A stretch of 48,251 bases of DNA from Methylobacter sp. (GTDB lineage: Bacteria > Pseudomonadota > Gammaproteobacteria > Methylococcales > Methylomonadaceae), in the NCBI GenBank assembly GCA_004299305.1, contig SCPZ01000115.1, positions 1 through 48,251 on the forward strand. The letters run 5' to 3'. The first letter of the stretch is position 1. Every line of letters begins with the position of its first letter. Made by a program: the position numbers and the translations under genes. Positions 1 to 48,251 of the stretch are shown here, in pieces. The notes beneath the pieces are model-generated. The model searched no databases, was not told where the DNA came from, and was given only the letters and a program-made list of their open reading frames with translations.

Positions 1-170
1 ACTATCTACACAACTTTTTTACACTATAAATACAATGGGTTGCAAGTTGACCTGGCTCCCTCTCCTGTTGGAGAGGGTTGGGGTGAGGAGAATAAAAACA
101 AGCATTTATATCCCCTCATCAACCTTCTCCCTCATGGGAGAAGGAGCCGGTACTTGTGTAGATACTTATG
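1..170. repeat. Inverted-repeat element, TIR type D (copy 1)
   Basis: The ends are TATCTACACAA (3-13) and TTGTGTAGATA (154-164), which are inverted repeats. Inside is a hairpin-rich core of CTCTCC/GGAGAGGG and CTTCTCCC/GGGAGAAGG arms. Much of it recurs in the opposite orientation at about 37811-38024, including an identical 27-bp stretch. There is no coding potential. It is probably a non-autonomous REP- or MITE-like element; the left end may be cut by the window edge. Confidence 0.75.
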
Positions 171-179
171 GGATAAGGG

Positions 180-332
180 CTAAGGAACGAGCATGAAATA
201 AAGTGGACAACTATGTGCGGCAGGAGTGCAAGCTTCGCCTAAAGCGCCTACTGTTGGTGCTTGCGCATGCAGGCGAAGCCTGCACTCCGACTATTGGCAA
301 CTTGCCTAAGTTATTGCGTGCTCATTCCTAAG
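180..332. repeat. Inverted-repeat element, TIR type C with inner GGAGTGCA hairpin
   Basis: The 22-bp ends at 180-201 and 311-332 are imperfect inverted repeats; the core motif is CTTAGGAATGAGCAC, with the left end reading CTAAGGAACGAGCAT. A second hairpin is nested inside, from GGAGTGCA (223) to TGCACTCC (288). The same outer end encloses a different inner hairpin at 38056-38153, and a lone end lies at 18321-18345. With the element at 1-170 this fills most of the gene-free first 443 bases. No promoter for the next gene could be assigned confidently. Confidence 0.7.
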
Positions 333-443
333 TAGTTGTTCAATGGTCTTCCAAAGCTCTCCTGAGCAAAGCCGAAGGGGCGCGTAGCGAGAATCGGCTT
401 ATTCCGGCAAGGCTATTAATATGAACCCAGATAAAGAGCCTGA

Positions 444-1172
444 ATGTTAAAAAATCCTTTTATTAAACAACTGTTCAGCAGTTTTCTGGACTTGGCGCCT
501 ATCTTCGCGGTTGTTTTGGTGTTCCAGGTTTTGGTTATTCGGCAACCTATCCCCGATGTCGATAGTGTAATCGTCGGCACGCTGTTTGTTATTTTGGGAC
601 TTACCTTGTTTATTCAGGGGCTTGAGCAAAGCTTGTTCCCGATTGGCGAGTCGATGGCTTATGCCTTTGCCCGCAAAGGCAGTTTGTTCTGGCTGCTGGG
701 GTTTGTATTTTGTCTGGGTTTTGGCGCTGCAATCGCCGAGCCGGGACTGATTTCGGTTGTTGAAAAAGCCGCAAACATTGCCAGTAATAGCAAGCTGATA
801 GAACCAACCGAGGCCGCAAAAGCCGATTATGCGCTGGAGCTGCGCATTACCGTCGCCGTGTCTATCGGTCTTGCCATTCTGGTTGGCGTATTGAGGCTTC
901 TCCGAGGCTGGCCCGTGTATTATCCGGTTTTCTTCGCTTATCTGTGTATTGCCGTCATGACGCCTTTCGCGCCTGTCGAGATTATTGGCATTGCCTACGA
1001 TTCCGGTGTTATCGCTACATCCAGCATTACCGCTCCGGTACTCACCGTTTTGGGTGTCGGCCTGGCTACCTCAATAAAAGGCCGTAATCCGTTGGCCGAC
1101 GGTTTCGGGCTTATTGTGCTGGCGTCATTGATGTCGACGATTTTTGTCATGGCTTACGGGATGAGCAGATGA
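444..1172 (+). CDS. DUF1538 membrane protein, first antiporter half (UmpA-like)
   Basis: This is a 242-aa, very hydrophobic protein with about six to seven membrane segments. The pattern is that of DUF1538: LxPIFxVxLxFQ near the N-terminus, an AEPGL motif near residue 99, and a GIAYDSG..T motif near residues 182-190 followed by a GVGLATSIKGRNPLxDGFGL segment. Two-gene DUF1538 pairs have been described as Na+(Li+,K+)/H+ antiporters (UmpAB of Halomonas), so a role in cation/proton exchange is inferred from the family. The stop overlaps the next start by four bases (ATGA), implying translational coupling. It is the first gene of a four-gene operon with a PII-like and a CBS protein. Substrate and direction of transport cannot be read from sequence. 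Confidence 0.85.
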   Translation: MLKNPFIKQLFSSFLDLAPIFAVVLVFQVLVIRQPIPDVDSVIVGTLFVILGLTLFIQGLEQSLFPIGESMAYAFARKGSLFWLLGFVFCLGFGAAIAEPGLISVVEKAANIASNSKLIEPTEAAKADYALELRITVAVSIGLAILVGVLRLLRGWPVYYPVFFAYLCIAVMTPFAPVEIIGIAYDSGVIATSSITAPVLTVLGVGLATSIKGRNPLADGFGLIVLASLMSTIFVMAYGMSR

Positions 1173-1939
1173 TCGAGTGGTTAAGTCATTTTGCATTGAA
1201 GCTATTAGAAACCAGCCAAAATATTTTACCGATAGTTGTGATTATTATCGGTTTCCAACTGCTGGTTATTCGAAAACCTTTGCTACACCCCAAAAAAACT
1301 ATTATCGGCTTCCTCTATCTGTTGCTGGGTATTGTTTTCCTGTTGGAAGGACTGGATCTGGCATTGTTCCCGCTAGGCAGCTTGATGGCATCGCAATTGA
1401 CCACGCCTGAATTTTTGGGGGTTCATCCTGTTGTGTCCTGGCAAGCCTATTCTTGGGTGTATATTTTTGCCGCCAGCATCGGGCTTGCAACGGCATTGGC
1501 TGAGCCCGCCTTGCTCGCCGTGGCCCTTAAAGCCGAACAAATTTCAGGCGGCACCATCCGGGCTTGGGGCTTAAGAATGTCTGTCGCGATTGGCGTGAGT
1601 TTAGGTGTCGCTCTCGGAACCTTTAGGATCGTTACCGGCTCGGAACTCTATTTATACATTGTCGGGGGCTATGTTATCGTCATGATACAAACCCGGTTCG
1701 CCCCTAAATTGATGATCGGTCTGGCTTACGATTCGGGCGGAGTAACGACGTCAATGGTTACCGTGCCGTTGGTTACCTCATTGGGTGTGGGGCTGGCTTC
1801 TAGCATTCCCGGTCGCAACCCGCTACTGGATGGCTTCGGCTTGGTCGCTTTCGCTAATTTATTTCCCATTATAACTGTCTTGGGTTACGCGCAAATCGCA
1901 AGGTGGCGTAACAAAGGCAGTTTTTCATCAAACCCCTGA
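1169..1939 (+). CDS. DUF1538 membrane protein, second antiporter half (UmpB-like)
   Basis: This 256-aa polytopic membrane protein is paralogous to the gene before it. Both share the FQLLVIRKP start, an AEPALL motif, GLAYDSGGVTTS and the GVGLASSIPGRNPLLDGFGL block. It starts inside the stop codon of its neighbour, so the two halves are probably made in equal amounts and form a heteromer, as proposed for UmpA/UmpB. It ends nine bases before the PII-like gene. Function as a cation/H+ antiporter subunit is inferred from the family. Confidence 0.85.
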   Translation: MIEWLSHFALKLLETSQNILPIVVIIIGFQLLVIRKPLLHPKKTIIGFLYLLLGIVFLLEGLDLALFPLGSLMASQLTTPEFLGVHPVVSWQAYSWVYIFAASIGLATALAEPALLAVALKAEQISGGTIRAWGLRMSVAIGVSLGVALGTFRIVTGSELYLYIVGGYVIVMIQTRFAPKLMIGLAYDSGGVTTSMVTVPLVTSLGVGLASSIPGRNPLLDGFGLVAFANLFPIITVLGYAQIARWRNKGSFSSNP

Positions 1940-1947
1940 GGCTTACC

Positions 1948-2298
1948 ATGCATTTCAAATTAATTATCGTCTTTGTCGAAGACGACAAAACTGACTTAGT
2001 GCTTGAGACGGCGCGTGAAAACGGCGCAAAAGGCGCAACCGTTGTCAACAATGCGCGCGGCGAAGGCATGAAGCAATCGAAAACTTTTTTCGGCCTGGCC
2101 CTGGAAACCCAGCGCGATGTGCTGATGTTGCTGGTCGAGGAGCATCTTAGCCGACATATTTTGGAAGCCATCGCCAAGGCCGCGCAATTCGACAGCCAAC
2201 CCGGCACCGGCATTGCCATTCAGATTGATGTTGAAGATGCCGTGGGCGTCATGCATCAGGTTGAATTATTAACCCAGGAAATTGAGGACAAAATATGA
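1948..2298 (+). CDS. PII-like signalling protein of the DUF1538 operon
   Basis: This 116-aa protein has the size and ferredoxin-like pattern of a GlnB/PII-type regulator: an N-terminal beta strand FKLIIVFVEDD, a helix TDLVLETARENGAKG, a long loop at residues 31-52, and a C-terminal strand-helix TGIAIQIDVEDAVGV. The loop lacks the usual uridylylated tyrosine context of GlnB, so classic nitrogen signalling is unlikely. PII-like proteins encoded beside transporters commonly bind a nucleotide and gate the transporter; that role for the upstream DUF1538 pair is an inference. Its stop overlaps the CBS gene start (ATGA). Confidence 0.8.
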   Translation: MHFKLIIVFVEDDKTDLVLETARENGAKGATVVNNARGEGMKQSKTFFGLALETQRDVLMLLVEEHLSRHILEAIAKAAQFDSQPGTGIAIQIDVEDAVGVMHQVELLTQEIEDKI

Positions 2299-2705
2299 TT
2301 GCGCCACGCATTGTAATTCGTGTCAAAGATGTGATGAAAACCGACTTCGGGACTATCGACGGTATTGCGACCATAGAAGATGCGTTGAAAAAGATGAAGT
2401 CGCTTAAGACCTCGGTGCTGGTCGTTAATAAACGCCATGAGGATGACGAATACGGCCTGATTAATTCCGGCGATATTGCCCGCCATGTGTTGGCTAAAGA
2501 CCGTGCGCCGGATCGGGTTAACGTTTATGAAGTCATGAGTAAGCCGGTGATTTCGGTGCATCCCGATATGGACATTCGCTATTGCTCAAGGTTATTTGCC
2601 GACTATAATTTGGTCAGGGCGCCGGTGATTGAGAATAACAAGATTATCGGCATGGTCAGCCCGAATTCATTGGTGCTGGATGGGATGTACAAGGCTTGTC
2701 AATGA
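2295..2705 (+). CDS. CBS-domain protein of the DUF1538 operon
   Basis: This 136-aa cytoplasmic protein consists of essentially one CBS pair. The first repeat begins VKDVMKTDFGTIDGIATIEDAL (residues 10-31), with SLKTSVLVVNK; the second begins YEVMSKPVISVHPDMDIRYC, ending ADYNLVRAPVIENNKIIGMVS. CBS pairs bind adenine nucleotides and often regulate ion transporters. It is translationally coupled to the PII-like gene, so the antiporter pair seems to have two separate small-molecule sensors. It is the last gene of the operon; a run of 7-bp repeats follows at once. Confidence 0.85.
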   Translation: MIAPRIVIRVKDVMKTDFGTIDGIATIEDALKKMKSLKTSVLVVNKRHEDDEYGLINSGDIARHVLAKDRAPDRVNVYEVMSKPVISVHPDMDIRYCSRLFADYNLVRAPVIENNKIIGMVSPNSLVLDGMYKACQ

Positions 2706-2710
2706 GATTG

Positions 2711-2738
2711 AGGTTCAAGGTTCAAGGTTCAAGGTTCA
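2711..2738 (+). repeat. 7-bp tandem repeat (AGGTTCA)4
   Basis: Four exact copies of AGGTTCA follow the CBS gene stop, then a degenerate fifth. A related array, with an inverted partner arm, separates priA and bamD at 14384-14434. The element has no coding function. Confidence 0.9.
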
Positions 2739-2748
2739 AGGTTTCTCG

Positions 2749-2865
2749 TTCCCACGCGCCGCGTGGGAATGCAGTCAAGGCGCGCTGCGCCGCGAGTCGC
2801 GGGCAACGTCGCAAAATTAGCCCTGAGTAGTTATCAAACCGAATTCCCAAGCTGGAGCTTGGGAA
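2749..2865. repeat. Pair of short hairpins between the CBS gene and dsbB
   Basis: Two perfect hairpins lie here: TTCCCACGC/GCGTGGGAA at 2749-2769 and TTCCCAAGC/GCTTGGGAA at 2844-2865. Half copies of the first recur near 5861 and 48132. Between them, 2812-2833 nearly matches 9052-9073 (AAAATTAGCCCTGAGTAGTT). These are dispersed palindromic repeats and could also act as weak terminators. Confidence 0.65.
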
Positions 2866-2890
2866 CTAGCGAAATAAAAGGCAGTTGATT

Positions 2891-3403
2891 ATGTTGAAGT
2901 TGTTGAAATTTAATTCGAGAATCTGGTTTTTTCTAGGTTTCCTAGGATGTGTGTTTTTGCTGGCTATGGGCGCTTATTTCCAATTTGTTCAGGGTCTTGA
3001 TCCTTGCCCCTTGTGTATTTCCCAGCGCATTGCCATTTTGCTGACCGGCTTGGTTTTTTTAAGCGCGGCTATCCACAATCCGGGGCAGAGCGGCATGACG
3101 GCTTATGCCATTTCAGGAACGGTAACGGCTTTGTGCGGTGCGGCGATTTCAACCCGGCATATCTGGATACAGCATTTGCCGCCCGATAAAGTGCCTGAAT
3201 GCGGCCCCGGCCTGGAATACGTGCTGCAAAACTTCCCTTTATTTGAAACGGTCAAATTAATGCTCAGCGGCACCGGCGATTGTGCCAAGGTGGATTGGAC
3301 GATGTTGGGTTTCAGTATGCCAGCCTGGACCTTGCTGGCTTTTTTAATGTTGGCAACTTTAAGCTTGTTACAAATTTGGAATTATAAACAGGTAGGACAC
3401 TGA
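2891..3403 (+). CDS. dsbB: Disulfide bond formation protein DsbB
   Basis: DsbB is the inner-membrane quinone reductase that reoxidises periplasmic DsbA. The 170-aa protein has four membrane segments, a periplasmic CPLC pair (C39 and C42) after the first segment, and a second periplasmic pair (C104 and C131), the four cysteines needed for the relay. I chose ATG 2891 because AAGG (about 2879) sits at normal spacing from it. A TTG six bases upstream is also open but too close to that site. Periplasmic disulfide formation suits a methanotroph rich in secreted redox proteins. No dsbA is adjacent. Confidence 0.92.
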   Translation: MLKLLKFNSRIWFFLGFLGCVFLLAMGAYFQFVQGLDPCPLCISQRIAILLTGLVFLSAAIHNPGQSGMTAYAISGTVTALCGAAISTRHIWIQHLPPDKVPECGPGLEYVLQNFPLFETVKLMLSGTGDCAKVDWTMLGFSMPAWTLLAFLMLATLSLLQIWNYKQVGH

Positions 3404-3449
3404 GGCAGCTCGCAGGAAATCGCCTTACCCAACATAAGAGAATTTTCAG

Positions 3450-5315
3450 ATGACCACAAGTCCAGATATTACCGATGTCCTGGAAGCGCATGTTTCTATT
3501 GCCCTGACTGCTCCTATAGAGGTTTTGTCTGTTACTGATAGCATTGAGGATCTTCTAGGCTTCGAGGCAGGTGATTTTCTTACGGGGCGGGCGTCCTTAA
3601 AAGACCGGATTCATGCTCACGACCGGGACATAGCCGACGACCTGTTTTCAATCGGTATCGATAATAGCTCCGGCGCTTTCAATGTCAGGATAAGACAGGC
3701 CAATGGCCGTATCCGCTGTATCAAAGCGCATTACAGCAAAGCGCCGGATACTGCTAATGCGGATGTTGTTATCCTTGAATTATTGCTGCAAGATGCCAAA
3801 AGCTTGAGTAAGAGTCAGTGCCGGATTCAGGGTATTGCCGAACAAGCCATGATGTTCAACTTCAAGGCTATGATGGAAAACACCGATGATTATATTTACT
3901 TTAAGGATAGCAACCATGTATTTACCGGGGCCAGCCAGACGTTGGTCAGCATTACCGAGCCGACTGAACATTGGACAGACCTGCTCGGCTTAACCGATTA
4001 TGATGTGTTTGCCGAAGCATACGCCGATATTTATTATAGCTTGGAAAAACAGGTATTTTCCGGCGCCCCGCTTGCCCAGGAAGAGCAGGAGACCTTGGAT
4101 AACAAGGGCAATAAAGGTTGGGTCGATAACCGCAAATATCCGATAAAAAACGAGGCGGGTGACATTGTCGGTTTGTTTGGGATTGCCCGCGATATTACCG
4201 AGCGCAAGCAGGCGGAACTGGCAAAGCATCGCAGCGAAGAGCAGTTGCAGGCATTTTACGAGTTGGACTTGGTCGGTTTAGCGATTACCTCGCCCGAAAA
4301 AGGCTGGATTCGCACTAATGAATGCCTGTGCAAAATGCTGGAATATTCGGAACAAACCTTGCGTCAAATGAGCTGGGAGCAACTGACGTATCCTGACGAT
4401 TTAGACGCCGATGTTGAGCAGTTTGACCGCTTGTTGGCTAATGAAATTAATGGCTATGCCTTGGAAAAACGCTTTGTCAGTCGCACCGGCAAAGTCATTT
4501 CCACTAAATTGGTGGTGCGCAGCGTCCGTAACTCCGATGGCGAGCTTGATTATGTCGTGGCGATGCTCGAAGACATTTCCGAATACAAACAAGCCGAAGC
4601 CGAACTAAAACGTTCTAATGCCGAGTTGGAACAATTCGCTTATGCGGTATCGCACGATATGCGTCAGCCGTTACGCATGGTAACCAGTTATTTAGCCCTG
4701 ATTGAAAATGCCTTGGGCGGCCTGCTGAATGAAGAAACGCAACAGTTTCTCGCTTTTGCTATGGATGGCGCGAAACGTATGGATGCGATGATTTTATCGT
4801 TGCTGGATTATTCCAGGGTAGGGCGTAAAACCGAAGCCAAAACATTGATCAGCAGCAAGGCCTCTTTAGATGAAGCATTGGCTTTTCTTTATCCCGAGCT
4901 TAGCGCTTGCGGCGGCGAAATTAAACTCAGCGGCGATTGGCCGGAATTGTTTGCCAGCCGTGATGAATTGACCAGGCTGCTGCAAAACCTGATCGGCAAT
5001 GCCGTAAAATATCACGAACAAAACCAGCCGCCGCAAGTCCATGTTCATGGCGCGATATGCGCCGGATCATTGCGGGTAGAAGTGCGCGATCAGGGTATAG
5101 GCATCAACCCGAAGCAAATGGATCGGCTGTTTAAAGTGTTTTCGCGCTTACAGGCGCGCAGCCGTTTTGACGGCGCCGGCGTCGGTTTGGCTTTGTGCCG
5201 GAAAATTGTCGAACATCATGGCGGCGCGATCGGGGTAGAATCTGCGGGCGAGGGACAGGGCTGTGTGTTCTGGTTTGAATTGCCGCTGCAAATGAACATG
5301 ATTTTATCAGCTTAA
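3450..5315 (+). CDS. Multi-PAS sensor histidine kinase (soluble)
   Basis: This 621-aa hybrid-free histidine kinase has no membrane segment. It contains an N-terminal PAS-like region (about 1-110), a PAS at about 140-255 ending DITERKQAE, a PAS/PAC at about 268-382 ending DISEYKQAE, a HisKA domain with phospho-acceptor H402 in AVSHDMRQPLR, and a HATPase domain with N-box NLIGNAVKYH and G-boxes DQGIGI and GAGVGLAL. The DMRQP H-box and VFSRLQ F-box resemble kinases that work with Rcp1-type receivers, one of which is encoded at 9102-9560. The signal is unknown; PAS domains may bind heme, flavin or a small molecule. It ends 12 bases before a DUF4160 remnant. Confidence 0.93.
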   Translation: MTTSPDITDVLEAHVSIALTAPIEVLSVTDSIEDLLGFEAGDFLTGRASLKDRIHAHDRDIADDLFSIGIDNSSGAFNVRIRQANGRIRCIKAHYSKAPDTANADVVILELLLQDAKSLSKSQCRIQGIAEQAMMFNFKAMMENTDDYIYFKDSNHVFTGASQTLVSITEPTEHWTDLLGLTDYDVFAEAYADIYYSLEKQVFSGAPLAQEEQETLDNKGNKGWVDNRKYPIKNEAGDIVGLFGIARDITERKQAELAKHRSEEQLQAFYELDLVGLAITSPEKGWIRTNECLCKMLEYSEQTLRQMSWEQLTYPDDLDADVEQFDRLLANEINGYALEKRFVSRTGKVISTKLVVRSVRNSDGELDYVVAMLEDISEYKQAEAELKRSNAELEQFAYAVSHDMRQPLRMVTSYLALIENALGGLLNEETQQFLAFAMDGAKRMDAMILSLLDYSRVGRKTEAKTLISSKASLDEALAFLYPELSACGGEIKLSGDWPELFASRDELTRLLQNLIGNAVKYHEQNQPPQVHVHGAICAGSLRVEVRDQGIGINPKQMDRLFKVFSRLQARSRFDGAGVGLALCRKIVEHHGGAIGVESAGEGQGCVFWFELPLQMNMILSA

Positions 5316-5327
5316 GGAGGGGCGTCT

Positions 5328-5593
5328 ATGCCCGAAATATCGCGGTTTCTAGGTATTGTGATTTATATGTATTGGAGTGAGCATAATCCGCCTCACTTCC
5401 ATGCTGTCTACGGTGATTACGAAGTGATTGTAACTATTAGCGGCGGCGTCGTGCGGTGGTGAATTTCCCAAACGCGCATTGCGCGCCGTACTTGATTGGC
5501 TGGATTTGCATCAAGCGGAATTACTGGAAAACTGGCAACTGGCAACTGGCTCAACAGGATAAACCGCTCAATTCGATTGAGCCTTTGGAGTAA
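5328..5593 (+). pseudogene. DUF4160 gene remnant with two frameshifts
   Basis: A strong Shine-Dalgarno AAGGAGG (5314-5320) precedes ATG 5328. The first 44 codons read MPEISRFLGIVIYMYWSEHN followed by PPHFHAVYGDYE, which is the DUF4160 start, then hit TGA at 5460. In the next frame from 5458 the family resumes as GEFPKRALRAVLDWLDLHQA...NWQLA. A third copy of the 7-bp unit AACTGGC breaks the frame again. Removing one copy restores NWQLAQQDKPLNSIEPLE and a stop at 5591-5593. The gene is therefore a small DUF4160 partner of the DUF2442 gene downstream, inactivated by two indels. Sequencing error is possible for either, but two in one small gene favours real decay. Confidence 0.8.
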
Positions 5594-5597
5594 AGAC

Positions 5598-5852
5598 ATG
5601 ATATTGCATACAACTAATCTAAAATATTTAAGTGAGTATCGCTTATTTTTAACATTCAATAACGGGGTTTCGGGGGAAGTTGACCTCACTAGCCGTTTAA
5701 CCGGCGAGATGTTTGAACCCCTGCGCGATAAAGATTTATTTGCTACTGCCTACCACCATCCTACGATGCGCACTGTGGCATGGGCTAATGGCGCCGATCT
5801 TGCCCCTGAGTTTTTATTGGAATTACTCAATACTCAGCAACAAGCAGCGTAG
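5598..5852 (+). CDS. DUF2442 protein, partner of the broken DUF4160 gene
   Basis: Starting at ATG 5598, with GGAG at 5587-5590, this gives an 84-aa protein with the DUF2442 pattern LxxYRLFLTFNNGVSGEVDL...FEPLRDKDLF...VAWANGADLAPEFL. A longer in-frame extension to 5496 exists but runs through the DUF4160 remnant and is not used. DUF4160/DUF2442 pairs are common small two-gene modules with toxin-antitoxin-like distribution; the activity is not established. Here only the second gene is intact. A solo paralogue is at 18008-18259. Confidence 0.85.
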   Translation: MILHTTNLKYLSEYRLFLTFNNGVSGEVDLTSRLTGEMFEPLRDKDLFATAYHHPTMRTVAWANGADLAPEFLLELLNTQQQAA

Positions 5853-5890
5853 TGATTTTACTCATTCCCACGCCTCGCATCACCTAAAGC

Positions 5891-5912
5891 CACGGTATGC
5901 TGTCATACCGTG
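5891..5912. repeat. Perfect 9-bp hairpin upstream of the substrate-binding lipoprotein gene
   Basis: CACGGTATG and CATACCGTG are separated by four bases, following a half copy of the TTCCCACGC repeat. It ends 27 bases before the start codon at 5939. It may be a dispersed repeat or an operator. Confidence 0.5.
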
Positions 5913-5938
5913 CCGCTCTAAATTTGGAGAATAGGCTT

Positions 5939-6964
5939 ATGATTCTTTTCGCTTGGGAACGGCATACACTGCAAGCTATCACCTTCATGTTGATTGCGGC
6001 GCTCATGGGCTGCCAAAAATCATCGTCCGACAACGCTGAACAACGGGTCGCAGGGCCGCTACAGAAAATCACTGCGGCTTATACCAATCAGCCGCAAAGC
6101 ACCTTGGTTCACGTTGCAACGGCGAAAGGATATTTCGTCGAGGAGGGGCTTGATGTCCAAGCGTTGATGCACACCTACGGTAAGGCGGCGCTGCAATCGG
6201 TCATCGACAATAAGGCCGACTTTGCGACGGTGGCGGAAACCCCGGTCATGTTCAATGTGCTCAAAGGCGAAAAAATCTTCGTAATCGCCAATATAGAAGC
6301 CAGTTCCATGAACAACGCGATTGTTGCGCGAAAGGATGTCGGCATTGCCTCGCCCGGCGATTTGAAAGGAAAACGTATAGGCTACACGCCCGGCACCACA
6401 TCCGATTTCTTCCTGGATTCGCTGTTGACGGCAAACGGCTTAACCAGAAAGGAAATCCAGCCGGTTGCCTTAAAACCCGAGGAGCTTCAAGATGCCATCA
6501 TGGCGAAGCAGGTCGATGCGGTTTCCACCTGGAACTATCCGCTGACACAAATCAGTCGGCTGCTTGGGGCTGACGGAACGATTTTTTACGATAGGGAAAT
6601 TTATACCGAAACATTCAATATTGCCGCACGCCAAGATTTTGTCCTTAAAAATCCGGAAACGGTTAAGCGTTTTCTTCGCGCCTTGATCAAAGCGGAGGTT
6701 TTCGTGGCCCATAACCCGGACGAAGCGCAGACCATCATGTCCGCAGCAACGAAAATAGACAAAGACCTCATTCATGAGGTCTGGGACGTTTTTAATTATC
6801 ACGTCGTACTCGACCAAATACTCCTGATCACGCTGGAGGATGAAACAAGATGGGCGATACAAAATAAACTGACCGACCGCACCGATATGCCGGATTACCT
6901 GAGTTTTATTCATCTCGATAGCCTTAAGGCTATCGCCCCTGAAGCGATAAGAATGAATCGCTAA
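5939..6964 (+). CDS. Orphan NMT1/SsuA-type substrate-binding lipoprotein
   Basis: This 341-aa exported protein belongs to the NMT1/THI5-like periplasmic binding proteins. It has a lipoprotein signal with lipobox ALMGC (C25), then TAAYTNQPQSTLVHVATAKG, YFVEEGLDV, GKAALQSVIDNKADFATVAE and GDLKGKRIGYTPGTTSDFFLDSLL split by short gaps, all typical of the family. I chose ATG 5939 (TTGGAGA at 5924-5930) over an upstream ATG at 5897, which would bury the signal peptide. No ABC permease or ATPase is nearby. The next gene, six bases on, is a membrane histidine kinase, so the lipoprotein may be its periplasmic ligand receptor. Ligand unknown: aromatic, sulfonate, pyrimidine and nitrate ligands all occur in the family. 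Confidence 0.88.
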   Translation: MILFAWERHTLQAITFMLIAALMGCQKSSSDNAEQRVAGPLQKITAAYTNQPQSTLVHVATAKGYFVEEGLDVQALMHTYGKAALQSVIDNKADFATVAETPVMFNVLKGEKIFVIANIEASSMNNAIVARKDVGIASPGDLKGKRIGYTPGTTSDFFLDSLLTANGLTRKEIQPVALKPEELQDAIMAKQVDAVSTWNYPLTQISRLLGADGTIFYDREIYTETFNIAARQDFVLKNPETVKRFLRALIKAEVFVAHNPDEAQTIMSAATKIDKDLIHEVWDVFNYHVVLDQILLITLEDETRWAIQNKLTDRTDMPDYLSFIHLDSLKAIAPEAIRMNR

Positions 6965-6970
6965 ATAACC

Positions 6971-8833
6971 ATGCGCATCGCTACCCGATTAAGGATCACG
7001 TCAACGGTTACGATATTTTCTCTTATCGTGTTGGCGTCGGTTCTTACCTGGTCATTGCTCGAATTTAAGAGCGCAAAAAACGACTATGTTCTTGCCGATG
7101 CGATAAAGGTTAATTTTTTCGAAAGCGCGTCATTTCGGGATCAGTATTTCCTGTATCGTGAAGATCGTGCGCGCGTGTTGTGGGATGAGAGTAAAGACAC
7201 AGCCGAGCAGCTGTTATTGCAGGCGGATCAGCAATTCTATGGCGCACTCAATCGGCAGGCTCTGGAGCGGCTACACAGGAATATTGAGGACAGTTCGGCT
7301 ATTTTTCATCGCATCGTCAGCAACACCGTGACCTTGAAAACAGCCGCGAGCAACCGCCATGTGTATGAAGAGCTCGACAAAAGGCTGTTTAGCCAACTAC
7401 TGCTGAAGGCGGCTACGATCCGTGATGTGGCGACGGTGTTGAAGGATTCAAGCGCACAACGTGTTGAGCAGACCTACAAACACCTGGCTATTATTATCGG
7501 CTTATTTGCGGTGACTCTGGCGCTCGCTACCGTGGTGACCTCAATACAACTCGGCAGGTTGATCCGCAAGCGCTTGGCGCCGTTACACGATGGCGCAAGA
7601 AGGGTTGCCGACGGTGATATGGGTTATAGGATTCGGTGTGACGGTTCCGATGAATTTACCGAACTTGCCCTGTCCATCAATGCCATGACTGAAAGTCTGC
7701 AAATGTCCACCCGGCAGCTTGAGGCGGAAATCAGTGCGCACAATTCGGTGGAAATGGCGTTAAGCAACAGTGAGGAACGTTTCCAGATGGCGTTGTCCGG
7801 GGCCGACATGGCCACTTGGGATTGGCATATCCCAAGCGGCGTGCTGATTTTCAATGACCGCTGGGCTGAAATACAAGGCTATTCGCCGGAAGCGCTAGCC
7901 CAAAGCGTCGAAAGCTGGGAAATGTGCGTATGCCCGGATGACATGCCTCAAATAAGGGAAAAATTTGACCGTCATTTCAAAAGGGAAACATCCATCTACG
8001 AATCCGAGCATCGGGTGCGTCATAAAGACGGCCACTGGGTTTGGGTGCAAAGCCGGGGTAAGGTTATTGAATGGGATAGCGAGGGAAAACCCTTACATGC
8101 CATGGGCACCTCCCTCGACATCACGGAACGTAAACGAATTGAGGATAAACTGCTACGCGCTCACGCCGAATTGGAGCAGTTTACTCGCATTGCCGCGCAC
8201 CATTTGCAAGAACCGACTCGACGCCTGGTAAGCTTTACCCAACGCTTGCGGACTCAAATTCCGGATGAACAGTTAACCGAGGAAGCCAAAGCCTCGTTGC
8301 ATTTTATCGAACAAGGCGCGACCCGGCAAAGCGCCTTGGTGCGCGATATTCAACTGTATATGAGCGCCGACCAGCCACGCAGCACGATGGAGAAAGTCGC
8401 TGTTGTTGATGTTCTTACTAAGCTGCTGGAACAGAAGGCATCGCTGTTGCGCGAAACGGGCGCGCAAGTGGATTACGACACGCTCCCCGCCGTTTTCATC
8501 GACCGCCCGCGCCTGCAAGATATTCTCAGTATTTTGCTGGACAACGCTCTGCGCTACCGTCATCCTACGCTTACAACGCATATACGGATTAGTGGCGAGT
8601 TGAACGCGGGCCGGGTGGTTTACCGCGTTGCAGATAATGGCGTCGGCATTCCTGTGGAATACCGGGAACGTGTTTTTGGGGTATTCGAGCGTTTGCAGGT
8701 GCATGAAGATCAAAACTCCACCGGCATCGGCTTGGCAATTGTCCGGCGCATCATTGAAAGTTGCGGCGGGTCGGTATCCTTGCATGAAACGCCGGGTGGC
8801 GGCACGACTGTTTTATTTGACTTGCCCGGCTAA
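6971..8833 (+). CDS. Membrane sensor histidine kinase with HAMP and PAS
   Basis: This 620-aa protein has one membrane segment at about 9-30, a roughly 140-residue periplasmic helical region, a second segment at about 171-195, a HAMP domain (RLAPLHDGARRVADGDMGYR...), a PAS_3-type domain at about 270-390 ending SLDITERKR, HisKA and HATPase (LLDNALRYRHP, DNGVGI, STGIGLAIVRR). The H-box reads AAHHLQEP with H410 as the likely phospho-acceptor. The following residue, normally acidic (H-D/E), is also histidine, so catalysis may be altered. It is co-oriented with and six bases from the substrate-binding lipoprotein. Likely receivers are the two regulators at 9102-10837. Confidence 0.92.
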   Translation: MRIATRLRITSTVTIFSLIVLASVLTWSLLEFKSAKNDYVLADAIKVNFFESASFRDQYFLYREDRARVLWDESKDTAEQLLLQADQQFYGALNRQALERLHRNIEDSSAIFHRIVSNTVTLKTAASNRHVYEELDKRLFSQLLLKAATIRDVATVLKDSSAQRVEQTYKHLAIIIGLFAVTLALATVVTSIQLGRLIRKRLAPLHDGARRVADGDMGYRIRCDGSDEFTELALSINAMTESLQMSTRQLEAEISAHNSVEMALSNSEERFQMALSGADMATWDWHIPSGVLIFNDRWAEIQGYSPEALAQSVESWEMCVCPDDMPQIREKFDRHFKRETSIYESEHRVRHKDGHWVWVQSRGKVIEWDSEGKPLHAMGTSLDITERKRIEDKLLRAHAELEQFTRIAAHHLQEPTRRLVSFTQRLRTQIPDEQLTEEAKASLHFIEQGATRQSALVRDIQLYMSADQPRSTMEKVAVVDVLTKLLEQKASLLRETGAQVDYDTLPAVFIDRPRLQDILSILLDNALRYRHPTLTTHIRISGELNAGRVVYRVADNGVGIPVEYRERVFGVFERLQVHEDQNSTGIGLAIVRRIIESCGGSVSLHETPGGGTTVLFDLPG

Positions 8834-8852
8834 ATACTGAACAAGAGATTTA

Positions 8853-9100
8853 AGGTAACTCGCAAAAAAATAAACAACAAATACAATGGAACACGGATGA
8901 CACGGATGACACGGATGACACGGATGACACGGATGACACGGATGACACGGATTAGACTGATAAACACAGATAAAACCAATGAATGGGCTATTCATCAACT
9001 TTTTAAAATCCGTTTAAATCCGTCCAATCCGTGTCATCCGTGTTCTATTATAAAATTAGCCCTGAGTAGTTACGTGTATTTTATTTATTACGAGTTGCCT
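8853..9100. repeat. Inverted-repeat element, TIR type B, with inner 9-bp array
   Basis: The ends are AGGTAACTCG (8853-8862) and CGAGTTGCCT (9091-9100), nine of ten bases matching as inverted repeats, followed inward by A/T-rich extensions. Inside lie seven tandem 9-bp units ACACGGATG (8891-8953) and, at about 9020-9047, the inverted arm ATCCGTGTCATCCGTGTTC. The related end AGCTAACTCGCAAAAA flanks 19892-19997. The right end stops one base before the start codon of the response regulator at 9102, so that gene's ribosome binding region lies in the element. Confidence 0.75.
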
Positions 9101-9101
9101 A

Positions 9102-9560
9102 ATGATGAACAAACTCCATAACTCTAACTTCGTTGAAATTTTGCTGTTGGAAGATGAGCCCTCGGATGCCTATTTAGTAAAAATGGCGTTAAAAGAAGGC
9201 AGGGTGCTTGCGCACTTGCATCATGTGGTTGACGGGCGGGAGGGGCTGGATTTTTTAAACAAGACCGAAAAATATGCCGATGCGCCGCGGCCCGATTTGA
9301 TTTTTCTCGACCTTAACATGCCGCGCATGAGCGGTTGCGAGTTTTTAGTCGCAATCAAAGCCGACGAACGCTTTAAAGCCATTCCGGTCGTGGTGCTGAC
9401 AACGTCCGACGTAGAAAAAGACGTAGTTCGTTCTTATCAGCTGGGCGCGACCAGTTATATTACCAAGCCGGTGGATATGCCGCAGTTCATTAAAGCCATT
9501 CAGCAGATTGGCGAGTATTGGTTCAGCTTGGTACGCTTGCCGAAAGATTATAAGTTATGA
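9102..9560 (+). CDS. Single-domain response regulator, Rcp1 type
   Basis: This 152-aa stand-alone receiver contains the acidic pair in LLLEDEPSDA (E17/D18), phospho-acceptor D70 in DLIFLDLNMPRMSG, the switch threonine in VVLTTSD and the lysine in ITKPVD. The loop SDAYLVKMAL and the C-terminal GEYWFSLVRLP are typical of Rcp1-like receivers that pair with PAS or phytochrome-type kinases. A second ATG follows the first; either could serve. The gene overlaps the next by four bases (ATGA), so it probably shuttles phosphate within the same pathway as the GGDEF protein. Confidence 0.92.
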   Translation: MMNKLHNSNFVEILLLEDEPSDAYLVKMALKEGRVLAHLHHVVDGREGLDFLNKTEKYADAPRPDLIFLDLNMPRMSGCEFLVAIKADERFKAIPVVVLTTSDVEKDVVRSYQLGATSYITKPVDMPQFIKAIQQIGEYWFSLVRLPKDYKL

Positions 9561-10837
9561 ATCCAGTCGCAACGATACGGGTGTTGCTGGTTGAAGACGA
9601 AGCCGGCGATGCGCACCTGGTAAGAATGAAATTAGGACAAAGCCAGAGCGAGCATTTTGACCTATGCTGGGCTCAATCGCTGACTGAAGCGCAGCAATGT
9701 TTAGCGGCCTCGTCTTTCGATGTGATGCTGTTGGACTTGTCCTTACCCGATTCGGAAGGATTGGCAACCGTTCACAGCGCCCGCGCCATGGCGATGGCTA
9801 TTCCTATTGTTGTGCTCAGCGGTCGCGGCGATACCGATTTTGCCTTGACTGCGCTGGAAGCCGGGGCCGTGGATTACATGGTCAAAGGCGACTTCGGTTA
9901 TGACGGCTTGGCGCGGGTGATACGTTACGCGCTGTTGCGAACCGAAATGGAGGCGCGGAACAATTTGCTGGTAGCCGCGTTGGAAGCGGCGGCAAACGGA
10001 ATTGTTATTACCGATAAAGATGCTGTTGTTATTTGGACTAATCCCGCTTTCAGCCGGTTAACCGGTTACAGTCGGGAAGAAGCGGTGGGGCATAAGCCGA
10101 GCGACTTGATCAAATCCGGCTTACAGGATGAGGCATTTTACCAGGATATGTGGGCCAATCTTCTGGACGGTCGCCATTGGCGGGGAGAACTGATCAACAA
10201 ACGCAAAAACGGCAGCTTGTATTACGAGGAACTTAATATTGCGCCGGTAAAGAACAGCGCCGGAGAAATTACCCATTTTATCGGCATTAAGGAAGATATT
10301 TCCGTGCGCAAGGAGATGGAAGCGCAATTGCAAAAACTTGCCAGCACCGATCCGTTGACCGGATTATTTAACCGACGCGTATTTTTAGAGAGACTGGAGC
10401 AAGAACAAGCAAAAGTAGCGCGTTTGCGGCGTTATTCAGCCGTGTTGTTAATGTTGGATTTGGATTTCTTTAAACGGGTTAATGACACATACGGACATGC
10501 CACCGGAGATACCGTGTTAAAGGCGTTTGCCGAAATAGCGCGCAATAATTCACGCGCAACTGATATTCCGGCGCGCCTGGGCGGCGAAGAATTTGCTATT
10601 TTGTTGGCCGGGGCTGACAAAAGCGATGCCCTGACTATGGCGGAACGCTTGCGCCAACAAGTTGCCGAAATCGTTATCGATCATGAGGCCGGTCCGGTAC
10701 GAATCACCGTCAGTATCGGTGCAGCGATCTTATTGGCTGACGATGTTAATAGCGAAGCCGTATTGCATCGCGCCGATGCGGCTTTGTATGAAGCTAAAGA
10801 CAGGGGGCGTAATCGGACGTATTGGTCTTGTTTTTAG
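9557..10837 (+). CDS. Diguanylate cyclase with receiver and PAS domains
   Basis: This 426-aa protein has a receiver at 1-125 (phospho-acceptor D60 in DVMLLDLSLP), a PAS domain at about 135-260 (ITDKDAVVIWTNPAFSRLTG, GIKEDISVRK) and a GGDEF domain at about 265-426. The signature is GGEEF at 342-346, an active variant, and RATD lies exactly five residues before it, so the inhibitory c-di-GMP site is present. The domain should make c-di-GMP from two GTP when the receiver is phosphorylated. It is coupled by ATGA overlap to the single-domain receiver. Together with the two kinases upstream this makes a phosphorelay ending in c-di-GMP. Confidence 0.93.
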   Translation: MNPVATIRVLLVEDEAGDAHLVRMKLGQSQSEHFDLCWAQSLTEAQQCLAASSFDVMLLDLSLPDSEGLATVHSARAMAMAIPIVVLSGRGDTDFALTALEAGAVDYMVKGDFGYDGLARVIRYALLRTEMEARNNLLVAALEAAANGIVITDKDAVVIWTNPAFSRLTGYSREEAVGHKPSDLIKSGLQDEAFYQDMWANLLDGRHWRGELINKRKNGSLYYEELNIAPVKNSAGEITHFIGIKEDISVRKEMEAQLQKLASTDPLTGLFNRRVFLERLEQEQAKVARLRRYSAVLLMLDLDFFKRVNDTYGHATGDTVLKAFAEIARNNSRATDIPARLGGEEFAILLAGADKSDALTMAERLRQQVAEIVIDHEAGPVRITVSIGAAILLADDVNSEAVLHRADAALYEAKDRGRNRTYWSCF

Positions 10838-10907
10838 CTGCCGGGACAAATTGCGCCCGGCCGGATGATAAAATGGAGCGCCGCTCCCCTACAAAAAACG
10901 CATTGGA

Positions 10908-11723
10908 ATGAATAGCATGAAAAATATTTTATGGGTGGTTTTGTTGGCAAGCAGTTTTTTGTCGCCGCAAACTTTAGCAAAATCAAGCGTTTTACAGCAG
11001 GTAATCGCAGGAAAGCAGCGTTCGGCAGAGCATAAGCAGCGGGATAAATATAGGCATCCGCAGCAAACCTTGGCGTTTTTCGATGTTAAGGACAACATGA
11101 CGGTCGTCGAAATCTGGCCGGGCGAAGGCTGGTATACGGAAATTCTTGCGCCGTATTTAAAAGACCACGGCAAACTGTATGCGGCCCATTTTTCAGCCGA
11201 GGCTGAGCAGCCTTATTTTAAAAAGAACCTGCATGAGTTTGTTGAAAAGCTAAAAAGTCAGCCGAAAGTTTACGAAAAAGTCGAGTTAACGGTATTGCAG
11301 CCGCCAAAATTTTTGCAGATAGCCCCGGAGGCTTCAGTTGACCGGGTTTTAACCTTTCGTAATGTGCATAATTGGATGAAAAACGATCAGGCCGCAGCGG
11401 TATTTAAGGCCATGTATAAGGCATTAAAGCCGGGTGGGATTTTAGGCGTTGTGGAGCATAGAAATTCGGTCTTAAAGCCGCAGGATGCCCAAGCCACATC
11501 CGGCTACGTCAGTGAGGACTATGTGATTGCGTTGGCAAGAAATGCGGGTTTTGAGTTTCTGGATAAATCTGAAATCAATGCCAACAGCAAAGATACCAAG
11601 GATTATCCCGAAGGCGTCTGGACTTTGCCGCCTGCTTTAAAGCTTAAGGATAAAGACAGAAAGAAATATTTGGCTATCGGTGAAAGTGACCGGATGACGA
11701 TTAAATTTATCAAGCCTCGGTAA
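10908..11723 (+). CDS. Methyltransferase-like protein with signal peptide (COG4798 type)
   Basis: This 271-aa protein has a cleavable-looking N-terminal signal (KNILWVVLLASSFLS, ending QTLAKSS), then a class I methyltransferase fold: motif I VVEIWPGEGWYTEIL near 65-80, VLTFRNVHNWM near 145, LKPGGILGVVEH near 180. It matches the predicted methyltransferases of COG4798. The export signal is puzzling, since S-adenosylmethionine is cytoplasmic; such proteins may bind another ligand or act before export. The start could be ATG 10908 or ATG 10917. It stands alone; no promoter is obvious. Substrate unknown. Confidence 0.8.
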   Translation: MNSMKNILWVVLLASSFLSPQTLAKSSVLQQVIAGKQRSAEHKQRDKYRHPQQTLAFFDVKDNMTVVEIWPGEGWYTEILAPYLKDHGKLYAAHFSAEAEQPYFKKNLHEFVEKLKSQPKVYEKVELTVLQPPKFLQIAPEASVDRVLTFRNVHNWMKNDQAAAVFKAMYKALKPGGILGVVEHRNSVLKPQDAQATSGYVSEDYVIALARNAGFEFLDKSEINANSKDTKDYPEGVWTLPPALKLKDKDRKKYLAIGESDRMTIKFIKPR

Positions 11724-11760
11724 TAAGCTGCGATCGGCTTTACCTTCCGATTTTTGGCTA

Positions 11761-11833
11761 CCAACTAAGCCGGGACAGATAACATCCCTTCAAGGGATGT
11801 TATCTGTAAAATCGTCCCGCTTTAAATTGGAAG
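11761..11833 (+). repeat. CAGATAACATCCC palindrome element (copy 1)
   Basis: The core is a perfect 31-bp palindrome (11776-11806) with arms CAGATAACATCCCTT and AAGGGATGTTATCTG around one base. It lies within a longer imperfect hairpin from CCAACTAAGCCGGGAC to GTCCCGCTTTAAATTGG. Nearly identical copies occur at 21014-21086 (reverse) and 46049-46122, and the core alone at 38084-38114. The rest of the 413-base gap between 10908-11723 and priA holds only the DnaA-box region near 12041-12078 and a candidate promoter. Confidence 0.85.
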
Positions 11834-12040
11834 CCCGATTTTTCGACGAATTCCGCACCGGTGCGGGCTATCTATGCACATTAGCTTGGAGGTGGTGCAA
11901 ACAGGGAGCATAAAAGCTTTTTACTGTCATGTATTATTTATCAACCTATTGAAAAACAAGTAAATATAATTGTCGGCTTAAATGTGTTCAATGTAACAAA
12001 AATGTAATAAAAACCGCAAGTAAGGACGGTTAAAAACTAT

Positions 12041-12078
12041 TTTTCCACAGAGTTATCCACAGCTTCTGTGGGTAACTC
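12041..12078. promoter_or_regulatory. DnaA-box cluster upstream of priA
   Basis: Three DnaA-box-like nonamers occur in 35 bases: TTTTCCACA (12041-12049), the perfect box TTATCCACA (12053-12061), and TGTGGGTAA (12067-12075), the reverse of TTACCCACA. The last two form an imperfect palindrome with 13-base arms. The cluster is directly upstream of, and may overlap the -35 of, the putative priA promoter. Control of priA by DnaA is an inference. Confidence 0.6.
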
Positions 12079-12093
12079 AAATAGTCTAAACCG

Positions 12094-12099
12094 TATAAT
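12094..12099 (+). promoter_or_regulatory. Candidate priA promoter -10 (TATAAT)
   Basis: A perfect TATAAT lies 37 bases before the priA ATG. The matching -35 (12071-12076, GGTAAC) is poor and lies in the DnaA-box palindrome, so an activator or repressor could act here. Confidence 0.45.
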
Positions 12100-12136
12100 G
12101 ACTTAGTCTTAAAATATCAAAAATAATTCAAATATC

Positions 12137-14377
12137 ATGGTCAAGTTGCAAAGCGGCAATGAACTTATTTTTAGGGTTGCCATTGCCGTTCCTGTTTATC
12201 GACTCTTTGATTATCTTCCCCCTGAACAGGTTGGTTTGACCCCTGTTAAACCGGGCATTCGCCTGGAAGTGCCATTTGGTAAGACTAAAAAAATCGCCTT
12301 TCTGGTCGAGTGCGTCCCGCATAGCGACATCGACATTGCCAAATTAAAGCGCGTCGAGCGGATACTGGACGAAAAGCCGTTATTATCAAAAAAAGACCTG
12401 GCGCTATTACACTGGGCCGGTCGATATTACCATCATCCCTTGGGCGAAGTTTTCAGCGCCGCCTTTCCTGTGGCGCTACGTCAGGGTAAATCGGTCGTTA
12501 TTCAAACGGAAAAACGCTATGCCCTGACCGCGTCGGGCAGGGCGATTGATAGCGAGCTATTGAAGCGGACGCCCAAACAAAAAAGCGTACTGGAAAAATT
12601 CCAGGCGCATCAAAACAGCCTGTCCGAAGCGGAACTTTCCGCATGGAATCACAACTGGCGCTCTTCGGTAAAGCAACTGGCAGATCGGCAATTGTTACAA
12701 CTTGCCGGATCGGAGGTCGGGACAAGTTCTACGCCGAGCGTAGTCGAACCGATAATCAGGAACACTGCCTTGCACTGCAATGCGCCGCAGCAAGCGGCGG
12801 TAACTGCGGTGTGCGACAGTCTGGAGCAATTTGGCGTTTTTTTACTGGAAGGCGTGACCGGCAGCGGTAAAACCGAAGTGTATATGCAGATCATCCGCGC
12901 GGTGCTGGAGCAAGGCCGACAGGTGTTGGTGTTGTTGCCGGAAATCACCCTGACGCCCCAGCTTGAAGAGCGGTTCAGGCAACGATTTACCGTCAGCATA
13001 GCCATTTCACATTCAAAATTAACCGACCGGCAGCGGGCTTGTGCCTGGCTTAACATGCAGCGGGGCGAATGTGCAATTTTATTGGGTACCCGATCCGCGC
13101 TGTTTACGCCGTTAAAAAATCCCGGCCTGATTATTCTCGATGAAGAGCATGACGCCTCGTTCAAGCAGCAGGAAGGTTTTCGTTTTTCCGCCCGCGATGT
13201 CGCCGTAGTGCGCGGCAAGCTGTTAAATATCCCGGTATTGTTGGGTTCTGCGACGCCTGCTCTGGAAACCCTGCATAACGTCGAGAACGGGCGTTATCGC
13301 TTGCTGCATCTGCCGGAAAGGGCAGGGAATGCAACAGCGCCGATTTTACAGCTGTTGGACATCAGGAATAAGAAGATGCAGGAAGGGCTGTCCGAAGCGC
13401 TGATTGCGGAGATACGCCTTACCCTGGCAAAAAACGAGCAGGTCTTGTTGTTTCTAAACCGGCGCGGCTTTGCGCCTACCCTGATATGTCATAGTTGCGG
13501 CTGGGTTGCGCGTTGTCGGCGCTGCGACGCCAATATGGTGATTCATTACGATGAAGGGGTGTTGCGTTGCCATCATTGCGGACAGGAACAGCGCCTGATC
13601 AGGCAATGTCCCGCCTGCACAACCGGTGAGCTGACGCCGCTGGGCTTGGGCACCGAACGGGTGGAAAAAGTGTTGGCGGAATTATTTGCCAATAAGACCA
13701 TTGTTCGCCTGGACCGGGATTCAACCCAGCGCAAAGGGGCATTGGAAAACTATTTGCAGCAAATCAACCAGGGGGCGGTGGATATTATCCTGGGTACGCA
13801 AATGCTGGCGAAGGGTCATCATTTCCCCAATGTGACGCTGGTGGCGATACTGGATGTGGATAGCGGCCTGTTCAGCATTGATTTTCATGCCCCGGAAAAA
13901 CTGGCGCAAATGATAGTGCAGGTTTCAGGGCGCGCCGGGCGTGCGGAAAAACCCGGCCGGGTCATCATGCAAACCCGGCAGCCGGAGCATCCTTTATTAA
14001 CGACGCTAATCAGGCAAGGTTATAACAGTTTTGCCAAAACCGCGTTGGCGGAGCGCAAAGAGGCGTCATTGCCGCCGTTCAGTTATCAGGCCCTGTTAAG
14101 AGCGCAGGCTGTAGACGCCCAGATGCCGAAGTTGTTTCTGGGAGAGGTCGCTCAGTTGGGGCAGGAATTCAGCAAAGGTCATATCGATATTTTAGGGCCG
14201 GTTGCGGCGCCGATGGCCAGGCGCGCAGGGCTTTACCGTTATCAATTGCTGTTTCAGAGCAGTAGGCGCCCGGAGTTGCATAGCTTGCTTGATGCGCTGA
14301 TGCCGCTTATTGAAAAACTCAAGCTGGCGAAGAAAGTGCGCTGGTCGCTGGATGTCGATCCGGTGGATTTGTATTGA
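12137..14377 (+). CDS. priA: Primosomal protein N' (replication restart helicase PriA)
   Basis: This 746-aa protein of normal PriA length recognises stalled forks and reloads DnaB. It has the N-terminal 3'-DNA-binding domain (FRVAIAVPVYRLFDYLPPEQ), Walker A GVTGSGKTEVY near 239-249, helicase motif II DEEHD, RGFAP and GRAGR motifs, and two zinc-binding clusters with paired cysteines (CHSCGW, CRRCDA, CHHCG, CPAC) at about 451-505. It ends 59 bases before the convergent bamD stop, with a hairpin between. The upstream region has a DnaA-box cluster, so replication-linked control is possible. Confidence 0.96.
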   Translation: MVKLQSGNELIFRVAIAVPVYRLFDYLPPEQVGLTPVKPGIRLEVPFGKTKKIAFLVECVPHSDIDIAKLKRVERILDEKPLLSKKDLALLHWAGRYYHHPLGEVFSAAFPVALRQGKSVVIQTEKRYALTASGRAIDSELLKRTPKQKSVLEKFQAHQNSLSEAELSAWNHNWRSSVKQLADRQLLQLAGSEVGTSSTPSVVEPIIRNTALHCNAPQQAAVTAVCDSLEQFGVFLLEGVTGSGKTEVYMQIIRAVLEQGRQVLVLLPEITLTPQLEERFRQRFTVSIAISHSKLTDRQRACAWLNMQRGECAILLGTRSALFTPLKNPGLIILDEEHDASFKQQEGFRFSARDVAVVRGKLLNIPVLLGSATPALETLHNVENGRYRLLHLPERAGNATAPILQLLDIRNKKMQEGLSEALIAEIRLTLAKNEQVLLFLNRRGFAPTLICHSCGWVARCRRCDANMVIHYDEGVLRCHHCGQEQRLIRQCPACTTGELTPLGLGTERVEKVLAELFANKTIVRLDRDSTQRKGALENYLQQINQGAVDIILGTQMLAKGHHFPNVTLVAILDVDSGLFSIDFHAPEKLAQMIVQVSGRAGRAEKPGRVIMQTRQPEHPLLTTLIRQGYNSFAKTALAERKEASLPPFSYQALLRAQAVDAQMPKLFLGEVAQLGQEFSKGHIDILGPVAAPMARRAGLYRYQLLFQSSRRPELHSLLDALMPLIEKLKLAKKVRWSLDVDPVDLY

Positions 14378-14383
14378 AGTACG

Positions 14384-14434
14384 AGGTTCAAGGTTCAAGG
14401 TTCAAGGATGTTGTTTTGAACCTTGAACCTTAAA
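14384..14434. terminator. AGGTTCA-repeat hairpin between convergent priA and bamD
   Basis: Tandem AGGTTCA units (14384-14407) face the inverted arm TTGAACCTTGAACCTT (14417-14432). This gives a long stem in the short convergent gap, which could end transcripts from both sides; there is no clean T tract. The repeat unit is shared with 2711-2738. Confidence 0.5.
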
Positions 14435-14435
14435 T

Positions 14436-15275
14436 CTATTTTTCCAGCCCGATAAAATCCCAAACCTTATGCGAAAAAGTTGAATCTTTATGTTCTTGTA
14501 CCGGCGGGCCGTTCGGATAGTTGAGTTCATAGACCCGGTCGGTGTCTTTGGCAATATCGGGCAGGTCAAGTTTAGCGTAGGCTTCTTGCATGATTTGCAA
14601 GGCAAAAGGAACGGCCGGTGTGCGCTGGTATTTGTCAACGACGGTAGACGCCCTGTTGATTGCGGCAACATAAGCTTTGCGCTTCATGTAAAAACGGGCG
14701 ACATGGACTTCGTACATAGCCAGATTGTTTTTAAGCGCAATCATGCGCTGTTGGGCGTCGGCTACGTATTTGCTTTGTGGGAATCTATTGATCAAATCGG
14801 CAAAATTGTCGTAGGCATCTCGCGCATTGCCAGGGTCGCGTTGCGAAGTATCGGTCGGCAGGAAGCGGTCAATAAAGCCTATGCCGCGATTGTAATTAAC
14901 CAGGCCTTTTAAATAATAAGCATAATCAACGCTGGAGCTGCGCGGGTTGATTTTGATAAAGCGGTCTGCTGCGGCGATGGCGGCTTCAGGATCGCCATTT
15001 TTGTAATAAGCGTAAGCAACATCGAGCTGGGTTTGAGCGGATTCGTCGCCGAAAGGATAGCGGGATTCAAGCGCTTCAAAGAGTTTGATGGCCTTGTCGT
15101 AATTGCCGCTATCCAGCGCTGTTTTGGCTTGGTTGCGAAATTTTTCGGCATTCCAGTCGGCATATTCGTCTTCGGTGTCAGAATCGCTGGAGGCGAGGCT
15201 TTTAAGCGTTTCACAGCCTTGAATAGACAGGCCTAAACAACAGATAAATAAAAATTTAATTAAAATTAATCGCAT
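14436..15275 (-). CDS. bamD: Outer membrane assembly lipoprotein BamD
   Basis: BamD is the essential lipoprotein of the BAM complex that inserts beta-barrel proteins in the outer membrane. The 279-aa protein has a lipoprotein signal with lipobox SIQGC (C21), an acidic linker, then five TPR-like repeats from AEKFRNQAKTALDSGNYDKA through RYPFGDESAQTQLDVAYAYY, KINPRSSSVDYAYYLKGLVN, and FYMKRKAYVAAINRAS. It is divergent from rluD, the arrangement seen in most Gammaproteobacteria. Length is slightly above the E. coli protein (245). Confidence 0.95.
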   Translation of the reverse strand: MRLILIKFLFICCLGLSIQGCETLKSLASSDSDTEDEYADWNAEKFRNQAKTALDSGNYDKAIKLFEALESRYPFGDESAQTQLDVAYAYYKNGDPEAAIAAADRFIKINPRSSSVDYAYYLKGLVNYNRGIGFIDRFLPTDTSQRDPGNARDAYDNFADLINRFPQSKYVADAQQRMIALKNNLAMYEVHVARFYMKRKAYVAAINRASTVVDKYQRTPAVPFALQIMQEAYAKLDLPDIAKDTDRVYELNYPNGPPVQEHKDSTFSHKVWDFIGLEK

Positions 15276-15395
15276 AGTGTTAACGACACGCTGTAATATA
15301 AGGGGTTTTTCTCGCTGGATTTAACTGCGATACTTGAGATGGCTTGAGAATCCGGCGAGTATAACTTAACAATGGGTTAATCAGAAGAACTTGTT

Positions 15396-16340
15396 ATGAC
15401 AAGATTGACGGAAGAAGTGCCTTATGAAATGGCCGGTATGCGTTTGGATCAGGTGCTTGCGGAATTGTTTACGGATTATTCACGCAGCAAGTTGCAAACT
15501 TGGGTCAAAGCCGGGCGGGTGCAAGTCAACGGCTTGACTCTTAAGCCCAAAGACAAGCTGGACGGCGGTGAGCTGATAACGTTGGATGCCGAGCCGGAAG
15601 TCGTGGTGACATCGGAAGCCGAAGAAATCCCTTTGGATATTATTTTTGAAGATGAAAGCATCCTGATTGTGAATAAACCGGCAGGCTTGGTGGTGCATCC
15701 GGCGGTAGGAAACTGGCACGGTACGCTGTTAAATGCTTTGCTGAATCATGATCCAAATTTGGAGACTTTGCCCAGGGCGGGCATCGTGCATAGGATAGAT
15801 AAGGAAACCAGCGGGCTGCTGATGATTGCAAAGACTTTGCAGGCCCATAACAGCCTGACAGGGCAGTTACAGGATCGGGCTATTACCCGGGAATATCTGG
15901 CCATTACCCGAGGCAGGATGACCGCCGGCGGTACGGTCGATGAGCCTATCGGCAGGCACCCAACGGATCGTAAGCGCTACGCGGTCAGGGAAAACGGCAA
16001 GGTCGCGGTGACCCATTACCGGGTTGCCCAGCGTTTTACTCGTCATACGCTGGTTCAGGTTAAGCTGGAAACCGGTCGCACCCACCAGATCAGGGTACAT
16101 ATGGCGCATATCCGTTTTCCGCTGTTGGGTGACCAAGTCTATGGCGGGCGCTTTCAAATGCCGCCGGATTGCAGCGAGCGGCTGGAAAAAGAGTTGCGCA
16201 GCTTTAAGCGTCAGGCCTTGCACGCGGCAAAATTGGGTTTGCAGCATCCGGTTACCGATGAATATTGTGAGTGGGAACAAGCTATGCCTGAGGATATGGC
16301 TCGATTACTGGAAGCATTGGCGGAAAATGAGCGGGATTAA
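15396..16340 (+). CDS. rluD: 23S rRNA pseudouridine synthase RluD
   Basis: RluD makes the pseudouridines of 23S rRNA helix 69 (positions 1911, 1915 and 1917 in E. coli). The 314-aa protein has an N-terminal S4 RNA-binding domain (RLDQVLAELF...SRSKLQTWVKAGRVQVNG), then the catalytic domain with HRIDKETSGLL and catalytic D135, and a GRTHQIRVHM motif. The length fits RluD. Its last codons overlap the start of pgeF, the usual bamD/rluD/pgeF neighbourhood. Confidence 0.95.
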   Translation: MTRLTEEVPYEMAGMRLDQVLAELFTDYSRSKLQTWVKAGRVQVNGLTLKPKDKLDGGELITLDAEPEVVVTSEAEEIPLDIIFEDESILIVNKPAGLVVHPAVGNWHGTLLNALLNHDPNLETLPRAGIVHRIDKETSGLLMIAKTLQAHNSLTGQLQDRAITREYLAITRGRMTAGGTVDEPIGRHPTDRKRYAVRENGKVAVTHYRVAQRFTRHTLVQVKLETGRTHQIRVHMAHIRFPLLGDQVYGGRFQMPPDCSERLEKELRSFKRQALHAAKLGLQHPVTDEYCEWEQAMPEDMARLLEALAENERD

Positions 16341-17151
16341 ACATTGGCTGAGCCCGGACTGGCCTGCGCCAGCCAATGTTCACGCCGCGACTACCTTGCG
16401 TAGCGGCGGTGTCAGTTGCGGCGCTTACGCCAGTCTTAATCCGGCCATGCATGTGGGCGATGACGCCGACTTGGTCAAGCAAAACCGGCGGATTGTTAAA
16501 GAATGGCTGGGTTTGCCTGACGATCCGGTTTGGTTGGAGCAAATCCACAGTAATCGGGCGGTACAGGCGGTAAAAACCGGACCTTTGCAACAAGCCGATG
16601 CCGCTTATACGACGGAGGCCGGGGTGGTCTGTGCGGTGTTGACGGCGGATTGTTTGCCGCTGCTGGTGTGCTCGACTGACGGAAGCCGAGTGGCCGCCAT
16701 TCATGCCGGTTGGCGGGGGCTGCTGGCAGGGGTGATTGGCAATACGATAACTGCGATGAAAATCCCCCTCGATTCCCCTTTTTCAAAGGGGGAGGCCAGT
16801 GGTCGGCCTACCAATATCGAACCCAATTCCCCCCTTTGCAAAAGGGGGGCTAGGGGGGATTTTCTGGTTTGGCTGGGCCCTGCAATCGGCCCGGACTGTT
16901 TTGAAGTAGGCGCTGAAGTGCGGGATGCTTTTTTGCAGAAATCGGCAGCATTTATGACGGCTTTTAAAGCCCAAGGCAACGGTCAGTGGTTGGCGGACAT
17001 TTATCAGCTGGCCCGAATCGATCTGGCTATGCTGGGTATAGACAAGGTTTACGGCGGCGGTTTTTGCACCGTTACCGAACAGGAACGGTTTTATTCTTAC
17101 CGTCGGGATAAACAAACAGGGCGTATGGCTACGCTAATATGGAGAGCATAA
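16327..17151 (+). CDS. pgeF: Multicopper-like polyphenol oxidase/purine nucleosidase-type protein PgeF (YfiH), with in-frame repeat insert
   Basis: From ATG 16327, overlapping rluD by 14 bases, this is a 274-aa DUF152/YfiH protein. E. coli YfiH is linked to peptidoglycan editing; other members act on purine nucleosides. The metal-site residues are present: H in LEQIHSNRAV, C in LTADCLPLLV, H in AIHAGWRG. Between GVIGNTITAM and LVWLGPAIGP lie 35 codons (16759-16863) that form an inverted repeat and read like translated intergenic repeat (IPLDSPFSKGEASGRP...). The normal family loop here is about 28 residues shorter. The frame is kept, so the protein may still fold with an extra loop. An upstream open frame to 16024 lies inside rluD and is not used. 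Confidence 0.9.
   Translation: MSGIKHWLSPDWPAPANVHAATTLRSGGVSCGAYASLNPAMHVGDDADLVKQNRRIVKEWLGLPDDPVWLEQIHSNRAVQAVKTGPLQQADAAYTTEAGVVCAVLTADCLPLLVCSTDGSRVAAIHAGWRGLLAGVIGNTITAMKIPLDSPFSKGEASGRPTNIEPNSPLCKRGARGDFLVWLGPAIGPDCFEVGAEVRDAFLQKSAAFMTAFKAQGNGQWLADIYQLARIDLAMLGIDKVYGGGFCTVTEQERFYSYRRDKQTGRMATLIWRA
16759..16863. repeat. 105-bp inverted-repeat element inserted in frame in pgeF
   Basis: The ends are AAAATCCCCCTCG and the inverse of AAAATCCCCCCTAG. Internal arms CCCCTTTTTCAAAGGGGG and CCCCCCTTTGCAAAAGGGG make two sub-hairpins. Length is exactly 35 codons with no stop in the pgeF frame. The element type (AAATCCCC...GGGGATTT) resembles dispersed intergenic repeats known in several phyla. 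Confidence 0.85.
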
Positions 17152-17155
17152 CAGA

Positions 17156-17980
17156 GTGAGTTTATTGGTATTAATTATCATCTTTACGGCGATTGGCGGC
17201 GTGCTAAGCGTGATGGCAGCTGCTATTTTCCTGTTGTTGCCGGATCAGCGCAGGAATGCGGTGTTGCCGCATGGGATCAGTTTTGCGATAGGCGCGTTAT
17301 TGGCGGTTGCCTTCTGGGGCTTGATTCCCGAAGCGTTTGCAGAAATTAAGCCGGAGCAGTTTCAATCATTATCGGGGACAATTTTAGCGGGCATACTCGG
17401 CTTTTTTGTACTGGAAAAGTTGCTGATTTGGCGGCATTGTCATTTCGGCAGTTGTGAGGCGCACGGCGATGAGGCGGAACATGATCATGGACACAGCCAC
17501 AGCCACAGTCATGGCGCGGCTAAGTCGGCTGGCACGTTGATTATTTTGGGCGACAGCATCCACAATTTTGTCGATGGCGTTTTAATTGCTGCGGCGTTTT
17601 TGACCGATGCGCAATTGGGGATTGTTACCAGTCTGGCGGTGGCGGCGCATGAAATTCCCCAGGAAGTCGGTGATTTTGCGATTTTGTTGCACAGCGGTTA
17701 TTCCAAGAGCAAAGCGCTTTTTTACAATATACTCGCTAGTTTGACGACTGTTTTGGGCGGTGTGTTGGCGTATTTCGGCTTGGAAGATTTGCATGACAGT
17801 TTGCCCTATTTTCTGGCGCTGGCAGCTTCAAGTTTTATTTATATTGCGGTAGCCGATTTGATACCGTCATTGCACAAAAAGACCGATATGAAAACATCGT
17901 TGCAGCAGATCGCTTTGATTGCTATGGGGGTATTGTTGATTTGTTCGTTGCACGGCATCGCTCATAATATGGAGGTTTAG
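17156..17980 (+). CDS. ZIP-family metal transporter
   Basis: This 274-aa membrane protein starts at GTG 17156, with GGAGAG at 17141-17146 and only four bases after the pgeF stop. It has about eight membrane segments. A histidine-rich cytoplasmic loop (HGDEAEHDHGHSHSHSHG) separates segments 3 and 4. The ZIP metal-site signatures DSIHNFVDGV and AAHEIPQEVGDF follow. ZIP proteins import zinc or other divalent metals. The second and third sites use H, E and D as expected. The exact metal is not determined. Confidence 0.93.
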   Translation: MSLLVLIIIFTAIGGVLSVMAAAIFLLLPDQRRNAVLPHGISFAIGALLAVAFWGLIPEAFAEIKPEQFQSLSGTILAGILGFFVLEKLLIWRHCHFGSCEAHGDEAEHDHGHSHSHSHGAAKSAGTLIILGDSIHNFVDGVLIAAAFLTDAQLGIVTSLAVAAHEIPQEVGDFAILLHSGYSKSKALFYNILASLTTVLGGVLAYFGLEDLHDSLPYFLALAASSFIYIAVADLIPSLHKKTDMKTSLQQIALIAMGVLLICSLHGIAHNMEV

Positions 17981-18007
17981 GCGGCTCTATGCAGGTTCAG
18001 TGCGCCA

Positions 18008-18259
18008 TCACATCGGGTTGCTTTCTTCATACAAGGTTTCCGGCGCGATGTCGGCCCCATTGGGCCAGGATATTGACCAGCCATCAACAAAGAACCGCTG
18101 AAAATAGCCTATGTCTTTGAGGGGCTCAAACAGATCGCCTCTCAGCCATTTTGCGCAATCCGCGATTTTTTCTTCGCCATTGTCAAAAATAATTTTGATT
18201 TTGTAATCGAACAGGTATGTGGCCTGCACGACCACGGGCATATAATCCCTAGTATTCAC
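18008..18259 (-). CDS. Solo DUF2442 protein
   Basis: This 83-aa protein, starting at GTG 18259 or alternatively ATG 18241, has the DUF2442 pattern: VVQATYLFDYKIKIIFDNGE, FEPLKDIGYFQ, ISWPNGADIAPETLYE. No DUF4160 partner lies on either side, so it is an orphan member of the two-gene module seen in damaged form at 5328-5852. The 272 bases between it and the TSUP gene hold a fragment of the CTCTCC repeat and a lone type C end at 18321-18345. Confidence 0.82.
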   Translation of the reverse strand: MNTRDYMPVVVQATYLFDYKIKIIFDNGEEKIADCAKWLRGDLFEPLKDIGYFQRFFVDGWSISWPNGADIAPETLYEESNPM

Positions 18260-18320
18260 CTTTCTCTATATTCTCCTCATCATCATCAACCCTCTCCAAC
18301 AGGAGGGGCGCTAGTTGTCG

Positions 18321-18345
18321 AAGTTATTTCGTGCTCATTCCTAAG
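18321..18345. repeat. Lone type C terminal repeat
   Basis: The end motif (CTTAGGAATGAGCACG in reverse) matches 180-201, 311-332 and 38056-38071. No partner end is seen nearby; the preceding CCCTCTCCAACAGGAG is a fragment of the hairpin core of the element at 1-170. It is probably a truncated element. Confidence 0.6.
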
Positions 18346-18531
18346 CTCAACATCCAAAACAATCGACCATGGAAAACGGCTTGGATTAGACTATCCTTCC
18401 TGAGTATTGATATCAAGTAGGCGAGCAGGGAAGCCGGGACAAGATCGATTTATAAACAATTGTATTAAATTGTATGGAGGGCTATTGGGTATAATGGCGC
18501 GCTGTATATCACAATAATAAAGGGGAGAACA

Positions 18532-19254
18532 ATGCCGGTCGATATTTTACTTACTGTTGTTGCCACGTCCGTGGTTCAGTCTATTTTTGGTGTAGGGGTA
18601 TTGTTATTTGGTACGCCCCTGTTACTTCTACTCGGTTATGGCTTTGTCGACGCATTAGGGGTGTTATTGCCTGTTTCTATTGCTATAAGCGCTTTACAAG
18701 TGTTAAGGCACTATGAAGATGTTGATGCCGGGTTTTATAAAAATGTACTGATTTACAGTATTCCGTTGGTGGTGCTGTTTTTAGCGGTGGTTACCACGGT
18801 TAAAATCAATATAAGCTTGGTGATTGGACCGGTACTGATTTTTGTCGCGTTAAAAAACTTTTCAACAGTCATTGAAAGAACCTTACTGTACGTCGTCAAG
18901 TATGAAAGAATTTACTTGATGGCGATGGGCTTGGTTCATGGTGTCAGCAATTTAGGCGGCTCAATGTTAACGGTGATAATTTACAGCAAGCACTACCCGA
19001 AAAACAAAACGCGGGTGACGGCTGCGGCAAGCTATGCGACGGTGGCGGCGTGTCAGTTGGCAACGTTGTTGTCGCTCGGCAGTGAATTTTCGGTGTCATT
19101 TGCAGACAAGATAAGCTTCATTCAGGTTGCTGTGGTGATGTTCTTATTGACTGAGGAAATACTTTATAACGGGATCGATAATGAAAAATACAGCAAGATA
19201 TTTGCGGTGTTTTTGTTCGCATCAGGCATTCTATTAATAATGAAATCTTTATAA
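18532..19254 (+). CDS. TSUP (TauE/SafE) family permease
   Basis: This 240-aa membrane protein has about seven to eight segments. The duplicated TauE/SafE pattern is visible: an N-terminal VVQSIFGVGVLLFGTPLLLL and a second half with GLVHGVSNLGGSMLTVIIYS. Family members export or import sulfite, sulfoacetate or other organosulfur compounds; the substrate here is unknown. GGGGAGA sits eight bases before the start. It is followed 14 bases on by a DUF502 gene, so the two may be co-transcribed. Confidence 0.87.
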   Translation: MPVDILLTVVATSVVQSIFGVGVLLFGTPLLLLLGYGFVDALGVLLPVSIAISALQVLRHYEDVDAGFYKNVLIYSIPLVVLFLAVVTTVKINISLVIGPVLIFVALKNFSTVIERTLLYVVKYERIYLMAMGLVHGVSNLGGSMLTVIIYSKHYPKNKTRVTAAASYATVAACQLATLLSLGSEFSVSFADKISFIQVAVVMFLLTEEILYNGIDNEKYSKIFAVFLFASGILLIMKSL

Positions 19255-19268
19255 AACTGGAGAGAAAA

Positions 19269-19859
19269 ATGAAAGAGTTGATTAAAAAGCTGTTTAATTA
19301 TTTCCTGATCGGCATTCTTGCGGTTATCCCCATTGTCGTTATTTTGCAAATTATGATTTTTGTAAAAGACCGGGTTTCCGATTTGTTTCAATTGGTTTAC
19401 GGTTATTCGGATAATTATCTTTATACGATCCTGTTTTTTGCGCTCAGTTTTAGCATTCTGATCTATATCGGCCATAAATTAGTCCAAGAAGGCCGCTCCT
19501 GGGTTATTGCCGCGTTTGATCATGTTATCGACCGGATTCCATTGATGAATACGCTTTACCGGGTGCTTAAAAAGGTTATCAATATGTTTTCAACTCATGA
19601 CCGGACCATTGCGAAGGAAGTGGTTTATGTCGAGTATCCCAAAGATGACATGTGGATGACTGCTTACGTTACTAACCGGAGCGAAGATAAATATGTGTTG
19701 TTTATTCCTACATCGCCTAATCCGACCTCCGGCTTTACGGTGATTGTCGACAAATCGAAGGTCATTAAATCAGCCATGAATATCGAAGAGGCCAGCAGTT
19801 TTGTGATTAGTGTTGGCGTTGATTACGGTAAGGTTTCGGAAATGAGTAAATTGCCTTAA
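19269..19859 (+). CDS. DUF502 membrane protein
   Basis: This 196-aa protein has two membrane segments at about 8-32 and 48-70 and a conserved soluble part. Family signatures seen are GILAVIPIVV, a RIPLMNTLYRVLKKV block and the FIPTSPNPTSGF motif. DUF502 proteins occur widely in bacteria and plants (COV family), where they affect trafficking; the bacterial role is unknown. GGAGAG precedes the start. Confidence 0.88.
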   Translation: MKELIKKLFNYFLIGILAVIPIVVILQIMIFVKDRVSDLFQLVYGYSDNYLYTILFFALSFSILIYIGHKLVQEGRSWVIAAFDHVIDRIPLMNTLYRVLKKVINMFSTHDRTIAKEVVYVEYPKDDMWMTAYVTNRSEDKYVLFIPTSPNPTSGFTVIVDKSKVIKSAMNIEEASSFVISVGVDYGKVSEMSKLP

Positions 19860-19891
19860 AGCTGTTAGGTATTCTGTTCAATGATCGATCC

Positions 19892-19997
19892 AGCTAACTC
19901 GCAAAAAATACCTCCTGCCAAGGTTGTCACAGATTTACTGGTTATAAATTAAGTTTAATTTGTGAATCTGGGGGTGATTTATTTTTGCGAGTTAGCT
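19892..19997. repeat. Inverted-repeat element, TIR type B (copy 2)
   Basis: The ends are a perfect 16-bp inverted repeat AGCTAACTCGCAAAAA, inside which lies an A/T-rich hairpin (CAGATT/AATCTG). The same end family flanks 8853-9100, where the inner sequence is entirely different. Confidence 0.75.
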
Positions 19998-20131
19998 TAA
20001 ATCAACAGTATTGGCCCTAGCGTGCGCTTATGATTTTGTTGACTTTAATGAGCTAGTTTGTTATGAATGATCCCGCTTACCAGCAAAAATAATAATAAAT
20101 ATAAACAATTACATAAGAGGGGTGAGGCGGT

Positions 20132-20908
20132 ATGAAATCTGGCAATGGCACCAAAACGGGCAAGTTGGCTAAATTAACTCAGCTGGAAAAAGAGGTCGCT
20201 AGGCTTTCTGAGCAGCTGAAAGCCGATAAGCAAACGATTAGTTTGTTGAAAGAATCTTTAACTGAGCGCGATTTAAAGATTCATGAATTAGAATCAAAAC
20301 TGAATTACGCTCAACAATCGCTGTTGAAAAAAACGACATTTACAATTCATCAATGCAGGGATCAAATTAAAAGCGGAATTGACGAAAAAATAATCAATCC
20401 CGCTTTAGCGCAAATTCAACAGCAGATTGAGGTCATTCAGGGTATTGTCTACGAAGCTAAGATCCTAATAAACAAGAAAAAGATGCTGCTTCACGAAAAT
20501 ATTTATATAGCTTCAAATAGAGTTCATCAATACCCCTATCAAGCGCTAAGGTATTTTGAAAAATCACTTATTGAACCGGCCAGATTATGGGTTGGATTGG
20601 CCGAGAAAAGTGTAAAAAACGGTCGCGACTTGGTCGAGCAAAAAATCATATATCCAGGCAAAGTGTGGTTCGACAATATCATTGTCGTTGCGCTGGCGCT
20701 GCCAACGCAAAGTCAGCTTGCTTTTCAAGTGTGGTTGGCGGAACCGGTTGTGCGGAAAATAGAGGCATTACCTGTCATTGGCAAGGGACTTGCCGATAGT
20801 TTGATGAGGCAATTAAAATCAGGAACGAAGCAGGCATTGGCACATGTTGTCGATGCTGTAAAAAAATCACCCTTTTGGGATGGTAAACGCAAGATGGAGG
20901 CGGCTTGA
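20132..20908 (+). CDS. Coiled-coil protein of unknown function
   Basis: I do not recognise this 258-aa protein. Residues about 15-70 are a strong heptad coiled coil rich in L, E and K (LTQLEKEVARLSEQLKADKQ...). The middle (70-140) is helical with IINPALAQIQQQIEVIQGIV. The rest has spaced helical units with proline starts: YPYQALRYFEKSLIEPARLW, YPGKVWFDNIIVVALALPTQ, EPVVRKIEALPVIGKGLADS. It has no signal peptide; one weakly hydrophobic stretch (IIVVALALP) is too short for a clear membrane anchor. It is single and convergent with pgm. The proline-led helices recall the unknown protein at 46465-47148. Confidence 0.75.
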   Translation: MKSGNGTKTGKLAKLTQLEKEVARLSEQLKADKQTISLLKESLTERDLKIHELESKLNYAQQSLLKKTTFTIHQCRDQIKSGIDEKIINPALAQIQQQIEVIQGIVYEAKILINKKKMLLHENIYIASNRVHQYPYQALRYFEKSLIEPARLWVGLAEKSVKNGRDLVEQKIIYPGKVWFDNIIVVALALPTQSQLAFQVWLAEPVVRKIEALPVIGKGLADSLMRQLKSGTKQALAHVVDAVKKSPFWDGKRKMEAA

Positions 20909-21013
20909 GCCGGTAGTTGTATAGGCGTGGTTGTTCCTGTTATATAGCGGGAGTGCCGGTAGTATGAGGGATCAATCCCCTATTCAATGGTTTTCATGGG
21001 TAAACAACGTAGG

Positions 21014-21086
21014 CTTCCAATTTAAAGCGGGACGATTTGACAGATAACATCCCTTCAAGGGATGTTATCTGTCCCGGCTTAAGTGG
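21014..21086 (-). repeat. CAGATAACATCCC palindrome element (copy 2, reversed)
   Basis: The core palindrome is 21041-21071, with flanking arms as in copy 1 but in reverse order. It sits in the gap between the convergent 20132-20908 gene and pgm, 10 bases past the pgm stop, where it could form a hairpin in both transcripts. Confidence 0.85.
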
Positions 21087-21096
21087 CGTGTCAATG

Positions 21097-22740
<1,644 letters not shown>

Positions 22741-22805
22741 TTAATTCAACAATTAACTTGGTGGTCTAAAGCACACCAAAATTCTTATTCTAGTGTAGAT
22801 CATTT

Positions 22806-23348
22806 ATGTTACGAATCTATTTATTACTGTGTTGTAGTTTTTTTTCTTTTGCGGTTATCGCAGATGACGATGTTTGGCTCTTGGTTGATACTAAAGCGCT
22901 CACTATCGAGGTAAAAAAAGGTCAACAGACACTTGAAACCCTAAATGATATTGCCATTGGTCGAGGTGGCGCCGGCTTTAAAAGTCACCGGGGCGATAAT
23001 GTCACGCCTTTTGGCAGTTATAGGATAGGCTGGGTTGGCGAAAAAAGTTCGTTCAGAAAGTTTTTCGGTTTAACTTATCCGTCCACAGAGGATGCCCAAA
23101 AGGCCTTGGAGCAGGGGGTTATTAATCAGGTGGCCTACAATAGTATTGTGAATGCGCATCGGTCTAATCAAATACCGCCGCAAGATACGCCTTTAGGTGG
23201 GCGAATAGGCATTCACGGCTTGGGACGAGCGGATGAAAAAATCCATAAATCAATGAATTGGACGCACGGATGTATTGCATTAACTAACGGCCAAATTGAC
23301 CATTTAAGTCAATGGTTGGACAAGGGAATGGTGGTGAAAATAAAATAA
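22806..23348 (+). CDS. L,D-transpeptidase (YkuD domain), secreted
   Basis: This 180-aa protein has a signal peptide (LLLCCSFFSFAVIA, cleaved about residue 19) and a YkuD domain with the catalytic set IHGLG (H137) and THGCIALTN (H154, C156). Such enzymes make 3-3 peptidoglycan cross-links or attach outer-membrane lipoproteins to the peptidoglycan. The next gene encodes an Lpp-like lipoprotein ending in lysine, so anchoring of that lipoprotein is a plausible job. A T replaces the common S before HGC, which is tolerated in the family. Confidence 0.9.
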   Translation: MLRIYLLLCCSFFSFAVIADDDVWLLVDTKALTIEVKKGQQTLETLNDIAIGRGGAGFKSHRGDNVTPFGSYRIGWVGEKSSFRKFFGLTYPSTEDAQKALEQGVINQVAYNSIVNAHRSNQIPPQDTPLGGRIGIHGLGRADEKIHKSMNWTHGCIALTNGQIDHLSQWLDKGMVVKIK

Positions 23349-23431
23349 AACTGGAAAACAATTTAAAAACAGTGCAAAATTAAAGCTAGTAAGCGTTTTT
23401 TTGTAGTATTAACTTTAAGAAGGAAAATGAG

Positions 23432-23710
23432 ATGAAAACAGTAATGAAATTATCAATGGTTGCTCTGGTTGCTAGCTTGGCTGTTGGTTGTGCAAGCACT
23501 TCAGATATCGAAAACTTACAATCACAAGTTGACGGCTTGAAAACTTCTGTTGCACAAGCATCTGCTGATGCTGCTAGCGCTAGAAGCGCTGCTGATTCTG
23601 CTTCTTCACAAGCGGCTTCTGCTGAAGCAGCGGCTAACCGTGCAGCTCAGTATGCTCAAGATACAAACAGCAAACTGGACAGCATGTTCAAAAAATCAAT
23701 GATGAAATAA
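23432..23710 (+). CDS. Lpp-like alanine-zipper lipoprotein
   Basis: This 92-aa precursor has a lipoprotein signal with lipobox LAVGC (C20). The mature part is an uninterrupted alanine-rich helix (SADAASARSAADSASSQAAS...) that would form a trimer like Lpp/OprI, ending FKKSMMK. The C-terminal lysine matches the residue that E. coli Lpp uses for covalent attachment to peptidoglycan. AAGAAGG precedes the start and a strong terminator follows, suggesting a short, highly expressed mRNA. The L,D-transpeptidase gene is just upstream. Confidence 0.88.
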   Translation: MKTVMKLSMVALVASLAVGCASTSDIENLQSQVDGLKTSVAQASADAASARSAADSASSQAASAEAAANRAAQYAQDTNSKLDSMFKKSMMK

Positions 23711-23730
23711 ATCATCTCTGATTTGAAAAC

Positions 23731-23766
23731 AAAAAGCCCGGTGGGATTCCACCGGGCTTTTTTTTT
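23731..23766 (+). terminator. Strong rho-independent terminator after the Lpp-like gene
   Basis: The stem AAGCCCGGTGG/CCACCGGGCTT has a GATT loop and runs into nine T residues. An A run before the stem makes it partly bidirectional. Confidence 0.93.
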
Positions 23767-23850
23767 GAGTAGTTGATTCAGTTATGATGATTTGAATCCA
23801 AGCCATGTTTAGCCATGGTAGAATAAAATCTTTTTGAATTCATCATATTC

Positions 23851-24852
23851 ATGCGTTTAATTAGAGGATTGTCTCATTTAGAGCCGTTAAAAAACGGTTG
23901 TGTGCTGACTATTGGAAATTTTGACGGCTTGCATTTAGGGCATAAGGCCGTGATAAAAAAACTGGCTGAGCGGGGCGATGCATTAGCCTTGCCTGTTGTT
24001 GTCATGACCTTTGAACCGCAGCCATTGGAGTATTTCCTGGGGAAAAATGCTCCGTCACGGTTGATGCGCTTGCGGGAGAAGGTGATCCGGTTTTCTACAT
24101 TGCCTGTTGATGATTTATTAATAGTACGATTTAATCAATACTTTGCCGATTGCGACGCTGAGCGGTTTATTGAGGATGTTTTGGTAAAAAAACTGAATGT
24201 AAAGCATCTAGTCGTCGGGGATGATTTTCATTTTGGTAAGGCCAGACGCGGTAATTTCGCGCTGCTCAAGGACAAGGGTAATATCTTCGGTTTTGATGTC
24301 GAAGGTACCGGATCTTATCAAATCGCCGGGCTTCGGGTCAGCAGTACCCTGATTAGGGATGCGTTGGGCGATGGCGATTTGGCGTTGGCTGAAAAATTAC
24401 TCGGTTACCGTTATACTGTTTGCGGGCGTGTTGCGCATGGTGACAAGCGAGGAAGAACTATTGGCTATCCCACTGCGAATATACAGATGTTTAGAAAAAA
24501 TACCCCTGTTAACGGTGTATTTGCCGTCACCATGACCGGTATTGATGGGCGCGAATTTGACGGTGTTGCCAATGTAGGCACCAGGCCCACGGTTGATGGC
24601 GGCTCAAAGGTCATACTGGAAGCGCATTTATTCGATTTTGATAAGGAAATTTACGGGCGCTATGTGGAAGTGCATTTTAAACAAAAAATTAGGGATGAAA
24701 TACGTTTTCAGTCGCTGGATGAACTTAAAGCCCAGATTATAAAAGATGTAACCGAGGCCAAAGCCGCGCTTAGCTCTCGGCACGCTTGCGACAAACACAC
24801 CATCCCTGGTGATAAAGATTTTGCACGATGTAAAAAGGAGGCCGAACGATGA
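23851..24852 (+). CDS. ribF: Bifunctional riboflavin kinase/FAD synthetase
   Basis: RibF phosphorylates riboflavin to FMN and adenylates FMN to FAD. The N-terminal nucleotidyltransferase domain shows IGNFDGLHLGHKAV and VVGDDFHFGKARRG, with GLRVSSTLIRDAL; the C-terminal kinase domain shows GDKRGRTIGYPTANI and NVGTRPTVDG. At 333 aa it is about 20 residues longer than usual. The extra tail (after EAKAALSS) runs through the leader and ribosome binding site of a toxin-antitoxin pair that sits between ribF and ileS, so the insertion probably altered the C-terminus. Confidence 0.93.
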   Translation: MRLIRGLSHLEPLKNGCVLTIGNFDGLHLGHKAVIKKLAERGDALALPVVVMTFEPQPLEYFLGKNAPSRLMRLREKVIRFSTLPVDDLLIVRFNQYFADCDAERFIEDVLVKKLNVKHLVVGDDFHFGKARRGNFALLKDKGNIFGFDVEGTGSYQIAGLRVSSTLIRDALGDGDLALAEKLLGYRYTVCGRVAHGDKRGRTIGYPTANIQMFRKNTPVNGVFAVTMTGIDGREFDGVANVGTRPTVDGGSKVILEAHLFDFDKEIYGRYVEVHFKQKIRDEIRFQSLDELKAQIIKDVTEAKAALSSRHACDKHTIPGDKDFARCKKEAER

Positions 24853-25067
24853 ATCAGACAACACAAGTTAATGAGATATTAAACAGTATTGCCAAATTAT
24901 CTTTGGATGATCAGGGTTATATTGTCGATATTGTTAATCATCGTTTCCATGAAATGCAAAGAAACCGACTCATTGATAGGACTGAGGAAGCCGAATTGGC
25001 ACTCACGCAGAGTAAAGTTACAACGGGTAGCGTAAATGATTTTTTTGCGGCATTAGAAAATGATTGA
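24849..25067 (+). CDS. Putative antitoxin (small addiction-module component)
   Basis: This 72-aa acidic protein starts inside the ribF stop (ATGA) with a very good AAGGAGG at 24835-24841. It reads as helical, LNSIAKLSLDDQGYIVDIVN, with acidic C-terminus FFAALEND, and overlaps the RelE/YafQ-like gene by eight bases. Gene order, size and overlap are those of a type II antitoxin. The family was not identified precisely. Confidence 0.7.
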   Translation: MNQTTQVNEILNSIAKLSLDDQGYIVDIVNHRFHEMQRNRLIDRTEEAELALTQSKVTTGSVNDFFAALEND

Positions 25068-25324
25068 ATTGATTTGGGATGAGGCTTTTATTCGCGCAGT
25101 AAAAAAATGGCAAAAAAAGCACCCTGAGTTAATGCATCACTTTAAAGAGCGATTGCGCTTATTTTCTGAACAGCCTTTTCATCCTTCTTTAAAAACACAC
25201 AGTTTGAGCGGCGGCTTAAAGACATTCTCGGCGTTCAGTATTACTTATGAGTATCGACTGGTTTTCAAATTTATCGCCTTAAGCATTGTTGATCGCTATC
25301 GGCACCCATGATGATGTTTATTAA
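25060..25324 (+). pseudogene. RelE/YafQ-like toxin gene with 3' frameshift
   Basis: The frame from ATG 25060 gives a toxin-like start (IWDEAFIRAVKKWQKKHPEL, LFSEQPFHPSLKTHSLSGGL, FSITYEYRLVFKFI), then ends IVDRYRHP at TGA 25309-25311. In the next frame, from about 25281, the sequence reads LLIAIGTHDDVY with a stop at 25322-25324. That is the family C-terminus carrying the conserved His and Tyr. One base gained or lost near 25270-25285 explains it. The intact reading would give a normal-length mRNA interferase; as written the protein lacks its end and is likely inactive. Confidence 0.78.
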
Positions 25325-25391
25325 AAAGCAAAAGCTCAAAACGAAAAAGATCAGCGCGATAACAAAAAGTTTTCCTAAGAGTTAAAAAATT

Positions 25392-28223
25392 ATGACGATG
25401 GATTATAAAAAAACACTGAATTTACCGAACACTGCGTTTCCGATGAAAGGCAATCTGGCCCAACGGGAGCCGGAGCGTCTTAAAAAATGGAACGAAGCGG
25501 ACTTGTATAACAAAATCAGGCAGGACTTTGCCGGAAGGCCGAAATTTATTCTGCATGACGGCCCTCCATACGCGAATGGCGAAATTCATATCGGCCATGC
25601 GGTCAATAAGGTGTTGAAAGACATCATTGTTAAATCCAAATCGTTAAGCGGTTTCGATGCGCCTTATGTGCCGGGCTGGGATTGTCACGGATTGCCGATT
25701 GAGTTGCAGGTGGAAAAGAAAATCGGTAAAGCCGGGGTTAAAGTTTCCCCCGCCGTGTTCCGCAAAGCCTGCCGCGAATATGCCGGAAAGCAGGTCAATA
25801 TCCAAAAAGAGGCCTTTATTCGGCTGGGTATTTTAGGTGATTGGGAGCATCCGTATCTAACCATGGATTTTGCCTTTGAAGCCGACATCGTGCGCTCGCT
25901 GGGCAAAATCAGCCAAAACGGACACATAGCCAAAGGCGCCAAGCCCGTGCATTGGTGTACCGATTGCGGTTCGGCGCTGGCGGAGGCGGAAGTCGAATAC
26001 GAAGACAAGCATTCGCCTGCGGTCGATGTGCGTTTTCAGGTCGTTGATGAAGCCGGATTTTTGAGTCAGTGCCATCATGTGCCTGAGCATGAAGGTTCCG
26101 GGCCGTTATCCGTAGTCATTTGGACAACCACGCCGTGGACCTTGCCAGCAAATCAGGGCGTTGCGTTAAACGCCGATTTGGAATATGCCGTAGTGCAATG
26201 CGAAAAAGACGGTAACAAAGAGCGCTTGGTCGTTGCCGAAGCCCTGCTTAAAGATGCGATGCTGCGTTATGACATCGAAAACTACCATGTCATTGCCTAC
26301 TGTAAAGGCGTAGCGCTGGAGCATCAGTTATTGCAACACCCTTTTTATGACCGGCAAGTGCCTGTCATTCTCGGTGATCATGTCACCACCGAAGCCGGTA
26401 CCGGAGCGGTACATACGGCGCCCGGACACGGCCAGGACGATTATGTGGTCGGCTTGAAATACGGTTTACCGGTCGACAACCCGGTCGGCAACGACGGCGT
26501 GTTCCTGCCGAACACGGAAATCTTTGCCGGTGAACATGTATTCAACGCCAATGCCCATGTCTTGGAAGTGCTTGAGCAACAAGGTAAATTACTGCATCAC
26601 GAAGCGATTTTGCACAGCTATCCGCATTGCTGGCGGCACAAAACCCCGATTATTTTCCGGGCTACGCCGCAGTGGTTTATCTCGATGAACAAAAACAAGC
26701 TGCGTGAGCAGGCGCTGAATGAAGTCAAGCGCGTTGCCTGGATTCCCGAATGGGGCCAAGCGCGCATCGAAAGCATGATGGAAGGCCGACCCGACTGGTG
26801 CGTTTCCCGTCAGCGCACTTGGGGCGTGCCGATCACGTTTTTTGTTCATAAGGAAAGCGGCGACTTGCATCCGCGCACCGCTGAATTGATTGAGCAGGTG
26901 GCTAAGCGCATCGAACAACAAGGCATAGAAGCCTGGTTCGAGCTGGAAGCGGCTGAACTGTTGGGTGATGAAGCCGAGCACTACGAAAAAATGAGCGATA
27001 CGCTGGATGTCTGGTTCGACTCCGGCGTGACCCACGCCTGTGTCTTAGAAAAACGCGAACAGCTGCATTTTCCGGCCGATTTGTATCTGGAAGGTTCCGA
27101 CCAACATCGCGGTTGGTTCCAGTCATCGTTGCTGGCCTCGGTCGCAATGAATGAGGTGGCGCCCTACAAGGCGGTGTTGACGCACGGCTTTACCGTCGAT
27201 GCCGACGGTAAGAAAATGTCCAAGTCGAAGGGCAATGTGGTCGCCCCGCAATCGGTCATGAAGGACCTGGGCGCAGATGTGTTGCGTTTATGGGTTGCAT
27301 CGACCGATTATCGCGGCGAAATGAGCGTTTCGGATGAAATTTTAAGACGCACCTCTGACGGCTACCGGCGCCTTAGAAATACCGCGCGGTTTTTGCTGTC
27401 CAATCTGGATGATTTCGATCCGGCGAAAGATATGGTCGAGGATAAAGATTTGCTGGCGCTGGATCGCTGGGTTGTAGATAGGGCATCCGAGTTGCAGGAA
27501 GAGGTTAAAACCGCTTACGAAACGTACCAATTTCAGCATATCTACCAAAAAGTGCATCATTTTTGCGTAATCGATCTGGGCGGGTTTTACCTGGATATCA
27601 TCAAGGACCGTCAATACACCGCAAAAGCCGACGGTTTGGCGCGGCGTTCGGCGCAAACCGCGATGTATCATGTGCTTGAAGCCCTGACCCGCTGGCTGGC
27701 GCCGATTATCAGCTATACCGCCGATGAGATCTGGCAATACCTGCCGGGCGAACGTAGCGAGTCGGTGTTTTTGGAAACCTGGTATCAGGGGCTGGTCAAG
27801 CTGGATGACGATTCCGCGTTGAATCGTGAGTTCTGGCAAAAAATCATGGCCGTCCGGGCCGCTGTCGGAAAGGAACTGGAAAAAAGCAGGGCCAAAGGCG
27901 ATATAGGTTCCTCGCTGAATGCTGAAATCGAACTGTATTGTAATGCCGAGTTTTTTGATTCGTTAAGCCGGTTGTCGGATGAACTGCGCTTTATCTTCAT
28001 TACCTCCAACGCCACCGTCATGGCTGAACAAAATGCGCCTGAAGACGCCATTCAGACTGAAATTGAAGGCATTAAATTGAAAGTCGTCGTTTCCGAACAT
28101 GAAAAATGCGTACGCTGCTGGCATCAACGGCCTGATGTGGGGGCGACAGAAGAACACCCAGAACTGTGTGTTCGTTGCGTGGAAAACGTGGCGGGCGATG
28201 GCGAGCACCGGCAATATGCGTGA
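25392..28223 (+). CDS. ileS: Isoleucyl-tRNA synthetase
   Basis: IleRS charges tRNA-Ile and edits valine. The 943-aa class I enzyme has HIGH at 66-69, KMSKS at 608-612, an editing domain with [10 protein letters not shown] and [16 protein letters not shown], and a C-terminal zinc finger with four cysteines ([14 protein letters not shown]). Length is that of bacterial type 1 IleRS. A second ATG at 25398 is possible. It overlaps lspA, the usual ribF-ileS-lspA order, interrupted here upstream by the toxin-antitoxin pair. Confidence 0.96.
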
Positions 28224-28710
28224 TAAGGTTATGTTGAAATGGTTATGGCTGTCATTGCTGGCGGTAATTCTCGACCAAGCCAGTAAGCTTGCGATAGCGG
28301 GTTCCATGCAGCTGTATGAATCCATTCAGATTATGCCGTTTTTTAAGCTGACCTATGTGCATAATCCCGGTGCGGCGTTCAGTTTCCTCAGCGAAGCGGG
28401 CGGCTGGCAGCGCTGGTTTTTTGCCGGATTGGCCTTGGTGATCGGCGCTGTCATAGCGGTTTGGCTGGCCCGGTTGAAGAAACATGAGACTTTGTTGGCC
28501 GTGGCTTTGGCACTGGTTCTGGGCGGAGCCGTCGGCAATTTGATCGATCGCTTGGCTTACGGCTATGTGATCGATTTTCTGGATGTTTATTACGAGTCTT
28601 GGCACTGGCCCGCCTTTAATATCGCAGACTCCGCGATTACCTTGGGCGTGATGTTAATGCTGGCGGAGTCGTTCGGCGTCGGGCGCCCGAAACAGTCGGA
28701 TTCAGTGTAG
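28216..28710 (+). CDS. lspA: Lipoprotein signal peptidase II
   Basis: LspA removes the signal peptide of prolipoproteins after lipidation. From ATG 28216, which overlaps the ileS stop by eight bases, it is a 164-aa protein with four membrane segments. It contains the catalytic aspartates in [18 protein letters not shown] and FNIADSAI. An open frame further upstream lies inside ileS and is rejected; ATG 28231 is an alternative start. Many lipoproteins in this window (BamD, DolP, Lpp-like, substrate-binding protein) are its substrates. Confidence 0.94.
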
Positions 28711-28726
28711 AGGCAAAGTCTTATAA

Positions 28727-29008
28727 TAGAACACGGATGGTACGGATTTAACTGATAGTCACAGATGAAAGAATAGTTATTTTGTAACTATTCAGCGAAA
28801 AAAGAAATGGAACACGGATGGCACGGATAGGACGGATTTACACGGATTTTTTAAAATATTCTGTGCTTTTAATCAGTGATTATCCGTTTAATCAGTGTCA
28901 TCCGTGTTCCATTAATCATTTTTAGCATACGCTGAATAGTTACGTTATTTTTTGGCCTCTTAAAAAGCCGTTTAAATCGGGCTGATCAGTGTCATCCGTG
29001 TTCTATTT
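28727..29008. repeat. Nested repeat: AACACGGAT hairpin with a type A element inside
   Basis: The outer arms are AGAACACGGATG (about 28727) and CATCCGTGTTCTATTTT (to about 29008). Within them is a complete type A element (28784-28943) with ends GTAACTATTCAGCG and CGCTGAATAGTTAC, which itself encloses another pair GGAACACGGATGG / CATCCGTGTTCC. This fills the 303-base gap between lspA and ampD; no gene or clear promoter is seen. Confidence 0.8.
28784..28943. repeat. Inverted-repeat element, TIR type A (copy 1)
   Basis: The 14-bp ends GTAACTATTCAGCG are perfect inverted repeats 160 bp apart. The inside carries the AACACGGAT hairpin. The same ends at 45640-45813, in the mmoX leader, enclose a different hairpin. 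Confidence 0.85.
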
Positions 29009-29013
29009 TCCTG

Positions 29014-29556
29014 CTAATTCAACAGCTCCAAAAGCCTTTGCCAGTCAAAAGATGCGCCCGGATCGGTTTTTCGCCCAGGCGCAATATCACTATGCCCTAC
29101 CATGCGCTTTGTCGATAGTTTAGGGTAAGTTTCAAGCAGGGTGCGAAGCACTGTAGCGAGTTGCACATATTGCCGGTCGGTATAATCGACCTGTTCGGTA
29201 CCTTCAAGCTCTATACCGATAGAAAAATCATTACACCGTTCCCTGCCTTCATAGATCGACTTTCCCGCATGCCAAGCGCGCTTGTCAAACGGCACGTATT
29301 GAACACACACGCCATCGCGCTTAATCAGTAAATGCGCAGATACGGTAAGTTGATAAACATCTTTAAAATAGGGATGATCATCAGGATTAAGCTGGTTGGA
29401 AAACAGTTGATCTATATAATGATTGCCAAATTCGCCGGGCGGCAGGCTGATACAGTGGATAACCAGCAATGAAATATCCGTTGGCTCAGGCCTTTCATCA
29501 AAGTTGGGTGTAGGCGTTCGGGTAACCTTAGTTAACCAGTGCTGGTCTATTTTCAT
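29014..29556 (-). CDS. ampD: N-acetyl-anhydromuramoyl-L-alanine amidase AmpD
   Basis: AmpD is the cytoplasmic zinc amidase of peptidoglycan recycling that splits anhydro-MurNAc from the peptide. From ATG 29556 (MKIDQHWL, the usual AmpD start) it is 180 aa. It shows VIHCISLPPGEFG with the first zinc histidine, the SAHLLIKRDG block, NDFSIGIELEG, and GHSDIAPGRKTDPG with the second histidine and the aspartate ligand. An upstream in-frame ATG at 29625 would add a short hydrophobic stretch not typical of AmpD and was not used. It is divergent from DUF1631-nadC, close to the nadC/ampD linkage of enteric bacteria. Confidence 0.92.
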   Translation of the reverse strand: MKIDQHWLTKVTRTPTPNFDERPEPTDISLLVIHCISLPPGEFGNHYIDQLFSNQLNPDDHPYFKDVYQLTVSAHLLIKRDGVCVQYVPFDKRAWHAGKSIYEGRERCNDFSIGIELEGTEQVDYTDRQYVQLATVLRTLLETYPKLSTKRMVGHSDIAPGRKTDPGASFDWQRLLELLN

Positions 29557-29646
29557 GGGTAGGCAAAGAAGTAAAAACGGAAATAAAACACAGTATTCAG
29601 GATGGATGTGCATATTATTAGTCAAAACACTATGGGGGACTAGGTT

Positions 29647-31749
29647 ATGACTAATTTTTTTTTAAATGACAACAGAACTATTGCTATGGACAACCGGCAG
29701 CAAATAAATCCAGGTTTGAGTAAAACGAATAGGGCTGAGATCTTAGGCAAAGTTAAGCCGGTTTTTTTTCAGCATTTTGAACAATTGGTTGATGATTGTT
29801 GTATGCGGGTTGATCTTGAATTCGGCTTACAGTTGGGCAAGAATCGCGAAAAAATAACGAAAGATCAATATATAAAATTGCTGGAATACCTGCATTCAGT
29901 TCGTAGAGAGATTAAGCAAAATTATTTGTTAAAAGTGAGTGATATTTTCGACGAGAACTATCAAAAAACAGCAAATAACCGGAATGAACAAGTAGATTTT
30001 TCTAAAGTCTCGTTAACCAGTAACGATGAGGTAAAAGAAAATCGCCTGATTGCCCTGATTATCCGCGATTGTGAGCATTCATGTTATGAAGAATTGATCG
30101 CTCTTAATAAGCAGCTGGCACTCCAGCAGGGTAAGCAAACGATTGCCGACAGTCAAAACCCGATATTCCCGGAAAAATTAATTAATGCCTTGGTTGAGGT
30201 CGTTAAGCCGCTGAAATTAAATACAGACGGTCGGATTGCGCTGTATAAGGCATTTGAAGTTAATGTCTTTAACCAGTTGGGATTTATTTATCGTGAACTA
30301 ATTAAATGGTGCGAAACCTACAAGCCGAGGCAATTGTTCGTTGAGCTTGAGCAGAGTAAGGACGAGCGACCGCTCCTGCCTACTGCAAGCGTTGAACAGC
30401 CAAGTGTAGAGTTTAGTCTTTTACAGGAAAAACTGGAGCTATGGCGTTTGGCGCATTTTCCATCCGCCTATGATTTAATTTCAGTTAGCGGAAACGCATT
30501 TTATGAACAGGCTGAAATAAAAAATGCATTGCAAATTCTTCGGAAGTTTAATGATGGCTTGGAGCCGGGAGAAAAGAAGCAGCCGTTAAAATGGCGAGTG
30601 CTGAAAAAACTGGAGGAGCTGAGTTTTAGTATCGATGTCAAAGTCTTAAGCAGGCATGATGAAGACGTACTGGATTTAGTGGCGTTAATTTTCAGCGAAA
30701 TAGAGCGGGATGAATTGCTTCAGGACGCTATAAAAAAAGCTATCCTACAGTTGGAAATCCCTTGGGCAGAGGCCGCTTTGGGACAATACGGCGTTTTTAC
30801 CAGCCAGGACAATCCTGTCAGACAGTTACTCGATGAGTTGTTTGCCGCCGGGTTATTTTTAAATAGGGATGAGCACGACGACCGGTTAATCCAGGAGCGT
30901 ATTGCAAGCGCAGTTAAGAAAATAACCCAAGATAGTGGCGTTGAACTGTCCGGCTGGACGGCAGAGGCAGGTGAATTTGTTAACTACATGAGCAAGCAAA
31001 AACAGCGCACCCGGAATATCGAACAGAACGCCAAACAGTTTATGGTCAATAAACAAGCCTTGGCATCGAGCAGGAAAATAGTTCTTGCCGCCATCGAAAA
31101 CAGCATGAAGGGTAAAATGCTGCCGACAGCGATAGTTGAGTTTCTACGTGGTGTTTGGTCTGAGGTCTTGTTGGATGCTTATACACGTAAGGATGATCAG
31201 CCGGAGCCGTGGGACAAATCGGTACGGGCTATGGATGAGCTGATTATAAGCGTTACACCGCCTGCCGATGACAATGAAAGAAAGCAGATATTAAAATTAT
31301 TGCCGGGATTGATTGCGGAATTGAGAAAGGGCTTGAAGCAAATTTCATACGATAAATCTGCACAGTCACGTTTCTTTAAAGATCTTGCCGTATGGCATAT
31401 TATTTTGATGGATAAAAAGGAAAAAACGGCGGGCGATATTGCTACAGCTGTTGAGGGCGAGAAAATAGCAGCCGTAGCGATAACAGGAGACAACCTGGAT
31501 CAGGCCGGAAATCTTGCTTTAGATAGCTGGGTTGCATTCAACTCAGAATCAGGCCGACAATGGGGCAAACTTCTTTGGAAGGATGCGGAGACAGGAACTA
31601 TGCTGTTTGTCGGAAAAAACGGCGTTAAAATACTTGAAATTCAAACGGACGCGTTGGCAAAAAAACTAGGGCTAGGGCAGGCCGACATTGTTAAGAATAA
31701 CGAAAAAAAGATTACCGAACGGGTGCTTTCAGAATTAATGGGCTTATGA
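29647..31749 (+). CDS. DUF1631 family protein
   Basis: This 700-aa, mostly helical cytoplasmic protein matches DUF1631, seen in KVKPVFFQHFEQLVDDC, FPEKLINALVEVVKPLKL, ALYKAFEVNVFNQLGFIYRE, and the C-terminal segment LDSWVAFNSESGRQWGKLLW. Family members in Pseudomonas and Xanthomonas are near or linked to c-di-GMP and PilZ functions, but no biochemical activity is agreed; the old label thymidine phosphorylase is doubtful. Its stop overlaps the nadC start by four bases. Confidence 0.85.
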   Translation: MTNFFLNDNRTIAMDNRQQINPGLSKTNRAEILGKVKPVFFQHFEQLVDDCCMRVDLEFGLQLGKNREKITKDQYIKLLEYLHSVRREIKQNYLLKVSDIFDENYQKTANNRNEQVDFSKVSLTSNDEVKENRLIALIIRDCEHSCYEELIALNKQLALQQGKQTIADSQNPIFPEKLINALVEVVKPLKLNTDGRIALYKAFEVNVFNQLGFIYRELIKWCETYKPRQLFVELEQSKDERPLLPTASVEQPSVEFSLLQEKLELWRLAHFPSAYDLISVSGNAFYEQAEIKNALQILRKFNDGLEPGEKKQPLKWRVLKKLEELSFSIDVKVLSRHDEDVLDLVALIFSEIERDELLQDAIKKAILQLEIPWAEAALGQYGVFTSQDNPVRQLLDELFAAGLFLNRDEHDDRLIQERIASAVKKITQDSGVELSGWTAEAGEFVNYMSKQKQRTRNIEQNAKQFMVNKQALASSRKIVLAAIENSMKGKMLPTAIVEFLRGVWSEVLLDAYTRKDDQPEPWDKSVRAMDELIISVTPPADDNERKQILKLLPGLIAELRKGLKQISYDKSAQSRFFKDLAVWHIILMDKKEKTAGDIATAVEGEKIAAVAITGDNLDQAGNLALDSWVAFNSESGRQWGKLLWKDAETGTMLFVGKNGVKILEIQTDALAKKLGLGQADIVKNNEKKITERVLSELMGL

Positions 31750-32567
31750 CAGAACAAGTGAATATAAAATCCTTCCTCGAAGAAGACATCGGGTCCGGCG
31801 ATATAACCGCAGCCATCATTCCTGAAGCGATGACAGCCGAAGCTGAAGTTGTAACGCGGGAAGACATGGTGCTTTGTGGTCAGGCGTGGTTTGATGCGGT
31901 ATTTAAGTATTTGGATGCAAACGTTAGTATCGAGTGGTTGGCGTCGGAAGGCGAGGCGGTCGGTAAAAATACGGTCTTATGTAAACTCAGCGGCGCGGCT
32001 AGAGGCTTGCTGACCGGTGAGCGTAGCGCACTGAATTTGTTGCAAACCTTGTCCGCCACGGCAAGCGTTGCCAGGCAATATGCCGATGCAGTTTCCGGCA
32101 CGGCTTGTAAAGTATTGGATACCCGGAAAACCATTCCGGGCCTTAGAAATGCGCAAAAATATGCGGTAGCCTGCGGAGGCTGTTATAACCATCGGATCGG
32201 CTTATATGACGGGGTTTTAATTAAGGAAAACCACATCATAGCGGCCGGGTCCATAGCCCAAGCAGTCCGGTCTGCGCGGACACTGAGCTCGGTTCCTGTC
32301 GAAGTGGAGGTCGAAACCATGCAGGAGTTTTTGGAAGCGGTCGCGGCAGAGCCCGACCGGATTATGCTCGACAATTTCAGCCTTGAAGCGATGGCCGAAG
32401 CGGTAAAAATAAATTCCGGCGCCATAGAGCTTGAGGCTTCCGGCAATATCGAACTGGACAATATCAGGGGGGTTGCCGAGACAGGCGTTGATTACATTTC
32501 GATCGGCGCATTGACCAAGCACGTCAAGGCGGTCGATTTATCGATGCGCATTAAGCTGGTGCATTAA
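31746..32567 (+). CDS. nadC: Nicotinate-nucleotide pyrophosphorylase (carboxylating)
   Basis: NadC makes nicotinate mononucleotide from quinolinate and PRPP in NAD synthesis. The 273-aa protein has EEDIGSGDITAAIIP, ERSALNLLQTLSATAS, DTRKTIPGLRNAQKYAVACG (including the catalytic R and K), HRIGLYDGVLIKENHI, EVEVETMQE and DNFS. It is coupled to DUF1631 upstream (ATGA) and followed one base later by a flavin reductase gene. Confidence 0.95.
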   Translation: MTEQVNIKSFLEEDIGSGDITAAIIPEAMTAEAEVVTREDMVLCGQAWFDAVFKYLDANVSIEWLASEGEAVGKNTVLCKLSGAARGLLTGERSALNLLQTLSATASVARQYADAVSGTACKVLDTRKTIPGLRNAQKYAVACGGCYNHRIGLYDGVLIKENHIIAAGSIAQAVRSARTLSSVPVEVEVETMQEFLEAVAAEPDRIMLDNFSLEAMAEAVKINSGAIELEASGNIELDNIRGVAETGVDYISIGALTKHVKAVDLSMRIKLVH

Positions 32568-32568
32568 C

Positions 32569-33060
32569 ATGATTGAAAATGTAGCGGAATTGGTCAAACA
32601 GGTCAGTCACGGTGTTTATGTGATCGGCGTCGGCGCCGGGGATCGTCAAAATGCTTTTACTGCGGCCTGGGTGATGCAGGTGTCTTTCGATCCTTTATTG
32701 TTGGCGATCAGCATTAATCCCGAGCATTATTCCTATCAATTGATGCAGGAAAGCGGTGTTTGTACGGTTAACGTGCTGGGGCAGGATCAATATGCGCTAG
32801 CAGAGCACTTTGGCCGTTCCGCGCCGGACAAGATGGCCGGATTTCAATGGCGGCAAGCCGAAACCGGTGCGCCGGTTTTATCCGAAAGTTTGGCTTATTT
32901 TGATTGCCAAGTCAGCCATTATGCCGATGCCGGGGATCATAAAATCGCCGTCTGCAAAGTGCTTGCAGCGGCAACGCTTAATCAGGGGCGGCCATTGTTG
33001 TACAGCCAGACTGGTGATATGGACGGCAGCAGCGAGCTCTATTCAGCAGCTGAAAAATAG
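32569..33060 (+). CDS. Flavin reductase-like domain protein
   Basis: This 163-aa protein has the FMN-binding split-barrel pattern: GVYVIGVGAGDRQNAFTAAW, VSFDPLLLAISINPEHYSY, SGVCTVNVLG, and a C-terminal DHKIAVCKVLAA. Family members reduce or bind FMN; the partner is not evident. It starts one base after nadC stops and probably shares its transcript. A CACGGAT hairpin immediately follows. Confidence 0.88.
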   Translation: MIENVAELVKQVSHGVYVIGVGAGDRQNAFTAAWVMQVSFDPLLLAISINPEHYSYQLMQESGVCTVNVLGQDQYALAEHFGRSAPDKMAGFQWRQAETGAPVLSESLAYFDCQVSHYADAGDHKIAVCKVLAAATLNQGRPLLYSQTGDMDGSSELYSAAEK

Positions 33061-33118
33061 CACACGGATTAGACGGGTTTAAACGGATTTAATTTGTTTA
33101 TCCGTGTCATCCGTGTTC
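33061..33118. repeat. AACACGGAT hairpin
   Basis: The arm CACACGGATTAGACGG faces ATCCGTGTCATCCGTGTTC. It belongs to the same family as the inner parts of 8853-9100 and 28727-29008. It lies between the convergent flavin reductase and FAD oxidase genes, where it may act as a terminator. Confidence 0.75.
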
Positions 33119-33146
33119 TATTGCAAAGCCAGCATCTTTTGAGTAG

Positions 33147-34553
33147 CTAAACCAGCGGAAACATTTTATCGGGATTGAGTATGCCGTTCGGGTCAAACTG
33201 GCGCTTAATGTCCCGCATCAATGCCAAAGAATTCGTATCCAGTTCCCGATCGACAAAATCCCGTTTCTCCAGGCCGACGCCATGCTCGCCGGATAATGTG
33301 CCGTTTAGCGCTAATACCAAGGAAAATATTTCATCCAGGCAGGCGTGGGCTTTTTTGCCTTGCTCAGGCTCATCGGGATCGAGCAATAAATTGACATGAA
33401 TATTGCCGTTGCCCGCGTGACCAAAATTAATAATGGGTAGATCGTATTTTTTTGACAGCTCGCCCAGTCCCGCTATCAGCGTCGGCATTTCGGTAACCGG
33501 AACCGCCACATCTTCATTGATTTTTTTCGGCGCCACTTTGCGCAAGGCCGGAGACAGCGCTTTCCGGGTTTGCCATAGCGCTTTAACTTCCGTCTCGGTT
33601 TGGGCCAGGCGGATGTCCAAAAGACCATCGTTTTTGGCTGCGGCCGCCACTTTTTCAGCGGCCTTGTCCAAGCCTTCCAACTGTCCGTCGACTTCGATCA
33701 TCAGCATAGCGCCCGCATGTTCGGGCAGGTCGGATTCCGAGTATTGCCGGATCATGTTGATTGCATTGCCGTCGATAAATTCCAGCGCACAGGGAATGAC
33801 CGGCTGCGACATGATCGCGGAAACGGCCTTGGCCGCATCAAAGACGGTGTTGTATATCGCCCTGAGCGTTTTGGTCGCTTCCGGCAGCGGCGTCAGTTTT
33901 AACGTCGCCTGGGTAATAATCGCCAGCGTACCTTCCGAACCTAGGATCAGCCGGGTCAGGTCATAGCCGACCACGCCTTTGCTGGTATGAACGCCGACGC
34001 GGATTTCCTTGCCCGCACCGGTGACAGCGCGTAGCCCCAAGGTATTTTCCCTGGGCGTGCCGTATTTTACCGCCCTGGGGCCTGCGGAGTTATAAGCCAA
34101 GTTGCCGCCTATGCTGCAAAAAGCCGCGCTGGTAGGATCCGGCGGCCAAAAAAAGCCCTTCTCTTTGGCGATGTCCTGCACCTGCTGGTTAGTCATGCCC
34201 GGTTCGACGATGATGTAGCGATTATCGGGAGAAAATTCGACCAGCTTGTTCATACGCTCCAGCGACATGACCAGTCCGCCTTTCAGTGGCGTGGTGGCGC
34301 CGGTTGTGCCGGTGCCGCGTCCCCTGGCGGTCAGGGCGATGTTGAAACGGTTACAGGCAGTAACAGCGCCGACGACTTGTTCATGCGTGGTCGGAAAAAC
34401 CACGGCTTGAGGCAATACATGGCGACGGCTGTTGTCGTAGCCGTAAGTCCAGCAGTCTTCAGGGGCGGTCAGAATGTCTTCGCGGGCAAAAATCTCAGCC
34501 AGCAAGCGTAGAAAGTCGGTGGGTAAGGGGGCAATATTAGTCAAGGTATTCAA
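33147..34553 (-). CDS. FAD-linked oxidase, GlcD/D-lactate dehydrogenase type
   Basis: This 468-aa flavoprotein has an N-terminal PCMH FAD-binding domain (VVFPTTHEQVVGAVTACNRF, GRGTGTTGATTPLKGG, DPTSAAFCSIGGNLAYNSAG) and a C-terminal FAD-oxidase domain ending INFGHAGNGNIHVNLL and GTLSGEHGVGLEKRDF. It would oxidise a D-2-hydroxy acid such as glycolate or D-lactate. No GlcE/GlcF partners are adjacent. No ATG is available near the N-terminus: the frame opens at TTG 34553, or TTG 34544, both inside the end of dolP. It follows diaA-dolP in the same direction. Confidence 0.88.
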   Translation of the reverse strand: MNTLTNIAPLPTDFLRLLAEIFAREDILTAPEDCWTYGYDNSRRHVLPQAVVFPTTHEQVVGAVTACNRFNIALTARGRGTGTTGATTPLKGGLVMSLERMNKLVEFSPDNRYIIVEPGMTNQQVQDIAKEKGFFWPPDPTSAAFCSIGGNLAYNSAGPRAVKYGTPRENTLGLRAVTGAGKEIRVGVHTSKGVVGYDLTRLILGSEGTLAIITQATLKLTPLPEATKTLRAIYNTVFDAAKAVSAIMSQPVIPCALEFIDGNAINMIRQYSESDLPEHAGAMLMIEVDGQLEGLDKAAEKVAAAAKNDGLLDIRLAQTETEVKALWQTRKALSPALRKVAPKKINEDVAVPVTEMPTLIAGLGELSKKYDLPIINFGHAGNGNIHVNLLLDPDEPEQGKKAHACLDEIFSLVLALNGTLSGEHGVGLEKRDFVDRELDTNSLALMRDIKRQFDPNGILNPDKMFPLV

Positions 34554-35109
34554 AAACCGTAATGATTTGTTTTATGTCGGGTTGGCGTCTGGCCGCTTCG
34601 ATGGCGGCGGCGCCCTCGTTTCTATGCACCAGCCCCATCAGGTAAACCGTTCTTTGTTCGGTAATGACTTTTACCCAGGAAGCATCGAATTCGGGTATTT
34701 GAGTCAGCGCGGTTTTTACTTTGCCGGTAATCAGCGCATCATTGGCGCGGAAATTAAACGGGCTGGGTTTGGCGATAAGCAGTTTGTTATGCACCCCTTT
34801 TACATTGGGGATGACGCGAACGATGTCGATAATCCGGTCGCGAAACTCCTCCTTGGGCGTTTCGCCGGTAACCAGCACTGCGCCGTTATAGGCGGTTATA
34901 TTAAAGTGGCATTTGTCGCGTAAGTCGTAATAGGCATTCAGTTTGGCGGCTGCATGATCTTCAATCGTCTCGTCAGCCAAAATCGCGTCACGGCTGCGGC
35001 GGTCGTTTAATAATGATAAGCCGGTTATTTCCGCCCCGCCCGACTTAATCGTCGAACATCCGGTAATAAAAAGGCCATGTGCTAGCATCAATAACAACAG
35101 TATTTTCAT
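34537..35109 (-). CDS. dolP: BON-domain outer membrane lipoprotein DolP (YraP)
   Basis: DolP is an outer-membrane lipoprotein supporting envelope integrity and BAM activity. The 190-aa protein has lipobox FITGC (C18) and two BON domains, about 45-115 (NITAYNGAVLVTGETP, VKGVHNKL) and 120-190 (VKVITEQRTVYLMGLV). It is three bases from diaA, the same order as in E. coli, and overlaps the FAD oxidase start. Confidence 0.92.
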   Translation of the reverse strand: MKILLLLMLAHGLFITGCSTIKSGGAEITGLSLLNDRRSRDAILADETIEDHAAAKLNAYYDLRDKCHFNITAYNGAVLVTGETPKEEFRDRIIDIVRVIPNVKGVHNKLLIAKPSPFNFRANDALITGKVKTALTQIPEFDASWVKVITEQRTVYLMGLVHRNEGAAAIEAARRQPDIKQIITVFEYLD

Positions 35110-35112
35110 AGC

Positions 35113-35700
35113 TCAGCCGCCAAATAATTGATGGTCGATTAAGTCGCACAGGCAATGGGTAATCAAGGCATGGACTTCCTGGATATGTGCGCTGGCGTTT
35201 GACGGTACGCGAATTTCTATGTCGGTTTCATTGAGCAACGGCGCAATCATGCCGCCATTATTGCCGGTCAGCGCGATGACCGTGATGTCTTTATCGTGAG
35301 CCGTGCTGACGGCTTTGGCGATATTGGCCGAATTATTGCCATCGGTGTAGGCGACCAATATATCGCCGCTTTGCCCTAATGCCCTGAGCTGTTTGGCAAA
35401 AACATCGTCAAAATGATAGTCGTTGGCTATTGCGGTGAGGGTGGCGGTGTCGGTGGTTAAGGCAATAGCGGGTAAAGAAGGCCGGTCGCGTTCGTATTGG
35501 TTAAGCATTGCCGATGACAGTAACTGGGCGACGGTCGCCGAACGGCCATTGCCGCAAGTGACTATTTTCTTGTCATTCAGCAAGGTCGCGACCAGCCGTT
35601 GCGAGGCAAACTCGATTAGTTCACTAAGGCTGGTCAGCGTATCTTGCTGGGTTTGAATACTGGTGGTGAAATGGTTGATTATGCGATTTTGTAGGTTCAT
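35113..35700 (-). CDS. diaA: SIS-domain protein DiaA/GmhA type
   Basis: This 195-aa single SIS-domain protein has KKIVTCGNGRSATVAQLLSS, DILVAYTDGNNSANIAKAV and ALTGNNGG. DiaA binds DnaA and promotes orderly initiation; the close relative GmhA isomerises sedoheptulose 7-phosphate. The diaA-dolP linkage favours DiaA. The C-terminal HIQEVHALITHCLCDLID is shared by both families, so the heptose enzyme is not excluded by sequence alone. Confidence 0.85.
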   Translation of the reverse strand: MNLQNRIINHFTTSIQTQQDTLTSLSELIEFASQRLVATLLNDKKIVTCGNGRSATVAQLLSSAMLNQYERDRPSLPAIALTTDTATLTAIANDYHFDDVFAKQLRALGQSGDILVAYTDGNNSANIAKAVSTAHDKDITVIALTGNNGGMIAPLLNETDIEIRVPSNASAHIQEVHALITHCLCDLIDHQLFGG

Positions 35701-35863
35701 GGCAAACGATTATAAAGGCTATCATCTGAGTCTGCGACACTTTAAAGAATTGTCCACGAAAATCATGAAAATAGTCGAACAGATATAAAACAGGGCTTCC
35801 ATTGATAGGCAGTACGCCCTAATACAACAGGATGATTTATTCGCTCGTTCCGTTACAAAAGTT

Positions 35864-37648
35864 TTACATTGCGGCGTATAGCAGGCGGTCGTTTCCGGTT
35901 TTATTTAAACCGAAACGTTCCATTTTTTTATAAAGCGTGGTGCGGGTAATTCCCAATTTTTTGGCGGCCAGGGAAATATTGCCGTCGCAATCCTTTAGCG
36001 CGGTTTTGATGCCGTGTAATTCCCAGTCCGATAGGCTCATAACGGGAAAATTATCCTGTAGGTCAGGAAGTTCCGAGCGAGTCATCTCAAGACATTTTTG
36101 CTGTTTTAATTCAGCGATAAAATCAATCGGTAAATCCTGTGTGCTGATAAACGGGCTGCCGGCGGTATATAGCGTCGCCCGGATAACATTAATCAATTGG
36201 CGAATATTGCCGGGCCAAGGGTGGTGTTCAAACAAGCCGACGACTTCCCGGCAAATTTCAATCGGCGCTTCTTCGGTTGAAATGGCATTTAATTCCCGGC
36301 GCAGGATATGATGAATAATGGCTTTTTTATCGTCGCGGTCGCGCAGGGGAGGCAAATGGATTTGCGCGCCGTTCAGGCGATAGTAAAGGTCGCGCCGGAA
36401 ACGACCGGCTTCAACGGCTTCCAATAATTGCACATTGGTTGCCGCAACCACTTGCACGTCTACCTGTATCGGTTTATTGCCGCCGACCGGCGTAAATTCC
36501 GAGGTTTCCAACACCCGGAGTAAGGTCGATTGCAAATCGAAACTCATATCGCCGATTTCATCGAGAAACAAGATGCCCGTATCGGCCAGCATAAACTTAC
36601 CGGGTTTGCCGGTGCTTTTCGCGCCGGTAAAACTCCCCGATTCGTAACCGAAGAGTTCGCTTTCTATCAAGTCGTGGGGAATGGATGCGCAATTGATAGC
36701 GATTAAAGGGGCGTTGTTCCTGGGGCCCGCCTTTTTAATGAGATTCACAAAATGGTCTTTACCTACCCCAGACTCTCCGGTAATTAAAATAGGGATTTTG
36801 TATTGTTGTAATTTGACAGCCTTTTTTACCAGTTCTTCCAGGGTAGGTGAAACTGCAGCATCGCGGAATTCGGCAGGTGTTTTCGGGGCGGGGCGGAAGG
36901 GAATTTTTTCCAATACCCGCTGCTGCGCCAAGGCGTTTTTGGCTAATGGAAAATCCGTGTTGACCAATACGCAGATAAGATGCAAAAAGGCAAACAATGA
37001 GTTCATGCTTTCCTGATGCTGACTGCTGACCAGGCCGATAACTACCAGCAAGTGGCCGGACTCGTCAAGCAGCGGGTAACCGGCTGTAGTGAAGGGGTGC
37101 AGTACGCTTAAGAAATGCTCCATGCCTTGGAAAACGACCGGCTTTTTCAACTCGATCGCGGTGCCGATGCCGTTATTGCCCAACACCGATTCCAGCCAAT
37201 TAGCGCCTCGTTCACTCGCTCGCGACATGAATGAACCCGGCTGTTGCAGCTGTTCTCCGAGCGTGTATAGCAATTTGCCGTCTGCGGCGGTCAGCATCAG
37301 CATAACGCCGGCTTCTTTAAGAAAAACGTGGAAGTTGTGGTTGAGTTGTTTAATGAGTGTTTCTATTTTTTGAGATGGGTTATCCATCTGAACAGGTTGG
37401 CTGATGATTGGGTAATAATCCCAATTGGAATAATTACCTAATGGCAATCGGTATTCTTCAAGACAGCGTTGCCATGATTCGGTGACTTCAGGGCGCGCCC
37501 AGTCATATTGATCGGGGACTGAACGGGTTTGCGTCATCCATTGCCAAGCCTGCATGGGCCGATAAATCCGATAGTCAATGGTCTGTCTCAGCAAGAAGGA
37601 GTCCTGTGTTAAAGCGGCTTGCGGAGGGATGTTCAGATCTATGGGCAT
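35864..37648 (-). CDS. mmoR: Sigma-54 activator of sMMO, MmoR
   Basis: This 594-aa enhancer-binding protein has an N-terminal GAF-like sensor of the AcoR/DhaR type at about 85-230 (NNGIGTAIELKKPVVFQGME, HPFTTAGYPLLDESGHLLVV), a AAA+ domain with Walker A GESGVGKD (291-298), the sigma-54 contact loop GSFTGA (338-343, serine variant of GAFTGA) and Walker B ILFLDEIGD (359-367), and a C-terminal Fis-type helix-turn-helix (GNISLAAKKLGITRTTLYKK). In known methanotrophs MmoR with RpoN is required for mmoX transcription. It is the last gene of the sMMO cluster, 581 bases beyond mmoG, with a terminator-like hairpin before it, so it should have its own promoter. mmoQ/mmoS are not present beside it. Confidence 0.92.
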   Translation of the reverse strand: MPIDLNIPPQAALTQDSFLLRQTIDYRIYRPMQAWQWMTQTRSVPDQYDWARPEVTESWQRCLEEYRLPLGNYSNWDYYPIISQPVQMDNPSQKIETLIKQLNHNFHVFLKEAGVMLMLTAADGKLLYTLGEQLQQPGSFMSRASERGANWLESVLGNNGIGTAIELKKPVVFQGMEHFLSVLHPFTTAGYPLLDESGHLLVVIGLVSSQHQESMNSLFAFLHLICVLVNTDFPLAKNALAQQRVLEKIPFRPAPKTPAEFRDAAVSPTLEELVKKAVKLQQYKIPILITGESGVGKDHFVNLIKKAGPRNNAPLIAINCASIPHDLIESELFGYESGSFTGAKSTGKPGKFMLADTGILFLDEIGDMSFDLQSTLLRVLETSEFTPVGGNKPIQVDVQVVAATNVQLLEAVEAGRFRRDLYYRLNGAQIHLPPLRDRDDKKAIIHHILRRELNAISTEEAPIEICREVVGLFEHHPWPGNIRQLINVIRATLYTAGSPFISTQDLPIDFIAELKQQKCLEMTRSELPDLQDNFPVMSLSDWELHGIKTALKDCDGNISLAAKKLGITRTTLYKKMERFGLNKTGNDRLLYAAM

Positions 37649-37695
37649 TCAGTTCTCTTGATTATTGGCAAAACATCCAAGCCAAGATAACAAAA

Positions 37696-37739
37696 TCAAA
37701 AAAAGAGGCAATGTGGCATAGTGTCGCATTGCCTTTATT
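37696..37739 (-). terminator. Terminator-like hairpin upstream of mmoR
   Basis: On the minus strand AGGCAATG and CATTGCCT pair around a 13-base loop, followed by CTTTTTTTGATTTTG. It would stop read-through from mmoG before mmoR. The 581-base gap 37649-38229 otherwise holds the type D and type C repeats; no clear mmoR promoter was assigned. Confidence 0.65.
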
Positions 37740-37810
37740 CTATAAAAGAATAGAAGTGCCCCTTTGGAGGGGTAGGTAGACATGGATCAGGTAGCGCGTC
37801 ACTGCCATTA

Positions 37811-38024
37811 AAGTTAAGATACCAGTCCCTTCTCCCACCGGGAGAAGGTTAGGATGAGGGGGATATAAATGCTTGTTTTTATTCTCCTCTCCCCAACCCT
37901 CTCCAACAGGATGCCTACATGGATGTAGGTAGTAGAGCAATGCAGGGAGCAATTGCCGAGAGGGAGTCAGGTCAACTTGCAACCCATTGTATTTATGGTG
38001 CAAAAAAGTTATGTAGATACTTAT
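37811..38024. repeat. Inverted-repeat element, TIR type D (copy 2, inverted, with insertion)
   Basis: It aligns with the reverse complement of 1-170 through most of its length, including 27 identical bases and the end ATGTAGATAC (38011-38020). Between CCAACAGG and AGAGGGAG it carries about 48 extra bases (37911-37958). These contain the palindrome CCTACATGGATGTAGG, a second repeat lodged in the first. Confidence 0.75.
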
Positions 38025-38055
38025 GCTCCAGCAGGAGAGGGGGATTTTTTCTTAA

Positions 38056-38153
38056 CTTAGGAATGAAAACTAAATAACTTGAACAGATAACATCCCTTGA
38101 AGGGATGTTATCTGTAAATCGGCTGTATGAGTTATTTAATTTTCATCCTTTAA
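38056..38153. repeat. Inverted-repeat element, TIR type C, enclosing the CAGATAACATCCC palindrome
   Basis: The outer arms CTTAGGAATGAAAAC...AAATAACT and AGTTATTTAATTTTCATCC are imperfect inverted repeats of the type C family. The inner core 38084-38114 is the 31-bp CAGATAACATCCC palindrome found elsewhere with different flanks. It lies 77 bases past the mmoG stop. Confidence 0.75.
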
Positions 38154-38229
38154 TGGCAGTGACACAGAGCGTGAGAACGATAAAGGCTTAGCCTTAAACT
38201 ATCCCGGCGTAAACAGGAAGCCAATTAAT

Positions 38230-39915
38230 TCATGCCCTAGGATCTTCGCGCGTTGCCGCAGCCCATTCGGGTGAATAGCCCGCCATAATCGACAAATCCG
38301 GCACATCCATTATCACGGTTTCTGTGCTGATCAGTGTTGTTATTACGCCAACTGCATTGCGTAGCGCCAGGCGCATGACTTTAACTGGGTCGATAATGCC
38401 GATTTCCAGGAAATTGCCGTAACGTTGCCGTTGCGTATCGACGGTTAAATGATCGTCATCGGCAGCATTCAGCCGGGCAATAACCGCTTCTGAATTCAAC
38501 CCGGCATTACGCGTTAAACTTTGCAATGGTGCTGCCAGCGCCAGCTTCAGGATGGCAATGCCTTGCTGTTGACCGGCATTTTCGGTAATCACGCCGTCCA
38601 GGGTTTTTATGCAGCGAAACAGGGCGGCGCCGCCTCCCGGCAAAACACCTTCTTCAAGCGCTGCTTTGGCTGACATATAGGCATTTTCTATACGAACCAA
38701 GCGCTCCTTGATTTCAAAATCGGTGCTGCCGCCCACGCTGAACACGCCGGTTTTTCCGGACAATAACGCAATACGCTCTTCTAATTCTTCAAAATCGTGT
38801 TTATTGCCGGTTGCCGAACCTTGCCCCGGCTTTTTTGCCAGAATGAAGTCGGCTTGGGTTCGCAATGTGTCAATAAACTGCATGACAGCTTGCCGGTCGC
38901 CTTTAGCCCCGATGATAGTGGTCGCGCCTTCGGTAACGACCACACGTTGAGCCTGGCCCAGCATATCCAAACTAACCTGTTCGAGTTTTGGGCTGCTGTA
39001 ATCGTCCAAAATAGCCTTGCCTCCGGTTAGCAAGGCCAAGTCCTTAAGGCGGTCGACGCGTTTATCTCCGAAGCCTGGCGCTTTAACGGCAATGACTTTA
39101 AAAATGCCCCGCACATGATTCAACAATAAACCGGTCAGGGCTTTATCGACCACATCATCAGCAATGACCAGCAAGCAACGGCCTTCTACCTTGACCTCTT
39201 CCAAAATCGGTATCAAATCCATCAAGTCATTGATTTCCCTGTCGTATAACAGAATATACGGGTTGTCGAGTACGGCTTCTGCGCGCGTTTTATCGGTTAC
39301 AAAATAAGGCGATAAATAACCTTGTTCGTAGTGAATGCCCTCGACGATGTCGAGTTCATCCTCCCGCCCGTTGCCGAGTTGAAAGCTTAGTCGGCCTTCG
39401 CTGCCCAGTTCTTCCAAGGCTTGAGCCAACAATTTACCTACTCCCGGTTCGTCCTTGGTGGCAACCGCAGTGATTTTTTCAATCCAGTCGGCCGTCACGC
39501 CGGTTACCGCTTTTTCCAATAAGTTTTTTTCAACTAAGGCCAGGCCCAAATCCAGGCCTTTTTTCAACTGCAATGGATGAAAGCCCGCAGCGACACTCTT
39601 CATGCTTTCCTGGGCAATTTTTTGCGCCAGTACAATAGCTGTCGTGGTGCCGTCTCCTACCTGCCGGGATACCGCACCCGCCACATCGCGCAACATGCGG
39701 CCGCCCAAATCGGCAATACGGTCTTCAAAGCCGATTGACCTTGCGACCGTCACGCCGTCGCGGGTAAAGACCGGCATCATGCCGTCCGTGCGGTGTTGGA
39801 TCATCACCGCAGGGCCAGAGCCGCCCATAGTTATAACGGCGGCACGAGCGACACTATCAACGCCGTGCATCATTCTTGACCGGGCTTCCGGGTTATAAAT
39901 AATTTGTTTGGTCAT
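38230..39915 (-). CDS. mmoG: GroEL-like chaperonin of the sMMO cluster, MmoG
   Basis: This 561-aa group I chaperonin homologue keeps the ATPase signature VGDGTTTAIVLAQ (D88) and the GGGAALFRC block. It diverges strongly from housekeeping GroEL and lacks the GGM-rich C-terminal tail. In Methylosinus and Methylococcus, MmoG is needed for sMMO expression, probably by folding or assembling sMMO or MmoR. It has no GroES partner here. It starts 10 bases after the 99-aa ORF stop, so it is likely part of the mmoX operon. Confidence 0.93.
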   Translation of the reverse strand: MTKQIIYNPEARSRMMHGVDSVARAAVITMGGSGPAVMIQHRTDGMMPVFTRDGVTVARSIGFEDRIADLGGRMLRDVAGAVSRQVGDGTTTAIVLAQKIAQESMKSVAAGFHPLQLKKGLDLGLALVEKNLLEKAVTGVTADWIEKITAVATKDEPGVGKLLAQALEELGSEGRLSFQLGNGREDELDIVEGIHYEQGYLSPYFVTDKTRAEAVLDNPYILLYDREINDLMDLIPILEEVKVEGRCLLVIADDVVDKALTGLLLNHVRGIFKVIAVKAPGFGDKRVDRLKDLALLTGGKAILDDYSSPKLEQVSLDMLGQAQRVVVTEGATTIIGAKGDRQAVMQFIDTLRTQADFILAKKPGQGSATGNKHDFEELEERIALLSGKTGVFSVGGSTDFEIKERLVRIENAYMSAKAALEEGVLPGGGAALFRCIKTLDGVITENAGQQQGIAILKLALAAPLQSLTRNAGLNSEAVIARLNAADDDHLTVDTQRQRYGNFLEIGIIDPVKVMRLALRNAVGVITTLISTETVIMDVPDLSIMAGYSPEWAAATREDPRA

Positions 39916-39925
39916 ATTTTTATGT

Positions 39926-40225
39926 CTATGCCTCTTTATTAAAATTCAATTTCATGAAGGTATGTCCAACCTCTGCCCTGGTATGATGAGCGCGTTTTGA
40001 TCGAGCCCAGATACGGATCAGTATTTTGTCCCAGTGATCCAGCGTCATCCTGAAAAACTTTTCTTCTTCCTCCGATAACTCCTGTTTCCAGAACTCTCTT
40101 AACTCCTCCACGCGACCGGCTCCAATTTTGATGGAGACTTCCCTTTCTTCAATGACCAACTTTTTAATCGTTTCATCCAGCTGCGCGACCATGCCATGAA
40201 GAAATTCCTGATCCGCCTGTTGCAT
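39926..40225 (-). CDS. Unrecognised 99-aa protein in the sMMO operon
   Basis: I do not recognise this protein. It lies between mmoC and mmoG, 15 bases after the mmoC stop, in the operon direction. It is helical and charged: ADQEFLHGMVAQLDETIKKL, VEELREFWKQELSEEEEKFF, MTLDHWDKILIRIWARSKRA. It has no signal, membrane segment or cysteine, so it is not a redox carrier. The start is preceded not by a normal Shine-Dalgarno but by six A and eight G residues in a row. Position suggests an sMMO assembly or regulatory role; this is inference. Confidence 0.75.
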   Translation of the reverse strand: MQQADQEFLHGMVAQLDETIKKLVIEEREVSIKIGAGRVEELREFWKQELSEEEEKFFRMTLDHWDKILIRIWARSKRAHHTRAEVGHTFMKLNFNKEA

Positions 40226-40226
40226 A

Positions 40227-40242
40227 CCCCCCCCTTTTTTTT
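40227..40242 (-). repeat. A8-G8 homopolymer tract at the ribosome binding site
   Basis: On the minus strand, eight A (two of them in the mmoC TAA) are followed by eight G, one T and the ATG of the 99-aa ORF. Homopolymers of this length are slippage-prone, and the G tract occupies the ribosome binding position. Confidence 0.85.
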
Positions 40243-41278
40243 AAGACCCGTTGGGCAGGAATTTTTCCAGGTAAATCCGCTCTTTTGGAATGCCCATGGC
40301 CTCGCAGACCTGGAAAGTCGCGTCAACCATGCCCGGAGGACCGCATAAGTAAAGATCGGGTTTGGCGCCGGTTTCCTGTAAATCGCGGCGTAAAATATCC
40401 ACTACGCTGCCTTTTTCACAGTGCCAATCGTCGGAACATTTCCAAACGCAGTTTCTCAGCGCCAGCGTTTTCATGTCCGCCGCTAATCGATCAAGTTCGT
40501 CCAGGTAAAAAATCTCTTCCTCGGTATTAACGCCGAAATAAATGACGCACTTTTGCGGTTCGTCCCATTCATGCATGTGCCTGACCATAGACAGTATGGG
40601 GGCCAGGCCGGTGCCGCCGGCGACAAAATAGCGCGGCGTAAAGCCGTTTTCTTTTAAGCCGAAGATGCCGGACGGGCCTTTGACGGTTATTTTTTGGCCG
40701 ACTTTGGCGTCATGTTGCAAATACCTTGAAAATTGGCCGCCGTCGACGATGCGGATTAAAAACTCCAAATCGCCCTGTTGATTGGCGGTGTTAGCCGGTG
40801 AATAGGATCGCGTGGTTTCGGTGCCGGGGATTTCCAGGTCGAAAAACTGCCCGGAAGCAAAGTTGACCTGTTTGTCGTCACCGGTGCGTTTGAGCTGGAA
40901 TTTAACCACGTTGCTGGAGATCTGCGACAGCTCGACTACTTCCGCTTCAAACGCCAAGCCTTCGGGCGAAAATGAAATGCGGTCGTAGGTATAAGGCACC
41001 TCGACTTCTATATCGGTGGTCGGGTAACAACGGCATAGCAACACTTCCCCGGCTTCCTCTTCTTCGTAAGGCAGCGCTTGGGAACTGAATTTACCCAAAA
41101 CGTAATCGCCTTCCGAGCAATAGCCTTTACAAGTGGCGCAGCCGCCTTCGCGGCAGGAGGCCATTAAATAAATATCCTGGCGCAAGCCTGCGCTGATGAC
41201 ATCTTCATCGGAACGGCATTCGAATGTTACCGATTCGTCATCCTGGGTAATAATTTTTACCTGATGTGTGCTCGCCAT
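40241..41278 (-). CDS. mmoC: sMMO reductase component (MmoC)
   Basis: MmoC passes electrons from NADH through FAD and a [2Fe-2S] centre to the hydroxylase. The 345-aa protein has an N-terminal plant-type ferredoxin domain with cluster ligands C42, C47, C50 and C82, an FAD domain with RSYSPANTANQQG, and an NAD domain with GGTGLAPILSM and LYLCGPPGMV. Length and ligand positions match known MmoC. AGGAG precedes the start, and it lies three bases after mmoD. Confidence 0.97.
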   Translation of the reverse strand: MASTHQVKIITQDDESVTFECRSDEDVISAGLRQDIYLMASCREGGCATCKGYCSEGDYVLGKFSSQALPYEEEEAGEVLLCRCYPTTDIEVEVPYTYDRISFSPEGLAFEAEVVELSQISSNVVKFQLKRTGDDKQVNFASGQFFDLEIPGTETTRSYSPANTANQQGDLEFLIRIVDGGQFSRYLQHDAKVGQKITVKGPSGIFGLKENGFTPRYFVAGGTGLAPILSMVRHMHEWDEPQKCVIYFGVNTEEEIFYLDELDRLAADMKTLALRNCVWKCSDDWHCEKGSVVDILRRDLQETGAKPDLYLCGPPGMVDATFQVCEAMGIPKERIYLEKFLPNGS

Positions 41279-41281
41279 TAA

Positions 41282-41551
41282 TTACAACTCCTGTTCTGCT
41301 TTCGTGTCCCGGCCATTCATGCTGAAAAATGCCAACACATGTTGAACGGCGCGTCTTGACGCTTCTAATGTCAATGAACAGCCTTCCTGGACCAGCTTGT
41401 TGTCTTGGTAAATGGTCCAGCGCCACATGAACTCCAGGTCTTCCGTGTAGGCGGTGTAGGGTTGCGAATCATAGAGTTTGGTAAGATCGGCGTTTTGATT
41501 CAGCATTCCGCTGTCTTGTTGATACGACACTGCATTTGATGGTTCTAGCAT
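41282..41551 (-). CDS. mmoD: sMMO regulatory protein MmoD (OrfY)
   Basis: This 89-aa protein is in the MmoD position between mmoZ and mmoC and carries the family core LTKLYDSQPYTAYTEDLEFM followed by WRWTIYQDNKLVQEGCSL. MmoD is not a catalytic subunit; it binds the hydroxylase, inhibits it, and is proposed to act in the copper switch. It is separated from mmoZ by a 224-base gap containing an inverted-repeat element. Confidence 0.92.
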   Translation of the reverse strand: MLEPSNAVSYQQDSGMLNQNADLTKLYDSQPYTAYTEDLEFMWRWTIYQDNKLVQEGCSLTLEASRRAVQHVLAFFSMNGRDTKAEQEL

Positions 41552-41581
41552 GGTTCACCGTGTTAGTTATGGATTCCGGGA

Positions 41582-41724
41582 AGCGCCCGCATAAGTACCT
41601 GAATATAAGTTTTTAGCTTTTTTTTAAAGCCGGAGTGCAGGCTTTGCCTGCGTTGCAAGCAGAGCTTGCACTCCAAAATACCGGAAAACTTTAGCTCAAT
41701 TACTTAGTACACTATGCGGGCGCT
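41582..41724. repeat. Inverted-repeat element, TIR type E, within the sMMO operon
   Basis: The ends AGCGCCCGCATAAGTAC and the inverse of AGCGCCCGCATAGTGTAC are near-perfect inverted repeats 143 bp apart. Inside is the GGAGTGCA hairpin (41632-41674), related to 223-288. In the mRNA this forms a long stem between mmoZ and mmoD. Confidence 0.8.
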
Positions 41725-41775
41725 CCAATAAGCTATCAGGTCATGCACTTGACCTGACTTCCAACATCGCTCAAA

Positions 41776-42282
41776 TCACGACTGCAAGGCGATGACTTTT
41801 ACGCCGCGCTCTTTACGCAATTGTTCCAGCGACAATGCGTAATAATCGGTATTTCTAAGCTCCATGAGTTTGGTGCCGAGAATCCGGTCGGTGTCCATAA
41901 ACACATTCACAGGCATGATCGGCGGTTTGTTTTCTATCCTGAACGTGATATGAAGTTTTTCGGCTTCATATTTATCGGTGCAGGCGGCCATTTTAGCCAC
42001 TACCGCATCAGCCACTTGTTGCGCATTCGTGCCGCAAGTGTTGTTGTTAAGGAACTGCTGATCGTTGAGTTCGTGATGCTTAAGCATCGCCACTTTTTCT
42101 TCGATCTTGATTTCAATCCAGCCCCAATCGAGCTCCAGCGAATAATCGTCGCGCAATGGCGTGGTGTGTTTTTTGCGGAAATCGACCAAAAAAGCAACGC
42201 CTTGGGCCAGTGTTCTCAGTCCGTCGATTTTCTGCATCCACTCGTCGCGTACCGGGTTGTCATGAATTTTGTAATTAGCCAT
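41776..42282 (-). CDS. mmoZ: sMMO hydroxylase gamma subunit (MmoZ)
   Basis: This 168-aa protein is the gamma subunit of the alpha2beta2gamma2 hydroxylase. It starts with YKIHDNPVRDEWMQKIDGL and ends QLRKERGVKVIALQS, with the expected length. AGGAG lies just before the start; the mmoB stop is nine bases upstream. Confidence 0.96.
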   Translation of the reverse strand: MANYKIHDNPVRDEWMQKIDGLRTLAQGVAFLVDFRKKHTTPLRDDYSLELDWGWIEIKIEEKVAMLKHHELNDQQFLNNNTCGTNAQQVADAVVAKMAACTDKYEAEKLHITFRIENKPPIMPVNVFMDTDRILGTKLMELRNTDYYALSLEQLRKERGVKVIALQS

Positions 42283-42291
42283 AGTGAACTC

Positions 42292-42714
42292 CTAAGATTG
42301 CAAGTCTTTCAGTTTGGTATCGAGACCCATCAATTCTGATGTGATGGTAAAGGTGTCGCCCAGTGTGTAAGCGCGGCCGATGGTCGAGCTTACGTCCACC
42401 AGGAAGTCGTACACCGAAAAGCTTTTTCCCAGTATTTCTGCGACTTCGGCGCAATCCACCTCGATTTTGCCGGTTGCTTTCAGCCACCAATACCCGGCGC
42501 GGTCTTCAACGACCAAGGTTGGATTTTCATCGGCATGGTCGCCCAACAAATATTCATCAACGATGACGTTAATTTCGTCGGATTTTTTTAATACCAACAC
42601 CACTTCATTGCTTTCGTGGAACACCTGGTTTTCTTCGGCAAAATACTCGTCGGAAAAAGCTTTTCCGGTTTTCGCCATGATCCCTGCGCCGTATGCATTT
42701 GAACTTTTAGACAT
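42292..42714 (-). CDS. mmoB: sMMO coupling/effector protein B (MmoB)
   Basis: This 140-aa cofactor-free effector binds the hydroxylase and gates oxygen reactivity. The core reads EVVLVLKKSDEINVIVDEYL, DRAGYWWLKATGKIEVDCAE and FLVDVSSTIGRAYTLGDTFT, as in known MMOB. It has an AAGGAA ribosome site and lies 12 bases after mmoY. Confidence 0.97.
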   Translation of the reverse strand: MSKSSNAYGAGIMAKTGKAFSDEYFAEENQVFHESNEVVLVLKKSDEINVIVDEYLLGDHADENPTLVVEDRAGYWWLKATGKIEVDCAEVAEILGKSFSVYDFLVDVSSTIGRAYTLGDTFTITSELMGLDTKLKDLQS

Positions 42715-42726
42715 TGTTTGTTCCTT

Positions 42727-43905
42727 TTATTTAAGGCCGGTTAGGACTGTTTTAACGAGCGCTGCGGTATCGACTTTGTAGCTGATAGGATCGGCGCAGT
42801 CGCGTTTCCAGTCGTCAAAAACACGCTCAAGCGCGGCTTCGACCGCATCCTTGCTGGTGACGCCCTTGATTTCAGGGATTTTGGCGAAAATGCCCATGAA
42901 GTCTTTCAATGAATCGACCGTCCTTGGCAACCATTTATCAGTCCAGGCGCGTAACAGGCGTTTGTTGTAATCGCCAAACTCTGCGTCATCGGCCAGGCAG
43001 TGAAAGAACATGTCGCCGGTGATGCCTTTGGTTTGCGAATGGTACAACTGCATTTGGTTGATAAAGAACGGCGTCAGGTTATCGCCGAAATAGGACGACA
43101 GTCTCAAGAAGAATTCCCGGCGCACAAATTGGCCGAATAATGCGTCGTAGACCATGTGCCCTGACCACAGGATTTCATTCCAGTCATAAGTGGCTTGCCA
43201 GATGTCTTCAACCGTTTCCCTGGCGCTTTTATAAATAGCGCCTTGCGTCCACTCTTTTTTGGGCTCATCCGTGGATTCGGGGAAGCCTGGAACCAGTTTT
43301 GCCAGGAAAGTCCTTTCCAACTGGATCATTTGGGCGTTATCGACCTTATCCAGACCGATCATTGCGATACTCATACGCAGGGTGTCGCCCAGGCAATCGC
43401 GCGAAGCCGAGGAATGCGAGTTGAACAAGCCGTATTCACTAAAGCAGAATGCGCCCAGATAATCGTTCAATACTTCATCGCGCCAGGTAGGATCGATGGA
43501 ACGCACTTGGCCGTCTGCCGAATAGGCTTTCAGGAAGCGATCGGTATAACGCCATTCTTCGGCTTTGTCTTTTACATACAGTGCGTGCCAGCGCAGGGCC
43601 GGGTCGCGATGTTTGTGCCAGTCGGTGGTGTGCAGCTCAGTTGTTTCGTTACCCCAGGACGGACGGCCGCCGTGGAATTTTTGCGTCCAGTCGCCCCAAT
43701 CCAAACCGCCGGGAATCCAGTCCGGGGTAGGTTGCGCGTAGCAGCACAAAATTTCGTATTCGGTTAAACGGCGTCCGCGCGGTTTAACAAAATAATTCAT
43801 CTTGTTTTGTGTATCTAAAGGTTGAGCAGGTACGGCATCGGCAATTACTTTTGCCATCGCCGGATCTGTCAAGCCTCGTTTTCCAGTTTCTACTTGAATC
43901 GACAT
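42727..43905 (-). CDS. mmoY: sMMO hydroxylase beta subunit (MmoY)
   Basis: This 392-aa protein is the beta subunit. The fold is related to MmoX but without di-iron ligands. Recognisable stretches are KMNYFVKPRGRRLTEYEILC, WIPGGLDWGDWTQKFHGGRP, WAWDxx-type helices with WRHALYVKD-like WHALYVKDKAEEWRYTDRFL, and ALFGQFVRREFFLRLSSYFG. GGGAG precedes the start. A 110-base gap with a short hairpin separates it from mmoX. Confidence 0.96.
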   Translation of the reverse strand: MSIQVETGKRGLTDPAMAKVIADAVPAQPLDTQNKMNYFVKPRGRRLTEYEILCCYAQPTPDWIPGGLDWGDWTQKFHGGRPSWGNETTELHTTDWHKHRDPALRWHALYVKDKAEEWRYTDRFLKAYSADGQVRSIDPTWRDEVLNDYLGAFCFSEYGLFNSHSSASRDCLGDTLRMSIAMIGLDKVDNAQMIQLERTFLAKLVPGFPESTDEPKKEWTQGAIYKSARETVEDIWQATYDWNEILWSGHMVYDALFGQFVRREFFLRLSSYFGDNLTPFFINQMQLYHSQTKGITGDMFFHCLADDAEFGDYNKRLLRAWTDKWLPRTVDSLKDFMGIFAKIPEIKGVTSKDAVEAALERVFDDWKRDCADPISYKVDTAALVKTVLTGLK

Positions 43906-43955
43906 AGGTGTCTCCCGTGTTGTTTGTTTTCAGTCATCGCCGGTTTTATGCGCGG

Positions 43956-43978
43956 TTGCGGGTGCCAACTACCCGCAA
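43956..43978 (-). promoter_or_regulatory. Intercistronic hairpin between mmoX and mmoY
   Basis: Perfect 8-bp arms TTGCGGGT and ACCCGCAA enclose a seven-base loop, with no T tract, so it is not a typical terminator. It may protect the mmoX 3' end or tune the X to Y ratio. Confidence 0.5.
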
Positions 43979-44015
43979 GGCCCAAGCAACCGGACATTGC
44001 CGATGTGTTTGAACG

Positions 44016-45599
44016 TTAAAGTGCTTTCAGCGGATCGGCAAAAACACAGTTGAGTTTTTTGATGTCGTCCAATGTCCACAGCTTGCCGTCTTTATCGGTA
44101 TGCGGCTGTGCAATCAGGGTTTTACCGTCGCTACGCACACCGTGCAATTCGGCGATAACTTCGGACAATTCGCGTCCTTCGTATTGTTCAAAGATGTTTT
44201 GGCATTCATAACGTTCAGGCTCGGATAGCCACATGCGCTCGCCCCAGTCGTCGCTGAAGGAATGCTTTTTGCCGTTCAATTCATGCACGCGCAGGGTGCT
44301 TGCGCCTTTGCACAGGCTAGGGCAAAACGGCACTTGGGAGACGCGGTCGATGTAGATGGGGTGATTGTTTTCGATGAACCACATCAACGGAATAAAGCCG
44401 CTGCTTGGATCTTCGCAACCGCGCGCACGCCATTCTTCATAGATTTTGCCGTAGTGCTCGTGCCAGCCGGGGTAGTTAAATTCAAACCATTCCGCCTCTT
44501 CGGCAGTCGGCAGCGTCAAGCGGAAGAATCCGGTCGGCCATAAGGCATAAGCAATCAGGAATAAGTCGTGATGCGCCCAGTAGGCGTCTTTTTTGGCGTC
44601 GCGCAAGCTGGCGGGCGACTGGACGCCGTATTTGCCCAAACGGCCGATCCAGATGCCGCCCCAATCTTCATATACCCAACGGTTCCAGGTTTTAACCCAT
44701 GGCTCGACTTTGAAGTGGCTGCCGTACTCGAATGCCATGCCCAATACCGGGGTAAAGTATTTTTGCTGAGTCCAGAACGCATTGTTCAGGTCGGTATTCA
44801 GGTATTTTGAAGCCGCTTCGTCGTTGGCGATAGACACCACGGTTTGATAACCGTTAGCCATGTGTCGTAACTCATCGGTTTCGATAGACAGGAACACCGT
44901 CGGGGTAATTTCATCGCCGTTTGCAGCCGCCCATTCGGTAACCGCAACGATCAACGGATTGGTAAAGCACGCTTCGCCGACCAACTGCAAGTTAATCGAA
45001 CACTCAACCGCGTCGCCGGAAATAAAGCCGTCCGAGAACACCCGTTTCATGCCTTTCCACAGCGGCCCGATAGTGCGGGTGCGGCGAGCGTCGTTGTGAC
45101 CGGCCGGATCCTGGCCGTTTTTGGAGAAATAATAGTTCACATAACCGCATTGGTTGGTATGACGGATCTCATCCAGTGTTTGCGCCAGGTAACCGTTTTT
45201 TTGCTCAGGCGCGGTTGCCGAATCCCATAACATCCCTGTTGCGGCAATCGCGTTGTATTCGCCCACTTCCAGGAAGTTGGACACCACTTTCATGGTTTCG
45301 TTCCATTTCGGATGTACGCGTTTAGCAGCATCCACGCGAGCCAAAACGTCTTGCAAGCTGCCGAATTGGCGCTCATCTTTAACCGATTCCATACGCGCAT
45401 ATTCTTTAGCGATCAGCTTGAATTGCTCTTTGGTATCGTTGGCCATTTTGTATTTGGTCGGATACTTGGTCCGGTTTTTCTCAAAATCCCAGGTGAAACT
45501 TTGCAACCATCTATGCACTTCCTGTGCATTGACACTAACGGGTGCGCGATTGGCCGCCAGGGCATCCGTCGCTGCTTTTGTTGCTGTACTTATAGCCAT
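44016..45599 (-). CDS. mmoX: sMMO hydroxylase alpha subunit (MmoX)
   Basis: MmoX holds the di-iron centre that oxidises methane to methanol. The 527-aa protein has all iron ligands at the canonical numbers: E114 (EVGEYNA), E144 and H147 (LDEIRHTNQC), E209 (LVGEACF), E243 and H246 (ETDELRHM). C151 and gate residue T213 also match. Cysteine at 151 and the full length separate it from related propane, butane and toluene monooxygenases. AGGAG lies eight bases before the start. It is first in the operon, behind a sigma-54 promoter and a leader of about 296 nt. Confidence 0.98.
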   Translation of the reverse strand: MAISTATKAATDALAANRAPVSVNAQEVHRWLQSFTWDFEKNRTKYPTKYKMANDTKEQFKLIAKEYARMESVKDERQFGSLQDVLARVDAAKRVHPKWNETMKVVSNFLEVGEYNAIAATGMLWDSATAPEQKNGYLAQTLDEIRHTNQCGYVNYYFSKNGQDPAGHNDARRTRTIGPLWKGMKRVFSDGFISGDAVECSINLQLVGEACFTNPLIVAVTEWAAANGDEITPTVFLSIETDELRHMANGYQTVVSIANDEAASKYLNTDLNNAFWTQQKYFTPVLGMAFEYGSHFKVEPWVKTWNRWVYEDWGGIWIGRLGKYGVQSPASLRDAKKDAYWAHHDLFLIAYALWPTGFFRLTLPTAEEAEWFEFNYPGWHEHYGKIYEEWRARGCEDPSSGFIPLMWFIENNHPIYIDRVSQVPFCPSLCKGASTLRVHELNGKKHSFSDDWGERMWLSEPERYECQNIFEQYEGRELSEVIAELHGVRSDGKTLIAQPHTDKDGKLWTLDDIKKLNCVFADPLKAL

Positions 45600-45639
45600 A
45601 TAGACTACTCCTCATGTTTTTGTTTTAGATAAAATCAAA

Positions 45640-45813
45640 GTAACTATTCAGCGCGAAGCACAACATCCCTCTCCAGCGGGAGAGGGCAGGGTGAGGAGGA
45701 ATCAATAAGGACTTTTTCCTATTTAAATTCTCCTCACCCCGACCCTCTCCATCAGGAGAGGGGGAGTTCTTTCAGCAATTTGCGGTTTTTTCAGACACAC
45801 GCTGAATAGTTAC
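45640..45813. repeat. Inverted-repeat element, TIR type A (copy 2), in the mmoX leader
   Basis: The perfect 14-bp inverted ends GTAACTATTCAGCG (45640-45653) and CGCTGAATAGTTAC (45800-45813) enclose the CTCTCC/GGAGAGGG hairpin core seen at 1-170. The element lies wholly between the predicted sMMO transcription start (about 45895) and the mmoX ATG, so it is transcribed as part of the leader. Confidence 0.85.
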
Positions 45814-45905
45814 AAATCAAATAGGCCATCGTTACTATGCAAATGAAGAAATACGACACGTCTTAATGCGAAGTCCCAAGCCGAACGATGACCTGTAACG
45901 CTAAA

Positions 45906-45921
45906 AGCAATCGCCGTGCCA
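45906..45921 (-). promoter_or_regulatory. Sigma-54 promoter of the sMMO operon
   Basis: On the minus strand the sequence is TGGCACG-GCGA-TTGCT, matching TGGCACG-N4-TTGCW exactly with correct GG-N10-GC spacing. The predicted start is near 45895. mmoX promoters of characterised methanotrophs are RpoN dependent, and MmoR is encoded in the cluster. The 865-base gap 45600-46464 thus holds leader, promoter, candidate activator sites, a repeat and a possible small RNA. Confidence 0.88.
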
Positions 45922-45997
45922 ATTTCTTATTTTGATTAAATAGTAATATAAAACAACAGGATGGGATGTGTTGGCGGTAATGGGAAGGGGATTGAAA

Positions 45998-46027
45998 ACT
46001 GTCCAGTTAGTAGACACTGTCCAGTTA
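45998..46027. promoter_or_regulatory. Direct repeat of a palindrome, candidate activator site 1
   Basis: ACTGTCCAGTTA occurs twice at an 18-bp step (45998-46009 and 46016-46027). Each is a small palindrome ACTG-TC-CAGT. The centres lie about 109 and 127 bases upstream of the predicted sMMO start, the usual enhancer distance for a sigma-54 activator. Assignment to MmoR is inference. Confidence 0.5.
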
Positions 46028-46048
46028 TAAGGCGTACAGATTGAGCTA

Positions 46049-46122
46049 CCAACTAAGCAGGGACAGATAACATCCCTTGAAGGGATGTTATCTGTAAAAT
46101 CGTCCCGCTTTAAATTGGAAGT
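46049..46122 (+). repeat. CAGATAACATCCC palindrome element (copy 3)
   Basis: The core palindrome is 46064-46094, with flanks CCAACTAAGCAGGGAC and GTCCCGCTTTAAATTGG as in the copies at 11761 and 21014. It lies between the two candidate activator sites of the sMMO control region. Confidence 0.85.
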
Positions 46123-46172
46123 CACAGTTTGTATGGATAGGCGGCGTCCGGTCGACCGTTAACAATCTACCT

Positions 46173-46202
46173 GCGACAACCTGTCGCGCGACAAAATGTC
46201 AT
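46173..46202. promoter_or_regulatory. Tandem GCGACA-N3-TGTCGC operators, candidate activator site 2
   Basis: GCGACA-ACC-TGTCGC is followed at once by GCGACA-AAA-TGTCAT, giving two palindromic sites in tandem at a 15-bp step and a perfect 12-bp palindrome TGTCGCGCGACA at the junction. They lie about 280-310 bases upstream of the sMMO start and directly upstream of a possible plus-strand -35 at 46204. Confidence 0.6.
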
Positions 46203-46203
46203 A

Positions 46204-46232
46204 TTTACTAAGGGGATAGAGCTGACTAGAAT
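46204..46232 (+). promoter_or_regulatory. Candidate sigma-70 promoter for a small RNA
   Basis: TTTACT (46204-46209), 17 bases, then TAGAAT (46227-46232). The -10 matches five of six consensus bases and the -35 four. The predicted start is near 46239, about 75 bases before a terminator. Confidence 0.45.
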
Positions 46233-46238
46233 GGCCCC

Positions 46239-46314
46239 ACTCTTAATCATTATTACCTCCTAAAGGGTTTTAAGAGCCTTTGTGCGGTCAATATCTGTTG
46301 ACCGCATTTTTTTT
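46239..46314 (+). ncRNA. Possible small RNA upstream of the sMMO operon
   Basis: The interval lies between the candidate promoter and a strong terminator and has no ORF with a start codon of note. It contains an unpaired-looking ACCTCCT, complementary to Shine-Dalgarno sequences, and a weak stem AAAGG/CCTTT before the terminator. It could instead be an attenuated leader of the gene at 46465. Confidence 0.4.
46283..46314 (+). terminator. Rho-independent terminator
   Basis: TGCGGTCAA and TTGACCGCA form a perfect nine-bp stem with a six-base loop and are followed by eight T residues. No annotated plus-strand gene precedes it. Confidence 0.88.
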
Positions 46315-46464
46315 GCGTGCTGATTCGCCTTTCGCTTTTCTTGAGATGCTTTTTTGAGGCAAGTTATCGCGTGGCAACATGCCACAATCTAATTTTCCCC
46401 ATTCAAGCCAAGGATCAAGCCGTTATTGTTTAGCGTTTTGTTATACAGACTCATTGAGGAAATT

Positions 46465-47148
46465 ATGCCCATTTTTAACCAACCGGATTTTTTTACCATT
46501 CGCCAGCTTGACCTGGAAAACAAGCTGATTTTGCCGACGACACAACTGTACGGCCAAGTCAGTTTTCAGCTTAATGCCTTGTACCAGGATATTCGTAGCG
46601 TATTGATAGATGCTCACAGCGTTGTGGCAGCCGCTGCCAAGCAGGTTTACGCGCATCCTGTGGAAACGTTGACCGCCTGGTACGACCAAGCCGCATATAC
46701 AGGCGGCGCCCTTTATGCCCAAGTTCAGACCGCTGTATTGCCTGTTTACCGGGATTGGCAAGTCCAGGTGAATACGGGCAAGGAAGCAACAGGCCGGTAT
46801 TTACAAGCTTTTTGGGATAACCCCGAGCAGGTGGCTGCGGCGACTTTTGAGCCTGTGACTCAGTATGTGACAAGCGTTGCGACCCAATCCGGGCAGTATT
46901 GGCAGATGTTTATCGATAATCCCGAACAATTTACGGCATCCGCGCTCTCTCCGGTAAGCTCTTATCTGGCCTCGCTTAGCGAAGATGCCGAAGCAGTATT
47001 GATCAGCAGTTACTATGCCCTAGCGGATTTGTTTAGCGTGTTGATGGCGCAGCCTTCAGCGACCTTGCAGGCTTTGTATCGCAACACCTTGTCGGCTTTG
47101 CTCGATGTTTATTTCGATGTTATTTCGTCGCTATTGGTTATGGCGTGA
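46465..47148 (+). CDS. Unknown helical-repeat protein divergent from sMMO
   Basis: From ATG 46465 (GAGGA just before) this is a 227-aa protein I do not recognise. It has no signal peptide. After residue 50 it shows about four units of roughly 35 residues, each starting with a proline turn: AHPVETLTAWYDQAAYTGGA, DNPEQVAAATFEPVTQYVTS, DNPEQFTASALSPVSSYLAS, AQPSATLQALYRNTLSALLD. The helices look amphipathic, as in phasins or apolipoproteins, so surface binding of a membrane or granule is possible but unproven. It is the first gene on the far side of the sMMO control region, with opposite direction. Confidence 0.8.
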   Translation: MPIFNQPDFFTIRQLDLENKLILPTTQLYGQVSFQLNALYQDIRSVLIDAHSVVAAAAKQVYAHPVETLTAWYDQAAYTGGALYAQVQTAVLPVYRDWQVQVNTGKEATGRYLQAFWDNPEQVAAATFEPVTQYVTSVATQSGQYWQMFIDNPEQFTASALSPVSSYLASLSEDAEAVLISSYYALADLFSVLMAQPSATLQALYRNTLSALLDVYFDVISSLLVMA

Positions 47149-47231
47149 AATAGGTGATTTTTGGGGCTTCCCGTTTAAGCCGGGATAGCTTAAGGTTAAG
47201 CCATGGGAAGCCCTTAACTCGAAACACGCCA

Positions 47232-48068
47232 ATGAATAGAAGATCCTTTCTTAAATCAGCCTTTTCCAGCGCTGCACTTGCTCTCGCAGGAAGTTACCCG
47301 ATTTTAATCGAGAGAAATATCGTGCAGGTAAATCGGTATAAGGTTCCCATTCATAATTTGCCGCATTCGTTTCACGGGTTTACGCTTGCGCATCTGACGG
47401 ATGTACATTTGGGCTTTCTTGTCTCGCAATCGTTTGTCGAAGATATAGTTCATCGGACAAACAGGCTAAACGCCGACGCCATCGTATGTACGGGCGATTA
47501 TGTCCATGAAAGCAATACGATTGAAGAGATCGACAAAGTGTGGCCCATTTTATCTAAGCTAAGCGCAAAGTACGGCGTCTATTCGGTATTGGGCAATCAT
47601 GACCATTGGGCCGACACCGATAGGTCCCTGTATTGGCTGGAAAGATCGGGGCAGAATATTCGTCATCAATGCAAGCCGATTTACAAGGGGCGAGAAAGAA
47701 TTTTGATTGGCGGAGCAGGCGACTTTTGGGGGGACGAGCTAAAGATCAATAAAGCTTTTTCCAGCTCAGACCCGGACGACTGTAGAATACTCTTGTCGCA
47801 TAACCCGGATTCAGTGGATACGGAGTTTGAAACGCCTTTGTCTTTAGTGCTAAGCGGTCATACTCATGGGGGACAGGTCGTGATACCTTTTTTGGGCGCG
47901 CCTAGATTGCCGGTAAGAAACAAAGCCTATTCCAGCGGCCTTATAGCTACACCTAGAACCCCGCTTTTTATAAGTCGGGGAATCGGCTGGGCAATTTTGC
48001 CGGTGAGGTTCAATTGCTACCCTGAAATTGCGGTATTGGAACTGGTAAACCCAAAACTAGCGGCTTAA
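47232..48068 (+). CDS. Tat-exported metallophosphoesterase (YaeI-like)
   Basis: From ATG 47232 this is a 278-aa protein with a twin-arginine signal (MNRRSFLKSAFSSAALALAG) and a calcineurin-like phosphoesterase domain: TDVHLG, GDYVHES, GNHDHWAD, LLSHNPD, LSGHTHGGQ, the full di-metal set. YaeI-type enzymes hydrolyse phosphodiesters and may act on membrane lipids; the substrate is not known. A longer open frame to 47154 would hide the Tat motif and was not used. Confidence 0.92.
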   Translation: MNRRSFLKSAFSSAALALAGSYPILIERNIVQVNRYKVPIHNLPHSFHGFTLAHLTDVHLGFLVSQSFVEDIVHRTNRLNADAIVCTGDYVHESNTIEEIDKVWPILSKLSAKYGVYSVLGNHDHWADTDRSLYWLERSGQNIRHQCKPIYKGRERILIGGAGDFWGDELKINKAFSSSDPDDCRILLSHNPDSVDTEFETPLSLVLSGHTHGGQVVIPFLGAPRLPVRNKAYSSGLIATPRTPLFISRGIGWAILPVRFNCYPEIAVLELVNPKLAA

Positions 48069-48200
48069 CTGTGAAGTCGGCTCAGTTCCACGCGTTACGC
48101 TACATTCCGTCTGTTTAGAACGTTGCCAGTTTCTCGTTCCCACGCGCTGCGCTCATCGTTATACACAAGTGTCTGCGGGCTAGCGTCATACCGATATGCA

Positions 48201-48231
48201 GACCTTCCAGGTTTTTAAAACCTGGAAGGTC
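48201..48231. repeat. 31-bp perfect palindrome
   Basis: GACCTTCCAGGTTTT and AAAACCTGGAAGGTC flank one T. It is a dispersed-repeat-like palindrome downstream of the metallophosphoesterase gene. A half copy of the TTCCCACGC repeat is near 48132. Confidence 0.85.
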
Positions 48232-48251
48232 TAACTTGCGTCGTTCTGAAC

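Follow-up and report, generated by a model that had tools for sequence, protein, structure and literature searches.

A MITE-like insertion beside a conserved 5′ stem-loop in the predicted sMMO leader of a Methylobacter strain

In the stretch of Methylobacter sp. DNA analysed here (48,251 nt; the window), a MITE-like element lies in the predicted leader of the sMMO operon, beside an older stem-loop that occupies the predicted 5′ end of the mRNA. On balance we consider it probable that the insertion is tolerated and that its older neighbour most likely protects the mRNA. In the course of events that we propose, a non-autonomous transposon, MITE-like and with IS66-like ends, would have inserted into the sMMO leader of this strain, duplicating 8 bp, so that a leader of 114 nt became one of 296 nt; its landing place would be the short spacer that separates the ribosome binding site from the conserved stem-loop at the very 5′ end of the transcript. 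Sequence comparison establishes the insertion, its duplication, the empty site, the copy number, the covarying stem and the locking of that stem to its promoter; protection of the mRNA is the role that the position of the stem, taken alone, makes most likely. By itself, the element would be a MITE insertion of the ordinary sort, remarkable only for its location. The conserved 5′-terminal stem, probably part of an mRNA-protecting or regulatory leader, is in our judgement the more interesting find.

The sMMO operon and its predicted promoter

The operon is headed by mmoX (44016..45599, minus strand; 527 aa), which was assigned by means of 73 related loci, including 89% in Methylococcus capsulatus. 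The gene itself had no NCBIfam match; mmoY, mmoZ and mmoC downstream were recognised by NCBIfam. Because the reading frames of mmoX, mmoY, mmoZ and mmoC are all intact, the operon that carries the element does not appear to be obviously disabled. Two relatives prove important below: a Methylobacter sp. MAG (L038) and Methylobacter tundripaludum OWC-G53F (L039), whose MmoX proteins are 99% identical to that of the window. Among plasmid records, mmoX matched five, all from Rhodococcus, Mycolicibacterium or Mycobacterium (67–75% identity over 7–27% of the gene), and the element matched none. The window also holds a gene for a sigma-54-dependent activator, the candidate MmoR (35864..37648, minus strand; it matches many sigma-54 activator families, those listed all below their curated cut-offs), and, downstream of mmoY, mmoZ and mmoC, a GroEL-like gene, the candidate mmoG (38230–39915). 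Both names were assigned here by analogy with the systems described in passages of a review (PMC7994243).

An exact match to the sigma-54 promoter, TGGCACGGCGATTGCT, lies at 45906..45921 (minus strand) and predicts a transcription start at 45895 (minus strand), given the usual sigma-54 spacing, which we assume to hold here. This promoter, and a predicted leader of about 296 nt with the element inside it, had been proposed in an earlier reading made without database searches (the sequence-only reading), and both proposals held. The motif alone is weak, with two sites in the window at up to one mismatch against 2.2 expected; the exact pattern, however, occurs eight times in the genome against once for the reversed control, and a strict match was found upstream of mmoX in 56 of 71 rows, which stand for 70 relatives and the window. 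The predicted leader measures 296 nt. With the element and one copy of the target duplication removed it is 114 nt long, equal to the leader of L039 and identical to it at 106 of 114 positions; the empty-site leaders of the two close relatives are 114–115 nt long. A scan of the minus strand from 45500 to 46450 for the sigma-70 consensus returned no site. The start at 45895 is a prediction, and a start downstream of 45640 is argued against indirectly, by the covarying stem at the predicted +1/+2 (see below) and by the lack of a sigma-70 consensus site.

Further upstream lies an activator-like site, ACTGGACAGTGTCTACTAACTGGACAG (45999..46025, minus strand), with its core ~99 nt ahead of the sigma-54 promoter. 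A motif around ACAGTGTCYA at about this distance recurs in 26 of 59 promoter-matched rows, a count without a shuffled control. We regard it as a candidate MmoR site, its function being suggested by sequence.

A mobile insertion in the predicted leader

The element (type A; 45640..45813, minus strand) is 174 bp long, as the sequence-only reading had it, and ends in perfect 14-bp inverted repeats, GTAACTATTCAGCG/CGCTGAATAGTTAC. CCTCTCC/GGAGAGG hairpins lie inside the inverted ends, which are shared with the rest of the family, and the whole is non-coding and too short to encode a transposase. Both flanks carry AAATCAAA, an 8-bp target duplication that reads TTTGATTT on the mRNA strand in the promoter-side copy (45814..45821, minus strand) and the mmoX-side copy (45632..45639, minus strand) alike. 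The sequence-only reading had called the element mobile-looking and had suggested a comparison with relatives; that comparison supplied the uninterrupted site, present once as TTTGATTT in L039 and as TATGATTT in L038, both of which lack the element. Because of the target duplication and the empty site in two relatives, we read the element as a mobile insertion in the predicted sMMO leader. Neither its 10-bp end sequence nor the paired CCTCTCC hairpin was present upstream of mmoX in any of the 70 relative loci (up to 1000 nt; 119 nt for L045, 548 nt for L053 and 792 nt for L073). The element lies 9 nt past the 3′ arm of the conserved stem and 40 nt ahead of the start codon, so that the distance from the stem to the Shine-Dalgarno sequence of mmoX (GAGGAG; 45608..45613, minus strand) is 182 bases longer than without the insertion.

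The element belongs to a family. Its 13-bp end matched the window exactly four times (six times with up to two mismatches, against 0.82 expected) and the genome 80 times, against none for the reversed control. From the list of exact ends we obtained 22 paired copies with facing ends within 400 bp and lengths of 140–311 bp. Sixteen of these are flanked by exact 8-bp duplications, three by duplications with one mismatch and three by flanks with two or more, one of which has a 7-bp exact match. Four copies have a type A interior (CCTCTCC/GGAGAGG palindromes), 17 a type B interior (ATCCGTGTTCC-like repeats) and one has both; a second member of the family in the window (28784–28943) is of type B, and its ends are perfect and its 8-bp duplication exact. 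Inverted ends around a short non-coding body, a target duplication, the empty site in two relatives and many copies per genome make the element MITE-like. Of 23 genomes of the genus, counting this one, 16 contain the 14-bp end; the number per genome is 65 here and 14 at most in the others, which suggests a burst of the family in this genome. A short palindromic repeat, AAAAGTAGGCGCC or one like it, is nested in seven of the 22 copies (L117, L119, L120, L121, L123, L127 and L128, all type B).

IS66 elements have ends that start with GTAA and make an 8-bp duplication. In a genome of the same genus, an IS66-type element of 1695 bp with a 546-aa open frame (L171, 743–2437) has ends, GTAATTATTCAGA, that agree with those of the family at 11 of 13 positions, and from this we infer an IS66-type origin. 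This copy shows no target duplication, and when IS66 elements were searched for automatically under the requirement that similar ends and an 8-bp duplication both be present, none was found. In its own genome the trace of IS66 is one degenerate PF03050 fragment; neither an intact IS66 transposase nor a parent element was found among the 144 contigs, from which a collapsed parent could be missing.

A conserved stem at the predicted 5′ end

Between promoter and element, the window matches a covariance model (R1) of a conserved leader RNA with 87.7 bits (45817..45905, minus strand), the window being one of the training rows of that model. The stem, P1, is formed by a 5′ arm, AGGUCAUCGUU (45884..45894, minus strand; predicted +2 to +12), and a 3′ arm, AACGAUGGCCU (45823..45833, minus strand), which are 50 nt apart in the window. 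By the tip of the leader hairpin lies a conserved core, UUAAGACGUG (45857..45866, minus strand). R1 and the core were derived from alignment A1, which comprises 22 leader rows including the window; a further 13 rows from other clades were aligned separately (A4) and carry a related core, CUUCAAGAC, so the core differs between clades. The rows were chosen by us. Neither alignment includes the leaders that are much lengthened internally (L042, L052, L059, L060, L070 and L097) or deviant leaders such as L043, L068, L069, L071, L073, L101 and L106. The six with inner extensions have longer sMMO leaders (predicted 146–261 nt), and by inspection their extra sequence seems to be within the hairpin, not downstream of it.

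Pairing in the leader is preserved while the sequence varies. In A1, 88.6% of the pair cells of the structure are paired (shuffled mean 80.9%; at most 54.8% when partners are slid), and 12 pairs are changed on both sides, in 38 cells against a shuffled mean of 10.9; none of 500 shuffles reached either value. In A4, where the stem alone was scored, 89.7% are paired, seven pairs are changed on both sides (reached by 2 of 500 shuffles) and the covariation score was reached by none of 500. Further pair types were reached by 35 of 500 shuffles for A1 and 131 of 500 for A4 and are not decisive. The shuffles keep relatedness, and these counts are strong hints, not probabilities.

Across 46 Methylococcales-type leaders, the 5′ and 3′ parts of the same leader bind with a mean of −20.1 kcal/mol, against −13.7 kcal/mol when parts are swapped between loci. 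A duplex test, passed where at most 5 of 200 shuffles did as well, was passed by 36 of the 46, by 0 of 8 beta/gamma-other leaders and by 2 of 12 alpha leaders, alphaproteobacterial leaders thus mostly lacking the stem (groups were set from record titles; two more alpha loci have no promoter match, and L092, L098 and L110, where the mmoX start is missing, were left unused). The ten Methylococcales-type failures comprise three leaders that possess the stem by homology (L038, L056 and L057), three with long inner extensions (L059, L070 and L097) and four with no such stem (L068, L069, L071 and L106).

The position of the stem is tied to the promoter. The strongest helix has its start at the predicted +1/+2 in 30 of 41 leaders, compared with a mean of 2.2 and a maximum of 7 over 60 rounds of letter shuffling (2 of 41 in a single letter shuffle); this set leaves out the window, the alpha- and betaproteobacterial-type loci and the loci that do not match the promoter pattern (L044, L045, L051, L068, L069, L071 and L106). 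The duplex table has pairing at +2 in 38 of 42 leaders and at +1 in 19 of 42 (the 46 Methylococcales-type leaders minus L068, L069, L071 and L106). Within the genome itself, an 11-bp helix at +2 follows just one of the eight exact sigma-54 sites, that of mmoX; the runner-up, at a nifH-like site, is a weaker 9-bp helix at −2, and the remaining six are helices of 5–6 bp from +11 or later. This lock supports the predicted start at 45895 without proving it. With the stem placed at the predicted +2, within a few nucleotides of the predicted 5′ end, about one nucleotide would remain unpaired at the start of the mRNA.

Distribution of the leader RNA

Among the 74 sources searched with R1, 32 were matched on the coding strand (E ≤ 1). 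This number includes the 22 training rows; four of the other ten reached E ≤ 0.01 (L052, L107, L100 and L059), and there were six weak minus-strand echoes. Under strict filters (E ≤ 0.01), 17 of 201 genomes of the order were matched, once each. Sixteen of the 17 matches lie just upstream of mmoX, at 26–40 nt, or at 217 nt in the window owing to the element. The seventeenth (G136; L190, 1480–1935) has a promoter and stem largely kept ahead of a truncated, broken mmoX remnant. Since mmoX is present in 47 of the 201 genomes, many mmoX leaders are missed by R1; in the A4 leaders the stem is present and the core is different. Across the class, this genome was the only one of 274 to be matched under strict filters. 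One genome (G140) has two mmoX copies, on C17 and C105, and the R1 leader match is at the C17 copy only.

A covarying structure at a fixed place before one gene makes this leader RNA, as judged from the alignments, a new example of a structured cis-acting leader. Rfam 15 had no match in the window at gathering score. A relaxed search of 45590–45960 gave 39 matches, all below their gathering scores, of which a single one fell entirely within the part of the leader that precedes the element; 33 of the 39 were microRNA-precursor families, which we rejected, being far below their cut-offs and typical of a long hairpin. None of the titles and abstract openings listed in the literature searches dealt with the mmoX leader stem or with the element, and the passages concerned of a transcript-start study in the type II methanotroph Methylosinus sporium (PMC12403871) contain no mmoX leader.

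Predicted folding with and without the element

As RNA, the element is predicted to fold with −90 kcal/mol (z −11.5), a stability reached by none of 200 shuffles, into a helix with internal loops. When the leader was folded alone, the two ends of the element paired together with a probability of ~1.0, the pairing of P1 was ~0.9–1.0, and the openness of GAGGAG was nearly equal with and without the element. Through the mutual pairing of its two ends, the element would form a largely self-contained hairpin, and the promoter, the 5′ stem and the ribosome site are consequently predicted still to work. With 30 nt of coding sequence added, P1 pairing stayed at ~0.9–1.0 with and without the element; pairing of the element ends fell to ~0.8, part of the element re-paired in the minimum-energy fold, and the central Shine-Dalgarno positions were ~0.5 open with the element against ~0.7 without it. 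A modest cost of the element to translation is therefore conceivable from these models. The sequence-only reading had pictured a highly folded RNA just before mmoX: the folding stands, whilst taking it for a block to translation does not, since 40 nt remain to the start codon.

With 60 nt of coding sequence, the probability of P1 in the window was ~0.4, long-range pairings being preferred, and for L039 and L038, too, other pairings were chosen at minimum energy; the case for P1 consequently rests on covariation and not on energy. In the folds of all three leaders, that of the window included, the mmoX start can pair with the 3′ arm of P1. We rejected this pairing as a general switch because, by inspection, the arm varies between clades and the start codon shows no matching change. 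A pairing between loop and Shine-Dalgarno region (between GAC in the core and GUC behind the Shine-Dalgarno sequence) showed no covariation by inspection and was also rejected: GAC is kept without GUC in L048, L053 and L050, and GUC without GAC in L046. A terminator scan of the minus strand from 45500 to 46450 found no site, the two matches in the element being on the plus strand.

A probably tolerated insertion, and alternatives

The reading we favour is that the insertion is tolerated, with little effect expected on promoter, 5′ stem or ribosome binding, and that the older stem-loop most likely guards the 5′ end of the sMMO mRNA against end-dependent decay. The stem-loop may double as a regulatory platform through its conserved UUAAGAC core, which suggests something beyond a plain clamp. 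Copper enters at this point, sMMO being under a copper switch that the corresponding passages of a review frame in terms of regulators and sensors (PMC7994243). This switch, the conserved core and the occurrence of all R1 matches ahead of mmoX or its remnant (17 of 201 genomes, one each) would suit a leader that acts as a real sensor (of copper or a metallophore) or as a switch that binds a regulatory protein, its coupling to the ribosome site being altered by the insertion. We think this unlikely: the stem is 182 bases further from the Shine-Dalgarno sequence here and yet the frames examined are intact, the core varies between clades, and inspection disclosed no conserved alternative pairing with the ribosome site. 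The bolder proposal, that in sMMO mRNAs across this order a previously undescribed 5′-end RNA senses or mediates the copper switch after initiation and that the insertion adds a second processable hairpin before the ribosome site, strikes us as distinctly unlikely; were the copper-sensing reading true, this insertion would be a natural experiment in rewiring a leader RNA.

Other alternatives give the element the active part or question the RNA. RNase III may cut the element hairpin, so that the 5′ protective stem is detached from the coding region and sMMO expression is reduced or shifted in time; a 174-nt hairpin of this stability and the Correia/NEMIS precedent (PMC10969869, PMC2229807, in the passages concerned) speak for such post-transcriptional control, an unlikely contender, against which stand a helix interrupted by internal loops, the intact frames of mmoX, mmoY, mmoZ and mmoC and the fact that the case is known from the sequence of one strain. 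That so strong a leader hairpin acts instead on elongation, by pausing or attenuation that mainly cuts operon expression, is very improbable, the terminator scan having given its two element matches on the plus strand and no minus-strand site. Covariation alone does not separate RNA from DNA hairpins and R1 has six weak minus-strand matches, so the promoter-proximal inverted repeat might be a DNA-level site, a protein operator or a cruciform; we hold this to be the least probable of all, with arms that are 50 nt apart in the window, begin at the predicted +1/+2 in most leaders tested and vary in sequence with pairing preserved. Returning to the tolerated insertion, the strain and its empty-site relatives offer a natural comparison of how much distance and extra structure are tolerated, and the promoter-locked conserved 5′ stem suggests a post-transcriptional layer in sMMO control.

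Relation to known systems

The ompA leader is the type example of a 5′-terminal mRNA-stabilising stem-loop. The mmoX leader stem resembles it in lying at the predicted 5′ end behind about one unpaired nucleotide, and differs in its conserved internal core and in that R1 matched only mmoX leaders in the genomes searched. Stem-loops have a general protective role for mRNA, according to the pertinent passages of PMC7509114.

The duplication made by Correia elements is of the TA type. Correia/NEMIS repeats of Neisseria are otherwise a close parallel to the element, being short and non-autonomous, with inverted ends, target duplications and stable RNA hairpins in transcripts (PMC2229807, PMC10969869, as far as the passages concerned describe them); the element has other ends, another host, an 8-bp duplication and the sMMO operon as its site, and is known here from sequence. 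The same passages describe transcript MITEs that alter the fate of RNA, namely Correia/NEMIS with RNase III and ERIC with RNase E (PMC10969869, PMC2229807). The element would add another host and operon to MITEs inside transcripts, its processing as RNA being a possibility by analogy. With IS66-type elements and MITEs it shares a GTAA start of the ends, the 8-bp duplication and, with L171, 11/13 identity of the ends; the comparison is one of ends only, with no intact IS66 transposase in this genome and no target duplication at L171. The inner hairpins of type A presumably resemble REP/BIME-type palindromes (CCCTCTCC...GGAGAGGG), from which they differ in sitting within mobile inverted ends with 8-bp duplications.

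A second insert in the control region

A second-family insert of 80 bp (46044–46123) was found by eye just upstream of the activator-like site. It is flanked by CAAACTGT and CAATCTGT, 8 bp each and differing at one position, and is missing in L038 and L039, which have a single CAAACTGT there (MAFFT placed the gap slightly differently). Most of its sequence recurs at 40 or more genomic places, 40 of 138 candidates having been scored. With the insert at 45640–45813, two repeats would thus have entered the control region without breaking up the activator-like site, the promoter, the stem or the ribosome site.
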